Origin: Thermoflavifilum sp.
GTDB lineage: Bacteria; Bacteroidota; Bacteroidia; Chitinophagales; Chitinophagaceae
Reading direction: 5' to 3'
DNA: 64,000 nt
Assembly (NCBI RefSeq): GCF_014961315.1
Contig: NZ_CP063141.1
Location: 186,001 to 250,000, forward strand
Of the stretch, positions 1 to 64,000 are shown in pieces. The first letter of the stretch is position 1; every line of letters begins with the position of its first letter. The position numbers and the translations under genes were made by a program. The notes under the pieces were generated by a model. That model was not told the origin of the DNA and searched no databases. It saw nothing but the letters and a program-made list of their open reading frames with translations.

Positions 1-606
1 CCAGACCTGATCTACGGCGAAATCATAGCTGGAAGTAGCTCGTAGCCCCATCACCTGCCAGTCGGGCACAATCTTTACCTGTTGGGCCGATACGGCAAAT
101 GAGCTGAATATCGGCTCTCCCGCTGCATTTCTCAGTTGCTGTCCGTTTTCATCGGTATGCCAGGCATTGAAGGTAAATAATGTTGCATGAGCACTCCCGC
201 TGGCATATTTCCAGGAGCCCGTTAATACATAACCATCCTGACGATGGACGGCTTTTCCGGTGATTGCACCGCTGCCGGCCGCCCAGGCCTTTTCATCTGT
301 AAAGAACTTACGCGCCGCATCCGGCTGCATATATCCTGCAAACAAATTTGCGCCCGCACCTAAATTCACCACCCAGCCAACACTGCCATCAGCCCAGCAT
401 AGTGCCTCCAGCAGGGCAACCGCATCGGGTAAAGGCATTTCGGCTCCTCCCAGATCCTGTGGAATCCATATCCGCAGATACCGTTGAACATATATACATT
501 CCAGTTGTGCTGCTGTAAGCGCTCCTTTGTTTTCAGCTTCAGGAGATGCTGAACGTAAAATCTGTTGAACGGCTTCTGGTAAAATCTCCCGGGGATGCAC
601 CATCAT
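1..606 (-). CDS. Acyl-CoA dehydrogenase-like flavoprotein, 3' end outside window
   Basis: The reverse strand reads open from a double ATG at 604-606/601-603 to the left edge, giving about 202 residues. The part seen resembles the N-terminal and middle domains of the acyl-CoA dehydrogenase fold: a helical start, then WIPQDLGGAEMPLPDAVALLE, ADGSVGW, a GSGAITGKA stretch, GYVLTGSWKYASGS and a MGLRATSSYDF segment near the edge. These are the usual signposts around the flavin and the substrate pocket. An in-frame stop at 616-618 just upstream supports the start. Family members without a recognised CoA substrate (flavin monooxygenases, DszC- or HpaH-like) share this layout, so the reaction is not assigned. 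No co-directional partner is visible upstream except the GH2 gene 156 bases away. Confidence 0.75.
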   Translation of the reverse strand, partial: MMVHPREILPEAVQQILRSASPEAENKGALTAAQLECIYVQRYLRIWIPQDLGGAEMPLPDAVALLEALCWADGSVGWVVNLGAGANLFAGYMQPDAARKFFTDEKAWAAGSGAITGKAVHRQDGYVLTGSWKYASGSAHATLFTFNAWHTDENGQQLRNAAGEPIFSSFAVSAQQVKIVPDWQVMGLRATSSYDFAVDQVW

Positions 607-702
607 GCCGTAAAATTAAGGCATCCCATGCTTTCGAGTCGCATACGTTTACCCATTTCCTGGCTTCAAATTGATATCACAGAGAAATCGATCATTACAT
701 CA

Positions 703-728
703 CGATGCGTAAATGTTTATTTACATCG
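703..728. repeat. Inverted repeat between GH2 gene and acyl-CoA dehydrogenase-like gene
   Basis: CGATGCGTAAAT and ATTTACATCG face each other across a GTTT loop, with a two-base bulge. It lies just after the stop of the minus-strand GH2 gene. It could form a hairpin in that transcript, but no T-run follows on the minus strand, so it is a weak terminator candidate at best. Confidence 0.3.
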
Positions 729-761
729 GCAAGAAATATCATCTCATGCAAGTATTGTATG

Positions 762-4004
<3,243 letters not shown>

Positions 4005-4048
4005 TTAGTACACATACATTTTTTATCTTCACCTAAAAAATATCAAAT

Positions 4049-5470
4049 ATGAAAAGAATCGTCTTTTTATTACTGGGCATAAGTATCTGTCGGTTGCAAT
4101 CATCATTTGCCCAGCAGCTTCGCCTGCCTGATTATTTTTCAGACAACATGGTATTGCAACAACACGATACCGTTCGATTCTGGGGCTGGGCCGACGGTGG
4201 GCAACAGGTATGGATAAAAGCGGGATGGTTAACTGATACATTAAAAACGCGTGCTTCATCGGGTGCTCGCTGGGAAGTGAAATTGCCCACACCGGCTGCG
4301 GGCGGGCCTTACGAAATCACCGTTGGTAACGGTAATCAACAAATAATCATTCATAACATCTTAATTGGTGAAACCTGGTTATGCAGCGGGCAATCGAACA
4401 TGGAATTCAGCGCAAACTGGTCGCCTATTACCAGAGAACAGGAAGAAGCTACAGGAATGCAATTTCCGGAAATGCGTTTGTTTCATGTATATAAAATTAC
4501 ATCTGACTGTAAACAAATGGAGTTGCGTGGCAGATGGGAGATTTGTTCACCTCAGACCATAGCCGATTTCAGTGCGGTAGCTTATTTCTTTGGAAGAAGC
4601 CTGCTTTTACATTTACACACTCCGGTTGGATTGATTGAGTCGTGCTGGGGCGGCACACCCGTTGAAACCTGGATGCCCGATAGCATTTTTGTGCAACATC
4701 CTTCCCTTGCCACATCGGCAGCAACCCTGCCAGCTTCACCATGGTGGCCTGTGAAGCCCGGCCTTGCTTTTAACGCGATGATTGCTCCGCTGCAATTTAT
4801 TCCGATTGCGGGTGTTATCTGGTATCAGGGCGAAACCAATACCCATAATCCTCAAACTTATGCAGAAGATTTAAGTCGCATGATCCAAAGCTGGCGCAAC
4901 CTCTGGCAGAAAGAATTTCCTTTTTACCTCGTACAAATTGCGCCTTACCGATATGAAACACCCGATGCCGGTGCGTTGATCAGAGAAGCCCAACTTCAAG
5001 TATATCGTCAGGTGCCGCGCACGGGCATTGTGATTACCACAGATATCACCGGCGATACAAGCGACATACATCCTAAAGATAAACAGGATGTGGGCGAAAG
5101 GCTTGCCCTGTGGGCATTAGCAAAAACATATGGATTGAACAACATCGTGTGCTCCGGTCCATTGTACGATTCCATGAAAATAGAAGGAAATCGAATCCGC
5201 ATTTATTTTGATTTTGCAGATGATGGACTGATGATCGGCGGTAATGGTAAACAGCTCACCGATATTTATATTGCCGGGAACGATCAACACTTCCTGCCGG
5301 CTCAGGCAAAAATTGAAAAAAATACACTGGTGGTATGGAATCGTCAGATCGCACATCCGGTGGCCGTACGTTTCGGATTTTCGAATACGGCCATGCCCAA
5401 CTTATACAATCGAGCCGGATTACCTGCATCTCCTTTTCGCACCGATCAATGGCCTGTTTGGCAGCGATAA
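4049..5470 (+). CDS. Sialate O-acetylesterase-like SGNH hydrolase, secreted
   Basis: Likely removes acetyl esters from sialic acids or other acetylated sugars in the periplasm. 473 residues with a signal peptide (MKRIVFLLLGISICRLQSSFAQQ). The SASA/SGNH features are visible: GETWLCSGQSNMEFS with nucleophile S116 in GQSN, IWYQGETN in the middle, and DIHP (D339, H341) completing the catalytic site. The N-terminal beta-rich part (NMVLQQHDTVRFWGWADGG) is typical of the family. It faces the NahK-like gene tail to tail with only four bases between them and is divergent from the GH2 gene, so it belongs to the same glycan-use neighbourhood. Plant-polymer acetyl esterases of this family exist, so sialate as the substrate is not proven. 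Confidence 0.87.
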   Translation: MKRIVFLLLGISICRLQSSFAQQLRLPDYFSDNMVLQQHDTVRFWGWADGGQQVWIKAGWLTDTLKTRASSGARWEVKLPTPAAGGPYEITVGNGNQQIIIHNILIGETWLCSGQSNMEFSANWSPITREQEEATGMQFPEMRLFHVYKITSDCKQMELRGRWEICSPQTIADFSAVAYFFGRSLLLHLHTPVGLIESCWGGTPVETWMPDSIFVQHPSLATSAATLPASPWWPVKPGLAFNAMIAPLQFIPIAGVIWYQGETNTHNPQTYAEDLSRMIQSWRNLWQKEFPFYLVQIAPYRYETPDAGALIREAQLQVYRQVPRTGIVITTDITGDTSDIHPKDKQDVGERLALWALAKTYGLNNIVCSGPLYDSMKIEGNRIRIYFDFADDGLMIGGNGKQLTDIYIAGNDQHFLPAQAKIEKNTLVVWNRQIAHPVAVRFGFSNTAMPNLYNRAGLPASPFRTDQWPVWQR

Positions 5471-5474
5471 TGCA

Positions 5475-6554
5475 TCAGGTATGCAAATGTTTTTGAATGA
5501 TATTTTTTAACAGTTCCTGCTTTGCCATAAGCTGTTGAAGCAATACCAATTGATTTTTCGCACGATAAAAATTTTGTTCGGGATATTGAATGGGGTAATA
5601 AATATCTTCATTTAAGAAATCAGTGAGAAAACGAATGCCCTGCATATAGGTCATAAATAAACCGGCATAAAATAGTGATGCTTTTTCTACAGGCGTGAGT
5701 AAATCACGTAATTCATCCAGATATCCTTCAATCAATGCTTCGAAATAATGTTCGCGAATTTCAATTTTACTGAAATCACGTTCTTCTTCCGACGTGGGGC
5801 TAACATAAGTACGCACCATATCGCCCAGATCAGAAATAATTTTACCCGGCATCAGGGTGTCGAGATCAATGACACATACACCTTTAAAGGTTTTTTCATC
5901 CAGTAAAACATTGTTCATCTTCGCATCGTGATGAATCAGGCGATCGGGAAAAGCCTTTTCAGTTTTGATTTCTTCAAAATGAATGGCAATAGAAGAATAA
6001 TCCAGAAAGCCTTCAATTAATTCTTCTGCATATTCCCGTCGTTCTTCTCTTGCATTGCGGATGGCTTCCTGCAGTTGACTGTATCGTAAGGTAAGGTTAT
6101 GAAAATTGGGAATCACGATTTGAAATTGATGCAGAGGAGCATGGAGCAAATAGCGGGTGAGCCTTCCAAACTGTCGGGCTGCCTCATAAGCCTGTTCGGG
6201 GGCAGTGGCTGCATCCAGTGCAACGGTATGAGGAATATAAGGAAGAAGTCGCCAGTACTCGCCATTCCAGATGCAATATTCTTTTTCATCTGTAGTACGC
6301 AACGGTGCCACAAATAAATAATCGGGATAGTGTTGTTTTAAAAAATTAGCAGCGAGCCTGTAATTACTGGCAACGAGTTCCGGAGACGTGAATACCTGTG
6401 TATTGATTTTTTGCAGGATATACTGCTCTCCGTTTTGCGATTCCAGCAAATAAGTTCGGTTAATATATCCGTGGCCGAAACGCTTTGCCACAAACCGATT
6501 CCGATCTAATCCGAACGCAGCATAAATTTCAGTTGCAAGACTTATTTTTTCCAT
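5475..6554 (-). CDS. NahK-like N-acetylhexosamine / sugar anomeric kinase (APH fold)
   Basis: 359 residues of the aminoglycoside-phosphotransferase fold. The catalytic loop is LIHHDAKMNNVLLD with D210 as the likely base, followed by CVIDLDTLMPG and DLGDMVR. The DLDT-MPG signature is the one I associate with N-acetylhexosamine 1-kinase (NahK) of bifidobacteria rather than with antibiotic kinases, and the length fits. Such a kinase makes GlcNAc-1-P or GalNAc-1-P from the free sugar in the cytoplasm. It overlaps the upstream nucleotidyltransferase by 13 bases, so the two are translated as a pair: the kinase makes the sugar-1-phosphate and the partner activates it to an NDP-sugar. Substrate is inferred; choline- or other sugar-kinase activity is possible. 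Confidence 0.72.
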   Translation of the reverse strand: MEKISLATEIYAAFGLDRNRFVAKRFGHGYINRTYLLESQNGEQYILQKINTQVFTSPELVASNYRLAANFLKQHYPDYLFVAPLRTTDEKEYCIWNGEYWRLLPYIPHTVALDAATAPEQAYEAARQFGRLTRYLLHAPLHQFQIVIPNFHNLTLRYSQLQEAIRNAREERREYAEELIEGFLDYSSIAIHFEEIKTEKAFPDRLIHHDAKMNNVLLDEKTFKGVCVIDLDTLMPGKIISDLGDMVRTYVSPTSEEERDFSKIEIREHYFEALIEGYLDELRDLLTPVEKASLFYAGLFMTYMQGIRFLTDFLNEDIYYPIQYPEQNFYRAKNQLVLLQQLMAKQELLKNIIQKHLHT

Positions 6555-7450
6555 AACATGGATGGATACACACCTTCATCTACCAGCTTTTTAAATCCTG
6601 CAATCACCAGCGGGGCATCTTCTTTATAGGTAACGCCAAACCAGGGCGAATTGGTGGGAATCACCTTCACCGTACCCTTTCCTTGTTGAATGAAATGATC
6701 CACCACGGCAGGAATCAGAAATTCAGCCTTAGGATCAAGGGCATGCTCGTGGACAAATTGATGGAACAGGGGTTCAGCAATACTAAAAAAAGCCGGATCA
6801 AATCCCCAGAAATTCATCGATACAGGCGTATGAGCGGGCAGAGGGAAAGTTTGTCCCTGTTCTTCATACACAATCTGTCCATCCTGTCGATACACTTTGG
6901 TGCGTTCCTGAATACGTTTCAAATTGCCCTGAGCATCCACCTCGCACACGCCGCGTGAAACAGACCCATAATCCGAGAGTGTATTTCCCAGCTGATAACC
7001 CAGCACGGCAAACCGATTGGGCGCACATTCTTCTTGTAAAAATGCTGCCATCTTCTCAAATGCTTCCCGACCATAATAATCGTCGGCATTGATGACTGCA
7101 AAAGGTTCATGTATGGCATCTCTGGCACATAACACCGCATGAGCCGTACCCCAGGGTTTTGCCCGTTGTACTTGAAGTTGAAAACCAGCCGGCAGAAAAG
7201 CATCCATTTCCTGATATACGTATGCGGTGGGAATACGGTCTTTTAATCTGGGTTCAAAAATATTTTTAAATGCATCTTCAAAATCCCTGCGGATGATGAA
7301 TACCACTTTACCGAATCCGGCTCGAATGGCATCATAAATAGAATATTCCATGATGGTTTCGCCACCGGGTCCGAATTGCTGAATTTGCTTCATGCTTCCA
7401 TAGCGGCTGGCGATGCCCGCAGCTAATATCAATAAAGTTGGCTTCGACAT
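6542..7450 (-). CDS. Sugar-1-phosphate nucleotidyltransferase
   Basis: About 302 residues with a nucleotidyltransferase (GT-A like) fold. The N-terminal nucleotide-binding motif LAAGIASRYGSMKQIQQFGP is intact, followed by EYSIYDAIRAGF and an AVINADDYYG metal-binding Asp pair. This makes an NDP-sugar from a sugar-1-phosphate and an NTP. I use the ATG at 7448-7450 because MSKPTLLILAAG is the normal family start and a TATTTTTG promoter box sits immediately upstream; the longer frame starts inside that box. It is the first gene of a two-gene operon with the NahK-like kinase, overlapping it. Whether UTP, and GlcNAc-1-P or Gal-1-P, are the true substrates is inference. Confidence 0.82.
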   Translation of the reverse strand: MSKPTLLILAAGIASRYGSMKQIQQFGPGGETIMEYSIYDAIRAGFGKVVFIIRRDFEDAFKNIFEPRLKDRIPTAYVYQEMDAFLPAGFQLQVQRAKPWGTAHAVLCARDAIHEPFAVINADDYYGREAFEKMAAFLQEECAPNRFAVLGYQLGNTLSDYGSVSRGVCEVDAQGNLKRIQERTKVYRQDGQIVYEEQGQTFPLPAHTPVSMNFWGFDPAFFSIAEPLFHQFVHEHALDPKAEFLIPAVVDHFIQQGKGTVKVIPTNSPWFGVTYKEDAPLVIAGFKKLVDEGVYPSMLWKK

Positions 7451-7467
7451 GCGAAAACGATTTGCCA

Positions 7468-7497
7468 CAAAAATAACGACTACAGATGTTTATCCAA
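7468..7497 (-). promoter_or_regulatory. Promoter of the nucleotidyltransferase-kinase operon
   Basis: On the minus strand a perfect -7 box TATTTTTG (7468-7475) follows a TTG (7495-7497) at 19 bases. This is the Bacteroidota sigma consensus and lies 17 bases ahead of the chosen start codon. Confidence 0.6.
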
Positions 7498-7529
7498 CGG
7501 TTGCCTGCGTTTTTCTCTATTTATTCACC

Positions 7530-7537
7530 TATTTTTG
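7530..7537 (+). promoter_or_regulatory. -7 box ahead of the GH20 gene
   Basis: TATTTTTG is an exact match to TAnnTTTG, 25 bases ahead of the likely start codon. No TTG at the right distance was found, so only the -7 element is supported. Confidence 0.45.
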
Positions 7538-7562
7538 AAGCAACAAATGAAATTTGTTTTTT

Positions 7563-9494
7563 ATGAAACATGTACTCCTGCTCACTGCCAGCCTGATGAT
7601 CAACATTTCAGGCTATGGACAAATGTCGTCATCCACCCCGGGCGAATCAGCCGGGCAGCATATAGCAATCATTCCTGAGCCCGTGTCGATGAAGCAAGAA
7701 AAGGGTTCACTCACATTAACCGCCGGAAGCCATATCTATGCATCGGGCGCCGAGGCCCAGCATATTGCAGCCTTGCTGAATGAAACCCTGAAACAACGTT
7801 ATGGATTTGCATTGCCCCTTACCCATTCGCCTGCAGATGCGGATCTGCAACTGTTCATCAAAGCTGGAGCTACCCCGCCCGAAGGCTATATCTTACGGGT
7901 GAATCAGCGAACCATCAACATCACGGCGGGCGATGGAGCCGGTTTGTTTTACGGTACCCAGAGCCTGTTGCAACTGTTGCCTGCCGGGAAAACCGACCGC
8001 TGGCAGGTTCCACGGGTAGAAATTGTCGATAGCCCAAGATTTCATTACCGGGGTCTGCATCTGGATTGCGGAAGGCATTTTTTCCCGGTTTCCTTTATCA
8101 AGCGCTATCTCGACTGGATGGCCCGTTATAAACTCAACCGGTTTCACTGGCATCTCACCGAAGACCAGGGCTGGCGCATACAGATTCCCAAATATCCCCG
8201 GCTTACGGAAGTAGGCGCCTTCCGTAAAGAAACCGTCATCGGACACAATTCCGGTATCTTCGACGGGCAACCTTATGGCGGGTTCTACACCGACGATGAA
8301 ATCAAAGAAATCGTGTCCTATGCTGCTGCTCGCTATATTACCGTGATTCCAGAAATTGAAATGCCCGGCCACGCACAGGCTGCGCTTGCTTCTTATCCCT
8401 GGCTGGGTTGCAAGGGGTTCGGCCCCACCTATGAAGTGTGGACCCAATGGGGTGTATCGCCTAACGTGTTTTGCGCAGGGAACGACAGCACCTTTATGTT
8501 CCTGGAAGATGTGCTCACCCGCGTTATGCAACTTTTCCCCGGCCATTATATTCATATTGGCGGTGACGAATGTCCCAAAGACCACTGGAAGCAATGCCCG
8601 CTTTGCCAGCAACGCATGAAAACGCTGGGGTTGAAGAATGAAGAAGAGTTGCAGAGCTATTTTATCCAGCGAATCGAAAAATTCCTGAATGCCCATGGCC
8701 GCGATATCATCGGCTGGGATGAAATTCTGGAAGGAGGGCTGGCACCGCGCGCTACGGTGATGAGCTGGCGGGGCGAACAGGGTGGCATTGCCGCTGCGAA
8801 ACAACATCATGATGTAATTATGACCCCGGGTGAGTGGTTGTATTTCGATCATGGACAGGGCAATCCCACCTATGAACCGTTGAATATTGGTGGCTATCTG
8901 CCGCTATGGAAAGTATATGGCTACAATCCCGTGCCTTCGGCACTCAAACCCGATGAGCAACATTATATCATTGGCATGCAGGCCAACCTCTGGACGGAAT
9001 ATATCCCCAACGCACGTGAAGCCGAATATATGGTATTCCCCCGCATGCTGGCGCTTGCCGAGGCTGCGTGGACGCCCCTTGCAAAGAAAGATTATCAGGA
9101 TTTCCTGACCCGGCTCCCTGCTCAGCTCTACTGGCTGGATCGGGCAGGTGTACATTTTCGCATTCCCGAGCCCATTGGCCTACAGGATAGTACCCTGCAA
9201 ACCGATAGCCTGACCATCGATTTAAAACCCATTTTACCGGGCACGAAAATTTATTATACCCTTGATGGCAGCAATCCAACGCTTACTTCGGAATTATTCA
9301 AGAAACCCTTTACCCTCTACCTGCCTGCAGGGAAATCCTTAACACTGCGTTGTATTGAAGTAACGCCGTCAGGCAATATCAGTGTGCCCTACAGCGCTGT
9401 TTATCAGCATGCAAGCGCACAAATCAAACCAGCACAAGGGCTGAAGACTGGAGTTCAGCAACATTCGAGGGATGAGGTTGCCGTGGGACTTTAA
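7563..9494 (+). CDS. Secreted GH20 beta-N-acetylhexosaminidase
   Basis: Removes terminal GlcNAc or GalNAc from glycans or chitin oligomers outside the cytoplasm. 643 residues from the ATG at 7563 (an in-frame ATG lies nine bases upstream), with a signal peptide. Order: small N-terminal GH20b domain (IIPEPVSMKQEKGSLTL), TIM barrel (FHWHLTEDQGWRI, VIPEIEMPGHAQAAL), and a C-terminal chitobiase-like domain (YYTLDGSNPTLTSELF). The catalytic pair is the Asp-Glu of IGGDECPK (D335, E336), which positions the N-acetyl group for substrate-assisted catalysis. Its product, free N-acetylhexosamine, is what the neighbouring NahK-like kinase would phosphorylate. It converges on trxB. Confidence 0.93.
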   Translation: MKHVLLLTASLMINISGYGQMSSSTPGESAGQHIAIIPEPVSMKQEKGSLTLTAGSHIYASGAEAQHIAALLNETLKQRYGFALPLTHSPADADLQLFIKAGATPPEGYILRVNQRTINITAGDGAGLFYGTQSLLQLLPAGKTDRWQVPRVEIVDSPRFHYRGLHLDCGRHFFPVSFIKRYLDWMARYKLNRFHWHLTEDQGWRIQIPKYPRLTEVGAFRKETVIGHNSGIFDGQPYGGFYTDDEIKEIVSYAAARYITVIPEIEMPGHAQAALASYPWLGCKGFGPTYEVWTQWGVSPNVFCAGNDSTFMFLEDVLTRVMQLFPGHYIHIGGDECPKDHWKQCPLCQQRMKTLGLKNEEELQSYFIQRIEKFLNAHGRDIIGWDEILEGGLAPRATVMSWRGEQGGIAAAKQHHDVIMTPGEWLYFDHGQGNPTYEPLNIGGYLPLWKVYGYNPVPSALKPDEQHYIIGMQANLWTEYIPNAREAEYMVFPRMLALAEAAWTPLAKKDYQDFLTRLPAQLYWLDRAGVHFRIPEPIGLQDSTLQTDSLTIDLKPILPGTKIYYTLDGSNPTLTSELFKKPFTLYLPAGKSLTLRCIEVTPSGNISVPYSAVYQHASAQIKPAQGLKTGVQQHSRDEVAVGL

Positions 9495-9533
9495 CAGTGG
9501 TAGATGAGCGTACGCGTAATCTTTCCAACTGCT

Positions 9534-10502
9534 TTAAGAGGCCACGGAGCCTGCATGCTGGCGCTGGATGTGCTCCTGTGCGGATAAGTACCGTTCGGCA
9601 TCCAGTGCAGCCATACAACCACTTCCGGCTGCCGTCACCGCCTGCCGGTAAATTTTATCCTGCACGTCGCCGCAGGCAAAAACACCTTCCACGCTGGTAT
9701 GCGTGCTACCCGGCCGGGTGCGGATATAGCCGTTTTCATCCATATCCAGTTGACCGATAAACAATTCAGAATTGGGCTGGTGGCCGATGGCTACAAAAAA
9801 AGCCGATACCGGGATGATGCGCTCCTCACCGGTGATGGTGTTTTTCACCTTCACTCCTTCTACTTTTTCCTCACCAAGGATGTCGAGCGCCTGGGTATTC
9901 CAGTAAATCTGGATATTGGGCGTATGCTTCACCCTGTCCTGCATGATTTGTGAGGCACGCATCTGATCCCTCCGCACCAGCATATGCACCCGGGTGCATA
10001 ATTTGGATAAGTACAGCGCTTCCTCACACGCCGTATCGCCACCTCCCACAATAGCTACCTCCTTACCCCGGAAAAAGAAACCGTCGCACACCGCACATGC
10101 CGAAACCCCACGGCCGTTGAGCCGTTGCTCCGAATCCAGCCCCAGCCACTTAGCCGATGCCCCCGTAGCAATAATCAACGCATCGGCCACGATTTCCTTT
10201 TCTTCGTCCACAACTACCCGGAATGGACGCCGGGAAAGATCTACAGCGGTAACCATACCAAAACGAATATCGGCTCCCATCCGACGCGCCTGTTTTTCGA
10301 AATCCTGCATCATGTCAGGACCCTGTACGCCATCAGGATAACCCGGATAGTTCTCCACTTCCGTAGTAATCGTGAGCTGACCTCCGGGTTGTAGGCCCTG
10401 ATAGAGCACCGGATTCAGGTTGGCGCGAGCAGCATAAATCGCTGCCGTATAGCCGGCAGGCCCTGAGCCTATAATCAATAATTTAACCTGTTCTGCTGCC
10501 AT
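9534..10502 (-). CDS. trxB: Thioredoxin-disulfide reductase
   Basis: Reduces thioredoxin with NADPH through FAD and a redox disulfide in the cytoplasm. 322 residues from the ATG at 10500-10502 (MAAEQVKLLIIGSGPAGYTA); the longer open frame runs back into the upstream gene and is not used. The FAD motif GSGPAG is at the N-terminus, the redox pair is C136-x-x-C139 in CAVCDG, the NADPH motif is VGGGDTACEEA, and the C-terminal FAD motif is FACGDVQDKIYRQAV. All match the class II low-molecular-weight enzyme in length and spacing. It starts 11 bases after the DUF4249 gene and is probably co-transcribed with it. Confidence 0.95.
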   Translation of the reverse strand: MAAEQVKLLIIGSGPAGYTAAIYAARANLNPVLYQGLQPGGQLTITTEVENYPGYPDGVQGPDMMQDFEKQARRMGADIRFGMVTAVDLSRRPFRVVVDEEKEIVADALIIATGASAKWLGLDSEQRLNGRGVSACAVCDGFFFRGKEVAIVGGGDTACEEALYLSKLCTRVHMLVRRDQMRASQIMQDRVKHTPNIQIYWNTQALDILGEEKVEGVKVKNTITGEERIIPVSAFFVAIGHQPNSELFIGQLDMDENGYIRTRPGSTHTSVEGVFACGDVQDKIYRQAVTAAGSGCMAALDAERYLSAQEHIQRQHAGSVAS

Positions 10503-10513
10503 AAAAGTTGATT

Positions 10514-11416
10514 TTATTTTGGAATATAAATCGATTTGTACATTACCCGATAGCCGCCCCAGTAGCCCAACGCACCGGGGATATTCCCAAGAATCTGCAC
10601 GGGCACGGAAAAGGGATTGCCATTGGTTGTAAAAGCATACTCCCATGTACGCCAGAAATCATAAGTAGCCTTGTCGATATCACAAAATTTCACCGTTATC
10701 GTATCGCCCAGCCGGAAGGTTCCATAGGTGTTCGGGTCAAGGGGTTGATTTTTATCCACACCCCGATCGAGTTGAAAATCGAATACCGTTCCATTGACCA
10801 CCTCATCATCGGCTACAGAATGATATCCCGGGTAAAACGGCTCGCTGTTTACTTTTGTAAAATACCGCGCATAATTGCCCAGCTGCGGAGGATCATAAAA
10901 GCGGCCAAACAAAACCACCCGATCGGTATCCGGATTTTCCCGGGTGGGCTTTACCAGCAGGTAATACAGCGAATCGAGCTCAATGCCGGTTGATGGTATG
11001 GTGGTTCGAGCATCATATTGCTTACCACCCAGCTCAATACGCAAATCGTAGGCATGTCCGGGTAAACCCACAAAACGATTTCCATCCTGAGGGCGATAAT
11101 CATAAAACAAAATGCCACCCGTAGTGTCGTGAGCCATCTCCTGAAGCAAAATGCTATCGTGCAATTGTTCGTCCTTTACCCAAACCTGTGCATCGTGCAC
11201 AAAGAGGCTCGACAGTAATTGGGTATCGAGCCGGGAAAAATAACTGAAACTTCTGGTGAGGACCACAACAGGCTGTCGATAACTTTCGATAACCCCTTCC
11301 ACGACCAGCTCTTCGGCTGGAGAAGCCAGCTGGATATGAATATCTTTTTCACATCCCGCGCACCACATCAGGCAAGAGGCTATCAGGCCTCTCCATATGT
11401 ATCTTATTCCATTCAT
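10514..11416 (-). CDS. DUF4249-family lipoprotein
   Basis: 300 residues. The N-terminus has a lipoprotein signal (hydrophobic stretch then CAGC followed by EKDI), so it should be anchored in the outer membrane or periplasm. The beta-rich body with LVVEGVIESYRQPVVVLTRS and many DSxLL and RFxG turns fits the DUF4249 family, which in Bacteroidota is usually next to a TonB-dependent outer-membrane receptor. No receptor is present here; instead the gene precedes trxB by 11 bases. Function unknown; an export or surface assembly partner role is only inferred from the family's usual company. Confidence 0.72.
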   Translation of the reverse strand: MNGIRYIWRGLIASCLMWCAGCEKDIHIQLASPAEELVVEGVIESYRQPVVVLTRSFSYFSRLDTQLLSSLFVHDAQVWVKDEQLHDSILLQEMAHDTTGGILFYDYRPQDGNRFVGLPGHAYDLRIELGGKQYDARTTIPSTGIELDSLYYLLVKPTRENPDTDRVVLFGRFYDPPQLGNYARYFTKVNSEPFYPGYHSVADDEVVNGTVFDFQLDRGVDKNQPLDPNTYGTFRLGDTITVKFCDIDKATYDFWRTWEYAFTTNGNPFSVPVQILGNIPGALGYWGGYRVMYKSIYIPK

Positions 11417-11479
11417 GCGAGGTGGCTCAAATTGGATGTGAAGATAGCCTATTCCCGGGTTGTGTTACGTAATGAAAGT

Positions 11480-11521
11480 TTCAAAAATAAAAGGGGCCAG
11501 TATGCTGAAGACCTGGCCCCT
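11480..11521 (-). terminator. Rho-independent terminator after rpoD
   Basis: Read on the minus strand, AGGGGCCAG (11513-11521) pairs perfectly with CTGGCCCCT (11492-11500) across a 12-base loop, followed by TTTATTTTTG. It lies 42 bases after the rpoD stop and separates rpoD from the DUF4249 gene. Confidence 0.85.
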
Positions 11522-11562
11522 GCTGTTCACCAATCACCACCTATGGACAGGCAGTGATATCT

Positions 11563-12420
11563 TTAACCCAGATAGGCTTTCAATGCATTGCTATACCGCG
11601 CTTTTTGCAAGCGTTTGATGGCCCTTTCTTTGATCTGGCGAATCCTTTCCTTCGTGAGGTCGTATTTCTGGCCAATTTGTTCGATAGTAACTCCATTTTC
11701 TCCATCAAGACCAAAATAAGCCGTTACGATTTCAGCTTCGCGGGGCGAAAGCGATTTCAACACCCGACGGATTTCTTCCCGGAGCGATTCCCGCATCACA
11801 TCTTCATCGGTCTGTTCACTGCTTTCCAGCAAATCGCCCATGGCCACATCTTCGGCCTCATGCACGGGTGCGTCCAGACTGGTATGACGCGTATTGCTGC
11901 TGATAATATTGTTGATTTCCGTTTCAGACATCTGAAGGATTTCGGCTAATTCTTCGGGCGAAGGTTCGCGTTCGTTTTCCTGTTCAAATATCGTATAAGC
12001 CTTGGTGGCTTTGTTATAGGTACCAATCTTGTTCTGCGGTAAACGCACCAACCTTCCCTGTTCAGCCAGAGCCTGAAGAATAGACTGGCGTATCCACCAC
12101 ACAGCATAGGAAATGAACTTGAATCCTTTGGTTTCATCAAAACGCTGAGCGGCTTTAATCAACCCCAGATTTCCTTCGTTAATCAAGTCGCTTAAACTCA
12201 ACCCCTGATGCTGGTATTGCTTGGCTACCGACACCACAAAACGCAGGTTACCCGTTGTCAAACGTTCCAGCGCTTTCTGATCTCCCATCTTGATACGCCG
12301 CGCCAGCTCGGTTTCTTCTTCTGGAGTAAGCAAAGGAATCTTGGAGATTTCCTGCAAATACTTTTCTACTGCTTGAGAATCCCTGTTGGTAATTTGTGTG
12401 GCAATTTTAAGCTGCCTCAT
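11563..12420 (-). CDS. rpoD: Primary RNA polymerase sigma factor (Bacteroidota RpoD)
   Basis: 285 residues, the short form of the housekeeping sigma-70 found in Bacteroidota, lacking a long region 1.1. Region 1.2 begins RQLKIATQITNR and includes YLQEISKIPLLTPEEETELA; region 2 has NLRFVVSVAKQYQHQG, DLINEGNLGLIKAAQRFDE and the melting segment FKFISYAVWWIRQSI; region 4 carries the helix-turn-helix TIEQIGQKYDLTKERIRQIK. It directs RNA polymerase to the TAnnTTTG-type promoters noted across this window. It has a candidate promoter about 165 bases upstream and a strong terminator downstream, so it is a single-gene unit. Confidence 0.96.
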   Translation of the reverse strand: MRQLKIATQITNRDSQAVEKYLQEISKIPLLTPEEETELARRIKMGDQKALERLTTGNLRFVVSVAKQYQHQGLSLSDLINEGNLGLIKAAQRFDETKGFKFISYAVWWIRQSILQALAEQGRLVRLPQNKIGTYNKATKAYTIFEQENEREPSPEELAEILQMSETEINNIISSNTRHTSLDAPVHEAEDVAMGDLLESSEQTDEDVMRESLREEIRRVLKSLSPREAEIVTAYFGLDGENGVTIEQIGQKYDLTKERIRQIKERAIKRLQKARYSNALKAYLG

Positions 12421-12585
12421 ATGAATAGATGATTTTTAAATGAAAAGAATCAACGAATTTTACACTCTTAAAGATTATTTAAGCGCTTGATTTCCATAAC
12501 TTTTATTTCACATCATCGTCATCTTTTGCTTCGAATGGCTGTTTTCTGTGATGTATGTACACAAAACCCGGTGAAAAATTGGCCG

Positions 12586-12617
12586 CAAAGTTACAACAGA
12601 TGATAACGATTTTGCAA
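12586..12617 (-). promoter_or_regulatory. Promoter of rpoD with a long untranslated leader
   Basis: On the minus strand TAACTTTG (12586-12593) matches TAnnTTTG exactly and a TTG (12615-12617) sits 21 bases upstream. Transcription would begin near 12580, leaving about 160 untranslated bases before rpoD. Confidence 0.55.
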
Positions 12618-12646
12618 GCAAAAAAGTAATCAAAATATCATTTTTT

Positions 12647-13681
12647 ATGAATTTTCTAACAAGGGTTGATTTTCGCAGTGATACCGTTACCCGACCCACA
12701 CCCGGTATGATGGAAGCCATGATGCAAGCGGAGGTCGGCGATGATGTATGGGGTGAAGATCCCACGGTTATAGCTTTAGAAGAACAGATGGCAGCCTTAT
12801 TCGGCAAAGAAGCCGGTCTGTTCTGCCCTTCTGGAACCATGACCAATCAGATTGCCGTGAAGATACATACCCAACCTGGCGACGAAGTGATATGCAGCGA
12901 GCTGGCACATGTGTACCAGTATGAAGCCGGGGGCATGGCTTTTCATTCGGGTGTACAGGCGCATCTTATCCCGGGTAATCGCGGTATGATAACTGCCGAG
13001 CAAATTCGAGACGCCATTCAGCCGGATGACATTCATAAACCCCCGTCGCGATTGGTGTGCATTGAAAATACGGTGAATCGGGGTGGCGGTTGTTGCTATG
13101 ATCTGGATGAGCTGAAGCGCATCAGTGACCTTTGTCGGGAACGTGGCTTATCGCTCCATCTGGACGGGGCCCGCCTGTTTCATGCACTGATTGCCAGAAA
13201 TGAACAACCGGAGCAATATGGTATCCTGTTCGATACGCTTTCTATTTGCCTCAGTAAGGGGCTGGGCTGTCCGGTAGGATCGGTATTGCTGGGGAGCAGA
13301 GCGCTCATCCAGAAAGCCCGTCGGGTACGCAAGCTCATGGGAGGAGGCATGCGCCAGGCCGGATTTCTATCTGCAGCCGGATTGTATGCACTCGCCCATC
13401 ATATCGATCGGTTGGCCGAGGATCATGCGCATGCCAAAAAACTGGCATCAGCCCTTATCCATCATCCTGCAGTGGAATCGCTCTTGCCCGTGGAAACCAA
13501 TATTGTGATTTTCGAACTGAAACCCCCTTATTCAGCCCGGGCATTTGCCGATTTCATGCGCGAACACGGCATTCTGGTTCACCCTATTGGCCCTCGCTCC
13601 ATCCGTATGGTTACACATCTGGATATACATCCACCCATGGTGGAATATACCCTGCAAGTGCTAAACAGGTTCCCCGATTAA
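12647..13681 (+). CDS. ltaE: Low-specificity L-threonine aldolase
   Basis: PLP enzyme that cleaves L-threonine and L-allo-threonine to glycine and acetaldehyde. 344 residues. The opening [19 protein letters not shown] and [12 protein letters not shown] are strongly characteristic. The PLP lysine is K204 in [15 protein letters not shown], and [10 protein letters not shown] supplies the cofactor-binding Asp. It is transcribed away from rpoD and is followed by a hairpin before valS, so it is probably monocistronic. Confidence is high for the family; stereopreference cannot be read. Confidence 0.92.
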
Positions 13682-13697
13682 ATTCCCGAACAGACAG

Positions 13698-13735
13698 TTG
13701 AGGTATTTCAGGTACCTCAAAAATGTATTTTTCAT
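13698..13735 (+). terminator. Hairpin terminator between threonine aldolase and valS
   Basis: TTGAGGTA and TACCTCAA form a perfect 8-bp stem around a 7-base loop (13698-13720), followed by AAATGTATTTTTC. It ends the threonine aldolase transcript; the U-run is short. Confidence 0.55.
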
Positions 13736-13769
13736 TTCATTTTTTATTGATGGTCCTTTTGTGAGGCAA

Positions 13770-13802
13770 TTGGCTTTTTTAGCACACCAAGCAATATTTT
13801 TG
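13770..13802 (+). promoter_or_regulatory. valS promoter, -7 box almost touching the start codon
   Basis: TATTTTTG (13795-13802) matches TAnnTTTG exactly and a TTG (13770-13772) lies 22 bases upstream. Only five bases separate the box from the valS ATG, which predicts a transcript with almost no leader. Confidence 0.5.
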
Positions 13803-13807
13803 CAACT

Positions 13808-16423
13808 ATGGAAATAGCCAAAACTTATCAGCACCAGCCTGTAGAAGCGAGATGGTATGCATACTGGCTTGAAAAAGGATATTTTCATTCCAAACCCGAT
13901 CAGCGCCCGCCCTACACCATTGTTATTCCTCCCCCTAATGTGACGGGGGTTTTGCATATGGGACATGCCTTAAACGAAACCATTCAGGATATTCTCATCA
14001 GGCGCGCACGCGCCATGGGCTACAATGCCTGCTGGGTGCCGGGTGCCGACCATGCTTCTATTGCAACGGAAGCCCGCGTGGTGAATGAGTTGAAAAAACA
14101 GGGTATCCGCAAACAGGATATAGGCAGAGAGGCTTTTTTGCAACATGCCTGGCAATGGAAAGAAAAATACGGGGGCATCATCTATGAGCAGTTAAAAAAA
14201 TTAGGATGCAGTTGCGATTGGCAGCGGACCACATTTACCCTTGACAGCGAATATGCCCGGGCCGTAATCAAGGTGTTTGTGCACCTGTATCGTGAAGGGC
14301 TTATCTACCGTGGCCAGCGTATGATTAACTGGGATCCTGTGGCGCTTACGGCGCTGAGCGATGAAGAAGTGGAATACCGCGAAGTACAGTCTACCCTGTA
14401 TTATGTCCGTTATCCACTGGAAGGTTCAACGGATAACATCATCGTAGCCACCACGCGCCCGGAAACGATACTGGGCGACGTAGCCATAGCCGTGCATCCT
14501 GAAGATGCGCGTTATCAGCATCTGATCGGGAAAATGGCCCGGGTGCCGCTCATTGATCGGCGTATCCCCATCATTGCCGATCCCTATGTCGACCAGGCCT
14601 TCGGAACGGGCTGCCTGAAAATCACGCCTGCACATGATCCGCATGATTATCAGCTGGGCGTGAAACATCATTTACCAATAATCGATGTACTGAACCCCGA
14701 TGGTACCATGAGCCCGGCGGCACAGCTGTTTGTGGGCGAAGACCGGTTTGTGGTAAGAAATAAAATCGCCGATTTACTTCGCGAAAAAGGATTTCTCACA
14801 AAAACAGAATCGATCGTCAATAAAAATGGATTTTCCCAGCGAAGCCATGCCGTGGTAGAACCCCGGATTTCCACACAGTGGTTTTTAAAAATGAAAGACC
14901 TTGCAGAGCCCGCGCTGGAGGCCGTATTGCAAAGAAAAATTCAGATTCATCCAGAAGAACGTTTCTTGAACACATACCGGCACTGGATGGAAAACGTGCA
15001 GGATTGGTGTATTTCCCGCCAGCTCTGGTGGGGACATCGCATTCCAGCCTGGTATGATGAAGAGGGGAATATTTATGTGGCCGAAACGGCCGAAGAAGCT
15101 TATACGCAGGCGCGTCGCGCCTCGGGCAAGTCCGATGTACAGCTGCATCAAGACGAAGATGTGCTGGATACCTGGTTTTCATCCTGGCTCTGGCCTGTGG
15201 AAGTATTTCATGGCATTACCCGACCCGGCAATGCCGACTGGCGTTACTATTACCCCACCACCGTACTGGTCACCGGACAGGATATTATCTTTTTCTGGGT
15301 GGCCCGTATGATTATGGCGGGCCTGCACTTTACCGGAGAAGTTCCCTTTCATCATGTGTATTTCACTGGAATGGTGCGCGACAAACAGGGTAGAAAAATG
15401 AGCAAATCACTCGGCAATTCGCCCGATCTGTCAGCACTTATCCACCAATACGGAGCCGATGCCGTACGCTTCGGCGTGATGATTTCCTCGCCAGCTGGAA
15501 ATGATTTGCTGTTCGATGAAAAGGAATGCGAACAGGGATTGCATTTTTGTAATAAACTCTGGAATGCACTGCGGCTTATCAAAAGCTGGGAATCAAAAAT
15601 CCAGACAGAAGCCAATCCAGTATCAGATTTCCCTGTAAAATGGTTCCAGCACCGCCTGATGGCATTTGTGAAACAAAGCGAAAACGATTTTGCTCAATTC
15701 CGACTCAGCGAGAACCTGAAAAACCTGTACACGCTTATCTGGGAAGATTTCTGCAGTACGTATCTGGAGTGGATGAAACCCGCTCCCGATGCGGCCGGCC
15801 TGCAAATCACCAAATCTTATTTTGAAACCCTGTTGCAGTTGTTGCATCCCTTCATGCCTTTTATTACAGAAGAAATATATCACCAGCTATCCCCACGCAA
15901 TCCAGACGATGACCTGATCATCAAACCCTTGCCTGCAGCCGCGGAGGTGGATGAAACAATCATACAACAAGGACTGCTGCTGAAAGAAGTTATCGCCAGC
16001 GTGCGGCAAGTGTTGCAATTGCATCAAATCAAATCAAATCAACCATACGAACTATGGATTCAAACAGCACAACGGCATATATATGATGCGTGCATGCCCA
16101 TCCTGCATGCACAATTACGCGTTGAGAAAATTGTTTTTACAGATCATGCCCCGGAACAGGCCATCAGCACGGTAGTGGGAAAAGATATTTTTTATATCCG
16201 GATTCCTCAATTGCAATCCACCGCATCGGATCATCAAAAACAAAACCTGGAAAAAGATTTAAATTATTTGAAAACATTTTTACAAAAAATTGAAGAGAAG
16301 CTGCAAAACGAACGTTTTCTGCAACATGCAAAGCCTGAAGTAATAGCGCGTGAACAAAAGAAAAAACAGGACACAATAGAAAAAATCAGGGTCATTGAAG
16401 AAACGCTACGCGCCCTTTCGTAA
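13808..16423 (+). CDS. valS: Valyl-tRNA synthetase
   Basis: Charges tRNA-Val with valine and edits threonine. 871 residues, normal for the enzyme. The class I HIGH motif is present as HMGHALN in PPPNVTGVLHMGHALNETIQ, and KMSKS is at residues 530-534 in GRKMSKSLGNSPD. The editing domain shows TTRPETILGDVA and HDPHDYQLG. The anticodon-binding domain and a C-terminal coiled coil (EKDLNYLKTFLQKIEEKLQ) follow. It is followed 12 bases later by a small secreted protein gene, likely in the same transcript. Confidence 0.97.
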   Translation: MEIAKTYQHQPVEARWYAYWLEKGYFHSKPDQRPPYTIVIPPPNVTGVLHMGHALNETIQDILIRRARAMGYNACWVPGADHASIATEARVVNELKKQGIRKQDIGREAFLQHAWQWKEKYGGIIYEQLKKLGCSCDWQRTTFTLDSEYARAVIKVFVHLYREGLIYRGQRMINWDPVALTALSDEEVEYREVQSTLYYVRYPLEGSTDNIIVATTRPETILGDVAIAVHPEDARYQHLIGKMARVPLIDRRIPIIADPYVDQAFGTGCLKITPAHDPHDYQLGVKHHLPIIDVLNPDGTMSPAAQLFVGEDRFVVRNKIADLLREKGFLTKTESIVNKNGFSQRSHAVVEPRISTQWFLKMKDLAEPALEAVLQRKIQIHPEERFLNTYRHWMENVQDWCISRQLWWGHRIPAWYDEEGNIYVAETAEEAYTQARRASGKSDVQLHQDEDVLDTWFSSWLWPVEVFHGITRPGNADWRYYYPTTVLVTGQDIIFFWVARMIMAGLHFTGEVPFHHVYFTGMVRDKQGRKMSKSLGNSPDLSALIHQYGADAVRFGVMISSPAGNDLLFDEKECEQGLHFCNKLWNALRLIKSWESKIQTEANPVSDFPVKWFQHRLMAFVKQSENDFAQFRLSENLKNLYTLIWEDFCSTYLEWMKPAPDAAGLQITKSYFETLLQLLHPFMPFITEEIYHQLSPRNPDDDLIIKPLPAAAEVDETIIQQGLLLKEVIASVRQVLQLHQIKSNQPYELWIQTAQRHIYDACMPILHAQLRVEKIVFTDHAPEQAISTVVGKDIFYIRIPQLQSTASDHQKQNLEKDLNYLKTFLQKIEEKLQNERFLQHAKPEVIAREQKKKQDTIEKIRVIEETLRALS

Positions 16424-16435
16424 ACTTACTGATTC

Positions 16436-16960
16436 ATGTTGCAAATGTTGAAACATCGTATCCTGCATCTCAGTACAACATTATTGATGGGAATCTTCAG
16501 CGGCATCATGGCCTGTCATGCTCAGCAGCTGTTCACCCCTTCGGCACGGATACTGGACACACTGAACCAGAAAGGCCCCAGGCTTTACACCCTGCTGGGA
16601 TATGATTCTGCGACCCATGTCCCTGCAAAATTGATGCTTCAACTCATCGATTCACCACTGGTGGTAAAAGATACCAGGGGCAAGCAATATCAGGTTACGC
16701 GTTTTGATTTTGGTTATCTGCATATTGATACGACATTCAATGATACAACGGAACGTTTTGAATTAGTCCCGGAATACCTCGGTTTTACATTTTTACAGAA
16801 TCAGCTGGATACCTTGTGGAAAGCGCGTGTAAAAAAAACTTTACATGCCGGCGAACAATTGTTTTTTGATCATATCATTGCTGAAGACCCTACGGGCATC
16901 AAATATGGTGCGCCACCATTGCATATTTGGGTGATTGATTCACTGCAAAAAAATCAATGA
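16436..16960 (+). CDS. Small secreted protein of unknown function
   Basis: 174 residues with a signal peptide (hydrophobic ILHLSTTLLMGIFSGIMA then CHAQQ). The mature part is beta-rich with no motif I recognise; it ends LHIWVIDSLQKNQ. A lipoprotein anchor at the Cys of MACHAQ is possible. It starts 12 bases after valS, so it is probably read from the valS promoter, but no functional link to tRNA charging is suggested. Its last seven bases overlap the convergent peptidase gene. Confidence 0.7.
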   Translation: MLQMLKHRILHLSTTLLMGIFSGIMACHAQQLFTPSARILDTLNQKGPRLYTLLGYDSATHVPAKLMLQLIDSPLVVKDTRGKQYQVTRFDFGYLHIDTTFNDTTERFELVPEYLGFTFLQNQLDTLWKARVKKTLHAGEQLFFDHIIAEDPTGIKYGAPPLHIWVIDSLQKNQ

Positions 16961-19800
16961 AGCTGTAAGGGAATGATCAATTCCCATCTGTTCCGCATAT
17001 TTGGAGATAGCGGATCCGTATCGAGTAAATGGCTGAACCTGAGCGTAATACTCAGTGGATAGCTATTCCACCATCTGGTATCGGCTGTGCAGGCTATACC
17101 TGTGGATCGGAAGCGTTGATGAGTCGTTTGTTGCTGCACGTAGTAAAGTGTTTTGCTATCATCATAAAACAAATTAAGTCGCAAACGTAAAAAATACAGA
17201 ATACCCCCAAAACCCCAATCAGGATATGCCACCGGGAATTGGTAATTCAATCCCCATTTCATGATTTGATCATAATAAGGTGCATGATATCCTCTTGCAT
17301 ACACAAATGCATCGGGAAATGCATATGTATTGGCCGTATCCTTTTTTTGCCAGGCAAATTGTAAAAGCAGGCTATGCGAAGGCCAGAATCCGGGGAAATA
17401 CAGATCGGCGCTGCTGTATAATTGCGTTGCAAAATGTGAGCCCAGTGAATGATACCAGCTGAGGTATAAAACCTGGGCCAGATGAGGAGCAATGTGCTGA
17501 CGAGCCTGCATACGTTGTTGTACAAATTGTAAACCCGTATGAAAATAGGGAAGTGAAAAAGCATGAGGCGCAATACCTTTCTGTGCCGGATATTCCACAT
17601 GAAGTGCATGAATTCCTGCAAAAGGAATCAGGTATCGACCCATCATACGGCCGGAAAAATTCCAGGGTACATAGCCCGATAAACTTGTCGAGGCTTCATT
17701 CCAGAAAACCCGTTGCCCATTTGATTCCCATGCAGTCCGGTGAGCCGTGTATTGCCCGCTTACATTCCATATCGGATACCAGCCGCCATAGGTGCCCGAT
17801 ATACCCATACTATGTGATGTTTCATTGCGATTATACTGATAAAACAAAGCAGAAGAAAAAGTGTTGAGGATATTATCGGATAAAATCTGAAATCCATAAT
17901 CCGGATCATCCAGAATAGGTTCCCAGCTGTGGATATGGATGAGTTGAAAAGATTTCGGATAATTTGTAATTGTAAAATATCGATGAGGGGTTTTTTGCAA
18001 TACATTCGCACGCTCAGCCTGCAGAGCTTTGTGAACATACGGATCATCCGTAGCGAATAATTGCATGCTATCTACAGGCAACCATTGCGTGGTGTCTAAC
18101 GTAAGCTTCATCAATCGATTTCCTTTCAGGGTAAATTGGCTGTACACCAGCCAGCGTCCATCAGGCGATACAGCAGGTGAATAACAACTTGCAGCAGCAT
18201 GGGTTACTTGATAAATGGTAGGATGTTTCAACGAAACGGCATATATCTGTTGAATATGTGCGAAGCTTCCACTAAAAAAAATCCATGAACCGGATTGACA
18301 AAATTGCTGAATGGGATGATAGGTGAAGGGTGTGATGATACGCGTTTCACGACCAGCTAAATCCCGTGCAAGGATAGCCGATCGCCCGCTGGAGTCCTGA
18401 GCAATGTAATATATCATTTTCCCATCTGCTGAAAAACGAGGATAGGCCATCATGCCATGATATGGATTCATGAACGTGTCGATGAGCGCGCCATCGTTTG
18501 CTCGAAATATATTCAATTGCGCCAACTGATTCGCATCCACGGATACGGCCACAATTCGCCGTCCATCGGGTGAAAGGGCTGGTGAAAACAATCGGGTGCG
18601 ATGGGTAATTTTTTTTATCTGATGATGTTCCTGATCATATCGCATGATAACACCGTAATCTTTCCAGCCCCAGCGCGGATCATTACGATATCCGGCCCAA
18701 ACGATTGCATCACGATTTGCGGTAAAATAATCATCAACCACAATTCCCGGACGAACCAGCGGATGCACGGTACCGCGAAGATCCATACACACAATTGCCG
18801 GTAATTTTTGAAAACTGCTCTGCACGAATAGCAGGGTATCATTAGATATAAAAACAGGGTATTGTTGATCGAGATAGTGCCCGTGTTCCTGGGTGAGTGG
18901 AACAGCAGCATCCGACACACCGGGATTATCGTGTTTCCATTGTTCATCAAAATATTGCATGGCTTCCCGGTAAAACGTAGTTACCGATTTTCCGGTATAA
19001 TCTTTCAATGCATGCGAAAATGGATAAAACAAGTGGGTATAAGCTGCCGCCTTGTGGGTTACGTTTTTCCACAGGGTATCGCCGTATTGTTCTCGTCCAT
19101 AAGCACATAACAGGTAACCCAGGGGATAATGATCGGGCACATAGTCGCGATAAGAGCCATTTCGCAATTTCATCCAGGAATAGGGAAAATGGGCGTTTGC
19201 AAGAGCCCGGTATGCATCGAAAAACTCGGGTAAACGGCCTCTGCCCTGAGGTGTAAGGGTAGTTTCCATAAACACGGCGTCGCCTTCCCAGAACCAGTTG
19301 GGAATCGCTACATCCGTTGCAAACGCCTGTCCGGCTTCGCCAAAAGCAATGCGCATGAGGTGCGAGAGGCCTACATTGAAATGCATATTTTGCAATGCAT
19401 GCCGATACTCATGCACGCTGAGAAAGTCTAACCAGGGCAAGCTGCCCAGCTGGTCCATTTGCTGGGGTGGTGTGGTTTGAAACTCTGCACGAAAAGGTGC
19501 CAGCATCACATATCCATTGCTGAGTATGGTTTGATTCTGCAGCACCACATTTAATTTCCGCTGCGCAAAGCCTATCGACTGCCGGTGAAATGCACTGATG
19601 TCGGTGATGATATTGGCCACGCGTTCGGCCTGTGCATCCATTCCGTCAGGAAAGATGATTCGTATGGTATCGGTGTTGATTTGTTTCCAGTGTAATCGTG
19701 CGGGATCACCGCCAAATACCTGCGCCCACGCTGGAATGCACGCGATTAACATCATGAAAATCGCTGGCCATACATGCTTTAATCGATCATATGGTTTCAT
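16954..19800 (-). CDS. Secreted peptidase-MA-like / beta-propeller / C-terminal barrel protein
   Basis: 948 residues with a signal peptide ending near AWAQ. The N-terminal domain has a zinc peptidase signature, H130-E-Y-R-H134 in HEYRHALQ, and a second motif WFWEGDAVF whose E172 is the likely third ligand, the gluzincin/peptidase-MA arrangement. The middle carries repeated WD40-like PD40 blades (LSPDGRRIVAVS, FSADGKMIYYIA, VSPDGRWLVYS), as in TolB. The C-terminal 350 residues are rich in aromatic alternating strands (FQLIHIHSW, ALFYQYNRNE, LRLNLFYDD) and look like an outer-membrane barrel. It is the last gene of an operon, 10 bases after the double ABC ATPase. Substrate unknown. Confidence 0.75.
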   Translation of the reverse strand: MKPYDRLKHVWPAIFMMLIACIPAWAQVFGGDPARLHWKQINTDTIRIIFPDGMDAQAERVANIITDISAFHRQSIGFAQRKLNVVLQNQTILSNGYVMLAPFRAEFQTTPPQQMDQLGSLPWLDFLSVHEYRHALQNMHFNVGLSHLMRIAFGEAGQAFATDVAIPNWFWEGDAVFMETTLTPQGRGRLPEFFDAYRALANAHFPYSWMKLRNGSYRDYVPDHYPLGYLLCAYGREQYGDTLWKNVTHKAAAYTHLFYPFSHALKDYTGKSVTTFYREAMQYFDEQWKHDNPGVSDAAVPLTQEHGHYLDQQYPVFISNDTLLFVQSSFQKLPAIVCMDLRGTVHPLVRPGIVVDDYFTANRDAIVWAGYRNDPRWGWKDYGVIMRYDQEHHQIKKITHRTRLFSPALSPDGRRIVAVSVDANQLAQLNIFRANDGALIDTFMNPYHGMMAYPRFSADGKMIYYIAQDSSGRSAILARDLAGRETRIITPFTYHPIQQFCQSGSWIFFSGSFAHIQQIYAVSLKHPTIYQVTHAAASCYSPAVSPDGRWLVYSQFTLKGNRLMKLTLDTTQWLPVDSMQLFATDDPYVHKALQAERANVLQKTPHRYFTITNYPKSFQLIHIHSWEPILDDPDYGFQILSDNILNTFSSALFYQYNRNETSHSMGISGTYGGWYPIWNVSGQYTAHRTAWESNGQRVFWNEASTSLSGYVPWNFSGRMMGRYLIPFAGIHALHVEYPAQKGIAPHAFSLPYFHTGLQFVQQRMQARQHIAPHLAQVLYLSWYHSLGSHFATQLYSSADLYFPGFWPSHSLLLQFAWQKKDTANTYAFPDAFVYARGYHAPYYDQIMKWGLNYQFPVAYPDWGFGGILYFLRLRLNLFYDDSKTLYYVQQQTTHQRFRSTGIACTADTRWWNSYPLSITLRFSHLLDTDPLSPNMRNRWELIIPLQLH

Positions 19801-19810
19801 GAGGCGGGTC

Positions 19811-21310
19811 TTAAGCTAATACCTGATGGGCAAAAAAGTGCTCGGCAAGCCGGTAATCATAGCGACCACTATACACGATCTCGCCCCGGTGCAGATACAG
19901 CATGTGGGTGATGCAAGCCGGCAGTTCATGTAATTCATGGGTCACATACAGCAATGTAAATGCGGGATCGGCACTCCATCTGTCCAGCATATCACTTATC
20001 CGCTGACGGCTATACGCGTCGAGTCCCTGACAGGGTTCATCCAGGATAAGCAACGGAGCTTTCATAAGCAAGGCCCTGATGCATAATAATAAACGTTGTT
20101 CGCTGGTAGAAAGTTGCGATATGGGTTGACCGGCACAGGATTCCATATCCCAGTATTGCAAATACTGCAATGCCTCCTGCTGTATGGTGAGGCCTGATGC
20201 TGAATGGGAGACGTCAGGCTTCACCTGCTGCATGAACCAGCTGAGACAATCTTGTTGGGTACGAAGATAATGATGCATTTCGGGTGATACATAAGCCTGC
20301 TGACGTTTAATCTCCCATATACTTTCTCCACTTCCCCTGCGCCTACCCCTCCAGTACACCTGCTGTGCATAAGCCTGTGGATGATCGGTGGTGATTAAAC
20401 TCAGCAAGGTCGATTTTCCGGAACCATTCTGCCCACAAATAAGCCACCGTTCGCCCGGATATACTCGCCAGTGAATGTGTTTCAATACCTGTTGTTGCCC
20501 GTATTGCACCTCAACATCGCGCATTTCAAAAAGCGGAATATCGTGTGATAAGGACTGTGATAAAACAGGGAGCGGAACATCTATGTGCGGGCGCGTAGAA
20601 GAACGATGAACCTTCTGGAGGGAAATGACATCGTCAAATAAATCGTCGACTTCTTCCGGTAAAACTTCCATAACGATGGTAATACCGTGCTTGCTGATTT
20701 GCTTGAACATTTCCTTTAATTGTCGTCTGGAGGCTGCATCCAGTCCTGTGAAAGGTGCATTCAACAGTAATAATTCCGGTCCTGGTAACAGGGCCCGCAA
20801 GATCAATAGCTTTTTTAATTCTCCGTTTGAAAGTTGCTGCACCTTGCGTTCGAGCAATTCAGGAGAGAATAGATGTTTATGTTGACAAAGCTCATGAAGC
20901 CTTTCGTGTAATTCACTTTCCTGCATACCAAGATGCTGGATAGCATATTCATGAAGCAATGCGTACACCTGTACCCAACCATGGGTTTGTGAAGCATAAT
21001 AGCGTTGTTGATAGAAAGCATCGGAATGGCGCATCACCAGATCACCCGCATGAAAATCAACCCAGCCCAGCTGACGCGGGCCGGGCGTTGCTGCGATCCG
21101 TTGTTCATCATCGAGAAAATATCGGATTCGGCCATGGGTGATGGGTATTTTCCCCGCAATAGCCTTCAGCAAGGTCGTTTTTCCGCTACCATTGCAGCCG
21201 GTTATGGCCACACAGGCGCCGCGTTGAACCGATCTGCTAAAATCCCGTACAATATCACGTGAACCGCGGGAAATAGATACGCGTTCAAACTGAAACAAAA
21301 CCTCACTCAT
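19811..21310 (-). CDS. ModF-like double ABC ATPase
   Basis: 499 residues with two ABC nucleotide-binding domains and no membrane segment. Domain 1 has Walker A GCNGSGKTT and signature LSNGE, but its Walker B reads LLLLNAPFTGLD, with Asn184 and Ala185 where Asp and the catalytic Glu normally sit. Domain 2 has Walker A GQNGSGKST, signature LSTSEQ and an intact LLILDEPCQGLD. The layout matches ModF/PhrA-type soluble ATPases. No molybdate permease or other ABC permease is nearby; it sits 16 bases after a nucleoside transporter gene and 10 bases before the peptidase-propeller gene. Role unknown; domain 1 probably binds but hydrolyses ATP poorly. Confidence 0.85.
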   Translation of the reverse strand: MSEVLFQFERVSISRGSRDIVRDFSRSVQRGACVAITGCNGSGKTTLLKAIAGKIPITHGRIRYFLDDEQRIAATPGPRQLGWVDFHAGDLVMRHSDAFYQQRYYASQTHGWVQVYALLHEYAIQHLGMQESELHERLHELCQHKHLFSPELLERKVQQLSNGELKKLLILRALLPGPELLLLNAPFTGLDAASRRQLKEMFKQISKHGITIVMEVLPEEVDDLFDDVISLQKVHRSSTRPHIDVPLPVLSQSLSHDIPLFEMRDVEVQYGQQQVLKHIHWRVYPGERWLICGQNGSGKSTLLSLITTDHPQAYAQQVYWRGRRRGSGESIWEIKRQQAYVSPEMHHYLRTQQDCLSWFMQQVKPDVSHSASGLTIQQEALQYLQYWDMESCAGQPISQLSTSEQRLLLCIRALLMKAPLLILDEPCQGLDAYSRQRISDMLDRWSADPAFTLLYVTHELHELPACITHMLYLHRGEIVYSGRYDYRLAEHFFAHQVLA

Positions 21311-21326
21311 CTTTCTTTCATTTCAT

Positions 21327-22607
21327 TTATCCTACCAGCATACCTGCGATGGTAGCCGAGAGATAAGAAGCCAGGGTGCCGCAGATCAAAGCTTTGAATC
21401 CCAATCTTGCCAGATCCGTCCGACGTGAGGGTTCCAGCTCGCCTATACCGCCTACCTGAATAGCAATTGAACTGAAATTGGCAAAGCCACAGAGCGCAAA
21501 GCTCACAATCACCATCGTCTTGGGATCGAGGGTATCTTTAATTTTAGATAAATCCAGATAAGCCACAAATTCATTCACCACCATCTTGGTACCCATCAAT
21601 GCCCCGGCCGTCTGAGCTTCATGTGCCGGAACTCCCATAGCCCGGGCAAAAACGGAAAAAAGACTTCCTAAAATCTGATTTAAGTTTAGCGTGTTTACAT
21701 CGATCCCGACAAATTGCAATGATATGCCGGCCCAGGCCATCCAGTGTCCCAGCCATCCTAAAAACCAGTCGGCCAGTGCAATCAGGGCGATAAATCCAAT
21801 TAACATAGCCGTTACATTCAATCCCACCCTCAGTCCATCGCTGGCCCCGTGTGAGATAGCATCCAGTAGATTGTAAGTATTACGTTTCACCTCAAGCGTC
21901 ACCTTCCCTTTGGTTTCCGATACTTCGGTTTCGGGCCACACGATTTTTGAGATCACCAGTGCACCCGGAGCCGCCATTAAACTGGCAGCGATTAAATATT
22001 GCGCCGGTACACCCAGTGAAATATACACCGCCATCACGCCTCCAGCAATACAGGCCATACTCCCGGTCATCGACGCCAGCAGTTCACTCATGGTCATCCC
22101 TTTGATATAAGGTTTAATCATGATTTGCGCTTCAACCTGACCTACAAAAGCACTGGCCACATTCGAAAGCGCTTCGCTCCCACTTACGCCCATGATTTTA
22201 TATACCACAAAGGCAATGGCTTTTACGATCCGCTGCATGATACCGAGGTGATAGGCCATGCTCACCAGTACAGCAACAAAGATGATCGTGGGAATGATTT
22301 TGAAAAAAAAGATCAAATTGTTTTCCGGTCCAAATACCTTGCTCAACAAAGGTGAATTCACCAGTGGACCGAAAACAAAAGCCGCTCCTTTGTCGGACAT
22401 GTTCAGCAATTTGGTGACATGATCGCCAATCCAGGCGAACATGGCCTTTCCCAGGGGCACTTTTAAAATAAATATGGCCAGCGCTACCTGCAGGGCCAGG
22501 CCGGTGAGGACCACCCGTAAGCTGATGCGTTTTTTGTTGTTCGACATCAAGAAAGCAATGCCAAGAATCAAGATAATCCCAAATATGCCAGTGAATCTAC
22601 CTGTCAT
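21327..22607 (-). CDS. Concentrative nucleoside transporter (CNT/NupC family)
   Basis: Inner-membrane symporter that takes up nucleosides with Na+ or H+. 426 residues with about ten hydrophobic segments. Family marks include FVFGPLVNS, IIFVAVLVSMAYHLG, GSEALSNVASAFVGQVEAQIMI with the substrate-binding Gln/Glu cluster, GSMACIAGGVMAVYISLG, and NEFVAYLDL followed by SFALCGFANFSSIAIQVGG near the C-terminus. It heads a three-gene operon with the ABC ATPase and the secreted peptidase. Permeant specificity cannot be told from sequence alone. Confidence 0.93.
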   Translation of the reverse strand: MTGRFTGIFGIILILGIAFLMSNNKKRISLRVVLTGLALQVALAIFILKVPLGKAMFAWIGDHVTKLLNMSDKGAAFVFGPLVNSPLLSKVFGPENNLIFFFKIIPTIIFVAVLVSMAYHLGIMQRIVKAIAFVVYKIMGVSGSEALSNVASAFVGQVEAQIMIKPYIKGMTMSELLASMTGSMACIAGGVMAVYISLGVPAQYLIAASLMAAPGALVISKIVWPETEVSETKGKVTLEVKRNTYNLLDAISHGASDGLRVGLNVTAMLIGFIALIALADWFLGWLGHWMAWAGISLQFVGIDVNTLNLNQILGSLFSVFARAMGVPAHEAQTAGALMGTKMVVNEFVAYLDLSKIKDTLDPKTMVIVSFALCGFANFSSIAIQVGGIGELEPSRRTDLARLGFKALICGTLASYLSATIAGMLVG

Positions 22608-22723
22608 GGTTTTTTTAAATTAAAACGGGAAAATAGCATATAATTTTCATTCGCCCGACAAAACATGGATGATTGCAGGCAACAAAAAGACTTAGATCGT
22701 TCGATGAAATGAAAAAGGGAAAT

Positions 22724-22731
22724 TATCTTTG
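22724..22731 (+). promoter_or_regulatory. -7 box directly ahead of the M43 protease gene
   Basis: TATCTTTG is an exact TAnnTTTG match, ending three bases before the ATG at 22735. At 21 bases upstream lies TTC rather than TTG. The position implies a leaderless transcript if the box is used. Confidence 0.4.
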
Positions 22732-22734
22732 TTT

Positions 22735-24921
22735 ATGCCCGTCAGGTACGCCCACACCGTTTTCAAGATTTTTGTGTTTTCGCTCCTGCTCTGCAGTTGG
22801 GGGATGGAATCAGGTATACAAAAGGCATGGGGTCAGCGAAAATGTGGTTTCGATCTGGCTACCCAGCAGGCTTTACAACGCAATCCCAGGCTTATAGAAA
22901 AAGTCCAGGCTATCGAATCGGCCATGCGCCGTTTTATGCTACAGCCTGGCGCCATGCTGAAGATGGATAGCGTGGGCGACACTTCCACCGTTATCATTCC
23001 AGTAGTCGTACACATCGTGCTTCAAGATCCCACCCAGGTGAGCGACAGTCAGGTGTTTTCGCAAATTACAGTGTTGAACCAGGACTATCAAGCGCTGAAT
23101 GCCGATACCAGCAAAGTGCCAGCCGTATGGAAACCCATTATCGGCCGTGTAAAATTCCAGTATGTGCTGGCCAGACGTACACCTACCGGCCTGCCCACCA
23201 ACGGCATAGATCGGGTACCAACCACCGTTTCCACCTTTTCCATCAACAATGCCTGTGCGGAGGTAAAACATGCCAGTACAGGCGGTGCCGATGCCTGGGA
23301 TACAAAAAGCTATCTCAATATCTGGGTCTGCAATCTGCCTTCGGGCTATCTGGGCGTAACCACACAACCCGGACTCTATCCGGCCGACGAGGATGGGGTG
23401 GTAATCACTACCCGGGCATTCGGTACGGTAGGCAATCTGGATCCGGAATTCAACCTGGGCCGCACGGCCACCCACGAAGTAGGGCATTACTGGAATTTGT
23501 TACACCCCTGGGGCATTTACAATAGCAATTCTAATTGCCTGTACGACGATAGCGTGGCCGATACCCCGCCACAGTCGGGCCCCATCTACGGGTGTACCAC
23601 ATTCCCTGCTACCGATAACTGCTCGCCCAACCCACCCGGTGTGATGTTTATGAACTATATGGAATATGTGGACGACAGTTGTATGTATATGTTCACCCAT
23701 GGACAGGTGTTGCGTATGCTTGCCCTGCTCAATACGTTTCGTAGCTCCCTTCTCTCGTCACAGGGCGCCGAGCCCGTTATGCTGGAAAAACTCAAGCCTC
23801 AGTTGCTTCGCATCGTGCAACCAGCCGATAAAATTTGCGACGCCACCATTCAGCCGGTGCTGGTATTGCGCAATTATGGCTACGACTCCCTGTATAAGGT
23901 GAAAATCATTTATTATACCGAGGACTCCGTCGTGCATCAATATCTCTGGACAGGCAAATTGGGTACATTCGACTCCACCCGGGTGATGTTGCCGGCGATT
24001 ACCAGTAGCATCGGCAATCATTTGCTCACGGCCTTTGCCATTGAACCCAACGACAGCACCAACCTGCAATATGCCAGCGATACCATCCGCCAGACCTTCC
24101 ATCTGGATCCCATTTTGACAGGCGATTTTACCGAAGGTTTTGAAGAAGATAGTTTTCCGCCGCCCTACTGGGAAGTCGTAAACCCGGACAACAGTTATAC
24201 CTGGGAACACACCAGCATAGCCAGCCACAGTGGTCAATATTCCGTGGTTATGCGCAACCTGGATTACATGCAAAACGGGCCTATTGACGACCTCATCAGC
24301 CCGGTGATCAATGTAAGCCAGGCCGACTCGGCTTTCCTGTTTTTCTACGTCGCAGCAGGCCTGCAGTCCAATCCTTATGGCAATAACCAATACTGGGATA
24401 CCCTTGAAGTGCTCATCAGCACCGATTGCGGACAAAGCGGTACCGTCGTGTATAAAAAATGGGGACGCTACCTGATGACCGATTCCATCCCTACGAGCCA
24501 GGAGTTCGTGCCCACGGCCTCACAGTGGAGACGCGACTCCATTAACCTGACACCCTTTATCAAACAGGGCAATTTTCAAATCATTTTCCGCAATATCACC
24601 AACTTTGAAAACAACATCTACCTTGACGATATCCAGCTGCAAACCCGCCCCACCAACCCCTATCTCAAGCAAAACAAAGTGCTGGTGGTCCCCAATCCAA
24701 CCACAGGCGAGATCTGGATCGAATTCCTGGAAATAAGCCCCGATTTCAGAGGCGTAAATGTGTATAACAACTTAGGCCAGAAAATAGCCAGCTACTCACC
24801 CGCCAGCATCGTAAACAACCAGATTGCCGTACATTTGTCGGGCAATCCCAGCGGAACCTACTTCGTGGAAATTGTGTATGCGAAATACAACATCGTGAAA
24901 AAGGTTCTGTTGATCCATTGA
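22735..24921 (+). CDS. Secreted M43-family zinc metalloprotease with type IX secretion tail
   Basis: 728 residues. A signal peptide is followed by a pappalysin/cytophagalysin-like catalytic domain: HEVGHYWNLLH gives the zinc ligands H247, H251 and H257 with catalytic E248, and MNYMEYVDDSCMYMFTHGQ contains the Met-turn. A middle region with a CARDB-like segment and a MAM/jelly-roll-like domain (ENNIYLDDIQL) follows. The last ~75 residues (VVPNPTTGEIWIE to SGTYFVEIVY) are a type A sorting domain for the type IX secretion system, so the enzyme is exported across the outer membrane. The ATG at 22735 is used; the longer frame begins with a TTG inside the -7 box. Confidence 0.88.
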   Translation: MPVRYAHTVFKIFVFSLLLCSWGMESGIQKAWGQRKCGFDLATQQALQRNPRLIEKVQAIESAMRRFMLQPGAMLKMDSVGDTSTVIIPVVVHIVLQDPTQVSDSQVFSQITVLNQDYQALNADTSKVPAVWKPIIGRVKFQYVLARRTPTGLPTNGIDRVPTTVSTFSINNACAEVKHASTGGADAWDTKSYLNIWVCNLPSGYLGVTTQPGLYPADEDGVVITTRAFGTVGNLDPEFNLGRTATHEVGHYWNLLHPWGIYNSNSNCLYDDSVADTPPQSGPIYGCTTFPATDNCSPNPPGVMFMNYMEYVDDSCMYMFTHGQVLRMLALLNTFRSSLLSSQGAEPVMLEKLKPQLLRIVQPADKICDATIQPVLVLRNYGYDSLYKVKIIYYTEDSVVHQYLWTGKLGTFDSTRVMLPAITSSIGNHLLTAFAIEPNDSTNLQYASDTIRQTFHLDPILTGDFTEGFEEDSFPPPYWEVVNPDNSYTWEHTSIASHSGQYSVVMRNLDYMQNGPIDDLISPVINVSQADSAFLFFYVAAGLQSNPYGNNQYWDTLEVLISTDCGQSGTVVYKKWGRYLMTDSIPTSQEFVPTASQWRRDSINLTPFIKQGNFQIIFRNITNFENNIYLDDIQLQTRPTNPYLKQNKVLVVPNPTTGEIWIEFLEISPDFRGVNVYNNLGQKIASYSPASIVNNQIAVHLSGNPSGTYFVEIVYAKYNIVKKVLLIH

Positions 24922-24949
24922 TTCCTGAGTTTAATTCATCATTGACGCT

Positions 24950-26104
24950 ATGGATCGTACAGCATTGATGCAACTGTTGCAAAACTGCCATTTATCCGAA
25001 GACCTACAACAGATTACAGCAAAAATTCTACGCGGTGAACGACTTACACCCGACGAAGGCCTGCTCCTGTTCGAAAAAGGAAAAATCAATTGGCTGGGGG
25101 CATTAGCAAATTATGTGCGGGAACAAAAACACGGCAACGACACTTTTTTCAACCGCAATGTGCATATCGAACCGACTAATGTTTGCGTATATAGTTGCAA
25201 ATTCTGCTCCTATTCACGGTTATACAAACATCGGGAAGAAGGCTGGGAGCTGAGCCTGGACGATATGCTGAATATCGTGAAGCGCTACGACGGGCAACCC
25301 ATCACGGAAGTGCATATCGTGGGCGGTGTGCATCCCAAACTCGATTTTTATTTCTTCCGGGAATTGTTGCAACGTATAAAAGCGCATCGTCCGGATATCC
25401 ACATCAAAGCATTTACGGCTGTTGAACTGTATTACATGTTTAAAAAAGCCCACCTGAGCTATGAAGAAGGGCTTCAACAATTGAAAGAAGCAGGACTGGA
25501 CTCGATTCCCGGCGGAGGTGCCGAAATTTTTGATCCGGAAATCCGTGAACAAATTTGTGCCGATAAAGTGGATGCGGAAAACTGGCTGAAAATCCATGAA
25601 ACGGCTCATCGGCTGGGCATTCCCAGCAATGCCACCATGTTGTATGGACATATTGAAAGCTATGCCCACCGTATTGATCATATGGAACGCCTGCGGCAAT
25701 TGCAGGATCAGACGGGAGGCTTTAATTGTTTTATCCCCCTCAAATTTCGCAACCAGCACAACGAGATGAGCCATGTACCGGAAAGCAGCGTGATTGAAGA
25801 TATTAAGATGTATGCCGTGGCCAGGCTGTATCTGGATAATTTTCCGCACCTGAAAGCCTACTGGCCTATGCTCGGACGCGATATGGCTCAGATGATGCTC
25901 TCCTTTGGCGTGGATGATTTAGATGGCACGATCGACGATTCTACGAAAATCTACTCGATGGCCGGAGCCGAAGAACAACATCCTGCGATGACCACCGAAG
26001 AAATCACGGCATTGATTCGCAAAGCCCATCGCATACCCGTGGAGCGCAACAGCCTGTATGAAGTGGTGCGTCGCTTCGATGAACCCGTACCTGTGCACAA
26101 TTGA
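24950..26104 (+). CDS. mqnE: Aminofutalosine synthase, menaquinone futalosine pathway
   Basis: Radical SAM enzyme that joins 3-[(1-carboxyvinyl)oxy]benzoate with SAM to make aminofutalosine, the entry to the alternative menaquinone route. 384 residues. The cluster motif is C79-x3-C83-x2-C86 in CVYSCKFCSY, preceded by HIEPTNVC. GLDSIPGGGAEIFDPEIR and FIPLKFRNQHNEMSH are features of MqnE rather than MqnC. It lies 28 bases after the M43 protease gene on the same strand. The partner genes mqnA, C and D are not in the window, as is common where the pathway genes are scattered. Confidence 0.9.
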   Translation: MDRTALMQLLQNCHLSEDLQQITAKILRGERLTPDEGLLLFEKGKINWLGALANYVREQKHGNDTFFNRNVHIEPTNVCVYSCKFCSYSRLYKHREEGWELSLDDMLNIVKRYDGQPITEVHIVGGVHPKLDFYFFRELLQRIKAHRPDIHIKAFTAVELYYMFKKAHLSYEEGLQQLKEAGLDSIPGGGAEIFDPEIREQICADKVDAENWLKIHETAHRLGIPSNATMLYGHIESYAHRIDHMERLRQLQDQTGGFNCFIPLKFRNQHNEMSHVPESSVIEDIKMYAVARLYLDNFPHLKAYWPMLGRDMAQMMLSFGVDDLDGTIDDSTKIYSMAGAEEQHPAMTTEEITALIRKAHRIPVERNSLYEVVRRFDEPVPVHN

Positions 26105-26149
26105 GAAAATCGAAAGTACGAAACAGCTCAACATCGCTGACCTTCCCGC

Positions 26150-26803
26150 TCATTGCCATTTTTTGGCATCTTCGAGGAATTTGGCCAGGCCGATATCGGT
26201 GAGTGGATGTTTAAGCAAGCCCACCAGGGTATCGTACGGGCAGGTACATACATCCGCACCAAGCTCAGCACATTTTACGATATGCAGCGAACTGCGAATG
26301 GATGCGGCCAGAATCTGTGTTTCAAAACCCTGCACCGTGTAAATATGGGCAATCTGTTCAATTAATTCCAGTCCGTCCCAGTTGATATCATCAATCCGAC
26401 CAATGAAAGGCGAAACATAACGCGCACCGGCCTTGGCGGCTAAAATGGCCTGTGCCGGAGAAAATACAAGTGTACAGTTGGTGGGAATGCCGTTGGCTTT
26501 CAACCAGTGAATGGCTTTCACACCATCTTTAATCATCGGTATCTTCACCACAATCCGCGGGTGAATCTTGGCCAGCTCCTGCGCTTCCCGTATCATGCCA
26601 TCAAAGTCGGTGGAAACAACTTCTGCACTCACATCGCCATTCACAATTTCACATATCGTGCGGTAATGCTCAAACACGGCTTCTTTACCTTTAATGCCTT
26701 CTTTGGCCATCAACGATGGATTGGTGGTAACCCCATCCAGAATTCCCAGATCATGGATTTCACGAATTTGATTCAGATTGGCCGTATCAATGAAAAATTT
26801 CAT
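26150..26803 (-). CDS. Transaldolase-like protein (fructose-6-phosphate aldolase / small transaldolase)
   Basis: 217 residues from the ATG at 26801-26803, which gives the standard opening MKFFIDTANLNQIREI; the 14 extra residues of the longer frame are not family-like. The Schiff-base lysine is K87 in VVKIPM, and TTNPSL and SPFIGRIDD are conserved active-site segments. This is the short subfamily that includes both fructose-6-phosphate aldolase and true transaldolases of about 215 residues; in Bacteroidota it usually serves as transaldolase in the pentose phosphate pathway. The SRP RNA gene lies just upstream on the same strand. Confidence 0.88.
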   Translation of the reverse strand: MKFFIDTANLNQIREIHDLGILDGVTTNPSLMAKEGIKGKEAVFEHYRTICEIVNGDVSAEVVSTDFDGMIREAQELAKIHPRIVVKIPMIKDGVKAIHWLKANGIPTNCTLVFSPAQAILAAKAGARYVSPFIGRIDDINWDGLELIEQIAHIYTVQGFETQILAASIRSSLHIVKCAELGADVCTCPYDTLVGLLKHPLTDIGLAKFLEDAKKWQ

Positions 26804-26840
26804 AGCCTGAAAGATTTGTATGTTACGTGAAAGGAAAAAT

Positions 26841-26935
26841 GGCAAGTGGCTTACATCGCACCGCTGCGACCGCCTACCCTTGCTGCATTCCTGCCCTGGG
26901 GGAGTTCAGCAGGAGCTGGTCGTGTAAGACTTGCC
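26841..26935 (-). ncRNA. ffs: Small signal recognition particle RNA (4.5S type)
   Basis: The minus strand carries the SRP Alu-less helix 8: CCCAGGGCAGGAATGCAGCA contains the conserved asymmetric and symmetric loops bound by Ffh. The ends pair as GGCAAGTCTTACA with TGTAAGCCACTTGCC, closing a single long hairpin of about 95 bases. It is the RNA scaffold for co-translational targeting of membrane proteins. The exact ends are taken from the closing stem. Confidence 0.92.
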
Positions 26936-26940
26936 AGCAG

Positions 26941-26948
26941 CGAAGGTA
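26941..26948 (-). promoter_or_regulatory. -7 box of the SRP RNA gene
   Basis: TACCTTCG on the minus strand differs from TAnnTTTG at one base and ends six bases before the first base of the SRP RNA, exactly where a -7 element should lie. No TTG at the correct distance was found. Confidence 0.5.
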
Positions 26949-27023
26949 AAAAGAATTTTCCAGTTGCGGTTAAAAATCAACCCATTTGACGTATTTTTCA
27001 TATTCATTTTAACATATACCTGT

Positions 27024-27704
27024 ATGGCCAAAACGAATAACCCTACCTGCATTAAAATCAGTCCTTCCGACCTGACATACCTGTATGCTTCCTGCAAGCG
27101 ATGCTTTTATCTGAAATATAAGCATAACCTTTCACAGCCCAGAACTCCAGGCGGCATCAATAACACACTCGATAGCTTGTTTAAAAATCATTTCAAAGGT
27201 CAATCCATCAATAAATTTATAAAGATCCCATCGCCGCAAGGCTCGATTATCCAGACAGGGAGAACCATTACCTCAACAATAATATCCCAGCGGGGGAAGC
27301 CAGGCTGTTATCTTGAAGGAAAATATGATGCTTTGATTCAATTTGACGACGGGAATTATGGCATTGTAGATTTCAAAGCCAGTAAATATAGCCCGGATAA
27401 AATAGAGACATTCAAATGGCAGTTAATGGCCTACCAGTATGCTTTCACTCATCCATACCGTGGTGCTGTCTATCCTATTTCTAAAATGGGCTTGCTGTTT
27501 ATCTATCCAACTGATTTCCAGCCATTCGACAATGGCAACTATCATTTGCCTGTGGAAATTCATTGGGATGAAGTCCAGTATAATGAGCAGGAATTTCTGG
27601 AATTTATTTATGAAGTACAGGATCTACTCAGCCAGGACAGGGTACCAGCACGTTCCGTGGATTGCCCATACTGCAAATTTGTATCTGAAACGATGAATCT
27701 ATAA
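27024..27704 (+). CDS. Solitary PD-(D/E)XK nuclease with four cysteines (Cas4/RecB-like)
   Basis: 226 residues from the ATG at 27024 (the longer frame reads back through the SRP RNA and is not used). The nuclease core is visible: LEGKYDALIQFDD, then GIVDFKASK (D-x-K), then QLMAYQYAF, the Q-motif helix of RecB-family enzymes. Two cysteine pairs flank the core, C24-x2-C27 in SCKRCFYLKY and C214-x2-C217 in CPYCKF, an arrangement that could hold a 4Fe-4S cluster as in Cas4 and AddB. No cas genes, helicase or CRISPR repeats are present in the window. Its composition is more AT-rich than its neighbours. Role unknown; DNA-end processing is inference. Confidence 0.75.
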   Translation: MAKTNNPTCIKISPSDLTYLYASCKRCFYLKYKHNLSQPRTPGGINNTLDSLFKNHFKGQSINKFIKIPSPQGSIIQTGRTITSTIISQRGKPGCYLEGKYDALIQFDDGNYGIVDFKASKYSPDKIETFKWQLMAYQYAFTHPYRGAVYPISKMGLLFIYPTDFQPFDNGNYHLPVEIHWDEVQYNEQEFLEFIYEVQDLLSQDRVPARSVDCPYCKFVSETMNL

Positions 27705-27722
27705 AAAATATCTTTACCTTTG
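27693..27722 (+). promoter_or_regulatory. Promoter of the his-trp-his operon
   Basis: TACCTTTG (27715-27722) matches TAnnTTTG exactly; 19 bases upstream is ATG (27693-27695) in place of TTG. Transcription would start near 27728, about 13 bases before the his leader peptide. The upstream element overlaps the end of the nuclease gene. Confidence 0.6.
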
Positions 27723-27740
27723 CCCCGAAATTCAATAACC

Positions 27741-27797
27741 ATGAAACGGCATGTACATCATCACGCAGCTCAGGTATCTCCGGGGAAGCCGAGATGA
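27741..27797 (+). CDS. hisL: his operon leader peptide (attenuator sensor)
   Basis: An 18-codon open frame starting ATG AAA CGG and ending TGA at 27795-27797. Codons 4 and 6-8 are His (CAT, CAT, CAT, CAC at 27750-27764), four of five consecutive positions. It lies between a strong promoter and a terminator hairpin directly ahead of hisG, which is the textbook layout of a histidine attenuator. When charged tRNA-His is scarce the ribosome should stall on these codons. The peptide itself has no expected function. Confidence 0.88.
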   Translation: MKRHVHHHAAQVSPGKPR

Positions 27798-27857
27798 GGT
27801 GCATGCTGTTTGAAGATATGTGCAAAAGGCTTACCCGGTGCTGGTAAGCCTTTTTTA
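27780..27857 (+). terminator. his attenuator: antiterminator and terminator hairpins
   Basis: Terminator: AAAAGGCTTACC (27824-27835) pairs perfectly with GGTAAGCCTTTT (27843-27854) over a 7-base loop and runs into a T tract. Antiterminator: CCGGGGAAGCC (27780-27790) pairs with GGCTTACCCGG (27828-27838) with one mismatch, disrupting the terminator. A ribosome stalled on the last His codon covers up to about 27779, leaving the antiterminator strand free; a ribosome at the stop codon covers it. Amino-acid shortage therefore allows transcription into hisG. Confidence 0.85.
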
Positions 27858-27872
27858 TTAAATAGAAAAATC

Positions 27873-28739
27873 ATGACGCATTCAGCCAAACTGAAAATTG
27901 CCATTCAAAAATCGGGACGCCTGCACGACGACTCCGTGAAATTATTGCAGGAATGCGGCATTGACCTGCATAACGGATTGAACAAGCTGAAGACCGAAGC
28001 CAGCAATTTCCCGCTGGAAGTGTATTTCCTGCGGGATGATGATATTCCGCAATATGTGGAAGATGAAGTAGCCGATGTAGGCATTGTGGGCGAGAATGTA
28101 ATCCTGGAAAAAGAAAAACAGGTTCAGGTAGTCGAGCAGCTGGGATACGGCAATTGTCGCCTCTCCCTGGCTATTCCCAAAGATCAGGACTACAGAGGCG
28201 TTCATGACCTGCAGGGCAAACGCATTGCCACCAGCTATCCACATTTGCTTACGAAATATCTTGCTGAGCATCAGGTCGAAGCAGAAATCCACGAAATCAG
28301 CGGCTCCGTGGAAATTGCACCCAGCATTGGATTGGCCGATGCTATCTGTGATCTGGTCAGCAGCGGATCTACCCTGTTTATGAATGGACTGCGAGAAGTG
28401 GAGACCATCCTGCATTCGCAGGCCGTACTCATCAGCCACAACCAGCTAAAAGGTCATGCACGCGATTTGCTGGAACAATTGCGCTTTCGCATTCAGGCCG
28501 TAAAAAAAGCCCGGCATAATAAATACATTTTGCTGAATGCACCCAACGATAAACTTCCGGAAATCATCAAATTACTACCCGGGATGAAAAGCCCTACCAT
28601 TCTGCCGTTGGCCGAATCGGGCTGGAGCTCGGTGCATTCTGTAGTGAATGAAAATGATTTCTGGGATATCATCGAAAGCCTGAAAAAGCAAGGCGCTCAG
28701 GGCATTCTGGTGGTGCCCATCGAAAAGATGATCATTTAA
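27873..28739 (+). CDS. hisG: ATP phosphoribosyltransferase (long form)
   Basis: First step of histidine synthesis: ATP plus PRPP gives phosphoribosyl-ATP. 288 residues from the ATG at 27873 (MTHSAKLKIAIQKSGRL); the longer frame would begin inside the attenuator. The catalytic domain includes DVGIVGENVI and the PRPP loop region EIAPSIGLADAICDLVSSGSTL. The extra C-terminal domain (SPTILPLAESGWSSVHSVV) marks the long, HisZ-independent form that is feedback-inhibited by histidine. First structural gene of the operon, 17 bases before hisD. Confidence 0.96.
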   Translation: MTHSAKLKIAIQKSGRLHDDSVKLLQECGIDLHNGLNKLKTEASNFPLEVYFLRDDDIPQYVEDEVADVGIVGENVILEKEKQVQVVEQLGYGNCRLSLAIPKDQDYRGVHDLQGKRIATSYPHLLTKYLAEHQVEAEIHEISGSVEIAPSIGLADAICDLVSSGSTLFMNGLREVETILHSQAVLISHNQLKGHARDLLEQLRFRIQAVKKARHNKYILLNAPNDKLPEIIKLLPGMKSPTILPLAESGWSSVHSVVNENDFWDIIESLKKQGAQGILVVPIEKMII

Positions 28740-28756
28740 AACCTGTTTCAATCGCT

Positions 28757-30067
28757 ATGTGGACATTCATCCGATATCCGGAAAAATCAAGCTGGAACGA
28801 TTTGCTGCAGCGCCCCAACGATGATGCGCCAGAGATTCGCGAGCGGGTAGAAACGATTTTATCTCGGGTTCGCACCGATGGCGATGCAGCTTTGCTGGCG
28901 CTGACAGCCGAACTGGATGGTGTGCAACTCGATAAACTTGCTTATGAAGTGCCTGGACGGCAGAAAATCATACAACAACTGCCCGATCCTTTGCGGGAGG
29001 CTATCGACCTGGCAGTGGCCAACATCCGGCGGTTTCACCAGGCACAGCTTACCGATGAAATAGCAGTAGAAACCATGCCGGGGATCCGTTGCTGGCAAAA
29101 ATCGTTGCCAATCGCTTCTGTTGGATTGTATGTCCCGGGTGGATCAGCACCTTTGTTTTCCACATTGATGATGCTGGCCATTCCTGCACGTATTGCGGGT
29201 TGCAGACAACTGGTGGTATGTTCACCACCTATGAAAGATGGAAGCCTGCATCCGGCGTTGTTGTATGTAGCAAGCCTCTGCGAAATACCGATCATTTATC
29301 GCGTAGGCGGAGCACAGGCTATTGCGGCTATGGCCTGGGGTACGGAAACGATACCACGCGTGGATAAAATTTTCGGACCCGGCAATCGCTATGTTACGCT
29401 GGCCAAGCAACTGTTGCAACAGGAAGGGCTGGCCATCGACATGCCTGCAGGACCTTCGGAAGTGGCTGTACTGGGCGACAGCAGCTGCCCGCCCGAATTT
29501 GCAGCTGCCGATCTGCTTTCTCAGGCCGAACATGGACCTGATAGCCAGGTGCTGCTGGTAAGCACAGACGAGGCCTGGATGAGCGAGGTTGAAAATGCCC
29601 TGCGCAAGCAGCTCTCCAGCTTACCCCGGCAAGCCGTAGCAATCCGCGCGCTCAGCCATAGCAAAGCATGCCTGATGAAAAATGAAGATGAAGCGATTGC
29701 CTTACTGAATGCATATGCACCCGAACACCTGATTCTGGCCTGTCGCCACGCCCGTGCACTGGCCGAACGAATTGAACATGCCGGCTCGGTATTTATTGGC
29801 TATTATGCTCCCGAAAGCGTCGGAGATTATGCTTCGGGCACCAATCATACCCTTCCCACTGCAGGCTTTGCTCGCGCATGGAGTGGTGTGCATGTGGATA
29901 GCTTTCGGAAAAAAATCAGTTTTCAGGAACTTAGTCGCGAAGGCCTTCGGGCCATAGGACCGGCCGTGGAAACCCTGGCGCTTGCAGAAGGTCTGCAGGG
30001 CCATCAACAGGCAGTTGCCATCCGGCTCCGACAGTTATATGCAAGTGATGATGGATTAAAAACATAA
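28757..30067 (+). CDS. hisD: Histidinol dehydrogenase
   Basis: Zinc- and NAD-dependent enzyme that oxidises L-histidinol to L-histidine in two steps. 436 residues. Conserved stretches include LPIASVGLYVPGGSAPLFST, GGAQAIAAMAWGTETIPRVD, GPGNRYVTLAKQ, DMPAGPSEVAVLGD and the zinc/catalytic segment DLLSQAEHGPDSQVLL. The C-terminal YAPEHLILA and GDYASGTNHTLPTAG are also typical. It is 17 bases after hisG and 15 before hisC. Confidence 0.97.
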   Translation: MWTFIRYPEKSSWNDLLQRPNDDAPEIRERVETILSRVRTDGDAALLALTAELDGVQLDKLAYEVPGRQKIIQQLPDPLREAIDLAVANIRRFHQAQLTDEIAVETMPGIRCWQKSLPIASVGLYVPGGSAPLFSTLMMLAIPARIAGCRQLVVCSPPMKDGSLHPALLYVASLCEIPIIYRVGGAQAIAAMAWGTETIPRVDKIFGPGNRYVTLAKQLLQQEGLAIDMPAGPSEVAVLGDSSCPPEFAAADLLSQAEHGPDSQVLLVSTDEAWMSEVENALRKQLSSLPRQAVAIRALSHSKACLMKNEDEAIALLNAYAPEHLILACRHARALAERIEHAGSVFIGYYAPESVGDYASGTNHTLPTAGFARAWSGVHVDSFRKKISFQELSREGLRAIGPAVETLALAEGLQGHQQAVAIRLRQLYASDDGLKT

Positions 30068-30082
30068 AAACATTGCCATACC

Positions 30083-31162
30083 GTGTTTAACCTTCAACGT
30101 CTGATCCGCCCCAACATCCAGCAACTTGTGCCCTACGCTTCAGCACGGGATGAATTTTCCGGCAAGGCACAGGTTTTTCTCGATGCCAATGAAAATGCCT
30201 GGGGTTCACCTCTGGAGAAGCCGTATAACCGTTATCCCGATCCGCTGCAACATGAACTGAAGGCACGCATTGCAAAACTGAAACACATCCCGGAAGAAAA
30301 TATTTTTCTGGGCAATGGCAGCGATGAATGTATTGACCTTACCCTGCGTGCATTCTGCGAACCCGGGCAGGATGAGGTCATCATCTGTCCGCCCACCTAC
30401 GGCATGTATGAAGTATGCGCGCAGATTCAGCACGCTATTATCCGGAACGTCCCCTTATTGCCTGATTTCGGATTAGATGTGCAGGGCATCCTGCAAGCCA
30501 TCCATCCACACACCAAACTCATCATTCTCTGTTCGCCCAATAATCCTACAGGTAATTGCTTTTCCGGGGATGCGATTGAAACCCTGCTGCGCGAATTTGA
30601 TGGTATTGTGGCTATTGACGAAGCTTACATTGACTTTGCCTCCCATCCGGGCTTCCTCAACCGACTCCATGCCTACCCCAACCTCATCATCTGGCAAACT
30701 TTTTCAAAGGCATGGGGGCTCGCCGGACTGCGTGTGGGTATGGCTTTCGCTTCGGCCGACATCATCAGGGTATTCAACAAAATCAAGTACCCTTACAACA
30801 TCAGCCAGCTTACCCAGGAAACGCTCTTGCATGCGCTGGAACGGGTTGAGGATGTGCAGCACTGGAAAGAAATGATTGTTCAACAACGCAATAGCTTAAG
30901 CCAGGCACTGCAACAACTGGAAATCGTAGAAAAGGTCTATCCCAGCGAAGCGAATTTCTTGCTCGTGAAAATCAATCAGGCCCGCAAAGTATATGCTTAC
31001 CTGTTGCAGCAGGGAATTGTCGTGCGCGACCGCAGCCGGGTTATGCTTTGCGAAGACTGCCTGCGCATTACGGTGGGCCGGCCTGAGGAAAACGAAATGC
31101 TGCTCGCCCATTTACATGCCTATCAAACCCTGCAAACCCGTTCACAACCTTCAGCTCATTAA
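30083..31162 (+). CDS. hisC: Histidinol-phosphate aminotransferase
   Basis: PLP transaminase converting imidazole acetol phosphate to histidinol phosphate. 359 residues. It appears to begin with GTG at 30083 (FNLQRLIRPNIQQLVPY follows), the family's usual N-terminus. The PLP lysine is K209 in WQTFSKAWGLAGLRVG; DANENAWGSP, GNGSDECIDL, CSPNNPTGN and AIDEAYIDF are the other signature blocks. It follows hisD by 15 bases. Confidence 0.95.
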   Translation: MFNLQRLIRPNIQQLVPYASARDEFSGKAQVFLDANENAWGSPLEKPYNRYPDPLQHELKARIAKLKHIPEENIFLGNGSDECIDLTLRAFCEPGQDEVIICPPTYGMYEVCAQIQHAIIRNVPLLPDFGLDVQGILQAIHPHTKLIILCSPNNPTGNCFSGDAIETLLREFDGIVAIDEAYIDFASHPGFLNRLHAYPNLIIWQTFSKAWGLAGLRVGMAFASADIIRVFNKIKYPYNISQLTQETLLHALERVEDVQHWKEMIVQQRNSLSQALQQLEIVEKVYPSEANFLLVKINQARKVYAYLLQQGIVVRDRSRVMLCEDCLRITVGRPEENEMLLAHLHAYQTLQTRSQPSAH

Positions 31163-31183
31163 GCTTTCAAAACTGTAGTGTGT

Positions 31184-32326
31184 ATGCAACCCCGATTGTT
31201 GTTTATCGATCGCGATGGCACGTTGATTCAAGAACCGCCCGACCACCAGATCGACGATTTTTCCAAGCTTAGCTTCGTACCCGGTATGCTGCAATACCTG
31301 CCACGAATTGCCCGTGAACTGGATTTTCTACTCGTGATGGTAACCAATCAGGATGGACTGGGTACCGACAGGTTTCCGGAAGAACGCTTCTGGCCCATCC
31401 AGCATTTTCTGATCCGAACACTGGAAAATGAAGGTGTACATTTCACCGATATCCTGATCGATCGCTCTCTTCCCGAACAAAAATTACCCACCCGCAAACC
31501 CGGCACCGGCATGGTGACGAAATACCTGGAATCCGGCAAATATGATCTGAAGCATTCTTTTGTGATCGGCGACCGGATCACCGATGTACAATTTGCGCAC
31601 AATATGGGTTGTCAGGCTATCTGGCTCAATCGTGGAGATGAGTTAGGCGCAGGGGAATTATCATCAGTAGAAAGGGAGAAGCTGGCTCAAGGTGTTGCCC
31701 TCGAAACCACAAGCTGGAAAAAAATTTATGAATGGCTTAAACTGGGGCAACGAACTGCAGAGCGCCAACGGATAACAAATGAAACAGATGTGTATGTGCG
31801 GTTAAATCTGGACGGCAGTGGTAAAGCCGATATTGCCACCGGACTGGGCTTTTTTGATCACATGTTGCATCAGCTGGCTCGCCACGGTGGTATCGACCTC
31901 ACCGTGCATGTCCGTGGCGACCTGCATGTGGATGAACATCATACCATTGAAGATACGGCTATTGCACTGGGTGAAGCGATTTATGAAGCGCTAGGCAATA
32001 AGCTGGGTATTGAACGATATGGTTTCTGCCTGCCGATGGACGATGCACTGGCACAGGTAGCCGTTGATCTGGGCGGCAGAAGCTGGTTGGTATGGCAGGT
32101 TACGTTTCATCGGGAAAAAATCGGCGATGTGCCTACCGAAATGTTTATGCACTTCTTCAAATCCCTTTCTGATGCCGCCAGATGCAATGTGCATATTCAG
32201 GCCAGCGGCGAAAATGAACATCATAAAATTGAAGCCATCTTTAAAGCTTTTGCAAAAGCGCTGAAAATGGCCGTCAGACGCGATGCCGATCAACCGCAAC
32301 TGCCTACTACCAAGGGCGTGTTGTAA
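31184..32326 (+). CDS. hisB: Bifunctional histidinol-phosphatase / imidazoleglycerol-phosphate dehydratase
   Basis: 380 residues, a fusion of two pathway steps. Residues 1 to about 165 are a HAD phosphatase with nucleophile D9 and acid D11 in FIDRDGTL, a cap region with RKPGTGM, and [12 protein letters not shown]. The rest is an IGP dehydratase with manganese-binding motifs [14 protein letters not shown] and [15 protein letters not shown] and a C-terminal [12 protein letters not shown] use the ATG at 31184; a GTG six bases upstream is also open. It is the last his gene before the inserted trp block. Confidence 0.95.
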
Positions 32327-32333
32327 AAAATTT

Positions 32334-32364
32334 TTGTATTTTTTGAAATTGTGCTGCATATTTG
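32334..32364 (+). promoter_or_regulatory. Possible internal promoter before the trp leader
   Basis: TTG (32334-32336), 20 bases, then CATATTTG (32357-32364), one base off TAnnTTTG. It ends seven bases before the leader ATG. If used, the trp block has its own start as well as read-through from hisB. Confidence 0.35.
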
Positions 32365-32371
32365 CAGCATC

Positions 32372-32434
32372 ATGAACTTCAAGTATGTACATATCAGCTG
32401 GTGGTGGCACGGCGTTAGCTGCAAAGCGCTGTGA
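32372..32434 (+). CDS. trpL: trp leader peptide (attenuator sensor) inside the his operon
   Basis: A 20-codon open frame from ATG at 32372 to TGA at 32432-32434. Codons 10-12 are TGG TGG TGG (32399-32407), and codon 13 is CAC (His, 32408-32410); a CAT His codon is at position 7. It is followed by a strong terminator hairpin and then trpE. Three consecutive Trp codons in so short a frame, at this position, identify a tryptophan attenuator. The adjacent His codon is noteworthy because the last four his genes lie downstream. Confidence 0.88.
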   Translation: MNFKYVHISWWWHGVSCKAL

Positions 32435-32510
32435 TTCAGCACCTGTTGTGTATATGCATGAAGTTACACGAAAATGAAGGCTCGCTGGACACAGCGGGCC
32501 TTCTTCGTTT
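32427..32510 (+). terminator. trp attenuator: terminator with competing upstream strand
   Basis: Terminator: GAAGGCTCGCTG (32476-32487) pairs with CAGCGGGCCTTC (32492-32503) across GACA, twelve pairs including one T-G wobble, then TTCGTTT. A competing partner is CGCTGTG (32427-32433), perfectly complementary to CACAGCG (32490-32496), which covers the loop and part of the 3' arm. That strand overlaps the leader's stop codon, so a ribosome that finishes the peptide would mask it and one stalled at the Trp codons would not. The terminator is clear; the antiterminator pairing is short and less certain. Confidence 0.75.
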
Positions 32511-32543
32511 CAGGGCATGATGAAAATTAAACCACATAAGGAT

Positions 32544-33953
32544 ATGAAACCTGTTCAGATTCGTACTCGCTCCAAGCGCTTGCTGGCCGATGTTTTTACG
32601 CCGGTAGGCATTTACCTGCGCATCCGCGATCGCTATCCGGGCAGCATATTACTGGAAAGCACGGATTATCATGCAGCCGAAAACAGTTTTTCTTTCATCT
32701 GCATGCAGCCCATTGCAGGCATGGAAATGCGATCGTTGCATGAATTTGAGTTTAAATATCCGCTGGAAGCTCCCGAACGTCATAGCGTGAAGGATCCACA
32801 GCAGATGATGCAACAATTCCAGGCATTTCTACAACGTTTTCAATTCAGCGGCCAGTCGCCCGTGCCAGTTACCGAGGGCATGTTCGGTTATACGGCTTAC
32901 GACGCCGTACAGTTCTTTGAACATATTCAGCTGCATGCGCCGGCCGATGATTCCATGATTCCCTTCATGCGTTACCGGTTTTACCAGTATGTGATTGCCA
33001 TCAACCATTTTAAAGATGAGTTGTACCTGTGCGAAAATCGAATTGAAGGCCTTCCTTCCGAATTCGAACAAATCGAAACTTTAATCCGCCGAAAAGATGT
33101 ACCCCTGTATCCCTTTCAGCGAAAAGGAACGGAACAGGCCGATATGCACGATGAAGATTACATGCAGATGGTGGAAAAAGGTATAGCGCATTGTCATCGC
33201 GGCGATGTGTTCCAGATCGTGTTATCGCGTAGCTTTTCGCAATCATTTACCGGCGATGAATTCAATGTTTATCGGCATTTGCGTTCCATTAATCCATCGC
33301 CCTACCTGTTTTATTTTGATTATGGAAACTACCGGCTCATGGGCTCTTCGCCGGAATCCCAGTTAATCATCCGCAATGGTAAAGCCACCATTCATCCCAT
33401 AGCCGGCACTTTCCGGCGTACCGGCGACGACGAAACCGATGAAATGCTGGCGCGTAAGCTGGAAGCCGACCCTAAAGAAAATGCAGAGCATGTGATGCTG
33501 GTTGATCTGGCACGCAATGACCTGAGCCGCTATGCAAAGGATGTGCAGGTAACCTCGTATCGGAAAGTACAATATTACTCGCATGTCATCCATCTGGTAA
33601 GCGAAGTAACGGGTCGTATCAACGGCCAGACGAATCCATTTGCCGTACTGGCCGCCACCTTCCCCGCCGGCACCTTATCCGGTGCACCGAAATACCGGGC
33701 CATGCAACTCATTGACCAGTATGAACGTTCCGCACGTAGTTATTATGGCGGATGCATTGGCTTTGTGGGCTTTAACGGTGAATTCAACCATGCGATTATG
33801 ATTCGCACATTGTTGAGCAAGGGTAATACCCTTTATTATCGCGGAGGTGCGGGCATTGTGGCTCAATCAAATCCAGCAGCGGAAGTACAGGAAGTTCATA
33901 ATAAACTGAATGCATTACGGATGGCTATCGAAATGGCCGAAAATACCTATTAA
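32544..33953 (+). CDS. trpE: Anthranilate synthase component I
   Basis: Converts chorismate and ammonia to anthranilate. About 469 residues from the ATG at 32544 (MKPVQIRTRSKRLLADVFTP, the usual family start); in-frame ATGs at 32517 and 32520 would add nine or eight residues. LLESTDYHAAENSFS near the N-terminus is the tryptophan feedback-site region. The chorismate-binding core shows INPSPYLFYFDYG, MGSSPESQL, HPIAGTFRRTGDD, MLVDLARNDLSR and FPAGTLSGAPKYRAM. First structural gene of the trp block, directly after the attenuator. Confidence 0.96.
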   Translation: MKPVQIRTRSKRLLADVFTPVGIYLRIRDRYPGSILLESTDYHAAENSFSFICMQPIAGMEMRSLHEFEFKYPLEAPERHSVKDPQQMMQQFQAFLQRFQFSGQSPVPVTEGMFGYTAYDAVQFFEHIQLHAPADDSMIPFMRYRFYQYVIAINHFKDELYLCENRIEGLPSEFEQIETLIRRKDVPLYPFQRKGTEQADMHDEDYMQMVEKGIAHCHRGDVFQIVLSRSFSQSFTGDEFNVYRHLRSINPSPYLFYFDYGNYRLMGSSPESQLIIRNGKATIHPIAGTFRRTGDDETDEMLARKLEADPKENAEHVMLVDLARNDLSRYAKDVQVTSYRKVQYYSHVIHLVSEVTGRINGQTNPFAVLAATFPAGTLSGAPKYRAMQLIDQYERSARSYYGGCIGFVGFNGEFNHAIMIRTLLSKGNTLYYRGGAGIVAQSNPAAEVQEVHNKLNALRMAIEMAENTY

Positions 33954-33979
33954 TTCACATTTATTCACACAACGAGTAT

Positions 33980-34549
33980 ATGCGTATTCTGGTGTTCGAC
34001 AATTACGATTCATTTACCTACAACCTGGTGCACATGGTGCGCAAGTTGAGCTCCGCACCGGTGGACGTATTCCGGAATGATGAAATTCCGTTAGAAAAAA
34101 TCGCTGCCTATGATAAAATCATTTTATCGCCCGGACCGGGCATCCCGGAAGAGGCGGGCTTGCTGCTTCCACTGATTCGTACGTATGCTTCATCTAAATC
34201 TATCTTAGGCGTATGCCTGGGACATCAAGCAATTGGAGAAGCTTTTGGTGGAAAACTCATCAACCTCAGTAAAGTTTATCACGGGGTGGCCACACCTATT
34301 CATATCCTGAATCATGAGGTTCCCATATTTCGCCAGTTACCCGATATGATTCAGGCCGGTCGTTATCATTCCTGGGTTGTAGACGATACTATGCTGCCCG
34401 ATTGCCTCGAAATCACCGCACGCGATGAAGAACAATACATCATGGGATTGCGTCATAAACAATTTGATGTAACGGGCGTGCAATTTCATCCGGAAAGTGT
34501 GCTGACACCTGAAGGAGAAAAAATGATGCTCAACTGGCTGAATGATTAA
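33980..34549 (+). CDS. trpG: Anthranilate synthase component II (glutamine amidotransferase)
   Basis: Supplies ammonia from glutamine to TrpE. 189 residues of a class I amidotransferase: N-terminal LVFDNYDSFTYNL, oxyanion SPGPGIPEEAG, nucleophile Cys in GVCLGHQAIGEAFGG, and catalytic His-Glu in VQFHPESVLTPEG. Stand-alone, not fused to TrpD. It starts 26 bases after trpE. In some bacteria this subunit is shared with folate synthesis (PabA), which may apply here. Confidence 0.95.
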   Translation: MRILVFDNYDSFTYNLVHMVRKLSSAPVDVFRNDEIPLEKIAAYDKIILSPGPGIPEEAGLLLPLIRTYASSKSILGVCLGHQAIGEAFGGKLINLSKVYHGVATPIHILNHEVPIFRQLPDMIQAGRYHSWVVDDTMLPDCLEITARDEEQYIMGLRHKQFDVTGVQFHPESVLTPEGEKMMLNWLND

Positions 34550-34588
34550 CGAAATATCACCTGATGTTTCCTTAAAAATGTTTTTAAA

Positions 34589-35587
34589 ATGAAACAGATT
34601 TTGCAATACTTATTTGACCACAAAACCCTCGATAAAGCCACAGCCAAAGAAATCCTGATGAATATCTCAAAGGGGATATACAACGAAAGCGAATTAGCGG
34701 CTTTTATGACCGTATTTTTGATGCGTAGCATCACGGTAGAAGAACTGGCTGGTTTTCGGGAAGCCTTGCTGGAACTGTGTTTGCGGGTTGACCTGGATGG
34801 TACACCCGTACTCGATATTGTGGGCACAGGCGGGGATGGTAAAAATACATTTAACATTTCCACACTTTCCTGCTTTCTGGTTGCAGGCGCAGGACAGAAA
34901 GTGGCCAAACACGGCAATTATGGTGTATCGTCAATCACGGGTGCCTCCAATGTAATGGAAGCCCTGGGATATAAGCTCAAAAACAATGTGGATGCGCTTA
35001 AACGGGAGCTCGATAAAGCCAACATCTGTTTCCTACATGCACCTTTGTTTCATCCTGCTCTGAAAAATGTAGCAAACGTACGGAAACAGCTGGGTGTACG
35101 CACGTTTTTCAATTTGCTCGGCCCGTTGGTGAATCCGGCCCTGCCGGCTTATCAATTTATCGGCGTTTACAACCTGGAGCTTGCCCGTACCTATCACTAC
35201 CTGTATCAGCAAACCGATAAACGTTATGCCATCATCCACAGCCTGGATGGTTATGATGAAATTTCCCTGACGGGCGATACCATGGTCATCACCCGCGATG
35301 GTCAACAATTATACACGCCTGAGGCATTAGGGAAACGTGCAGTACATGCCATCGATCTCTACGGTGGCGGATCTGTGGATGAATCCGTGAAAATGTTTGT
35401 AAAAATTCTCAAAGGCGAGGGAAGCTGGGCACAACATGCGGTGGTACTGGCCAATGCAGCCATGGGACTATATTGTTGCGGTGCTTATGCAAATTATGAA
35501 GATTGTTATCAGGCTGCCGTAGAATCACTGGAAAGCGGCGCCGGCTATCGCGCCCTCCAGACCTTGCTTGACATGCAAAAAAATTGA
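34589..35587 (+). CDS. trpD: Anthranilate phosphoribosyltransferase
   Basis: Transfers the phosphoribosyl group of PRPP to anthranilate. 332 residues. The PRPP-binding motif GTGGDGKNTFNIST and the anthranilate site VAKHGNYGVSSITGASNVME are intact, followed by FLHAPLFHPALKNV and TFFNLLGPLVNP. It is 39 bases after trpG; trpC begins 20 bases later. An alternative upstream TTG for trpC would overlap the trpD stop. Confidence 0.95.
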   Translation: MKQILQYLFDHKTLDKATAKEILMNISKGIYNESELAAFMTVFLMRSITVEELAGFREALLELCLRVDLDGTPVLDIVGTGGDGKNTFNISTLSCFLVAGAGQKVAKHGNYGVSSITGASNVMEALGYKLKNNVDALKRELDKANICFLHAPLFHPALKNVANVRKQLGVRTFFNLLGPLVNPALPAYQFIGVYNLELARTYHYLYQQTDKRYAIIHSLDGYDEISLTGDTMVITRDGQQLYTPEALGKRAVHAIDLYGGGSVDESVKMFVKILKGEGSWAQHAVVLANAAMGLYCCGAYANYEDCYQAAVESLESGAGYRALQTLLDMQKN

Positions 35588-35607
35588 TTCTGTTTAACTT
35601 GCAAACG

Positions 35608-36417
35608 ATGACATTTATTCTGGATCAGATTATCGCTCACAAACGCCGGGAACTGGCCGTGAAAAAGCAAGCCCTTCCGCTGGAGGTATTGCAACAGATG
35701 CCCGCCTGCACACGTCCCTGCTATTCCTTGAAACAGGCGCTCTTGCAGCCTGCCAGCAGTGGTATTATCGCCGAACACAAGCGTAAATCTCCTTCAAAAG
35801 GATATTTCGCATCAGCCCTGCCCCTGGAACAGATTGTGGCCGGTTATGCACAGTACGGCGCCGCTGCGATGAGCATCCTTACCGATATGACATTTTTTGG
35901 TGGCGCTTCAGAAGACTTGCTGGTGGCGCGTGCACAGACCTCCATTCCCCTGCTGCGTAAGGATTTTATTATTGATGCCTATCAGGTATATGAAGCCAGA
36001 GCCATGGGCGCGGATGTCATATTACTCATTGCCGAATGTCTGGAAAAGCATGAAATCCAGTCCCTATCGGCTCTTGCGCATGAACTGGGCATGGAAGTGC
36101 TCATGGAAGTGCATAGTCGTGAACAGCTCGACAAGCTTTCTTCACATATCGATCTGGTAGGCATCAACAATCGCGACCTGCGAACATTTGAAGTTCATCT
36201 CGATCGATCGTTTGAGCTTGTGCGTGAGATTTCGCCGGCCATTCCGGTTGTTGCAGAAAGCGGTATTCATCATCCGCAAATTATTGCCGCCCTCCGCGAG
36301 GCAGGGTGCAAGGGTTTCCTGATCGGCGAACGTTTCATGCATCAACCCGACCCGGTAAGCGCTTTTCGGGAATTCATGCAACAACTTTCACAAAACCCAA
36401 CACATGCACAGGCATAA
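35608..36417 (+). CDS. trpC: Indole-3-glycerol phosphate synthase
   Basis: Ring-closing decarboxylase of the tryptophan pathway, a TIM barrel of 269 residues from the ATG at 35608 (MTFILDQIIAHKRRELAV, the usual start). Key segments are IIAEHKRKSPSKG with the catalytic lysine, LTDMTFFGGASEDL, PLLRKDFIIDAYQVYEARA, VGINNRDLRTFEV and VAESGIHHP. It is a separate protein, not fused to TrpF, and its end overlaps trpF by 14 bases. Confidence 0.95.
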   Translation: MTFILDQIIAHKRRELAVKKQALPLEVLQQMPACTRPCYSLKQALLQPASSGIIAEHKRKSPSKGYFASALPLEQIVAGYAQYGAAAMSILTDMTFFGGASEDLLVARAQTSIPLLRKDFIIDAYQVYEARAMGADVILLIAECLEKHEIQSLSALAHELGMEVLMEVHSREQLDKLSSHIDLVGINNRDLRTFEVHLDRSFELVREISPAIPVVAESGIHHPQIIAALREAGCKGFLIGERFMHQPDPVSAFREFMQQLSQNPTHAQA

Positions 36418-37051
36418 GCTTCATATCAAAGTATGTGGTTTAACCCGGCTCGACGAACTTCCCCGGCTGGAGGCCATGGGAGTAGATTTCGCAGGAATGA
36501 TCTTCTATCCACCCTCTCCACGCTACATCGCCAGTGTGCCACAAACAGCTCCTACGCCATCTTACCAGGGTCGCCTGCAAAAGGTGGGCGTATTCGTAAA
36601 TGCCCCGGAAGCATGGATTGAATGGGCGGTGAAGCATTACGACCTGCAGGTTATTCAGCTGCACGGAGACGAATCGCCAGCCTATTGCGCACGGTTGCGT
36701 GAAAAGGGACTGAACATCATCAAAACATTTCCTGTAGCCGATGATCAGTTTCCCGACACCCGACCCTACGAAACAAGTTGTGATTATTTCTTATTTGATA
36801 CGGCTTCTATACAAAAAGGAGGTACAGGAAAACGTTTCAACTGGCAGATGCTCCATGCCTATCAGGGCAATATTCCTTTTTTCCTGAGTGGTGGCATTGG
36901 TCCTGAACACGTGCCAGAAATCCTTTCCCTGAGCCATCCTCAATTGTTTGCCGTGGATATCAACAGCCGGTTTGAGATTGCACCTGGTATTAAAAACTTA
37001 GCACAAATCAAACAGTTCATATGTCAATTGAATACCGTGTTGGAGGCATAG
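36404..37051 (+). CDS. trpF: Phosphoribosylanthranilate isomerase
   Basis: Amadori rearrangement of phosphoribosylanthranilate. 215 residues, TIM barrel. The catalytic Cys lies in [10 protein letters not shown] and the catalytic Asp in [30 protein letters not shown] and [13 protein letters not shown] are the phosphate-binding end. Its start overlaps trpC by 14 bases and its end overlaps the trpB frame by 31 bases, so translation of the three is probably coupled. Confidence 0.94.
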
Positions 37052-38289
37052 CACCTTCTGTATTACGACTGGCACAGCCCGGTCAGTATCAGGTAAACGA
37101 AAAGGGCTACTACGGCCAGTTTGGCGGGGCCTTTATCCCCGAGATGCTCTATCGCAACGTTTCGGAGCTCCGGGAAAGATATCTGGATATCATGAACGCT
37201 CCTGATTTTCAGGAAGAATTCAATCGCTTGCTCCGCGATTATGTGGGCAGGCCCTCTCCGCTGTATTTTGCGCGTCGCCTTTCCGAAAAATATCAGACAC
37301 AGATTTTTCTAAAACGGGAAGACCTGAACCATACGGGTGCTCATAAGATTAATAACACCATCGGTCAGATTTTGCTGGCCCGACGGTTAGGGAAAAAACG
37401 CATCATTGCCGAAACTGGAGCCGGGCAACACGGCGTGGCCACCGCTACCGTATGCGCCCTCATGGGTATGGAATGCGTGGTGTACATGGGAGAGGTGGAT
37501 ATGCAACGCCAGGCCCCTAACGTAGCCCGTATGCGCATGCTCGGAGCAAAAGTGGTGCCCGCCATGAGTGGAAGCCGCACCCTGAAAGACGCTACCAATG
37601 AGGCTATCCGCGACTGGGTAAATCATCCCGAAGACACGCATTATATCATTGGCTCGGTAGTAGGTCCACACCCCTATCCGGATATGGTTGCACGCTTTCA
37701 ATCTGTGATTAGCGAAGAAATCAAGCAACAGCTGAAGACCCAGACCGGGCATGAATTGCCCACACATGTCGTGGCCTGTGTGGGCGGAGGTAGCAACGCC
37801 GCCGGCGCTTTTTATCATTTTTTAGATCATATATCTGTGCAGCTGATAGGCGTGGAAGCCGCCGGTAAAGGATTGACAAGCGGTTACACCGCTGCCACCC
37901 TTGCCCTCGGCCGTCCGGGCGTCATCCACGGCAGCAAAACCCTGCTCATGCAAACCGAAGATGGACAAATCGTTGAGCCCCATTCTATCTCAGCCGGACT
38001 CGACTATCCCGGTGTGGGACCGCTGCATGCTTACCTGTACACGACCGGCCGGGCGATGTACCTGCACGCTACCGACCAGGAAGCACTCGACGCCGCATTT
38101 GAATTGACCAGACTCGAAGGTATTATACCCGCGCTGGAAAGTGCCCACGCTCTGGCCAAACTGAAAGACCTGCACCTGAAACCCGAACACGTGGTGGTGG
38201 TGTGCCTCAGTGGTAGAGGCGATAAAGATATGGACACCTATTTGCGCTTTCTGCCAGCTGAAAGCACTACCGAATCTACTGATGCTTAA
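37021..38289 (+). CDS. trpB: Tryptophan synthase beta chain
   Basis: Joins indole and serine to give tryptophan with PLP. 422 residues. The PLP lysine is in [18 protein letters not shown], and [38 protein letters not shown] and [14 protein letters not shown] are intact, so this is the canonical TrpB1. The first ~25 residues before [18 protein letters not shown] are an extension beyond the usual start, caused by beginning at the ATG at 37021 within trpF; no alternative ATG lies closer to the conserved part. It is 24 bases before trpA. Confidence 0.95.
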
Positions 38290-38313
38290 ATACCTATTTG
38301 AATTGATAAAACC

Positions 38314-39108
38314 ATGAACCGTATCGATCGCTTATTTGCAGAAAAAACGGAAAAGATTCTTACGATTTATTTCACTGCCGGATTTCCCCGGCTGCACGAT
38401 ACCAAACGCATATTGCTGGCACTGCAACAGGCGGGCGCCGACATGGTAGAAATTGGTATTCCTTTTTCTGATCCGCTGGCCGATGGTCCGGTAATCCAGC
38501 AAAGCAGTAAACAGGCCCTGGATAATGGCATGTCGCTCCGCTTGTTGTTTGAACAATTGCACGACGTCCGTCGTGATATTCAGTTGCCACTGGTGTTATT
38601 TGGCTATCTGAACGTAGTCCTGCAATTCGGATTGGAACGTTTTTTTGAAAAATGCGTGGAAACAGGTATCGACGGGTTGATTCTACCCGATCTGCCGCTC
38701 GATGAATTCAAGCAGGATATGGAGCCGTTGTGCAAATCCACAAATATTCATTTTAGCTTTCTCATTACGCCGGAAACCTCCGATATGCGTATTCGCCAGC
38801 TCGATGAAGCCAGCAGTGGCTTTCTGTATGTCGTTTCTTCGTCTTCCACCACAGGTAAGAAAAAGGATCTCACAAACTTGCAACCCTATTTTCAACGCAT
38901 TCAGGCGATGCACTTGCAGAATCCCTTTCTGGTTGGTTTCGGCATACACGACCATCAAAGCTTTCTGCAGGCCTGTGAGCACAGCCGGGGTGCGGTAATT
39001 GGCAGCGCCTACATCCGCCTGCTGCAGCAGGCAACGGATATCGAACAAGCTACTACAGCCTTTGTGCAACATATTGTATCGGGTATTCCCGTGATTTCTA
39101 CACCTTAA
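38314..39108 (+). CDS. trpA: Tryptophan synthase alpha chain
   Basis: Cleaves indole-3-glycerol phosphate and channels indole to TrpB. 264 residues. The catalytic Glu and Asp lie in VEIGIPFSDPLADGPVIQ and the substrate loop in GLILPDLPLDE; FLYVVSSSSTTGKK and FLVGFGIHDHQS form the phosphate site. It is the last trp gene; hisH begins only ten bases after its stop, which ties the trp block to the second his block. Confidence 0.95.
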   Translation: MNRIDRLFAEKTEKILTIYFTAGFPRLHDTKRILLALQQAGADMVEIGIPFSDPLADGPVIQQSSKQALDNGMSLRLLFEQLHDVRRDIQLPLVLFGYLNVVLQFGLERFFEKCVETGIDGLILPDLPLDEFKQDMEPLCKSTNIHFSFLITPETSDMRIRQLDEASSGFLYVVSSSSTTGKKKDLTNLQPYFQRIQAMHLQNPFLVGFGIHDHQSFLQACEHSRGAVIGSAYIRLLQQATDIEQATTAFVQHIVSGIPVISTP

Positions 39109-39118
39109 GCACCTGCAA

Positions 39119-39709
39119 ATGGATATCGTGGTCATCCGTTATCATGCCGGAAATATTCAATCGGTGTTGTTCGCTCTGGAAAGAATGGGCTATCGTGCTT
39201 GTGTGACTGATGATGCCAGACTGATTCGCTCGGCCGATCGGGTGATTTTCCCCGGGGTTGGCGAGGCCAGCTCCGCTATGGCCTATCTCAAAGCTCGAAA
39301 ATTAGATGAAGTGATTCGCTCGCTCACACAGCCCGTACTGGGCATTTGCCTGGGTATGCAGCTGCTGGCCCGTTATTCAGAAGAAAATAACACCGCATGT
39401 CTGGGTATTTTTCCGGAAGAAGTGAAAAAATTTTCTCCGACAGCAGGACTTAAAGTTCCGCAAATCGGCTGGAACCAGATCACCGATCTGCGTTCTCCCC
39501 TTTTTGATGGTGTAAAAAACGGAGCCTATGTATATTTCGTGCACAGCTACTACGTGCCCTGTTGTGCCTACACCATCGCCACGGCGTCGTATGGCATATC
39601 CTACAGTGCGGCAATCCATCGCGATCAATTTTATGCGGTGCAATTTCATCCCGAAAAATCGGCACAAACCGGGGAACGCATCTTGAAAAATTTTATTCAC
39701 CTGAGTTAA
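39119..39709 (+). CDS. hisH: Imidazole glycerol phosphate synthase, glutaminase subunit
   Basis: Releases ammonia from glutamine for HisF. 196 residues of a class I amidotransferase: VVIRYHAGNIQSVLFALERM at the start, IFPGVGEASSAM at the oxyanion strand, nucleophile Cys in LGICLGMQLLARYSE, and catalytic His-Glu in AVQFHPEKSAQTG. It starts ten bases after trpA and ends 12 bases before hisA, resuming the histidine pathway after the trp insertion. Confidence 0.95.
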   Translation: MDIVVIRYHAGNIQSVLFALERMGYRACVTDDARLIRSADRVIFPGVGEASSAMAYLKARKLDEVIRSLTQPVLGICLGMQLLARYSEENNTACLGIFPEEVKKFSPTAGLKVPQIGWNQITDLRSPLFDGVKNGAYVYFVHSYYVPCCAYTIATASYGISYSAAIHRDQFYAVQFHPEKSAQTGERILKNFIHLS

Positions 39710-39721
39710 GCGCATGCTTAT

Positions 39722-40483
39722 ATGGCGATAGAACTGATTCCTGCTATTGACATTATCGATGGGCGTTGTGTGAGGCTCACGCAGGGCGATTATCAGCTGC
39801 AAACGATCTACGATGCCGATCCGCTGGATATTGCCCGATCGTTTGAAGCCGCAGGCTTGCGCCGGCTACATCTGGTGGATCTGGACGGGGCCAGGCAACG
39901 CAAGGTAAAGAACTGGGATGTGCTGGCTCGCATCGTCCAACATACCTCGCTGGTTGTCGATTTTGGAGGGGGCATCACCACAACCGACGAAGTAAAACGG
40001 GCACTGCAAACCGGAGCAAGCCTGGTCGTGGTTGGAAGCATAGCCGTCAGACAGCCGGAATTATTCCAGCAATGGCTTCAGGAATTCGGACCCGACAAAT
40101 TTTTGCTGGGAGCCGATGTCAGAAATAATTGCATCACCATACATGGCTGGCAACAAACCACTTCATTAGCGGTCATTGAATTTCTACAAAAGCAGCTTCA
40201 GATGGGCGTACGACAGGTGTTTTGCACCGATGTGGCTCGCGACGGCATGCTGCAGGGCCCTGCCTTTGAACTCTATGCCAGCATTCTAAAAGCTCTGCCC
40301 GACATTCACCTGATTGCCAGCGGAGGCATACAATCCATCGACGACATCACCCGGCTGGAACGTATGGGCCTGAAGGGCGTGATTGTGGGCAAAGCCCTGT
40401 ATGAAGGGAAAATATCCCTGCAGGAATGGATCCAGCTAAGCAAAGTGAAAGATCCTGCAACTCGACAACAACATGATGCATGA
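39722..40483 (+). CDS. hisA: ProFAR isomerase
   Basis: Isomerises 5'-ProFAR to PRFAR. 253 residues, half-barrel duplicated TIM fold. The N-terminal catalytic Asp is in PAIDIIDGRCVRLTQGDY and the second in CTDVARDGMLQGPAFELY; DFGGGITTTDEV and IASGGIQSIDDI bind the phosphates. It follows hisH by 12 bases and precedes hisF by 30. Confidence 0.95.
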   Translation: MAIELIPAIDIIDGRCVRLTQGDYQLQTIYDADPLDIARSFEAAGLRRLHLVDLDGARQRKVKNWDVLARIVQHTSLVVDFGGGITTTDEVKRALQTGASLVVVGSIAVRQPELFQQWLQEFGPDKFLLGADVRNNCITIHGWQQTTSLAVIEFLQKQLQMGVRQVFCTDVARDGMLQGPAFELYASILKALPDIHLIASGGIQSIDDITRLERMGLKGVIVGKALYEGKISLQEWIQLSKVKDPATRQQHDA

Positions 40484-40513
40484 TTTTACAACATCGAAAA
40501 AATATACACCTGC

Positions 40514-41269
40514 ATGCTCACCAAACGTATCATTCCCTGCCTGGATATTAAAGACGGACGCACGGTGAAAGGTGTTTATTTTGAACATATTCGCGATGCC
40601 GGCGATCCGGTGGAACTGGGTGCCCGCTATGCAGCCGAGGGTGCCGACGAACTGGTATTTCTCGATATCACCGCCACAAACGAGCGACGAAAAACCCTGG
40701 CCGGACTGGTCAGGGAAATCGCCCACCACATTGCCATCCCTTTCACGGTGGGTGGCGGCATCACCACGGCTGAAGATGTGCATGTATTGCTCAATGCCGG
40801 AGCCGACAAGATTTCTGTGAATACATCCGCCTATCGCAATCCGGTGCTGATCGACGAACTGGCCCGACTGTTCGGCTCACAATGCGTGGTAGTAGCTATC
40901 GACACGAAATTTGAACAGAACGACTGGTGGGTATATCTGAATGGTGGACGCATCCGCACCCAGACCCGTGCGGTCGACTGGGCCAGAGAAGTGGTGAACC
41001 GCGGCGCCGGCGAAATCTTGCTTACTTCCATGAGCCACGACGGTGCCAAACAGGGATTTGCACTCGACATCACCCGCGAACTGGCTACTACACTGCCCGT
41101 GCCTATCATCGCCTCCGGTGGTGCCGGTACCATGCAACATTTTCTCGACGTCTTTCAACAGGCTCATGCCGATGCAGCCCTCGCCGCCAGCATCTTTCAC
41201 TTTGGCGAGATCAGCATTCCTGAACTAAAAGCTTTTTTAAAACAACATCATATTCCCATCAGAGATTGA
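40514..41269 (+). CDS. hisF: Imidazole glycerol phosphate synthase, cyclase subunit
   Basis: Uses ammonia from HisH to close the imidazole ring, releasing AICAR. 251 residues. Catalytic Asp residues are in [14 protein letters not shown] and [29 protein letters not shown] and [17 protein letters not shown] bind the phosphates. It is paralogous to the adjacent hisA. It precedes hisIE by 21 bases. Confidence 0.96.
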
Positions 41270-41290
41270 GTTTTTGCTTACCTTTATGCT

Positions 41291-41941
41291 ATGAATGAAA
41301 CGGCTTCTCAACCGCTTATAGCCATGCATGATTTTACCGAAACGGATTTGCAGGTCGACTTCGAGAAATTTCCAGACGGACTGGTGCCGGCTATCATCCA
41401 GGATGCACACACGCGTTGCATCCTGATGCTGGGCTATATGAATCGCGAAGCCCTCGAAAGAACCATAAAAGATAAACGTGTAACCTTTTATAGCCGTTCT
41501 AAACAACGCCTGTGGATGAAAGGCGAAGAAAGTGGTCATCTGCTGATGGTGGAAGATATCCGTACGGATTGTGATCGGGATGCCATCCTCATCAAAGCCC
41601 GGCCACTGGGAGCAGTCTGCCATACAGGCGCCGACACCTGCTTCAATGAACTTAATGTATCAGACAATTTTCTGGAACATCTCGAAAATGTGATCCTGGA
41701 CCGTAAACATCGCCGACCAGAAAATTCCTATACCGCACGGCTATTTGCACAGGGCATCAACCGCATCGCCCAAAAACTCGGTGAAGAAGCCGTGGAAATG
41801 GTCATTGAAGCCAAAGACGATAATGAAGAACTGTTCCTGAATGAAGCAGCCGATTTGCTATATCACTATCTGGTGCTGCTTACCGCCAAAGGATATGTAC
41901 TGAACGATGTGATAGAGGTATTGAAAAAACGACACCACTGA
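41291..41941 (+). CDS. hisI: Bifunctional PR-AMP cyclohydrolase / PR-ATP pyrophosphatase
   Basis: 216 residues joining steps 2 and 3 of the pathway (HisIE). The N-terminal cyclohydrolase domain has MLGYMNREALERTI, VTFYSRSKQRLWMKGEESGH and the zinc residues in DCDRDAILI and GAVCHTGADTCF. The C-terminal MazG-like pyrophosphatase has YTARLFAQGINRIAQKLGEE and EAADLLYHYLVLL. It is the last gene of the composite operon; no clear terminator follows before the next gene 56 bases on. Confidence 0.95.
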   Translation: MNETASQPLIAMHDFTETDLQVDFEKFPDGLVPAIIQDAHTRCILMLGYMNREALERTIKDKRVTFYSRSKQRLWMKGEESGHLLMVEDIRTDCDRDAILIKARPLGAVCHTGADTCFNELNVSDNFLEHLENVILDRKHRRPENSYTARLFAQGINRIAQKLGEEAVEMVIEAKDDNEELFLNEAADLLYHYLVLLTAKGYVLNDVIEVLKKRHH

Positions 41942-41997
41942 ACATCTGATAATTATCCGCATCCGATTCATATGTGCTTAGATCAATAACTTAAAAA

Positions 41998-43143
41998 ATG
42001 AAATGCAGTATCACCAGGAGTTTTTCGATGAAATATGCAATCGCAGCCATTATGGCCATCTGCCTGATCGGATGGCTCAGCGCCTGTCAACATCATTCAT
42101 CCGAAGGTTTTGTCATCGAAGGGCAAATTGAGGGCGCACCCGATGGATGGGTGTTTTTCCTTCATCAGCAGGCCGACTCCGCAGTAACCGATTCGGTGAA
42201 AATCACACATGGACATTTTCGGTTCACTGGAAAGGTTGATGAACCCACCCTGTTCAGTCTTTCTCTACCCAACAGTATGCAGGAGCTCGACTTCTTTGTG
42301 GAAAATACCAATATCCACATTCAGGGTCATGCCGATTCCCTGGCTCAGGCCCGTGTTACCGGTTCTCCTGCCCAACAGGATTATGAAGCCTACCAACAGC
42401 AAATGCAGCCTTTCAATCAACAATACATGGCCCTGTATCAGGCCTATGAAGATGCCGTACGCGCTGGAACGTTGACACAAAAACAAGATAGTATCAACGC
42501 AGCGGCCAATCATATCGACAGTCTGCAAACCGCGGCTATGGTAAGCTTTATTACCCAGCACCCGAAATCTGTGGTGAGCGCCTGGGTGGTAACCCGCAGC
42601 AACCTGATCTACGAACCCGACGTGCAAATCCTGAATACAATTTACCAATCGCTGGATACTACAGTACGCGCAACACATTATGGCAAACAAATTTTTCAAA
42701 CCCTGGAAATTGCCAGGCGTACCGCTATCGGACAGCCGGCACCCGATTTTACCCTGCCCGATACCAGTGGACAACCACTGAGCCTTTCTTCCCTGCGGGG
42801 AAAATACGTGCTGGTCGATTTCTGGGCCAGCTGGTGCGGCCCCTGCCGAATGGAAAACCCGCACATAGTACAGGCTTTTCAGAAATATAAAAACCGGAAT
42901 TTCACCATCCTGGGGGTTTCGCTCGATAAGGATCGAGCCAGCTGGTTGCAGGCTATCCATGAAGATCAGCTGTACTGGCACCAGGTATCCGATCTGAAAT
43001 ACTGGAACAATGCAGCCGCCCGACTTTACGGGATACAGGCTATTCCGGCAAATTTTCTGCTCGACCCACAGGGTAAAATCATTGCGCGTAACTTGCGTGG
43101 TGATGAGCTGGATAAAAAATTAGCCAGTATTTTTCAACATTAA
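41998..43143 (+). CDS. TlpA-like thiol-disulfide lipoprotein with DUF4369 domain (copy 1)
   Basis: 381 residues, or 371 from the ATG at 42028 (MKYAIAAIMA), which gives the better signal peptide. A lipobox LSAC ends the signal, so it should be a membrane-anchored periplasmic protein. An N-terminal beta-rich DUF4369 domain (FVIEGQIEGAPDGWVFFLHQ) precedes a helical linker and a C-terminal thioredoxin fold with active site WCGPC in DFWASWCGPCRMENP and a cis-proline region QAIPANFLLDPQG. Likely reduces periplasmic disulfides, for example in cytochrome c maturation. It is followed by a paralogue. Confidence 0.85.
   Translation: MKCSITRSFSMKYAIAAIMAICLIGWLSACQHHSSEGFVIEGQIEGAPDGWVFFLHQQADSAVTDSVKITHGHFRFTGKVDEPTLFSLSLPNSMQELDFFVENTNIHIQGHADSLAQARVTGSPAQQDYEAYQQQMQPFNQQYMALYQAYEDAVRAGTLTQKQDSINAAANHIDSLQTAAMVSFITQHPKSVVSAWVVTRSNLIYEPDVQILNTIYQSLDTTVRATHYGKQIFQTLEIARRTAIGQPAPDFTLPDTSGQPLSLSSLRGKYVLVDFWASWCGPCRMENPHIVQAFQKYKNRNFTILGVSLDKDRASWLQAIHEDQLYWHQVSDLKYWNNAAARLYGIQAIPANFLLDPQGKIIARNLRGDELDKKLASIFQH
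42820..42854 (+). repeat. 35-base exact repeat, copy 1 (TlpA active site)
   Basis: Identical to 43935-43969; encodes the FWASWCGPCRM active site in the two tandem TlpA-like genes. Such nucleotide identity in otherwise diverged copies suggests gene conversion or strong constraint. Confidence 0.85.
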
Positions 43144-43160
43144 ATCCAATCATATCCGTG

Positions 43161-44255
43161 ATGAAAAAATTTTTGCTTTTTATCGGTCTGGGGATAGGTT
43201 GCATGCAGCTGAGCCAGGGGCAATCGTATTGCTTGATCAACGGCCAGCTTACACATGCCGAAGATCAAACGATATATCTTTTCAGTGATACATCCAATAC
43301 GCCCATAGATTCTGTCCACGTGGTTCAGGGACAATTTCATTTCAAAGTGCCTGTAGATTCTACGGCTCTTTATGGCTTATTTATTTCCGGACAACGCAAC
43401 CCGCTCATTACGCTGCTATCTCCCGGTGCACAGCTCACCATAACGGGCGACGGGAATCAGTTTCAGGATGCACGGGTAACAGGAAGTGCTGAAGCCGATG
43501 CCATGCAGGCATATATAGATGCCTTTCGCCCCCTGGGCCAGCGGGCCTCATCGCTGAATGACCAGATACAACGCATACAGGCTACCGACGATACCGGCGG
43601 AATCGCTCAATTGCGGAAACAGGTGGATGCGTTTAATGCAGATGTGGTGAAAACGGGACTGGACTTCATACACAAGCATCCGGGAAATATAGCCAGCGTA
43701 TTGATTTTGATGAACGAGCTGCGGGAGCGCATGCCTGCTGTAGAATTACAGAAAGCGTTTGAAACCCTCACCCCTGTCGTGCAGCACACGCGCTATGGCC
43801 GTGCGGCAGCCGATTATTTGCATACTGCTTTGCTTACATCCGAAGGCGCTATAGCACCCGATTTTACTTTACCCGATACGAACGGCGTGCCTGTGAAGCT
43901 TTCTTCATTTCGTGGGAAATATGTGCTGATCGACTTCTGGGCCAGCTGGTGCGGCCCCTGCCGAATGGAGAGCCCTTATGTGGTAGAAGCCTATCAACAA
44001 TTCAAAGATAAAAACTTTACCATCCTCGGCATATCGCTCGATTACGACCGGAATCGCTGGATTCAGGCTATCCATGATGATCACCTCACCTGGACCCACG
44101 TAAGCGACCTGAAATACTGGCAAAATGCAGTGGCTGTCCAGTATCATGTGCAGAGCATACCCACCAATTTCTTGCTCGACCCGCAGGGGCGCATCATTGA
44201 CAAAAACCTCCGAGGCGAAGAGCTGGCCGAAACACTGGCACGTATCTTAAAATGA
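43161..44255 (+). CDS. TlpA-like thiol-disulfide protein with DUF4369 domain (copy 2)
   Basis: 364 residues from the ATG at 43161 (a second ATG is directly before it). The signal peptide ends near LSQGQ with no lipobox, so unlike copy 1 it is probably soluble in the periplasm. N-terminal DUF4369-like domain (CLINGQLTHAEDQTIYLFS), helical linker, and thioredoxin domain with DFWASWCGPCRMESP and QSIPTNFLLDPQG. It is a tandem duplicate of the previous gene, 17 bases apart. Its last nine bases overlap the convergent cysteine desulfurase. Confidence 0.85.
   Translation: MKKFLLFIGLGIGCMQLSQGQSYCLINGQLTHAEDQTIYLFSDTSNTPIDSVHVVQGQFHFKVPVDSTALYGLFISGQRNPLITLLSPGAQLTITGDGNQFQDARVTGSAEADAMQAYIDAFRPLGQRASSLNDQIQRIQATDDTGGIAQLRKQVDAFNADVVKTGLDFIHKHPGNIASVLILMNELRERMPAVELQKAFETLTPVVQHTRYGRAAADYLHTALLTSEGAIAPDFTLPDTNGVPVKLSSFRGKYVLIDFWASWCGPCRMESPYVVEAYQQFKDKNFTILGISLDYDRNRWIQAIHDDHLTWTHVSDLKYWQNAVAVQYHVQSIPTNFLLDPQGRIIDKNLRGEELAETLARILK
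43935..43969 (+). repeat. 35-base exact repeat, copy 2 (TlpA active site)
   Basis: Exact partner of 42820-42854. Confidence 0.85.
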
Positions 44256-45413
44256 TACCGCCGAACCGTGCCCGCTTACAGGCGCCGTAAGCAGCTTTTT
44301 TAAAACGGCCACCACGTAATTGATTTCTTCCGGAGTATTGTATCTGGAAAATGAAAAACGCACGGGAACTTCTTTTGCATCCGGACGTAAAGCCTGAATG
44401 ACATGCGAAACATGCTCTACTCCAGAACTACAGGCACTTCCGCCCGATACACAGATACCCTCCATATCCAGGTTGAAGAGTAAAAGTTCCGTATGTTCAT
44501 TGTGTGGAAATGATACATTCAGTATGGTGTACAGGCTTCGCCCATTCCAGTCGCCATTAAACTGAACTTCCGGTACGTGAGCCTGCAACTGCCTGGCAAG
44601 TTCCAGCTTCAACGAAAGTATATACTGCCTATCTGCTTCCATGCGATTCACGGCAATTTCCAGGGCCTTAGCCAGGCCTACAATGCCATACACATTTTCG
44701 GTGCCCGCACGCATGTTGCGTTCCTGACTACCGCCCATTAACAACGGATGAATCTTGATGTTTTCATTGACATACAAAAATCCCACGCCTTTAGGCCCGT
44801 GAAATTTATGAGCAGAGGCCTGTATGAAATGCACATAAAGATGATGCACATCAATGGGCAGGTGACCAACTGTTTGCACGGTGTCGCAATGAAAGATAGC
44901 ATCATATTGCTTACACAACTCACCTACCCTTTCTATATCCAGCAGATTCCCGATCTCATTATTGGCATGCATCAATGTAACCAGACATCTTTCCTTGCTG
45001 TTGCGGAGCAACTCTTCCAGGCTGTTTAAATCTATATGTCCGTCGGGTAAAATATGCACATAAGAAAGATGCACACCCAGGTATTCATGATAAAAAGCAG
45101 TCGTATGCAGGGTAGCATGATGTTCAATGGGAGAAGTGATGATATGGCGACAGCCCAGATCGCGAATGGCGGCGGTGATAGCCGTATTGGTACTTTCCGT
45201 GCCACCGGATGTAAAAAATATTTCACCCGGATGCGCACCCATCAACCGGGCAACCGTTCTACGTGCATTTTCAACCGCTAAGCGGGTTTCGCGACCAAAT
45301 GAATAAATGGAAGACGGATTGCCGAATTTCTCTTTCAAATAAGGCATCATGGCTTCCAGTACTTCCGGATCAAGCGGAGTGGTAGCCGCATTGTCTAAAT
45401 ACACACGTGTCAT
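44247..45413 (-). CDS. Cysteine desulfurase (IscS/NifS family)
   Basis: PLP enzyme releasing sulfur from cysteine as a persulfide, for iron-sulfur clusters or tRNA thiolation. 388 residues. YLDNAATTPLDPEVLEAM opens the protein, the PLP lysine is in SAHKFHGPKGVGFLY, and the persulfide Cys is C328 in SGGSACSSGVEHVSHV, an IscS/NifS-like loop. It is divergent from the sulfane-sulfur operon, sharing the promoter region, which suggests a common sulfur theme. Whether it serves Fe-S assembly or another pathway is open; no iscU or sufU is adjacent. Confidence 0.9.
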   Translation of the reverse strand: MTRVYLDNAATTPLDPEVLEAMMPYLKEKFGNPSSIYSFGRETRLAVENARRTVARLMGAHPGEIFFTSGGTESTNTAITAAIRDLGCRHIITSPIEHHATLHTTAFYHEYLGVHLSYVHILPDGHIDLNSLEELLRNSKERCLVTLMHANNEIGNLLDIERVGELCKQYDAIFHCDTVQTVGHLPIDVHHLYVHFIQASAHKFHGPKGVGFLYVNENIKIHPLLMGGSQERNMRAGTENVYGIVGLAKALEIAVNRMEADRQYILSLKLELARQLQAHVPEVQFNGDWNGRSLYTILNVSFPHNEHTELLLFNLDMEGICVSGGSACSSGVEHVSHVIQALRPDAKEVPVRFSFSRYNTPEEINYVVAVLKKLLTAPVSGHGSAVSF

Positions 45414-45429
45414 AAGCAGGCAATTCCTA

Positions 45430-45437
45430 CAAAATTA
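45430..45437 (-). promoter_or_regulatory. -7 box of the cysteine desulfurase gene
   Basis: TAATTTTG on the minus strand is an exact TAnnTTTG match, 16 bases before the start codon. No TTG at good spacing. Confidence 0.45.
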
Positions 45438-45491
45438 CGGATTCCCGTCCATCATGTAACAGATGTTACCATTCCGGCATTTGCTGCATTG

Positions 45492-45499
45492 TAGCTTTG
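45492..45499 (+). promoter_or_regulatory. -7 box of the sulfane-sulfur operon
   Basis: TAGCTTTG is an exact TAnnTTTG match 18 bases before the ATG at 45518, back to back with the desulfurase promoter. It argues against the longer frame that begins inside the box. Confidence 0.5.
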
Positions 45500-45517
45500 C
45501 AAGCAAATATTGCAGAT

Positions 45518-46849
45518 ATGATGATTCATCAGTTTGAAGATAAATCTCTTTCGCACTACAGTTATGCGCTGGTTCACGACCGGCAGATGGTGATTATTGA
45601 TCCGGCAAGAGATCCGCAGCCATACGAAGCATTTGCAGCCGCTCAACAGGCTAAAATCGTTGCTATCGTGGAAACCCATCCTCATGCCGATTTTGTAAGT
45701 GCACATCTGGAATTGCATCAACGTACGAACGCACCTATCTATGTAAGCCAGCAGGTTCAGGCACAATATCCTCATCATCCGGTGGAAGATGGCGATGAAA
45801 TCAGGGTGGCCGACATAAAGTTGAAGGTGTTATACACACCCGGTCATTCGCCCGATAGTATAAGTCTGGTGGTTTATGATGCAAATTCGCAACCTCAGGC
45901 TGTTTTTACGGGAGATACCCTGTTCATCGGCGATTGTGGCAGACCTGATCTTCGCGAACATACAGGCGGTATCCACATGAGTCGAACAACACTCGCGCGA
46001 AAGATGTATCATTCGCTACGGGAAAAACTTTTGCCTTTACCCGATCATGTGAAAATATATCCTGCTCATGGCGCTGGAAGCCTGTGTGGAAGAGGCTTAA
46101 GTGAAGCCAGTCATAGCACTATCGGAGCAGAAAAACTCAGCAACTGGAGTTTACAGCAGATGGATGAAGAAACATTCGTGAAACGCTTGCTGGAAGATCA
46201 ACCGTTTATTCCCGCTTATTTCCCGTATGATGTGGAAATCAATCGCAAAGGTGCTGCACCCCTGCAAGAAAGCCTGGCGCGCATACCCATCTATGCGGAA
46301 CAACCTGAGTTGAAGAAAAATATATCAATTATTGATGCCCGCGATGAATCTGATTTCAAAAAAGGATATTTACCCGGTGCGATTAATCTCATGGAAGATA
46401 CTCGATTTGAGACCTGGCTGGGCACATTGATAAAACCCGAACAACCCTTTTATCTCGCAGCATCAGATACCTCTCAATTGCATCGTTTGTTATACCGCAT
46501 TGCCAAAATTGGATATGAACCACAGGTAGTAGGAGCTTTTGTGATGAAAAAGGGTGAGCTGCAAATGCCACGGCTGGATATCCAGACATTCCGACGTCAT
46601 CCTGAACAATATACCATCGTGGATGTACGCGACAGAAGCGAAGTACAGGCACGTGTTATTTTTCCGCACGCCCTGCATATTCCGCTGCAGGAACTAACGG
46701 ATCGGATGCATGAAATACCTGCAGATAAACCCATAGTGGTGCACTGTGCCGGTGGCTTCCGTAGTGCAATTGCAGCAAGTCTGTTGTATGCTCATTTTCA
46801 TCAGCATACCCCGGTTTACGATCTCAGCAACCATATCCAAAGCTTTTGA
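45518..46849 (+). CDS. MBL-fold persulfide dioxygenase-like protein with two rhodanese domains
   Basis: 443 residues. The N-terminal metallo-beta-lactamase domain has H54, H56 and D58 in ETHPHADFVSAH, then TPGHSPDSISL, FTGDTLFIGDCGRPDL and YPAHGAGSLCG, the single-iron persulfide dioxygenase pattern. Two rhodanese domains follow: the first (SIIDARDESDFKKGYLPGAI) lacks a cysteine in its active-site loop, the second has C410 in VHCAGGFRSA. The architecture resembles CstB-type sulfur-detoxification proteins. It leads a five-gene operon of sulfur-handling proteins; the next gene starts one base after its stop. Confidence 0.87.
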   Translation: MMIHQFEDKSLSHYSYALVHDRQMVIIDPARDPQPYEAFAAAQQAKIVAIVETHPHADFVSAHLELHQRTNAPIYVSQQVQAQYPHHPVEDGDEIRVADIKLKVLYTPGHSPDSISLVVYDANSQPQAVFTGDTLFIGDCGRPDLREHTGGIHMSRTTLARKMYHSLREKLLPLPDHVKIYPAHGAGSLCGRGLSEASHSTIGAEKLSNWSLQQMDEETFVKRLLEDQPFIPAYFPYDVEINRKGAAPLQESLARIPIYAEQPELKKNISIIDARDESDFKKGYLPGAINLMEDTRFETWLGTLIKPEQPFYLAASDTSQLHRLLYRIAKIGYEPQVVGAFVMKKGELQMPRLDIQTFRRHPEQYTIVDVRDRSEVQARVIFPHALHIPLQELTDRMHEIPADKPIVVHCAGGFRSAIAASLLYAHFHQHTPVYDLSNHIQSF

Positions 46850-46850
46850 T

Positions 46851-47042
46851 ATGAAGCCGATGATACTTTTAACCGCAGGAATCATTATCGGTGGCATAGC
46901 TGGATATGCTTACTATCATTTTATTGGTTGTACCAGCGGCCATTGTGTGATCAGCTCTCATCCCGTAAACAGCACGTTATATGGTGCTATGATGGGTGGC
47001 ATTGTTTCTCAATTATTTCAACGTGAAAACAAATTAAAGTAA
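46851..47042 (+). CDS. DUF6132-family small membrane protein
   Basis: 63 residues: one transmembrane helix (LLTAGIIIGGIAGYAYYHFIG), a short loop with CTSGHC, then a second hydrophobic stretch. This matches DUF6132 proteins, which in Bacteroidota accompany rhodanese and YeeE/YedE-type sulfur genes. The paired cysteines near the membrane could carry sulfane sulfur, but that is inference. It begins one base after the MBL-rhodanese stop. Confidence 0.78.
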   Translation: MKPMILLTAGIIIGGIAGYAYYHFIGCTSGHCVISSHPVNSTLYGAMMGGIVSQLFQRENKLK

Positions 47043-47051
47043 ACATTAACT

Positions 47052-47291
47052 ATGAAAAATATCACAATCATTGACGTTCGCACACCACAGGAATTCGCAG
47101 CCGGTCATGTAGAAGGAAGCATCAACATTCCTTTACAGGAACTTCCGCAACGCATTGAAGAAATCAGAACCTTCAGCTCGCCCATCGTGCTTTGTTGTGC
47201 AAGTGGTAATCGAAGCGCAAGGGCAAAATTGATTCTGGAAAATTTTGGAATTCCCTGTGAAAACGGAGGAAGCTGGTTTGATTTATTATGA
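47052..47291 (+). CDS. Single-domain rhodanese
   Basis: 79 residues, a compact rhodanese domain: ITIIDVRTPQEFAAGHVEGS at the start and active-site loop LCCASGNRSARA with a Cys-Cys pair, whose second Cys is at the catalytic position. A sulfurtransferase or sulfur carrier. No signal peptide, so cytoplasmic. It is nine bases after the DUF6132 gene. Confidence 0.88.
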   Translation: MKNITIIDVRTPQEFAAGHVEGSINIPLQELPQRIEEIRTFSSPIVLCCASGNRSARAKLILENFGIPCENGGSWFDLL

Positions 47292-47311
47292 TGCTAAAAT
47301 GAAAATAAACC

Positions 47312-47623
47312 ATGGGTTTATTCAGTAAATTATTCGGTAAAAAAGAAAAACCGGATCTGGCTGTTTTGATTCAACAGGGTGCCATCATTCTGGATGTACG
47401 GACACCACAAGAGTTTAAGTCGGGACATATTCCGGGTGCTATGAATATTCCCGTTCAACAGCTCAATCAACAATTGCATCGATTAAAAAAAGATAAGGTG
47501 ATTATCACTTGCTGTGCATCGGGTGCGCGGAGTGCAATGGCGCGAAGTATCCTCAAGCAAGCAGGTTTTCCGGAAGTATACAATGGCGGGAGCTGGATGA
47601 GCTTACGCAATCAAATACGTTGA
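47312..47623 (+). CDS. Single-domain rhodanese with basic N-terminal segment
   Basis: 103 residues. A short lead (MGLFSKLFGKKEKPDLAVL) precedes a rhodanese domain, AIILDVRTPQEFKSGHIPGA, with active-site loop ITCCASGARSAMARS. The amphipathic lead may hold it near the membrane. It is a close relative of the preceding gene (same CCASG-RSA loop) and is probably a tandem duplicate. It precedes the YgaP-like gene by five bases. Confidence 0.87.
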   Translation: MGLFSKLFGKKEKPDLAVLIQQGAIILDVRTPQEFKSGHIPGAMNIPVQQLNQQLHRLKKDKVIITCCASGARSAMARSILKQAGFPEVYNGGSWMSLRNQIR

Positions 47624-47628
47624 GCAAC

Positions 47629-47871
47629 ATGAAACAAGTATTGTTTAACAACTGGCACACCATGCGCTGGATTCACCTGATATCCGGCTTGTTTTTAATC
47701 ATGGGATCCTGGCAGATGCGCGACGTATGGCTGGGATTGGCTGCAGGGATATTGCTTTTCCAGGCCATCACCAATACCGGATGTTGTGCAACCGGCGCAT
47801 GTCCGATGCCATCTTCACGTGAACAACCCACACAGAAACAGGCTGAGCCTATGCCTGAATCCATCGAATGA
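47629..47871 (+). CDS. YgaP-like transmembrane protein
   Basis: 80 residues from the ATG at 47629; the longer frame starts inside the rhodanese gene. Two hydrophobic helices (IHLISGLFLIMGSW, WLGLAAGILLFQAI) followed by TNTGCCATGACPMP match the membrane part of YgaP-type rhodaneses (DUF2892). Here it is encoded separately from its rhodanese domain, which is the gene just upstream. Four cysteines lie after the second helix. Last gene of the sulfur operon. Confidence 0.82.
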   Translation: MKQVLFNNWHTMRWIHLISGLFLIMGSWQMRDVWLGLAAGILLFQAITNTGCCATGACPMPSSREQPTQKQAEPMPESIE

Positions 47872-47885
47872 ATATGCATTTATGA

Positions 47886-49307
47886 TTAGCTGAGGGATGA
47901 TGAACCGGATGGGGAACGCTGGTTGATGCATTCGCGGATATCTTCCATCATCTTACGCGCAATATTATTGGCGGTGGTCTCAAATTTACTTTCCGCATAA
48001 ATGCGTATGATGGGTTCTGTATTGGATGCCCGCAGATGTACCCAGTCGTTGTTTTCAAATTCAATACGTAACCCGTCTTCCGTATTGGTGGGATATTGTT
48101 TGTATTTTTCTTTCACGCGCATCAAGATGGCCTGCAGGTCCATACCATCCTGCAAAGCAATTTTATTTTTCGAGATAAAATAATCAGGATATTGTTTTCT
48201 CAATGCAGATGCATTTTTGCCGGAGAGTGCCAGATGGGATAAGAACAGGGCAATGCCAGCGAGCGCATCTCTGCCATAATGCAATTCGGGTACAATCACG
48301 CCTCCATTACCTTCGCCACCAATGACTGCATGCACCTGTTTCATTTTCTGCACTACATTCACTTCACCTACCGGTGCCGGAAAATATTGTCCACCATGTT
48401 TTTCGGTTACCTCTTTTAATGCCTGTGTGGAAAGATAATTCGAAACCGTATTACCTTTCCGATACGACAATACATAATCGGCAATTGCCACAAGCGTATA
48501 TTCTTCACCAAACATACTGCCATCCTCACAAACAAAACACAGGCGGTCTACATCCGGATCAACAGCTATACCTAAATGTGCATTGCGTTTTTTTACTTCG
48601 GTTTTTAAGCCGGCTAAATGTTCCGGTAAGGGTTCGGGGTTATGTGCAAAACGACCGTTGATATCTTCATTCAATATGATGATTTCCTGAACACCCAATG
48701 CACGCAATAAAGCCGGTACATATACCGCACCGGAAGAGTTAATGGCATCAACCACAATCCGATATTGCTTTTTCTGAATAGCTTCTGTCCGTACCAGCGG
48801 ATGTTGTAAAATCAATTCAATATGCTTCTGTAAATAATTCTGGTTCGTCGCATATTTACCCAGATGATACAGATCTACATAAGCAATATCATTTAGCTGT
48901 TCTGCCAGGGCCATTACTTCGCGAGCTTCGGTTGCATCCAGAAATTCTCCCGAGCGGTTGAGTAGTTTTAATGCATTCCATTCTTCCGGATTATGGCTTG
49001 CGGTGATTATCATACCACCTGCTGCTCGTTCCTCCACCACTGCTATTTCTACAGTTGGCGTGGTGGTCAAATCCAGGTCCACCACATCAATTCCCATGGC
49101 TTGCAGCGTAGCCGCTACAAGGTCGCGAACCATTTTACCGGATGCACGACCATCGCGTCCAATAACCACCTTACGATGATCTCCACGGGTGATTAACCAT
49201 TGGGCATAAGCCGAAGTAAAGCGTACGATATCGACCGGTGTAAGACCATTTCCGGGCTTGTTACCAATAGTGCCTCGTATGCCGGATATCGATGTAATCA
49301 ACGACAC
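47886..49307 (-). CDS. glmM: Phosphoglucosamine mutase / phosphohexomutase
   Basis: 473 residues from a GTG at 49305-49307 giving VSLITSISGIRGTIG, the usual family opening. The longer frame's ATG at 49388 lies upstream of a perfect -7 box and is unlikely. The phosphoserine loop is GGMIITASHNPEEWNALK, the metal loop DPDVDRLCFV, the sugar loop GGEGNGGVIVPELHYGRD, and the phosphate loop LRASNTEPIIRIY. The enzyme interconverts GlcN-6-P and GlcN-1-P for cell-wall UDP-GlcNAc; phosphomannomutase activity cannot be excluded. Confidence 0.87.
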   Translation of the reverse strand: MSLITSISGIRGTIGNKPGNGLTPVDIVRFTSAYAQWLITRGDHRKVVIGRDGRASGKMVRDLVAATLQAMGIDVVDLDLTTTPTVEIAVVEERAAGGMIITASHNPEEWNALKLLNRSGEFLDATEAREVMALAEQLNDIAYVDLYHLGKYATNQNYLQKHIELILQHPLVRTEAIQKKQYRIVVDAINSSGAVYVPALLRALGVQEIIILNEDINGRFAHNPEPLPEHLAGLKTEVKKRNAHLGIAVDPDVDRLCFVCEDGSMFGEEYTLVAIADYVLSYRKGNTVSNYLSTQALKEVTEKHGGQYFPAPVGEVNVVQKMKQVHAVIGGEGNGGVIVPELHYGRDALAGIALFLSHLALSGKNASALRKQYPDYFISKNKIALQDGMDLQAILMRVKEKYKQYPTNTEDGLRIEFENNDWVHLRASNTEPIIRIYAESKFETTANNIARKMMEDIRECINQRSPSGSSSLS

Positions 49308-49328
49308 AAGTTGAAGGGTTTTGTCTGG

Positions 49329-49336
49329 CAAAGATA
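49329..49336 (-). promoter_or_regulatory. -7 box deciding the glmM start
   Basis: TATCTTTG on the minus strand matches TAnnTTTG exactly, 21 bases ahead of the GTG at 49305-49307. A transcript from here would lack the upstream ATG at 49388. Confidence 0.5.
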
Positions 49337-49410
49337 GGTTAAACTGATTTTTACAAAACAATAAGCCGACTGATTTCTGAAGAATCAAAAATAAATATCA
49401 ATTTTATGCG

Positions 49411-50022
49411 ATGAATTATTTTATTTTCTTGCTTTCGTTGCATCAATGGATTGAGGCAGACAGGAAGTTATTTCATTTGATCAATGGCACCTGGCATACG
49501 CCATTTTTAGATGCGGTGATGCCATTTATCCGAAATCCCTATACCTGGTCGCCCCTGTATTTTTTTCTGTTACTGGTTGTGCTTATCCATTTTCGATGGA
49601 GAGGTTTTTGGTGGATTGTATTTTTCCTCATCACATTTGCGATTGCCGATCAATTGAGCGTGGAGGTATTTAAAATGTTTGTGCAGCGCTTGCGACCCTG
49701 TCATGATCCGATAGTTGCGCCAACCGACAGGCTGTTGATTTCGTGCGGTGGACAATATGGATTTCCATCTGCACATGCGACCAATCATTTTGCGCTGGCC
49801 ATGTTTATGTTTCTCAGCTTCCGACGATACACGGGCAAATGGCTCGTTGTGGTCTTTGCATGGGCTTTTCTGATTTCGTATGCTCAGGTATATGTGGGTG
49901 TCCATTTCCCGGGCGATATTCTGGCGGGGATGTGCCTGGGCTCAGCCATTGGCTTATTTACTGGTTATATCTTTGCAAGATTTATTTCACTACAACCTGT
50001 ATGTCGCTCTTCTTCTCCCTGA
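49411..50022 (+). CDS. PAP2-family membrane phosphatase
   Basis: 203 residues with about five transmembrane helices. The three phosphatase motifs are present: KMFVQRLRP (K-x6-RP), GFPSAH (PSGH-type), and YAQVYVGVHFPGD (the SRxxxxxHxxxD block with Ala-Gln in place of Ser-Arg context). It probably removes phosphate from undecaprenyl pyrophosphate, phosphatidylglycerol phosphate or a lipid A-like substrate at the outer face of the inner membrane. Its last 22 bases overlap the ZIP transporter gene. Confidence 0.85.
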   Translation: MNYFIFLLSLHQWIEADRKLFHLINGTWHTPFLDAVMPFIRNPYTWSPLYFFLLLVVLIHFRWRGFWWIVFFLITFAIADQLSVEVFKMFVQRLRPCHDPIVAPTDRLLISCGGQYGFPSAHATNHFALAMFMFLSFRRYTGKWLVVVFAWAFLISYAQVYVGVHFPGDILAGMCLGSAIGLFTGYIFARFISLQPVCRSSSP

Positions 50023-50726
50023 TATTGATTTTTATACTTACGCTTGTGGGAGGCGGCCTGCCGCTGTTATCCGGGCATTTACAAAAAGGGATGACGCCTC
50101 TGCTGGCTTTTACGGGATCATTTTTACTGGGCATCACACTGGTAGATTTGATTCCTTCGGTGTTTCATACCCTGGGCGCTTCGGCTGGTATTGGCATTCT
50201 GGTGGGCTATTTCCTGCAATTGATGTTGCAGTTGTTTTCTCATGGCATGGAACACAGCCATTTGCCCAGTCAGGATCTGTCGCACCACGTTCTCGGGTCT
50301 TTGCTTTTTGGGCTCAGTTTGCACGCATTCCTGGAAGGCATACCGTTAGGTTATCCCTACGCCAACCCAGCCGTGCTGCCGGCACTCACTGCGGGTGTGG
50401 CATTTCATAAGATCCCCGAAGCCATGACCTTGATGACGGTACTGAGCTTACGTCCCATGCAGAAATCCCTCCAATGGCTGATTCTTTTATGCTTTGCACT
50501 GGTTACACCGGTTGCAGCACTATTCAGCTCCTGGAGCGAACAACAATGGAATGTATTGCAACTCGTTATGCCCTGGATTATCGCTGGTGTTAGTGGTTCA
50601 TTTCTGCATATTGCCACAACGATCCTGTTTGAAAGTGGTACCCAGCGTCATAGATTCACACAGTGGAAATGGCTGGCGCTGTTGCTGGGTCTTGTGCTCT
50701 CATTATCCTCGCTGTTGATAGATTAA
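50001..50726 (+). CDS. ZIP-family metal transporter
   Basis: 241 residues from the ATG at 50001 (MSLFFSLILIFILTL); the longer frame is a shadow of the PAP2 gene. Eight hydrophobic helices are visible. The metal path is marked by HAFLEGIPLG and HKIPEAMTL, the two conserved helices of ZIP proteins, and a His-rich loop HGMEHSHLPSQDLSHH links helices 3 and 4. It likely imports zinc or a similar divalent metal. Overlap with the phosphatase suggests coupled translation. Confidence 0.87.
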   Translation: MSLFFSLILIFILTLVGGGLPLLSGHLQKGMTPLLAFTGSFLLGITLVDLIPSVFHTLGASAGIGILVGYFLQLMLQLFSHGMEHSHLPSQDLSHHVLGSLLFGLSLHAFLEGIPLGYPYANPAVLPALTAGVAFHKIPEAMTLMTVLSLRPMQKSLQWLILLCFALVTPVAALFSSWSEQQWNVLQLVMPWIIAGVSGSFLHIATTILFESGTQRHRFTQWKWLALLLGLVLSLSSLLID

Positions 50727-50921
50727 GCCTCTACCGAAAATGAAGTAAATTCAGGATATTTGTCGTGATATGGATACCGATTCCAGTCGATTATGGTCCT
50801 GCATTCAGGCTGGCCCTCTCTGTTACAGCGCTTCCTGCCAGAGCCATCATGATTTTGATTTACGCCAACCTGCCGTTGTCGGTATCTCCCGTTGGTTTCC
50901 TTGTTGAATTTGGCATGCTCT

Positions 50922-52226
50922 ATGAAAGAACTACTCATCATTTTTATATTAATTGTATTGAACGGTTTGCTGGCTATGGCCGAGATTGCCCTTGTTTCCG
51001 TTAAAAAAATCCGATTAAAACATAAGGCCGAGAAAGGCGATGTAGCCGCACGTGCGGCGCTTGACCTGGCTACCCAGCCCGATCGCTTTTTTTCCACCAT
51101 CCAGATTGGCATTACCCTTATCGGCATTCTGACGGGACTATTTACCGGAGAAGCTATCAAAGAAGGGTTATCGCAATGGTTTACCCGCTGGCCGGAAATA
51201 GCGCCCTATAGCAGCTCCATAGCCACCATTGTGGTAGTGCTGGTAATCACCTATTTTTCTCTTGTATTGGGCGAACTGGTGCCCAAACAACTGGGACTGG
51301 CCCGTTCTGAAACCGTGGCCAAACTCATGGCCCGCCCCATGAAATGGCTATCTACGCTTACCTTCCCTTTCATCTGGCTGTTGAGCGTATCTTCAAATAC
51401 CATCGTTCGCCTGTTACGCATCAAGTCGGCAGAAGATGCTGAAGTAACGGAAGAGGAGATTATCGCCATGATCAATCAGGGCACACTTTCAGGCGCCGTG
51501 GAGGAAGAAGAACAGGATATCATCGAACGTGTATTTCTGTTAGGCGATCGCAATATTACTTCTCTCATGACCCACCGTTCGGAAATGGCCTGGCTGGATA
51601 TTCACGATCCTCCCGAGGTATATCGACAGAAAATTCGGGAATCGCCTCATTCCATTTATCCGGTATGCGAAGGGCAAATTGACAATATGGTGGGCGTGGT
51701 GCATATCAAAGACCTGTATCTGGCTGAAAACGGACAATCGCTCACAGCAATCATGCGTAAGCCACTCTTCGTGCCCGACAGCAATACGGCATATCAGGTG
51801 ATTCAAAAATTCAAACAATTCAAGACCCATGCGGCCTTCATTGTAGATGAATACGGAAGCATGGTGGGCATGATTACCGTAAATGATATCCTCGAAGGAC
51901 TGGTGGGTGATATGCCCGACCAGGATGAAACCGAATCCGAAATCGTGAAACGGGATGATGGTAGTTACCTGGTGGATGCACAAATCGCTTTTTATGATTT
52001 TCTGGAATATTTCGACCGGGTGGAACTGATGGAGGAAATCGAAGAAGGATTCGATACCCTGGCGGGTTTTCTTCTCAATCAGTTAGGCCATATCCCACAC
52101 ACCGGCGAAAAAGTGGCCTGGAAAGACTTCTGCTTTGAGGTGGTGGATATGGACGGCCATCGCATCGACAAGGTACTGGTGAGCTTTACGCCTTCCGCTC
52201 ACGATGAAACCCTTACTGACGACTGA
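50922..52226 (+). CDS. CNNM/CorC (HlyC) family transporter-like protein
   Basis: 434 residues from the ATG at 50922 (MKELLIIFILIVLNGLLAMAE); ten extra residues are open upstream. Order: DUF21/CNNM membrane domain with IALVSVKKIRLKH, IGITLIGILTGLFTG and LGELVPKQLGLA; a CBS pair (DRNITSLMTHRSEMAWLD, AFIVDEYGSMVGMITVNDILE); and a C-terminal CorC_HlyC FAD-like domain (DDGSYLVDAQIAFYDFLEYF). Relatives take part in magnesium or cobalt efflux; the historical name haemolysin is not meaningful. Its end overlaps the convergent glycosidase by 14 bases. The 195 bases before it hold no gene I can support. Confidence 0.9.
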   Translation: MKELLIIFILIVLNGLLAMAEIALVSVKKIRLKHKAEKGDVAARAALDLATQPDRFFSTIQIGITLIGILTGLFTGEAIKEGLSQWFTRWPEIAPYSSSIATIVVVLVITYFSLVLGELVPKQLGLARSETVAKLMARPMKWLSTLTFPFIWLLSVSSNTIVRLLRIKSAEDAEVTEEEIIAMINQGTLSGAVEEEEQDIIERVFLLGDRNITSLMTHRSEMAWLDIHDPPEVYRQKIRESPHSIYPVCEGQIDNMVGVVHIKDLYLAENGQSLTAIMRKPLFVPDSNTAYQVIQKFKQFKTHAAFIVDEYGSMVGMITVNDILEGLVGDMPDQDETESEIVKRDDGSYLVDAQIAFYDFLEYFDRVELMEEIEEGFDTLAGFLLNQLGHIPHTGEKVAWKDFCFEVVDMDGHRIDKVLVSFTPSAHDETLTDD

Positions 52227-54282
52227 GCGCCACGGGCAGCAGCGCCATTCGCAACCGGGCCGCCCCCATGGGAATCAGCTCCACCGTATCTACCGGCGTA
52301 TGCAGCTGAAGCGGGCTCTGTGGCAACGGTCCACAGAGGCCATGGGCATCCAGATGCCAGCCGGGCACCCGCTGTGCGAGGGTGTAGATACGCAGCGGCA
52401 CGGCCTCAGGCGTGAATGGATTTTGCTGTGCGGGCCAGGGATCACGCTCAACCTTCAGCCAGAGCGGATTTCCCGATGTGCGACATAGCAAAGCCATGTT
52501 CCATGGGCTGGCCGGTTCGATGTTGTATGCTCGCCAGTGCAGGGTATCGGCATCGGGCCGCCAGCGAGCATCGGGCACCACATGCAGCGTGGGATTTTCC
52601 GTCTGTATCTGCTCCTGGATGCGCAATGAAAAAGTCAGCGGCCCGTAAGCTACACTGATGCCGTTATGCTGCTCAGGCCAGCGATGTATGCGAACCGTCA
52701 TGGGTAGACGCAGGCTGAGGCTGTCACCCTCGCGCCACAGGTTTTCGAGGCGAATATATTTGCCGGATGCGGCCACCTGCACCGCTATGGGTCGTCCATT
52801 GAGGCTTATTTCAGGGGTCCGGCACCAGGCCGGTATCCGCAGGTACAGGGGAAACCGCTGTGGGTGCGACAGATGCACGAAAAATGTTATCCGGTCGGAA
52901 AAAGGATAGTGGGTGCGTTCTTCCATCTGCACGGTATCGCCGTTTCCCACCCGGGCAGTTACGCTGCAGGCATTATACAGCACCGCAGCCAGTCCGTCGT
53001 CGGGCGTGGCCATCCACAGGCTGGCGGCATAATAGGGCCAGCCCATGCCATGGTTGTGCTGACAGCAACGATGGCTGAAAGGATTCATCTGAAAGAACGG
53101 CCCCTCGTTTTCTATGCCCGGAGCATGGTTCTGCCAGTCGCTGGTCACCATATCGGGCGCCGTCAGATAACGCAGGGCACGCATATCGGGCATGAGCGCA
53201 GCCGGATAGGTATTGAAGGCCACCTCCTCGGCATGGTCGCCCCAGAAAGGATCACCCGTCATGGCCAGCAGGAGCTCATCGGAATACATTTGTTCCACCA
53301 TGCCGCAGGTCTCAATGGCCTGTTGCGGACCCGTATGCCCGGGACGTGCATCTTCATCGGCACCAAACATACCCCCCGGCACCTGCCCATACAACCGACG
53401 AATCAGCTGAAAATCGGCATACGTAAAATGTAGATCGCTGGTGTCATGGCTCGCCAGGAAATAGGTGGCCGGCTCACGAAAACATTGCGCGATATTCACA
53501 TTATGCCAGTTGGGCAGGCTACCCGCTTGCTCCCAGTTGGCCGTGTGTCGATGGATTTTCTCGGCCAGTCGCAGCAGGCTGGTATCCCCGATGTGGTTAT
53601 ACAACCATAACACACTGTACAGGTTATCGCCACCCCGACTTTTTTCCCAGTAATGGGTCAGAAAAAGGCTGTCGGGCAAGCGAAGCTCCCAGTGAAAATA
53701 ATTTTGCATGAGCTGTAGGACGCGGGGATCGCGGGAAAAGCTATAATAAGATTGCAAACAATCGAGCATCACCATATTGGGCCACAGATCGGGTTTCCCA
53801 TCGGTGGAATAGCGATTGGCTTCCGGACCGAAATAGCCATCGGGGCGCTGACTGCGGATGACGGCGTTGAGCCAGGTGCCGGCCTCCCTGAGCATGGCGC
53901 TGTCGTGCAACACATAGGCCAGTGCACTGTATCCCCTGAGCCAGTAAGGCACTTCTTCCCAGCCATGCTCACCACGACCGTCGGGACTCAGCCAGGCATT
54001 ATCTTTCTTAACCAGCCAGGCGCTGATGGCTTCCAGATGACCGTTCAACCCATCGCGCTGCAATTCCAGCATCTTGCGAATCCACCCCCGCGGCTCAATG
54101 CTCCCCATGGGCAGCAGAATAAAAGCCTGCGGCTCAAGCGGAGGTCGATTGCTCACATAGTAATCGTTCCGATGGGTGAGATCGGGCCTGTCAACCACTC
54201 GTATTTCTAAATCCAACGTCGGCCGTCCGCCCCATAACAATGCAACCAGAAGCAATATCCAGAGGGAAAACCACTTTTGCAT
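52213..54282 (-). CDS. Secreted GH127-like beta-L-arabinofuranosidase
   Basis: 689 residues from the ATG at 54280-54282, with a signal peptide. An (alpha/alpha)6 barrel with RSQRPDGYFGP, WPNMVMLDCLQSYY and GGMFGADEDARPGH, then two beta domains. The unusual cysteine-zinc active site of this family is complete: E324 and C326 in AIETCGMVEQM, C406 and C407 in SHRCCQHNHGMGWP, one of the latter pair being the nucleophile. This matches the spacing in HypBA1-type enzymes. It acts on plant arabinose-containing glycans; GH146 or other DUF1680 relatives share the layout, so substrate is inferred. Monocistronic as far as seen. Confidence 0.85.
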   Translation of the reverse strand: MQKWFSLWILLLVALLWGGRPTLDLEIRVVDRPDLTHRNDYYVSNRPPLEPQAFILLPMGSIEPRGWIRKMLELQRDGLNGHLEAISAWLVKKDNAWLSPDGRGEHGWEEVPYWLRGYSALAYVLHDSAMLREAGTWLNAVIRSQRPDGYFGPEANRYSTDGKPDLWPNMVMLDCLQSYYSFSRDPRVLQLMQNYFHWELRLPDSLFLTHYWEKSRGGDNLYSVLWLYNHIGDTSLLRLAEKIHRHTANWEQAGSLPNWHNVNIAQCFREPATYFLASHDTSDLHFTYADFQLIRRLYGQVPGGMFGADEDARPGHTGPQQAIETCGMVEQMYSDELLLAMTGDPFWGDHAEEVAFNTYPAALMPDMRALRYLTAPDMVTSDWQNHAPGIENEGPFFQMNPFSHRCCQHNHGMGWPYYAASLWMATPDDGLAAVLYNACSVTARVGNGDTVQMEERTHYPFSDRITFFVHLSHPQRFPLYLRIPAWCRTPEISLNGRPIAVQVAASGKYIRLENLWREGDSLSLRLPMTVRIHRWPEQHNGISVAYGPLTFSLRIQEQIQTENPTLHVVPDARWRPDADTLHWRAYNIEPASPWNMALLCRTSGNPLWLKVERDPWPAQQNPFTPEAVPLRIYTLAQRVPGWHLDAHGLCGPLPQSPLQLHTPVDTVELIPMGAARLRMALLPVALSRQ

Positions 54283-54485
54283 ATACATGACGGAAAGTTT
54301 TATTCAACCGTGAATATAGGGTTCAAATGTCAACCAATCAATATACCCCATTTCTTCCAGAAAATGAACAATCCAGACAAGTAATATGCAAAATCCCAAT
54401 ACACCTTTGCAGAGAAATGAAAACGGATGCACATCAAATAGGTATAAAAAATATCTCCGCAAACATAACCCATGCCAGGCAGCCT

Positions 54486-55335
54486 CTATTTCATATCTAA
54501 AAACGAAAGATCAGCATATCCCGGCATATACTTAACTAAGTTTATGGAAAAATCATTCAGTAAAATAAGGAAATTTGAAAATAGATTTTGATCATTTTTT
54601 ATTCTCAATACTATATACTCATGTGAGCCTGGAGGCATATCAATAAATCGATCGAATACATCTTTTGCAACTGATTTCATGTTATTTATTTGATTCCTGC
54701 TGGCTAATGAGTGATTATGCAAAATGATATTTCTCATTATCGATATAAACTCGAAGAATTGCTTCCCATTTGTTTTCAAATCAGATCTGATATCCCTCTC
54801 CAGAAAGGATTTTACAAGTTCAGATTTCTTTTCCACAAATTGAATGATATGCCTGTTATTTTTTGTCTCATATCTTTGATTGCATTCCTTACTGAGATAA
54901 CTGATAATAGCGTTGTTTATTTTTTGTAAGGATGATTCATCCTTTAACGGATCCGCTATGTTTTTAAAAAAATGGCTTGCGATAGTACCTAATAGAAAGC
55001 GCTCACATGCATGATATGCCTTTACAATAGAACTGTTTTTTATCCAGGAAAAAAAATGCATCAGCATGCTTTTCGAGATCATCAGATAATATTTTATATT
55101 CTTCAGGATGACATGTTAATTGTAATGCTTCAACACCTGACTGAAAGAGAACGTTATAGACACAAAAAATTGAAACATAAGCTGAGTTGTTATCTTTCAT
55201 GATCGTATTTCGGTATTCCTCTATCCTTCGATTTAAAAAATCCTGCCAGAATTGGAGGTCATTGTAAATCCGGGAAACCGTATGACGATAAAAGGTGAAT
55301 AATTCCAGGATTTTCGGATCAACAGTATTTTCCAT
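54486..55335 (-). pseudogene. AT-rich hypothetical gene split by a frameshift in a T8 run
   Basis: Two overlapping minus-strand frames belong together. The first (ATG at 55333-55335, MENTVDPKILELFTFYRH) runs to a stop at 55003; the second ends at 54486 with SFLDMK. At 55049-55056 there is a run of eight bases (T8 on the coding strand). With seven bases the reading becomes KHADAFFSWIKNSSIVKAYH, joining both halves into one protein of about 288 residues. It is helical, without signal peptide or motif I recognise. Base composition is clearly AT-richer than the flanks, suggesting acquisition by transfer. The shift may be a real mutation, a slippage site or a homopolymer sequencing error. Confidence 0.65.
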
Positions 55336-55418
55336 GATGGATATGTAAAACAACAGAATGAATGTATGAGACGATTCATTTGCTCTTCCTCATTTCTATC
55401 ATTTTCCTATACCAGCAT

Positions 55419-58358
55419 TTATTTATCCTGTTTCCTCACCGCCTGCCAGAGAATGGTGGCTGGATGCAACGCGATTTTTCCCGTGCCGTCTTTGATTTGA
55501 TGCCGGCAGCTGGTGCCGGGTGCGGCAATAACCGTTTGCTGGGGTACGGCTCGCACCGAAGGGAACAAAACCAGTTCACCTATCTTCATCGATAAATCGT
55601 AATGTTCTTTTTCGTATCCAAATGAACCGGCCATGCCGCAACAGCCGCTGGGGATGACCGTTACACGATAATTACGTGGCAGCGAGAGCACGCGTTTCAG
55701 GGGCTGGATGCCCACCAGGGCTTTTTGCTGACAATGGCCATGCAGTAAAATGCTCATCCCTTCATCTGTAAAATCATCGGGGGTGATGCGTCCGGCCTGA
55801 TGCTCACGCAGCAGGAATTCTTCTAACAACAAGGCATGCTGGCCCAGCCGACGGGCTTTCTGTTGCATATCGCCGCGCGTGAGATCGGGATATTCATCCC
55901 GGAAGGTGAGAATGGCGGAAGGTTCCACACCAATCAACGGATGCGCCTCATCGATAATCGGGTCCAGCAACTGGATATTTTTTTCTGCAATCGTGCGGGC
56001 TTTTTTCAGGAATCCCTTGGATAGCAAAGCTCGTGCGCTCTGTACATGCTCCGGAATCTCCACTTCGTAGCCCAAGGCTTCGAGCAGCCATATGGTATGC
56101 ATGCCGGCTTCCACATCCTGGTAGTTGGTGAACTCGTCGTTGAACAGGTACACCTTGCCTTTCCGCTTTTCAGGCGGAATGGCAGGCGGCGTTCGCTTTG
56201 TCCACCATTGGTTCAACGTAAACGGATGCAGGGCGGGCAGGCTGCGCTGTGGGGCAAAGCCCACCATTCGCTTGAAGACGCCCGAAGTGAGCGGTTGCTT
56301 GATGAGAAAATTATACAGGCCGGGTAGGCGTGCCGCCCATGCGGTGAGCGTAGCAAAATGTCCGATAAGCCGGCTGCGGAAGGGCACTCCATTGGCATCG
56401 TAATACTGTTGCAAAAATTCCATCTTCAGCTTGGCCACATCCACATTCGACGGGCATTCCGACTTACAGCCCTTGCAGAGCAAGCACAGGTCCATCACCT
56501 CATAAATCTCTTGATGATTAAAGCGGTTAGACTGGGTGGAATGGGTCAGGAACTCCCGCAGGATATTGGCACGAGCGCGTGTGGTGTCTTTTTCATATCG
56601 TGTGGCCATGTAGCTGGGACACATGGTGCCGCCGCTGAGATGCGTTTTGCGGCATTCACCTGTGCCGTTGCATTGCTCGGCATGTTGCAGTATACTCACC
56701 GGTCCGAAGTCGAAATAAGTACGGATTTCCGGATCTTGCTGGTCGGGCGCATAGCGCAACATGGTGTCCATGGGCGGCGTGTCGATGATTTTACCCGGAT
56801 TAAACACGTTTTGTGGATCCCAGGTATATTTAAGCTGGCGCATGAGGGCGTAATTTTTCTCACCCACCATGCGACGGATGAACTCACCCCGCAGCCGCCC
56901 ATCGCCATGTTCGCCGCTCAGGGAACCCTGATATTTTTTCACCAGGGCGGCAATTTCTTCGGCGATTACCCGAAACATTCGCTGCCCTTCACGCGATTTC
57001 AGGTTGAGGATTGGCCGCAGGTGCAGCTCTCCGGAGCCCGCATGCGCATAATGCACCGAATAGAGTTGATATTTCTGCAGGATCTGGTTGAACTCCCGAA
57101 TGTACTCCGGCAAATCTTCCACCGATACAGCCGTATCTTCAATCACAGGCACGGGCTTATCATCGCCCTGAATATTGCCCAGCAGTCCCAGTCCGGCTTT
57201 ACGCAATGCCCATACCTTACCCGCATCGGCGCCTGTTACCAGCGGATAAGCATATCCCAGGCCCGCCTGTTGCCAGTCGGCAATCAATGCATCGGCGGCG
57301 GCTTTCACTTCTTCCATCGTTTCTCTGCGGAATTCCACAATGAGAATGGCCTGCGGCTTCCCCTGCACAAAAAAGCTGTATTTGCGGTATTCGATATTTT
57401 CTTCCGTACAGGAAAGAATATAATGATCGATGAGTTCACTGGCGCCGGGCTTGTGTTTCATGGCTATCACATTAGCCCGCAACGATTCGTCGATGGTATG
57501 AAAATGTCCGCATACCAATCCAATCTCTTTCGGGGGCAGAGGTACAATATTCAGCTTGATCTCGGTGAGCAAGGCCAGCGTACCCTCTGAGCCGGCGATG
57601 AGCTTACAGAAATTAAACGCTTCGCCATCGGGCTTGAACGGCACCATCTGTAACAGCCGATCCAGCGCATAACCGGTATTGCGGCGGGTGACTTCTTTTT
57701 TCGGGAATTCGCGGATGATTTCCTGCTGCACAAGCGGATCGCTCAGCGCATCGCGGATCTGGCTGTAGATAGCCGCTTCCAGTGGATGCGACGAACGACA
57801 GCGCGCGTGAAAACCTTCCTTGTCGAGTGGCCCAAACTGCACTTCCGTGCCATCGCTCAATATTGCTTTTACTTCGAGAAGATGATCGCGTGTAGTGCCA
57901 TATACCACTGAATTGCTCCCACAGGAATTATTGCCCACCATCCCGCCAATCATCGCCCGATTGGCTGTGGACGTTTCGGGAGCAAACATCAACCCATAAG
58001 GCTTCAGATACATGTTCAGCTCGTCGCGAATCACACCGGGTTGCACGCGCACCCAGCGTTCTTCGGGATTCACTTCAAGGATCTGAGTGAAATATCTGGA
58101 CATATCCACCACAATCCCATGGCCCACAACCTGTCCGGCCAGCGAGGTGCCGGCCGTCCGTGGAATGATGGAGGTATTCTCAGCACGAGCGAATAACACC
58201 AGTTTTTTCAGGTCTTCTACCGTCTTCGGATAAGCAACCGCCAGCGGTAACTCCCGGTAAGCCGAGGCATCGGTGGCATATAAGCTCCGCATGGTGAGAT
58301 CGAAGTACAATTCCCCTTCCAATCGCCGGGCAAGCCCACGCAGCTTTTCTGGATTCAT
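55419..58358 (-). CDS. FAD-linked oxidase with 4Fe-4S and CCG domains (D-2-hydroxyacid dehydrogenase, YdiJ-like)
   Basis: 979 residues in three parts. The N-terminal half is a vanillyl-alcohol-oxidase type FAD domain: PRTAGTSLAGQVVGHGIVVDMS and GGMVGNNSCGSNSVVYGTTRDH, then a substrate cap and GSGELHLRPILNL, SGEHGDGRLRGEF. Next is a ferredoxin-like region with CNGTGECRK, GTMCPSYMATR and CLLCKGCKSECPSNVDVAKLK. The C-terminus carries cysteine motifs of the GlcF/CCG kind (LLHGHCQQKALVG, PSGCCGMAGSFGYEKEHYD). The layout is that of large D-lactate or D-2-hydroxyglutarate dehydrogenases feeding electrons to quinone or another carrier. Substrate not readable. Confidence 0.88.
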   Translation of the reverse strand: MNPEKLRGLARRLEGELYFDLTMRSLYATDASAYRELPLAVAYPKTVEDLKKLVLFARAENTSIIPRTAGTSLAGQVVGHGIVVDMSRYFTQILEVNPEERWVRVQPGVIRDELNMYLKPYGLMFAPETSTANRAMIGGMVGNNSCGSNSVVYGTTRDHLLEVKAILSDGTEVQFGPLDKEGFHARCRSSHPLEAAIYSQIRDALSDPLVQQEIIREFPKKEVTRRNTGYALDRLLQMVPFKPDGEAFNFCKLIAGSEGTLALLTEIKLNIVPLPPKEIGLVCGHFHTIDESLRANVIAMKHKPGASELIDHYILSCTEENIEYRKYSFFVQGKPQAILIVEFRRETMEEVKAAADALIADWQQAGLGYAYPLVTGADAGKVWALRKAGLGLLGNIQGDDKPVPVIEDTAVSVEDLPEYIREFNQILQKYQLYSVHYAHAGSGELHLRPILNLKSREGQRMFRVIAEEIAALVKKYQGSLSGEHGDGRLRGEFIRRMVGEKNYALMRQLKYTWDPQNVFNPGKIIDTPPMDTMLRYAPDQQDPEIRTYFDFGPVSILQHAEQCNGTGECRKTHLSGGTMCPSYMATRYEKDTTRARANILREFLTHSTQSNRFNHQEIYEVMDLCLLCKGCKSECPSNVDVAKLKMEFLQQYYDANGVPFRSRLIGHFATLTAWAARLPGLYNFLIKQPLTSGVFKRMVGFAPQRSLPALHPFTLNQWWTKRTPPAIPPEKRKGKVYLFNDEFTNYQDVEAGMHTIWLLEALGYEVEIPEHVQSARALLSKGFLKKARTIAEKNIQLLDPIIDEAHPLIGVEPSAILTFRDEYPDLTRGDMQQKARRLGQHALLLEEFLLREHQAGRITPDDFTDEGMSILLHGHCQQKALVGIQPLKRVLSLPRNYRVTVIPSGCCGMAGSFGYEKEHYDLSMKIGELVLFPSVRAVPQQTVIAAPGTSCRHQIKDGTGKIALHPATILWQAVRKQDK

Positions 58359-58753
58359 ACAGGTTTTATCATTTTCTAAAAATACCGCAAAATACCGCGC
58401 TAAAATTACAAGGAATTTTCAATCGCTGCGGTAAACCCGAACGCACTTGCATATCATCGGAAACTCGCTTGACAGATAAAACTACCCCTTAAGGATATCT
58501 TGAAAGATAAGACCTCTGTAAAGACAAAGAAAACCTACATCAGCAGGGTTTTGATACAAGACAGTAAGCAATCATTGGGTGGATATGTGATGCGATGAAA
58601 TCAAAATGTCCTGTTCAGATGATGCATCATCATGAAAGCTGTATTGCAATTCCATCAATATCCTCCTCATGCTTTTGAATATCATGCTGCAACGTGATAA
58701 AATACTGTTGATGGTTTACAAATATCTCCTGCAGGATTCACCAACAACAACAT
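58359..58753. other. 395-base intergenic region
   Basis: Lies between the FAD/Fe-S dehydrogenase (which starts at 58358) and the end of queE, so it must hold the promoter of the former. A short tandem duplication of AAATACCGC is seen near 58382-58400. No exact TAnnTTTG box, no tRNA-like fold and no convincing gene was found. A 19-codon plus-strand frame with three His codons near 58622 is not supported as a gene. Confidence 0.5.
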
Positions 58754-59425
58754 TCAAGGGATGTTGATGTACTTATGCAATTGCAGGGATAACGACCACT
58801 GGGGGTGTTGCTGGATATAATCAATAATCAACGGCACCATGCGAGATTTGCGGCTCCATTCGGGTTGCAAAAACAGGTGGCATTGTGGGCTCACCAGCCG
58901 GGCATACTGTTCAGCCCAGAGAAAATCAGAATGATGATAGATAACCACCTTTAATTCATGGGCCTGGCGGCATACCTCAGGAATGGCGGGTTTGAATTTT
59001 TTAGGCGACAGGCATATCCAGTCGAAATGGCCGACGATGGGATGAGCTCCGGATGTTTCCAAATGGACCTGAAAGCCGGCCTCACGAAAGCCTTTGCAGA
59101 GTGGAGCAAGATCATACAACGTAGGTTCGCCGCCGGTGATGATGACCATGCGGGCAGGATATTGCAGCGCTTCTTCCACCAGGCTGTCCACCTCTTTTTG
59201 AGGATAGCCAGCCGTGGTCCAGCTTTCCTTCACATCGCACCATACGCAACCCACATCGCAGCCTGCCAGGCGGATGAAGAAAGCGGCTTTCCCCTGATGA
59301 AACCCTTCGCCCTGCAGGCTATAAAATGTTTCCATGACCGGCAATCTGGCCGGGTCGGCCGCATTCAGCGGAAGCTGGGCGGGCTGCACCGCAATGGGGC
59401 GAATATGTGTAGCATCGATAGCCAT
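58754..59425 (-). CDS. queE: 7-carboxy-7-deazaguanine synthase
   Basis: Radical SAM enzyme of queuosine and deazapurine synthesis, converting CPH4 to CDG. About 223 residues from the ATG at 59423-59425 (nine more bases are open upstream). METFYSLQGEGFHQGKAAFFIR is the characteristic opening; the cluster motif is C-x3-C-x2-C in LAGCDVGCVWCDVKESW, then IITGGEPTLYDL and LETSGAHP. The N-terminal lead of about 30 residues is longer than usual. It begins 11 bases after folD and is probably in one transcript with it. queC and queD are not nearby. Confidence 0.92.
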   Translation of the reverse strand: MAIDATHIRPIAVQPAQLPLNAADPARLPVMETFYSLQGEGFHQGKAAFFIRLAGCDVGCVWCDVKESWTTAGYPQKEVDSLVEEALQYPARMVIITGGEPTLYDLAPLCKGFREAGFQVHLETSGAHPIVGHFDWICLSPKKFKPAIPEVCRQAHELKVVIYHHSDFLWAEQYARLVSPQCHLFLQPEWSRKSRMVPLIIDYIQQHPQWSLSLQLHKYINIP

Positions 59426-59436
59426 CACATGCAAAG

Positions 59437-60342
59437 TTACGAGGAAAGATGCGCCGACGCTGCCTGCTGGGCATGCCGGCGGGCGGCCTGATAGGTATTG
59501 CTCAGCAAGGCGGCTATGGTCATGGGACCCACACCACCCGGCACCGGTGTGATGTAGCTGCAGCGGGGGGCCACCTGCTCAAAGTCCACATCCCCTATCA
59601 GACGAAAACCCGATTTTTTTGAAGGGTCGGGCACCCGGTTAATGCCCACATCCACGACAATCACACCTTCTTTCACCATATCGGCTTTGAGAAAAGCTGG
59701 CTTGCCGATGGCCGACACAATCAGGTCGGCCTGGCGGGTGAAGTCCGGCAGGTCACGGGTTTGCGAATGGCAGAGCGTTACCGTGCAATTGCCCGGCTCG
59801 GCATTGCGGCTCAGCAGCAAGCTCATCGGCGTACCCACAATATGGCTACGCCCGATGACCACGGCATGAAGTCCTCGTGTGGAGATGCGATAATGTTCGA
59901 GCAGTAATACGACGCCTCTGGGCGTAGCGGGTACAAAGCCGGGCAAGCCATTGGCCAGTCGGCCCATATTCACCGGGTGAAAACCATCCACATCCTTATC
60001 GGGATGGATGGCTTCGATGATTTGTTGTTCGTTGATATGGGCGGGCAAGGGCAGCTGTACCAGAATGCCATCCACGCCGGCATCGGCATTGAGCTCTTCA
60101 ATCTTATTGAGCAAAGCCGCAGCAGAAACGGTTTCCGGGAAACGAATCAGTCTGCTTTGAAAACCCACACCGGCGCAGGCTTTGATTTTGGAAGCCACAT
60201 AGGTTTCGCTGGGGGGATGATGTCCGACAAGGATACAGGCTAAATGTGGGGGGCGTTTGAATATATCTCGTTGCAATCGCCATTGCTCAGCCAGTTGTTG
60301 CTGAATAGCCTGCGAAGCGATACGACCATCGAGTAATTGCAT
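59437..60342 (-). CDS. folD: Methylenetetrahydrofolate dehydrogenase / cyclohydrolase
   Basis: Bifunctional one-carbon enzyme interconverting methylene- and formyl-tetrahydrofolate with NADP. 301 residues from the ATG at 60340-60342. The catalytic Lys lies in ETYVASKIKACAGVG, with ILVQLPLPAHINEQ and HPDKDVDGFHPVNMGRL for folate, HAVVIGRSHIVGTPMSLLL for the nucleotide, and YITPVPGGVGPMTIAALLSNT at the end. A -7 box lies three bases before the start. It is followed by queE. Confidence 0.95.
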   Translation of the reverse strand: MQLLDGRIASQAIQQQLAEQWRLQRDIFKRPPHLACILVGHHPPSETYVASKIKACAGVGFQSRLIRFPETVSAAALLNKIEELNADAGVDGILVQLPLPAHINEQQIIEAIHPDKDVDGFHPVNMGRLANGLPGFVPATPRGVVLLLEHYRISTRGLHAVVIGRSHIVGTPMSLLLSRNAEPGNCTVTLCHSQTRDLPDFTRQADLIVSAIGKPAFLKADMVKEGVIVVDVGINRVPDPSKKSGFRLIGDVDFEQVAPRCSYITPVPGGVGPMTIAALLSNTYQAARRHAQQAASAHLSS

Positions 60343-60345
60343 ACG

Positions 60346-60353
60346 CAAAGATA
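60346..60353 (-). promoter_or_regulatory. -7 box touching the folD start
   Basis: TATCTTTG on the minus strand matches TAnnTTTG exactly and ends three bases before the folD ATG, implying a leaderless transcript. No matching TTG upstream. Confidence 0.4.
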
Positions 60354-60386
60354 CGGAAGCCTACGGCCCTGCATACATAATACTGC

Positions 60387-61364
60387 TCACACCGGCAATT
60401 CTTTGCGATATTTTTTGCGATACTGCAAAGGCGAAATGCCGGTGATTTTTCTAAACACTTCACGGAAGGCTTTCATGTCTGCATAACCAACCTCATACAT
60501 AACTTCATAAATCGTTTTTCGGGTATTTTCCAGACTTCTTTTTGCAGCTTCTACGCGCATGCGTTGTACATATTCCAGCGGGGTAATTCCGGTGGCCTGA
60601 ATGAACCGGCGATCAAAATTACGTCGGCCGGAAGCACATGTGCTGGCAAGTTGTGTGATCGAAATTTTTTCTGCAAAATGTTGTGCTATGAATTGCTGGG
60701 CTTGTTTCACCATTTCATCGTCATGAGCCAGTTGACCTGAAAAAATGGTATAAGGAAGCTGGCTGTTACGATCTAAATCGGCCTGTAAGAATTTTGCGCA
60801 ATAAACAGCAGTTTGCCGGTCATAATGTTTTTCAATAAGATATAACAGCAGATTTAAAAATGAAAATGCTCCCCCATTGGTATAAATGCCGTCTTCATCC
60901 GTAATTAATTTATCAGTAACCAGTTTTACTTCTGGAAACATTTTCCGGAACTCAGTTGCCGCTATCCAGTGAATGGCACATCTGCGACCACGCATGATCC
61001 CGGTGGCTGCAAGTAGAAATGCCCCCACACATATACTGGCTATTTCCGCACCCTGCTTGTATTGATTTGCAATCCAGGCTATGAGTTGTTGATTCTGTTC
61101 AATTTCGTATTCATAATTAAACCCGATGGCGGGTATGATGATGAGATCGGCCCGGGCGATTTCTGTAAATGGTATAGTATGAATGGTAAATAATCCATCA
61201 GTTGTTTCTACCTTATGCTGCTGTGCGGCAAGCTTTACCTGAAATTTTGATGTACCCCCCGATTGTTGCCAGTAGAAATCGGCACGCCTGAAAGCGCGAT
61301 ATGTTCCTTCAACAGTAATCAGATTGGGTTGTCCGTCAGGTACAAGAATGATCAGTTGTTTCAT
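60387..61364 (-). CDS. GlxA-like AraC-family transcription regulator
   Basis: 325 residues. The N-terminal ~190 residues are a DJ-1/PfpI-like amidotransferase-fold domain (ADLIIIPAIGFNYEYE, EIASICVGAFLLAATGIMRGRRCAIHW) with the nucleophile-elbow Cys in ICVGAF. The C-terminal domain has two AraC helix-turn-helix motifs: ISITQLASTCASGRRNFDRRF and YEVMYEVGYADMKAFREVFRK. It probably binds a small ligand and controls nearby genes; the divergent SRPBCC and SnoaL-like pair is the obvious candidate target, by position only. Confidence 0.9.
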   Translation of the reverse strand: MKQLIILVPDGQPNLITVEGTYRAFRRADFYWQQSGGTSKFQVKLAAQQHKVETTDGLFTIHTIPFTEIARADLIIIPAIGFNYEYEIEQNQQLIAWIANQYKQGAEIASICVGAFLLAATGIMRGRRCAIHWIAATEFRKMFPEVKLVTDKLITDEDGIYTNGGAFSFLNLLLYLIEKHYDRQTAVYCAKFLQADLDRNSQLPYTIFSGQLAHDDEMVKQAQQFIAQHFAEKISITQLASTCASGRRNFDRRFIQATGITPLEYVQRMRVEAAKRSLENTRKTIYEVMYEVGYADMKAFREVFRKITGISPLQYRKKYRKELPV

Positions 61365-61386
61365 AAAAAAATTGATGAATGCTTGA

Positions 61387-61417
61387 TAAAGGTAGCAATC
61401 CTGCCTGTCTAAAACAA
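61387..61417 (-). promoter_or_regulatory. Promoter of the GlxA-like regulator
   Basis: Minus strand: TTG (61415-61417), 20 bases, TACCTTTA (61387-61394), one base off TAnnTTTG, 22 bases before the start codon. Confidence 0.5.
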
Positions 61418-61465
61418 CCCTTTAGATTGTCTATATCACCCATCTTATACTGCTGATTTCGTCAT

Positions 61466-61473
61466 TAGCTTTG
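61466..61473 (+). promoter_or_regulatory. -7 box of the SRPBCC-SnoaL pair
   Basis: TAGCTTTG matches TAnnTTTG exactly, 25 bases before the ATG at 61499; TTA lies 18 bases upstream in place of TTG. Confidence 0.45.
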
Positions 61474-61498
61474 TTGCATACAAACAAATATACAGGTT

Positions 61499-61951
61499 AT
61501 GAAACACAACACATCTGATTTCAATTGCAGCATCACGGTGCCCGCTTCCGCTTCCAGAGCTTTTCAATCAATTTGCAATGTGGATGCCTGGTGGACGACC
61601 GATCTGCATGGGAATACACAACACCTAAACGATAGCTTTACCGTTGCCTTCTATGGCGAAACTTTCGTAAAATTCCTTATCACAGAGATGCTTCCCGAGA
61701 AGAAAATCATCTGGCTGGTAACCGATTGTTATCTGCATTGGATTGAAAACAAACATGAGTGGACTAATACCCGCGTGATCTGGGAAATTGTTCAACAAGG
61801 AAATCAAACCCATATTCACATGACTCATGAAGGCCTGATTCCTTCCGCAGAATGTTATGCTTCCTGCAAAGAAGGCTGGAACGAACATATCCGGGGAAGT
61901 TTATTTCAACTGCTTACACAGGGGAAAGGAAATCCAGTATTGCCCAAATAA
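61499..61951 (+). CDS. SRPBCC/START-like domain protein
   Basis: 150 residues forming one SRPBCC (AHSA1-like) domain: FNCSITVPASASRAFQSICN at the first strand-helix unit, VDAWWTTD, GNTQHLNDSFTVAFYGE, then a C-terminal long helix CKEGWNEHIRGSLFQLLT. Such proteins hold a hydrophobic ligand in a helix-grip cavity. No signal peptide, so cytoplasmic. It is divergent from the GlxA-like regulator and 14 bases before the double SnoaL-like gene. Ligand unknown. Confidence 0.82.
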   Translation: MKHNTSDFNCSITVPASASRAFQSICNVDAWWTTDLHGNTQHLNDSFTVAFYGETFVKFLITEMLPEKKIIWLVTDCYLHWIENKHEWTNTRVIWEIVQQGNQTHIHMTHEGLIPSAECYASCKEGWNEHIRGSLFQLLTQGKGNPVLPK

Positions 61952-61965
61952 AATAGTAATTTACG

Positions 61966-62685
61966 ATGCATTCAACATCTTCCATCATAAACAACAAATA
62001 CCTATTAGACATTTACTACAATGGCCTGGCCAGAAAGTCGGAATGGGAATCCGTGATCGCCGATGATTTTCAATTCATAGGCGGAGATATGACTAACAGA
62101 AAACCCATAATAGGTAAACAAGCCTATATAGATGTCATTGGTCGTTTCAGCAGATTATTCACCTCCATGCGTGTAAAAGAAATGTTTGTGCACGACCAAC
62201 ACGCATTCGTACTGGCTGAATATGATTATGTATTCCCTAACGGGAAAAGCCTGAGCGGTGAAGTGGCCGAATACTGGCTAATTAAAAATCATGCACTTGC
62301 TGGACTGACTATTTATTTTGATACGCTTACATTTTATGAGTGGACCAGTTCGTTGCATATCGTGATGAGGTATCACGAGGCCTGGACAAATAAAGCCTAT
62401 CAAGAGGCTGCAGCTTATCTTGCAGATCCCTTGATTGTAATCGCACCGATTCAGGAATACCCCGATAAAACATCATATATTCAGGCTGTAGCACAAAAGT
62501 ACAACTTGATCAGAAAGGTAGATTTGATTGGTAGTTTCAACCATGGTGATGAATGTATGTTGCTATACGATATGGATATCCAGGAATTCGGTAACCTGCG
62601 TGTTGCGGAATATTTCAAGGTGAAAAACGGAAAAATTGTGCAGATCTGTCAGGTACACGATACGATGCCCTTTCGTAAAGCTTGA
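61966..62685 (+). CDS. Tandem SnoaL/NTF2-like protein
   Basis: 239 residues made of two SnoaL-like (NTF2-fold) domains in a row. Domain 1 (about 1-115): YYNGLARKSEWESVIADDFQF, IIGKQAYIDVIGRFSRLF, VLAEYDYVFPNGKSLSGEVA. Domain 2 (about 125-239): RYHEAWTNKAYQEAAAYLAD, YPDKTSYIQAVAQKYNL, LLYDMDIQEFGNLRVAEYFKV. Each repeats the helix-hairpin-sheet order of the fold. The family includes cyclases, isomerases and many uncharacterised ligand binders, so no reaction is assigned. It follows the SRPBCC gene by 14 bases. Confidence 0.8.
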   Translation: MHSTSSIINNKYLLDIYYNGLARKSEWESVIADDFQFIGGDMTNRKPIIGKQAYIDVIGRFSRLFTSMRVKEMFVHDQHAFVLAEYDYVFPNGKSLSGEVAEYWLIKNHALAGLTIYFDTLTFYEWTSSLHIVMRYHEAWTNKAYQEAAAYLADPLIVIAPIQEYPDKTSYIQAVAQKYNLIRKVDLIGSFNHGDECMLLYDMDIQEFGNLRVAEYFKVKNGKIVQICQVHDTMPFRKA

Positions 62686-62787
62686 CGAAAAAAGTACAGA
62701 AAATATTTTTCACAATAGCAGCATAACTGTTCATCAGAAGATGAATGGAGCAATAAAATATACTTCTGATGTATACTCCATCTTTCA

Positions 62788-64000
62788 TCAATCCGGCATA
62801 CGGGGCGAAGCCTGTTTCACCTCTGGAGAAACCTGCGCTGCAAAGCGTTCAAAGTTTTGCTGGAATGCATGTATCAGCTGGCGGGCAGCCTGTTCGTAGG
62901 CCAGAGGATCATCCCAGCTGCCACCGGGTCGCAACCAGCTATCCGGAACGCCAGGACAATGCCGGGGAACCATAAATCCAAACGCCGGATGAGGCTCAAA
63001 CGCCACTTCATCGAGTTCTCCCGCAAAGATAGTCGAAAGTATGCCCCGCGTTATCGGCAACGGAATGCGCCTGCCCACCCCATACGGACCGCCCATCCAC
63101 CCCGTGTTGATAAGCCAGCACGAAACACGATGGCGATCGATGTTTTGCTGAAGCAGGCTGGCATATACCAGGGGATGCAGCGGCATGAAAGGGGCTCCGA
63201 AGCAGGTGCTGAAAGTGGCTCTGGGCGCGGCCACCCCGGTTTCCGTACCGGCCACTTTGGCTGTGTAGCCCGATAAAAATTGAAAAATCGCCTGTGGTGC
63301 CGTAAGCCTGGCCACGGGCGGAAGCACGCCATGGGCATCGCAGGTGAGAAAGAAAATCCATTGCGGTGCAGGCCCGCTATGATCCACCACGTGATTCGGT
63401 ACCCTGGTCAATGGAAATGCTGCACGTATGTTTTCGGTGATGCTCTGATCATCAAAGTTCAGTCGACGTGTTCCGGGATGAAATCGCATGTTTTCAATCA
63501 GTGTGCCCTCACCGATTGCAGCAGCAATCAGGGGTTCCGTCTCTGCGCACAGATGAATGCATTTGGCATAACAGCCTCCTTCCAGATTGAAAATCCCTGC
63601 TTCATCCCAGGCATGTTCATCATCGCCAATCAACCTGCGATCGGTGGTACAACTTAAGGTGGTTTTACCGGTACCGCTGAGTCCGAAAAACAAAGCCGTT
63701 CTATTCCGTTCATCCATGTTTGCCGCACAATGCATGGAAAGCACGCCCTGCAGCGGTAACAAATAGTTCATCGCGGTGAATACGCCTTTTTTGATTTCAC
63801 CGGTATAAGCGGTACCCGTGATGACAATAAGCTTTCGGGTAAAATGTAGCGCAATGCAGGGTTTGCGGTCAGGGTCTGCAGGCCGGTGAAAATGAGGTGC
63901 GTGTAACACCAGCCAATCATACGCATCATGCAAGTTCGACTTACGCGGCAAGAACAGGTGATGCACGAACAGATCGGCCCACGGAAGCTCGGTAACCACC
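62788..64000 (-). CDS. pckA: ATP-dependent phosphoenolpyruvate carboxykinase, 5' end outside window
   Basis: Converts oxaloacetate and ATP to PEP, the first gluconeogenic step. The frame is open to the right edge; 403 residues are present out of about 530 in the family, so the N-terminus is missing. LHFTRKLIVITGTAYTGEIKKGVFTAMNYLLP is a family hallmark, the P-loop is GLSGTGKTT, the metal-binding DDEHAW follows, then FNLEGGCYAKCI, FLTCDAHGVLPPVARL, FLSGYTAKVAGTE, and LINTGWMGGPYGVGRRI. It converges on the SnoaL-like gene; the 102 bases between them hold a weak hairpin around 62741-62782. Confidence 0.95.
   Translation of the reverse strand, partial: VVTELPWADLFVHHLFLPRKSNLHDAYDWLVLHAPHFHRPADPDRKPCIALHFTRKLIVITGTAYTGEIKKGVFTAMNYLLPLQGVLSMHCAANMDERNRTALFFGLSGTGKTTLSCTTDRRLIGDDEHAWDEAGIFNLEGGCYAKCIHLCAETEPLIAAAIGEGTLIENMRFHPGTRRLNFDDQSITENIRAAFPLTRVPNHVVDHSGPAPQWIFFLTCDAHGVLPPVARLTAPQAIFQFLSGYTAKVAGTETGVAAPRATFSTCFGAPFMPLHPLVYASLLQQNIDRHRVSCWLINTGWMGGPYGVGRRIPLPITRGILSTIFAGELDEVAFEPHPAFGFMVPRHCPGVPDSWLRPGGSWDDPLAYEQAARQLIHAFQQNFERFAAQVSPEVKQASPRMPD

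What the first reader, a model, noticed from the sequence alone, without database searches (positions are those of the whole stretch)
32372..32510. A trp attenuator in the middle of a his operon, with a His codon next to the Trp codons
The leader frame has TGG TGG TGG followed directly by CAC, and a second His codon upstream. The terminator is a 12-pair hairpin. Because hisH-A-F-IE lie downstream, plentiful tryptophan would cut their expression even when histidine is scarce. A ribosome stalled on the CAC at 32408-32410 would still leave the competing strand at 32427-32433 uncovered, so shortage of histidine might also open the terminator. That would make it a two-amino-acid sensor solving the polarity problem. 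The codons and hairpin are seen; the dual sensing is inference, as His codons can occur by chance.
Basis: partly seen in the sequence, partly recalled or inferred. Interest (0 to 1): 0.75.

Follow-up and report, generated by a model that had tools for sequence, protein, structure and literature searches.

The report
Trp attenuator with conserved His codon
In a family of soil and water bacteria the tryptophan genes sit inside, or just ahead of, histidine genes, and the short RNA switch in front of them reads tryptophan codons followed by a histidine codon; that histidine codon is kept far more faithfully when histidine genes lie downstream, which suggests one switch that can be opened by shortage of either amino acid.

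Summary
A 20-codon leader (32372-32434, MNFKYVHISWWWHGVSCKAL) precedes a 12-pair terminator (32476-32503) between hisB and trpE in a hisGDCB-trpEGDCFBA-hisHAFIE cluster of a Chitinophagaceae genome (probably Thermoflavifilum). It is a ribosome-mediated trp attenuator.

I tested dual sensing on 219 distinct related trp loci. With hisH downstream of trpA, 131 of 135 leaders have His at the codon just after the Trp run (C/T freely exchanged at the third base). In stand-alone trp loci 13 of 33 do. A tree-based test favours layout-dependent loss of His (LR 12-30 depending on sampling; 0 of 200 simulations reached the family-only value). His there is lost several times more slowly than other non-Trp residues. 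It is about the last codon at which a stalled ribosome leaves most of the antiterminator free, as with Arg12 of E. coli trpL.

Against: His also occurs in some stand-alone leaders, inside and outside the family, and neighbouring residues show weaker layout effects. No expression data exist. Dual Trp/His sensing is the best-supported reading (about 0.6): a new variant of classical multivalent attenuation. The nested gene order was already published; I found no account of its regulation.

The parts
32333..32364 (+). putative internal trp promoter, Bacteroidota type (TTTG 32333-32336, 20 nt, CATATTTG 32357-32364), ending 7 nt before the leader ATG
   Evidence: only 9 such + strand hits in 64 kb; a -7 box with at most 1 mismatch near the leader ATG in 153 of 165 loci against about 43 in shuffles, 98 of them 7-8 nt before the ATG
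32372..32434 (+). leader peptide frame MNFKYVHISWWWHGVSCKAL
   Evidence: homologous leader in front of trpE in about 200 loci
32390..32392 (+). upstream His codon (CAT), conserved only in the genus ([HY][VI]HI[SG]WWWH)
32399..32407 (+). three Trp control codons
   Evidence: last Trp codon without a change in 134 his-layout loci
32408..32410 (+). His codon (CAC) directly after the Trp codons: proposed second control codon
32427..32440 (+). antiterminator 5' strand (CGCUGUG-a-UUCAGC), overlapping the leader stop codon
32476..32503 (+). intrinsic terminator hairpin, 12 pairs (its apex 32484-32496 is the antiterminator 3' strand)
32517..39108 (+). trpE-trpG-trpD-trpC-trpF-trpB-trpA
39119..41941 (+). 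hisH-hisA-hisF-hisIE, no promoter-like site found at 38890-39125; must be reached through the trp attenuator
27873..32326 (+). hisG-hisD-hisC-hisB upstream of the trp block
27741..27797 (+). his leader MKRHVHHHAAQVSPGKPR, His-rich, without Trp
   Evidence: 43 of 52 searched loci with hisG have such a leader, none with Trp
27824..27856 (+). his attenuator terminator (AAAAGGCTTACC ... GGTAAGCCTTTTTT)
   Evidence: read from the sequence

Best explanation
This is a ribosome-mediated transcription attenuator with two kinds of control codons. A ribosome translating the leader waits at one of three Trp codons when charged tRNA-Trp is short, or at the following His codon when charged tRNA-His is short. 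In either case its front edge stays short of the strand at 32427-32440, which then pairs with the apex of the terminator (32484-32496), and transcription goes on into trpEGDCFBA and hisHAFIE. When both amino acids are plentiful the ribosome runs to the stop codon at 32432-32434, covers that strand, and the terminator forms. The His codon keeps hisHAFIE expressible when His is scarce and Trp is plentiful. Shown: the leader, terminator, competing strand, their conservation, and the dependence of the His codon on his genes downstream. Inferred: that His shortage actually raises read-through.
For: (1) His at the codon after the Trp run: 131/135 loci with hisH downstream, 13/33 stand-alone. (2) Tree test: H-loss depends on layout, LR 29.7 (168 tips), 18.3 without outgroups, 0 of 200 parametric simulations as high; 12.3 (p 0.002) in the least favourable sampling; loss rate 2.5-3.3 against about 0.08. 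(3) In his-layout loci this codon is the most conserved non-Trp position (4.06 of 4.32 bits); CA never changes, the third base changes 11 times, only 2 of them pyrimidine to purine, so the amino acid is conserved. (4) Of the 4 his-layout exceptions, 3 have hisH alone downstream. (5) Geometry: with His in the A site 78-86% of the antiterminator energy stays available, falling to about half within two to three codons. (6) Precedent: in E. coli trpL stalling on Arg12, the codon after the two Trp codons, also prevents attenuation (PMC1183508). (7) Extra His just before the Trp run in 31/135 his-layout, 0/33 stand-alone. (8) The his leader at the operon head lacks Trp codons, in line with the trp genes having their own conserved internal promoter while hisHAFIE have none detected.
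Against: No expression data. His also follows the Trp run in 13 of 33 stand-alone leaders in the sample (21 of 44 with split operons and GTG-started leaders counted) and in at least 8 stand-alone leaders outside the family, against 3 Gln and 2 Leu found there. Position +3 (Asn) also shows a layout effect (LR 11.1 without outgroups), so stand-alone leaders drift more generally; among leaders of the long form the His effect is weak (LR 7.0, p 0.03). A single His codon may be a weak sensor. The window's T tract is poor.
Confidence: 0.6

Rival explanations
1. A trp-only attenuator. The codon after the Trp run is an old CAY triplet, kept by descent and because UGGCA can pair with a downstream UGCCA in the 1:2 hairpin; stand-alone leaders evolve faster for other reasons, so the layout association is indirect.
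For: UGGCAC:GUGCCA pairing is present in many Chitinophaga relatives, and CA is kept in most stand-alone leaders with Gln as well. WWWH occurs in stand-alone leaders of several other families. Asn at +3 also differs by layout.
Against: A UGCC partner is absent in most his-layout loci, and in 15 of the CAT loci the third base would face U; C and U exchange freely but purines are nearly absent. In stand-alone loci His and Gln are 13:11, in his-layout loci 131:4. The three hisH-only exceptions fit the functional reading.
Confidence: 0.3
2. The His codon slows the ribosome or shapes the RNA to tune the trp response (for example positioning of a pausing polymerase) without sensing histidine.
For: It lies at the edge of the control window, where small timing effects would matter.
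Against: Does not predict dependence on his genes downstream.
Confidence: 0.07
3. Not a working attenuator: a decayed or chance leader with a terminator that simply ends hisGDCB transcripts.
For: Weak T tract in the window.
Against: Leader, terminator and competing strand are conserved in about 200 loci, including three genus mates.
Confidence: 0.03

Closest known systems
E. coli trpL attenuator (ribosome-mediated; WWR control region)
   Same: Short leader peptide with consecutive Trp codons, competing RNA helices, terminator before trpE; the codon right after the Trp codons (Arg12 there) also gives antitermination when the ribosome stalls on it (PMC1183508).
   Different: Three Trp codons; the next codon is His and its conservation follows the presence of his genes downstream; the leader lies inside a his operon behind a Bacteroidota-type promoter; no match to any Rfam leader family at gathering threshold.
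Multivalent attenuators (ilvGMEDA: Leu/Val/Ile; thrABC: Thr/Ile), from general knowledge
   Same: One leader with control codons for more than one amino acid linked to the downstream genes.
   Different: There the amino acids share a pathway; here Trp and His come from separate pathways joined only by operon fusion.
Nested his-trp cluster of Thermoflavifilum thermophilum and Filimonas lacunae (PMC8305728)
   Same: Same kind of layout, described there as a his operon interrupted by trp genes.
   Different: That paper states that no expression data exist for the cluster, and a term search of it showed no attenuator for it.
his attenuator (His-rich leader before hisG)
   Same: The same operon carries one at its head, 27741-27856.
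   Different: It has only His control codons; no Trp in 43 such leaders.

Membership tests
Ribosome-mediated trp attenuator | Short frame with tandem Trp codons upstream of trp genes | tested here: met
Ribosome-mediated trp attenuator | Intrinsic terminator between leader and first trp gene | tested here: met
   T tract weak in the window, good in most relatives
Ribosome-mediated trp attenuator | Antiterminator helix exclusive with the terminator, free when the ribosome stalls on Trp, covered at the stop codon | tested here: met
   (computed energies only)
Ribosome-mediated trp attenuator | Read-through rises under Trp limitation | not testable with these tools
   needs expression data
Multivalent attenuator | Control codons for each amino acid whose genes lie downstream, at stalling positions that free the antiterminator | tested here: met
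   based on conservation and geometry
Multivalent attenuator | Second amino acid's control codon absent where its genes are absent | tested here: inconclusive
   lost in 20 of 33 stand-alone loci, kept in 13; also kept in at least 8 of 13 outside the family
Multivalent attenuator | Read-through rises under limitation of the second amino acid | not testable with these tools
   needs expression data
Rfam leader families (such as the Trp leader) | Covariance-model match | tested here: not met
   no leader family above gathering threshold in the window

The most novel reading that the evidence does not exclude
A single attenuator senses two amino acids of unrelated pathways, and selection keeps the second control codon according to which genes lie downstream: regulation repaired by one codon after operon fusion.
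Probability: 0.55. Interest if true: 0.72.

Novelty: new variant of a known kind. Interest (0 to 1): 0.62.

Why it matters
Putting one amino-acid operon inside another creates a polarity problem: the inner switch shuts off outer genes. If a single codon next to the Trp codons solves it, this is a clear, testable case of regulation adapting to gene order, replicated across a large family with natural losses (stand-alone trp operons) as controls. It would also put a dual Trp/His attenuator into the Bacteroidota, where the literature I could search describes little attenuation in detail.

Tried and rejected
Full nesting (hisB upstream) as the driver of the His codon: rejected, loci with only hisHAFI downstream keep it nearly equally. 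Base-pairing of the third codon base as the reason for C/T only: not supported outside part of the Chitinophaga clade. A sigma-70 E. coli-type promoter before the leader: none found; a Bacteroidota-type site fits instead. A promoter just before hisH: none found by the same scan. Trp codons in the his leader (reciprocal dual sensing): none in 43 leaders.

Full report
What is there. The window comes from a 2.83 Mb genome. By gene order and by its relatives it belongs to the Chitinophagaceae; a his operon interrupted by trp genes is published for Thermoflavifilum thermophilum (PMC8305728), so the genus is probably Thermoflavifilum. The genes are hisG, hisD, hisC, hisB, then trpE, G, D, C, F, B, A, then hisH, A, F, IE. 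Between hisB (stop 32326) and trpE (start 32517) lies a leader frame, 32372-32434, MNFKYVHISWWWHGVSCKAL, and a 12-pair terminator, 32476-32503. The hairpin is far more stable than shuffles (z -6.9). No Rfam leader family matches.

How the RNA can switch. The strand 32427-32433 (CGCUGUG) pairs with 32490-32496, and 32435-32440 (UUCAGC) with 32484-32489, with A434 bulged. This helix takes the terminator apex. The same architecture with changed bases is found in close relatives, for example CGCUGUGUA-g-CAGUG on CGCUG-UACACAGCG in Chitinophaga. In more distant members of the family the leader end (CGGGGCUUGUAA and the like) pairs with the terminator's 5' arm in the classical 2:3 manner. Removing the part covered by a ribosome, the mean share of the best antiterminator energy left is 0.85 with the codon after the Trp run in the A site, 0.70 one codon later and 0.52 two codons later (front edge taken as 13 nt). 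The Trp codons and the next codon therefore fill the effective control window. In E. coli trpL the codon in the same place, Arg12, is documented as a control codon (PMC1183508).

I collected 241 trp loci, 219 with distinct trpE, and classed each by what follows trpA. With hisH downstream the residue after the Trp run is His in 130 of 135, plus one with WWGH; four have Gln. In stand-alone loci it is His in 13 of 33, otherwise Gln 11, Leu 6, Ser, Pro, Asn. Three of the four Gln cases with hisH (L074, L170, L176, an Arachidicoccus group) have hisH but not hisA, hisF or hisI behind it. Whether hisB lies upstream does not matter.

Correction for relatedness. On a tree of seven concatenated Trp proteins a model in which gain and loss of His depend on layout beats an independent one: LR 32.9 with 4 extra parameters, 29.7 with only the His rates depending on layout (168 tips); 18.3 without outgroups. 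In 200 data sets simulated without dependence the largest value was 10.5. Counting split trp operons and GTG-started leaders as well lowers it to 12.3 (p 0.002) in the least favourable variant; counting hisH-only loci as lacking the his block gives 20.2. Loss rates are 2.5-3.3 in stand-alone loci and about 0.08-0.10 with his genes downstream.

Is it the codon or the nucleotides? In his-layout loci the first two bases never change, the third changes 11 times, of which 2 are pyrimidine to purine; CAT 100, CAC 30, CAA 4. Other non-Trp codons change 23-58 times on the same tree. A UGCC partner that could pair with UGGCA is absent in most loci, and its third-base partner often mismatches. His is the most conserved non-Trp residue, 4.06 bits, and its loss rate is several times (about 3 to 37) lower than those of the control positions in the same loci. 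An extra His directly before the Trp run occurs in 31 of 135 his-layout and 0 of 33 stand-alone leaders (Fisher p 0.0008, not corrected for the tree; tree-corrected p 0.06 without outgroups, 0.39 with them). In the window's genus the leaders have two or three His codons, [HY][VI]HI[SG]WWWH.

Why only this leader would need two signals. A Bacteroidota-type promoter (TTTG, 20 nt, CATATTTG) ends 7 nt before the leader ATG, and the -7 box is conserved at that place in most relatives. So trp genes need not be reached through the his attenuator. hisHAFIE follow trpA closely (10 nt in the window; median gap 24 nt in 135 loci) and no promoter-like site is found before hisH; they must be reached through the trp attenuator. 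In line with this, the His-rich leader before hisG (27741-27797) has no Trp codon, nor has any of 43 such leaders.

What speaks against it. The His codon is not confined to loci with his genes downstream. In other Bacteroidia families, where only coordinates could be obtained, five of seven loci with hisH 6-8 kb downstream have TGGTGGTGGCAY in front of trpE (no such match near trpE in the other two), but so do at least eight stand-alone loci, beside three with Gln and two with Leu (lists truncated). Asn at +3 shows a smaller layout effect as well, and when only leaders of the long form are compared the His effect is weak (LR 7.0).

Verdict. A real trp attenuator with a His codon in control position, very probably under selection for the amino acid where his genes follow. 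Dual Trp/His sensing is the best explanation (0.6), untested by experiment. The gene order is known (PMC8305728); the searches made here found no account of its attenuator, though the library holds only open-licence papers, and earlier comparative work on attenuators that included Bacteroidetes (Vitreschak and colleagues, 2004, from memory) could not be read.

Noticed in passing
27741-27856: A His-rich leader (MKRHVHHHAAQVSPGKPR) and terminator before hisG: a classical his attenuator at the head of the same cluster, conserved in most relatives as H.HHHH with no Trp.
   Followed up: partly
26836-26943 (- strand): Small SRP RNA (Rfam RF04183, 96.9 bits).
   Followed up: no
32357-32372: The -7 box of the putative internal promoter ends 7-8 nt before the leader ATG here and in about 98 relatives, so the leader mRNA would begin within a few bases of its start codon (nearly leaderless).
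   Followed up: partly
L071, L174, L177: trp-hisHAFI clusters in which no Trp-codon leader was found upstream of trpE; these lineages may have lost the attenuator.
   Followed up: no
L074, L170, L176: Arachidicoccus-type loci: trp genes followed by hisH alone (no hisA/F/I), and the leader has WWWQ instead of WWWH.
   Followed up: yes
L047: hisGDCB directly upstream of trp genes but no hisH within 4.4 kb downstream of trpA; His codon still present.
   Followed up: no
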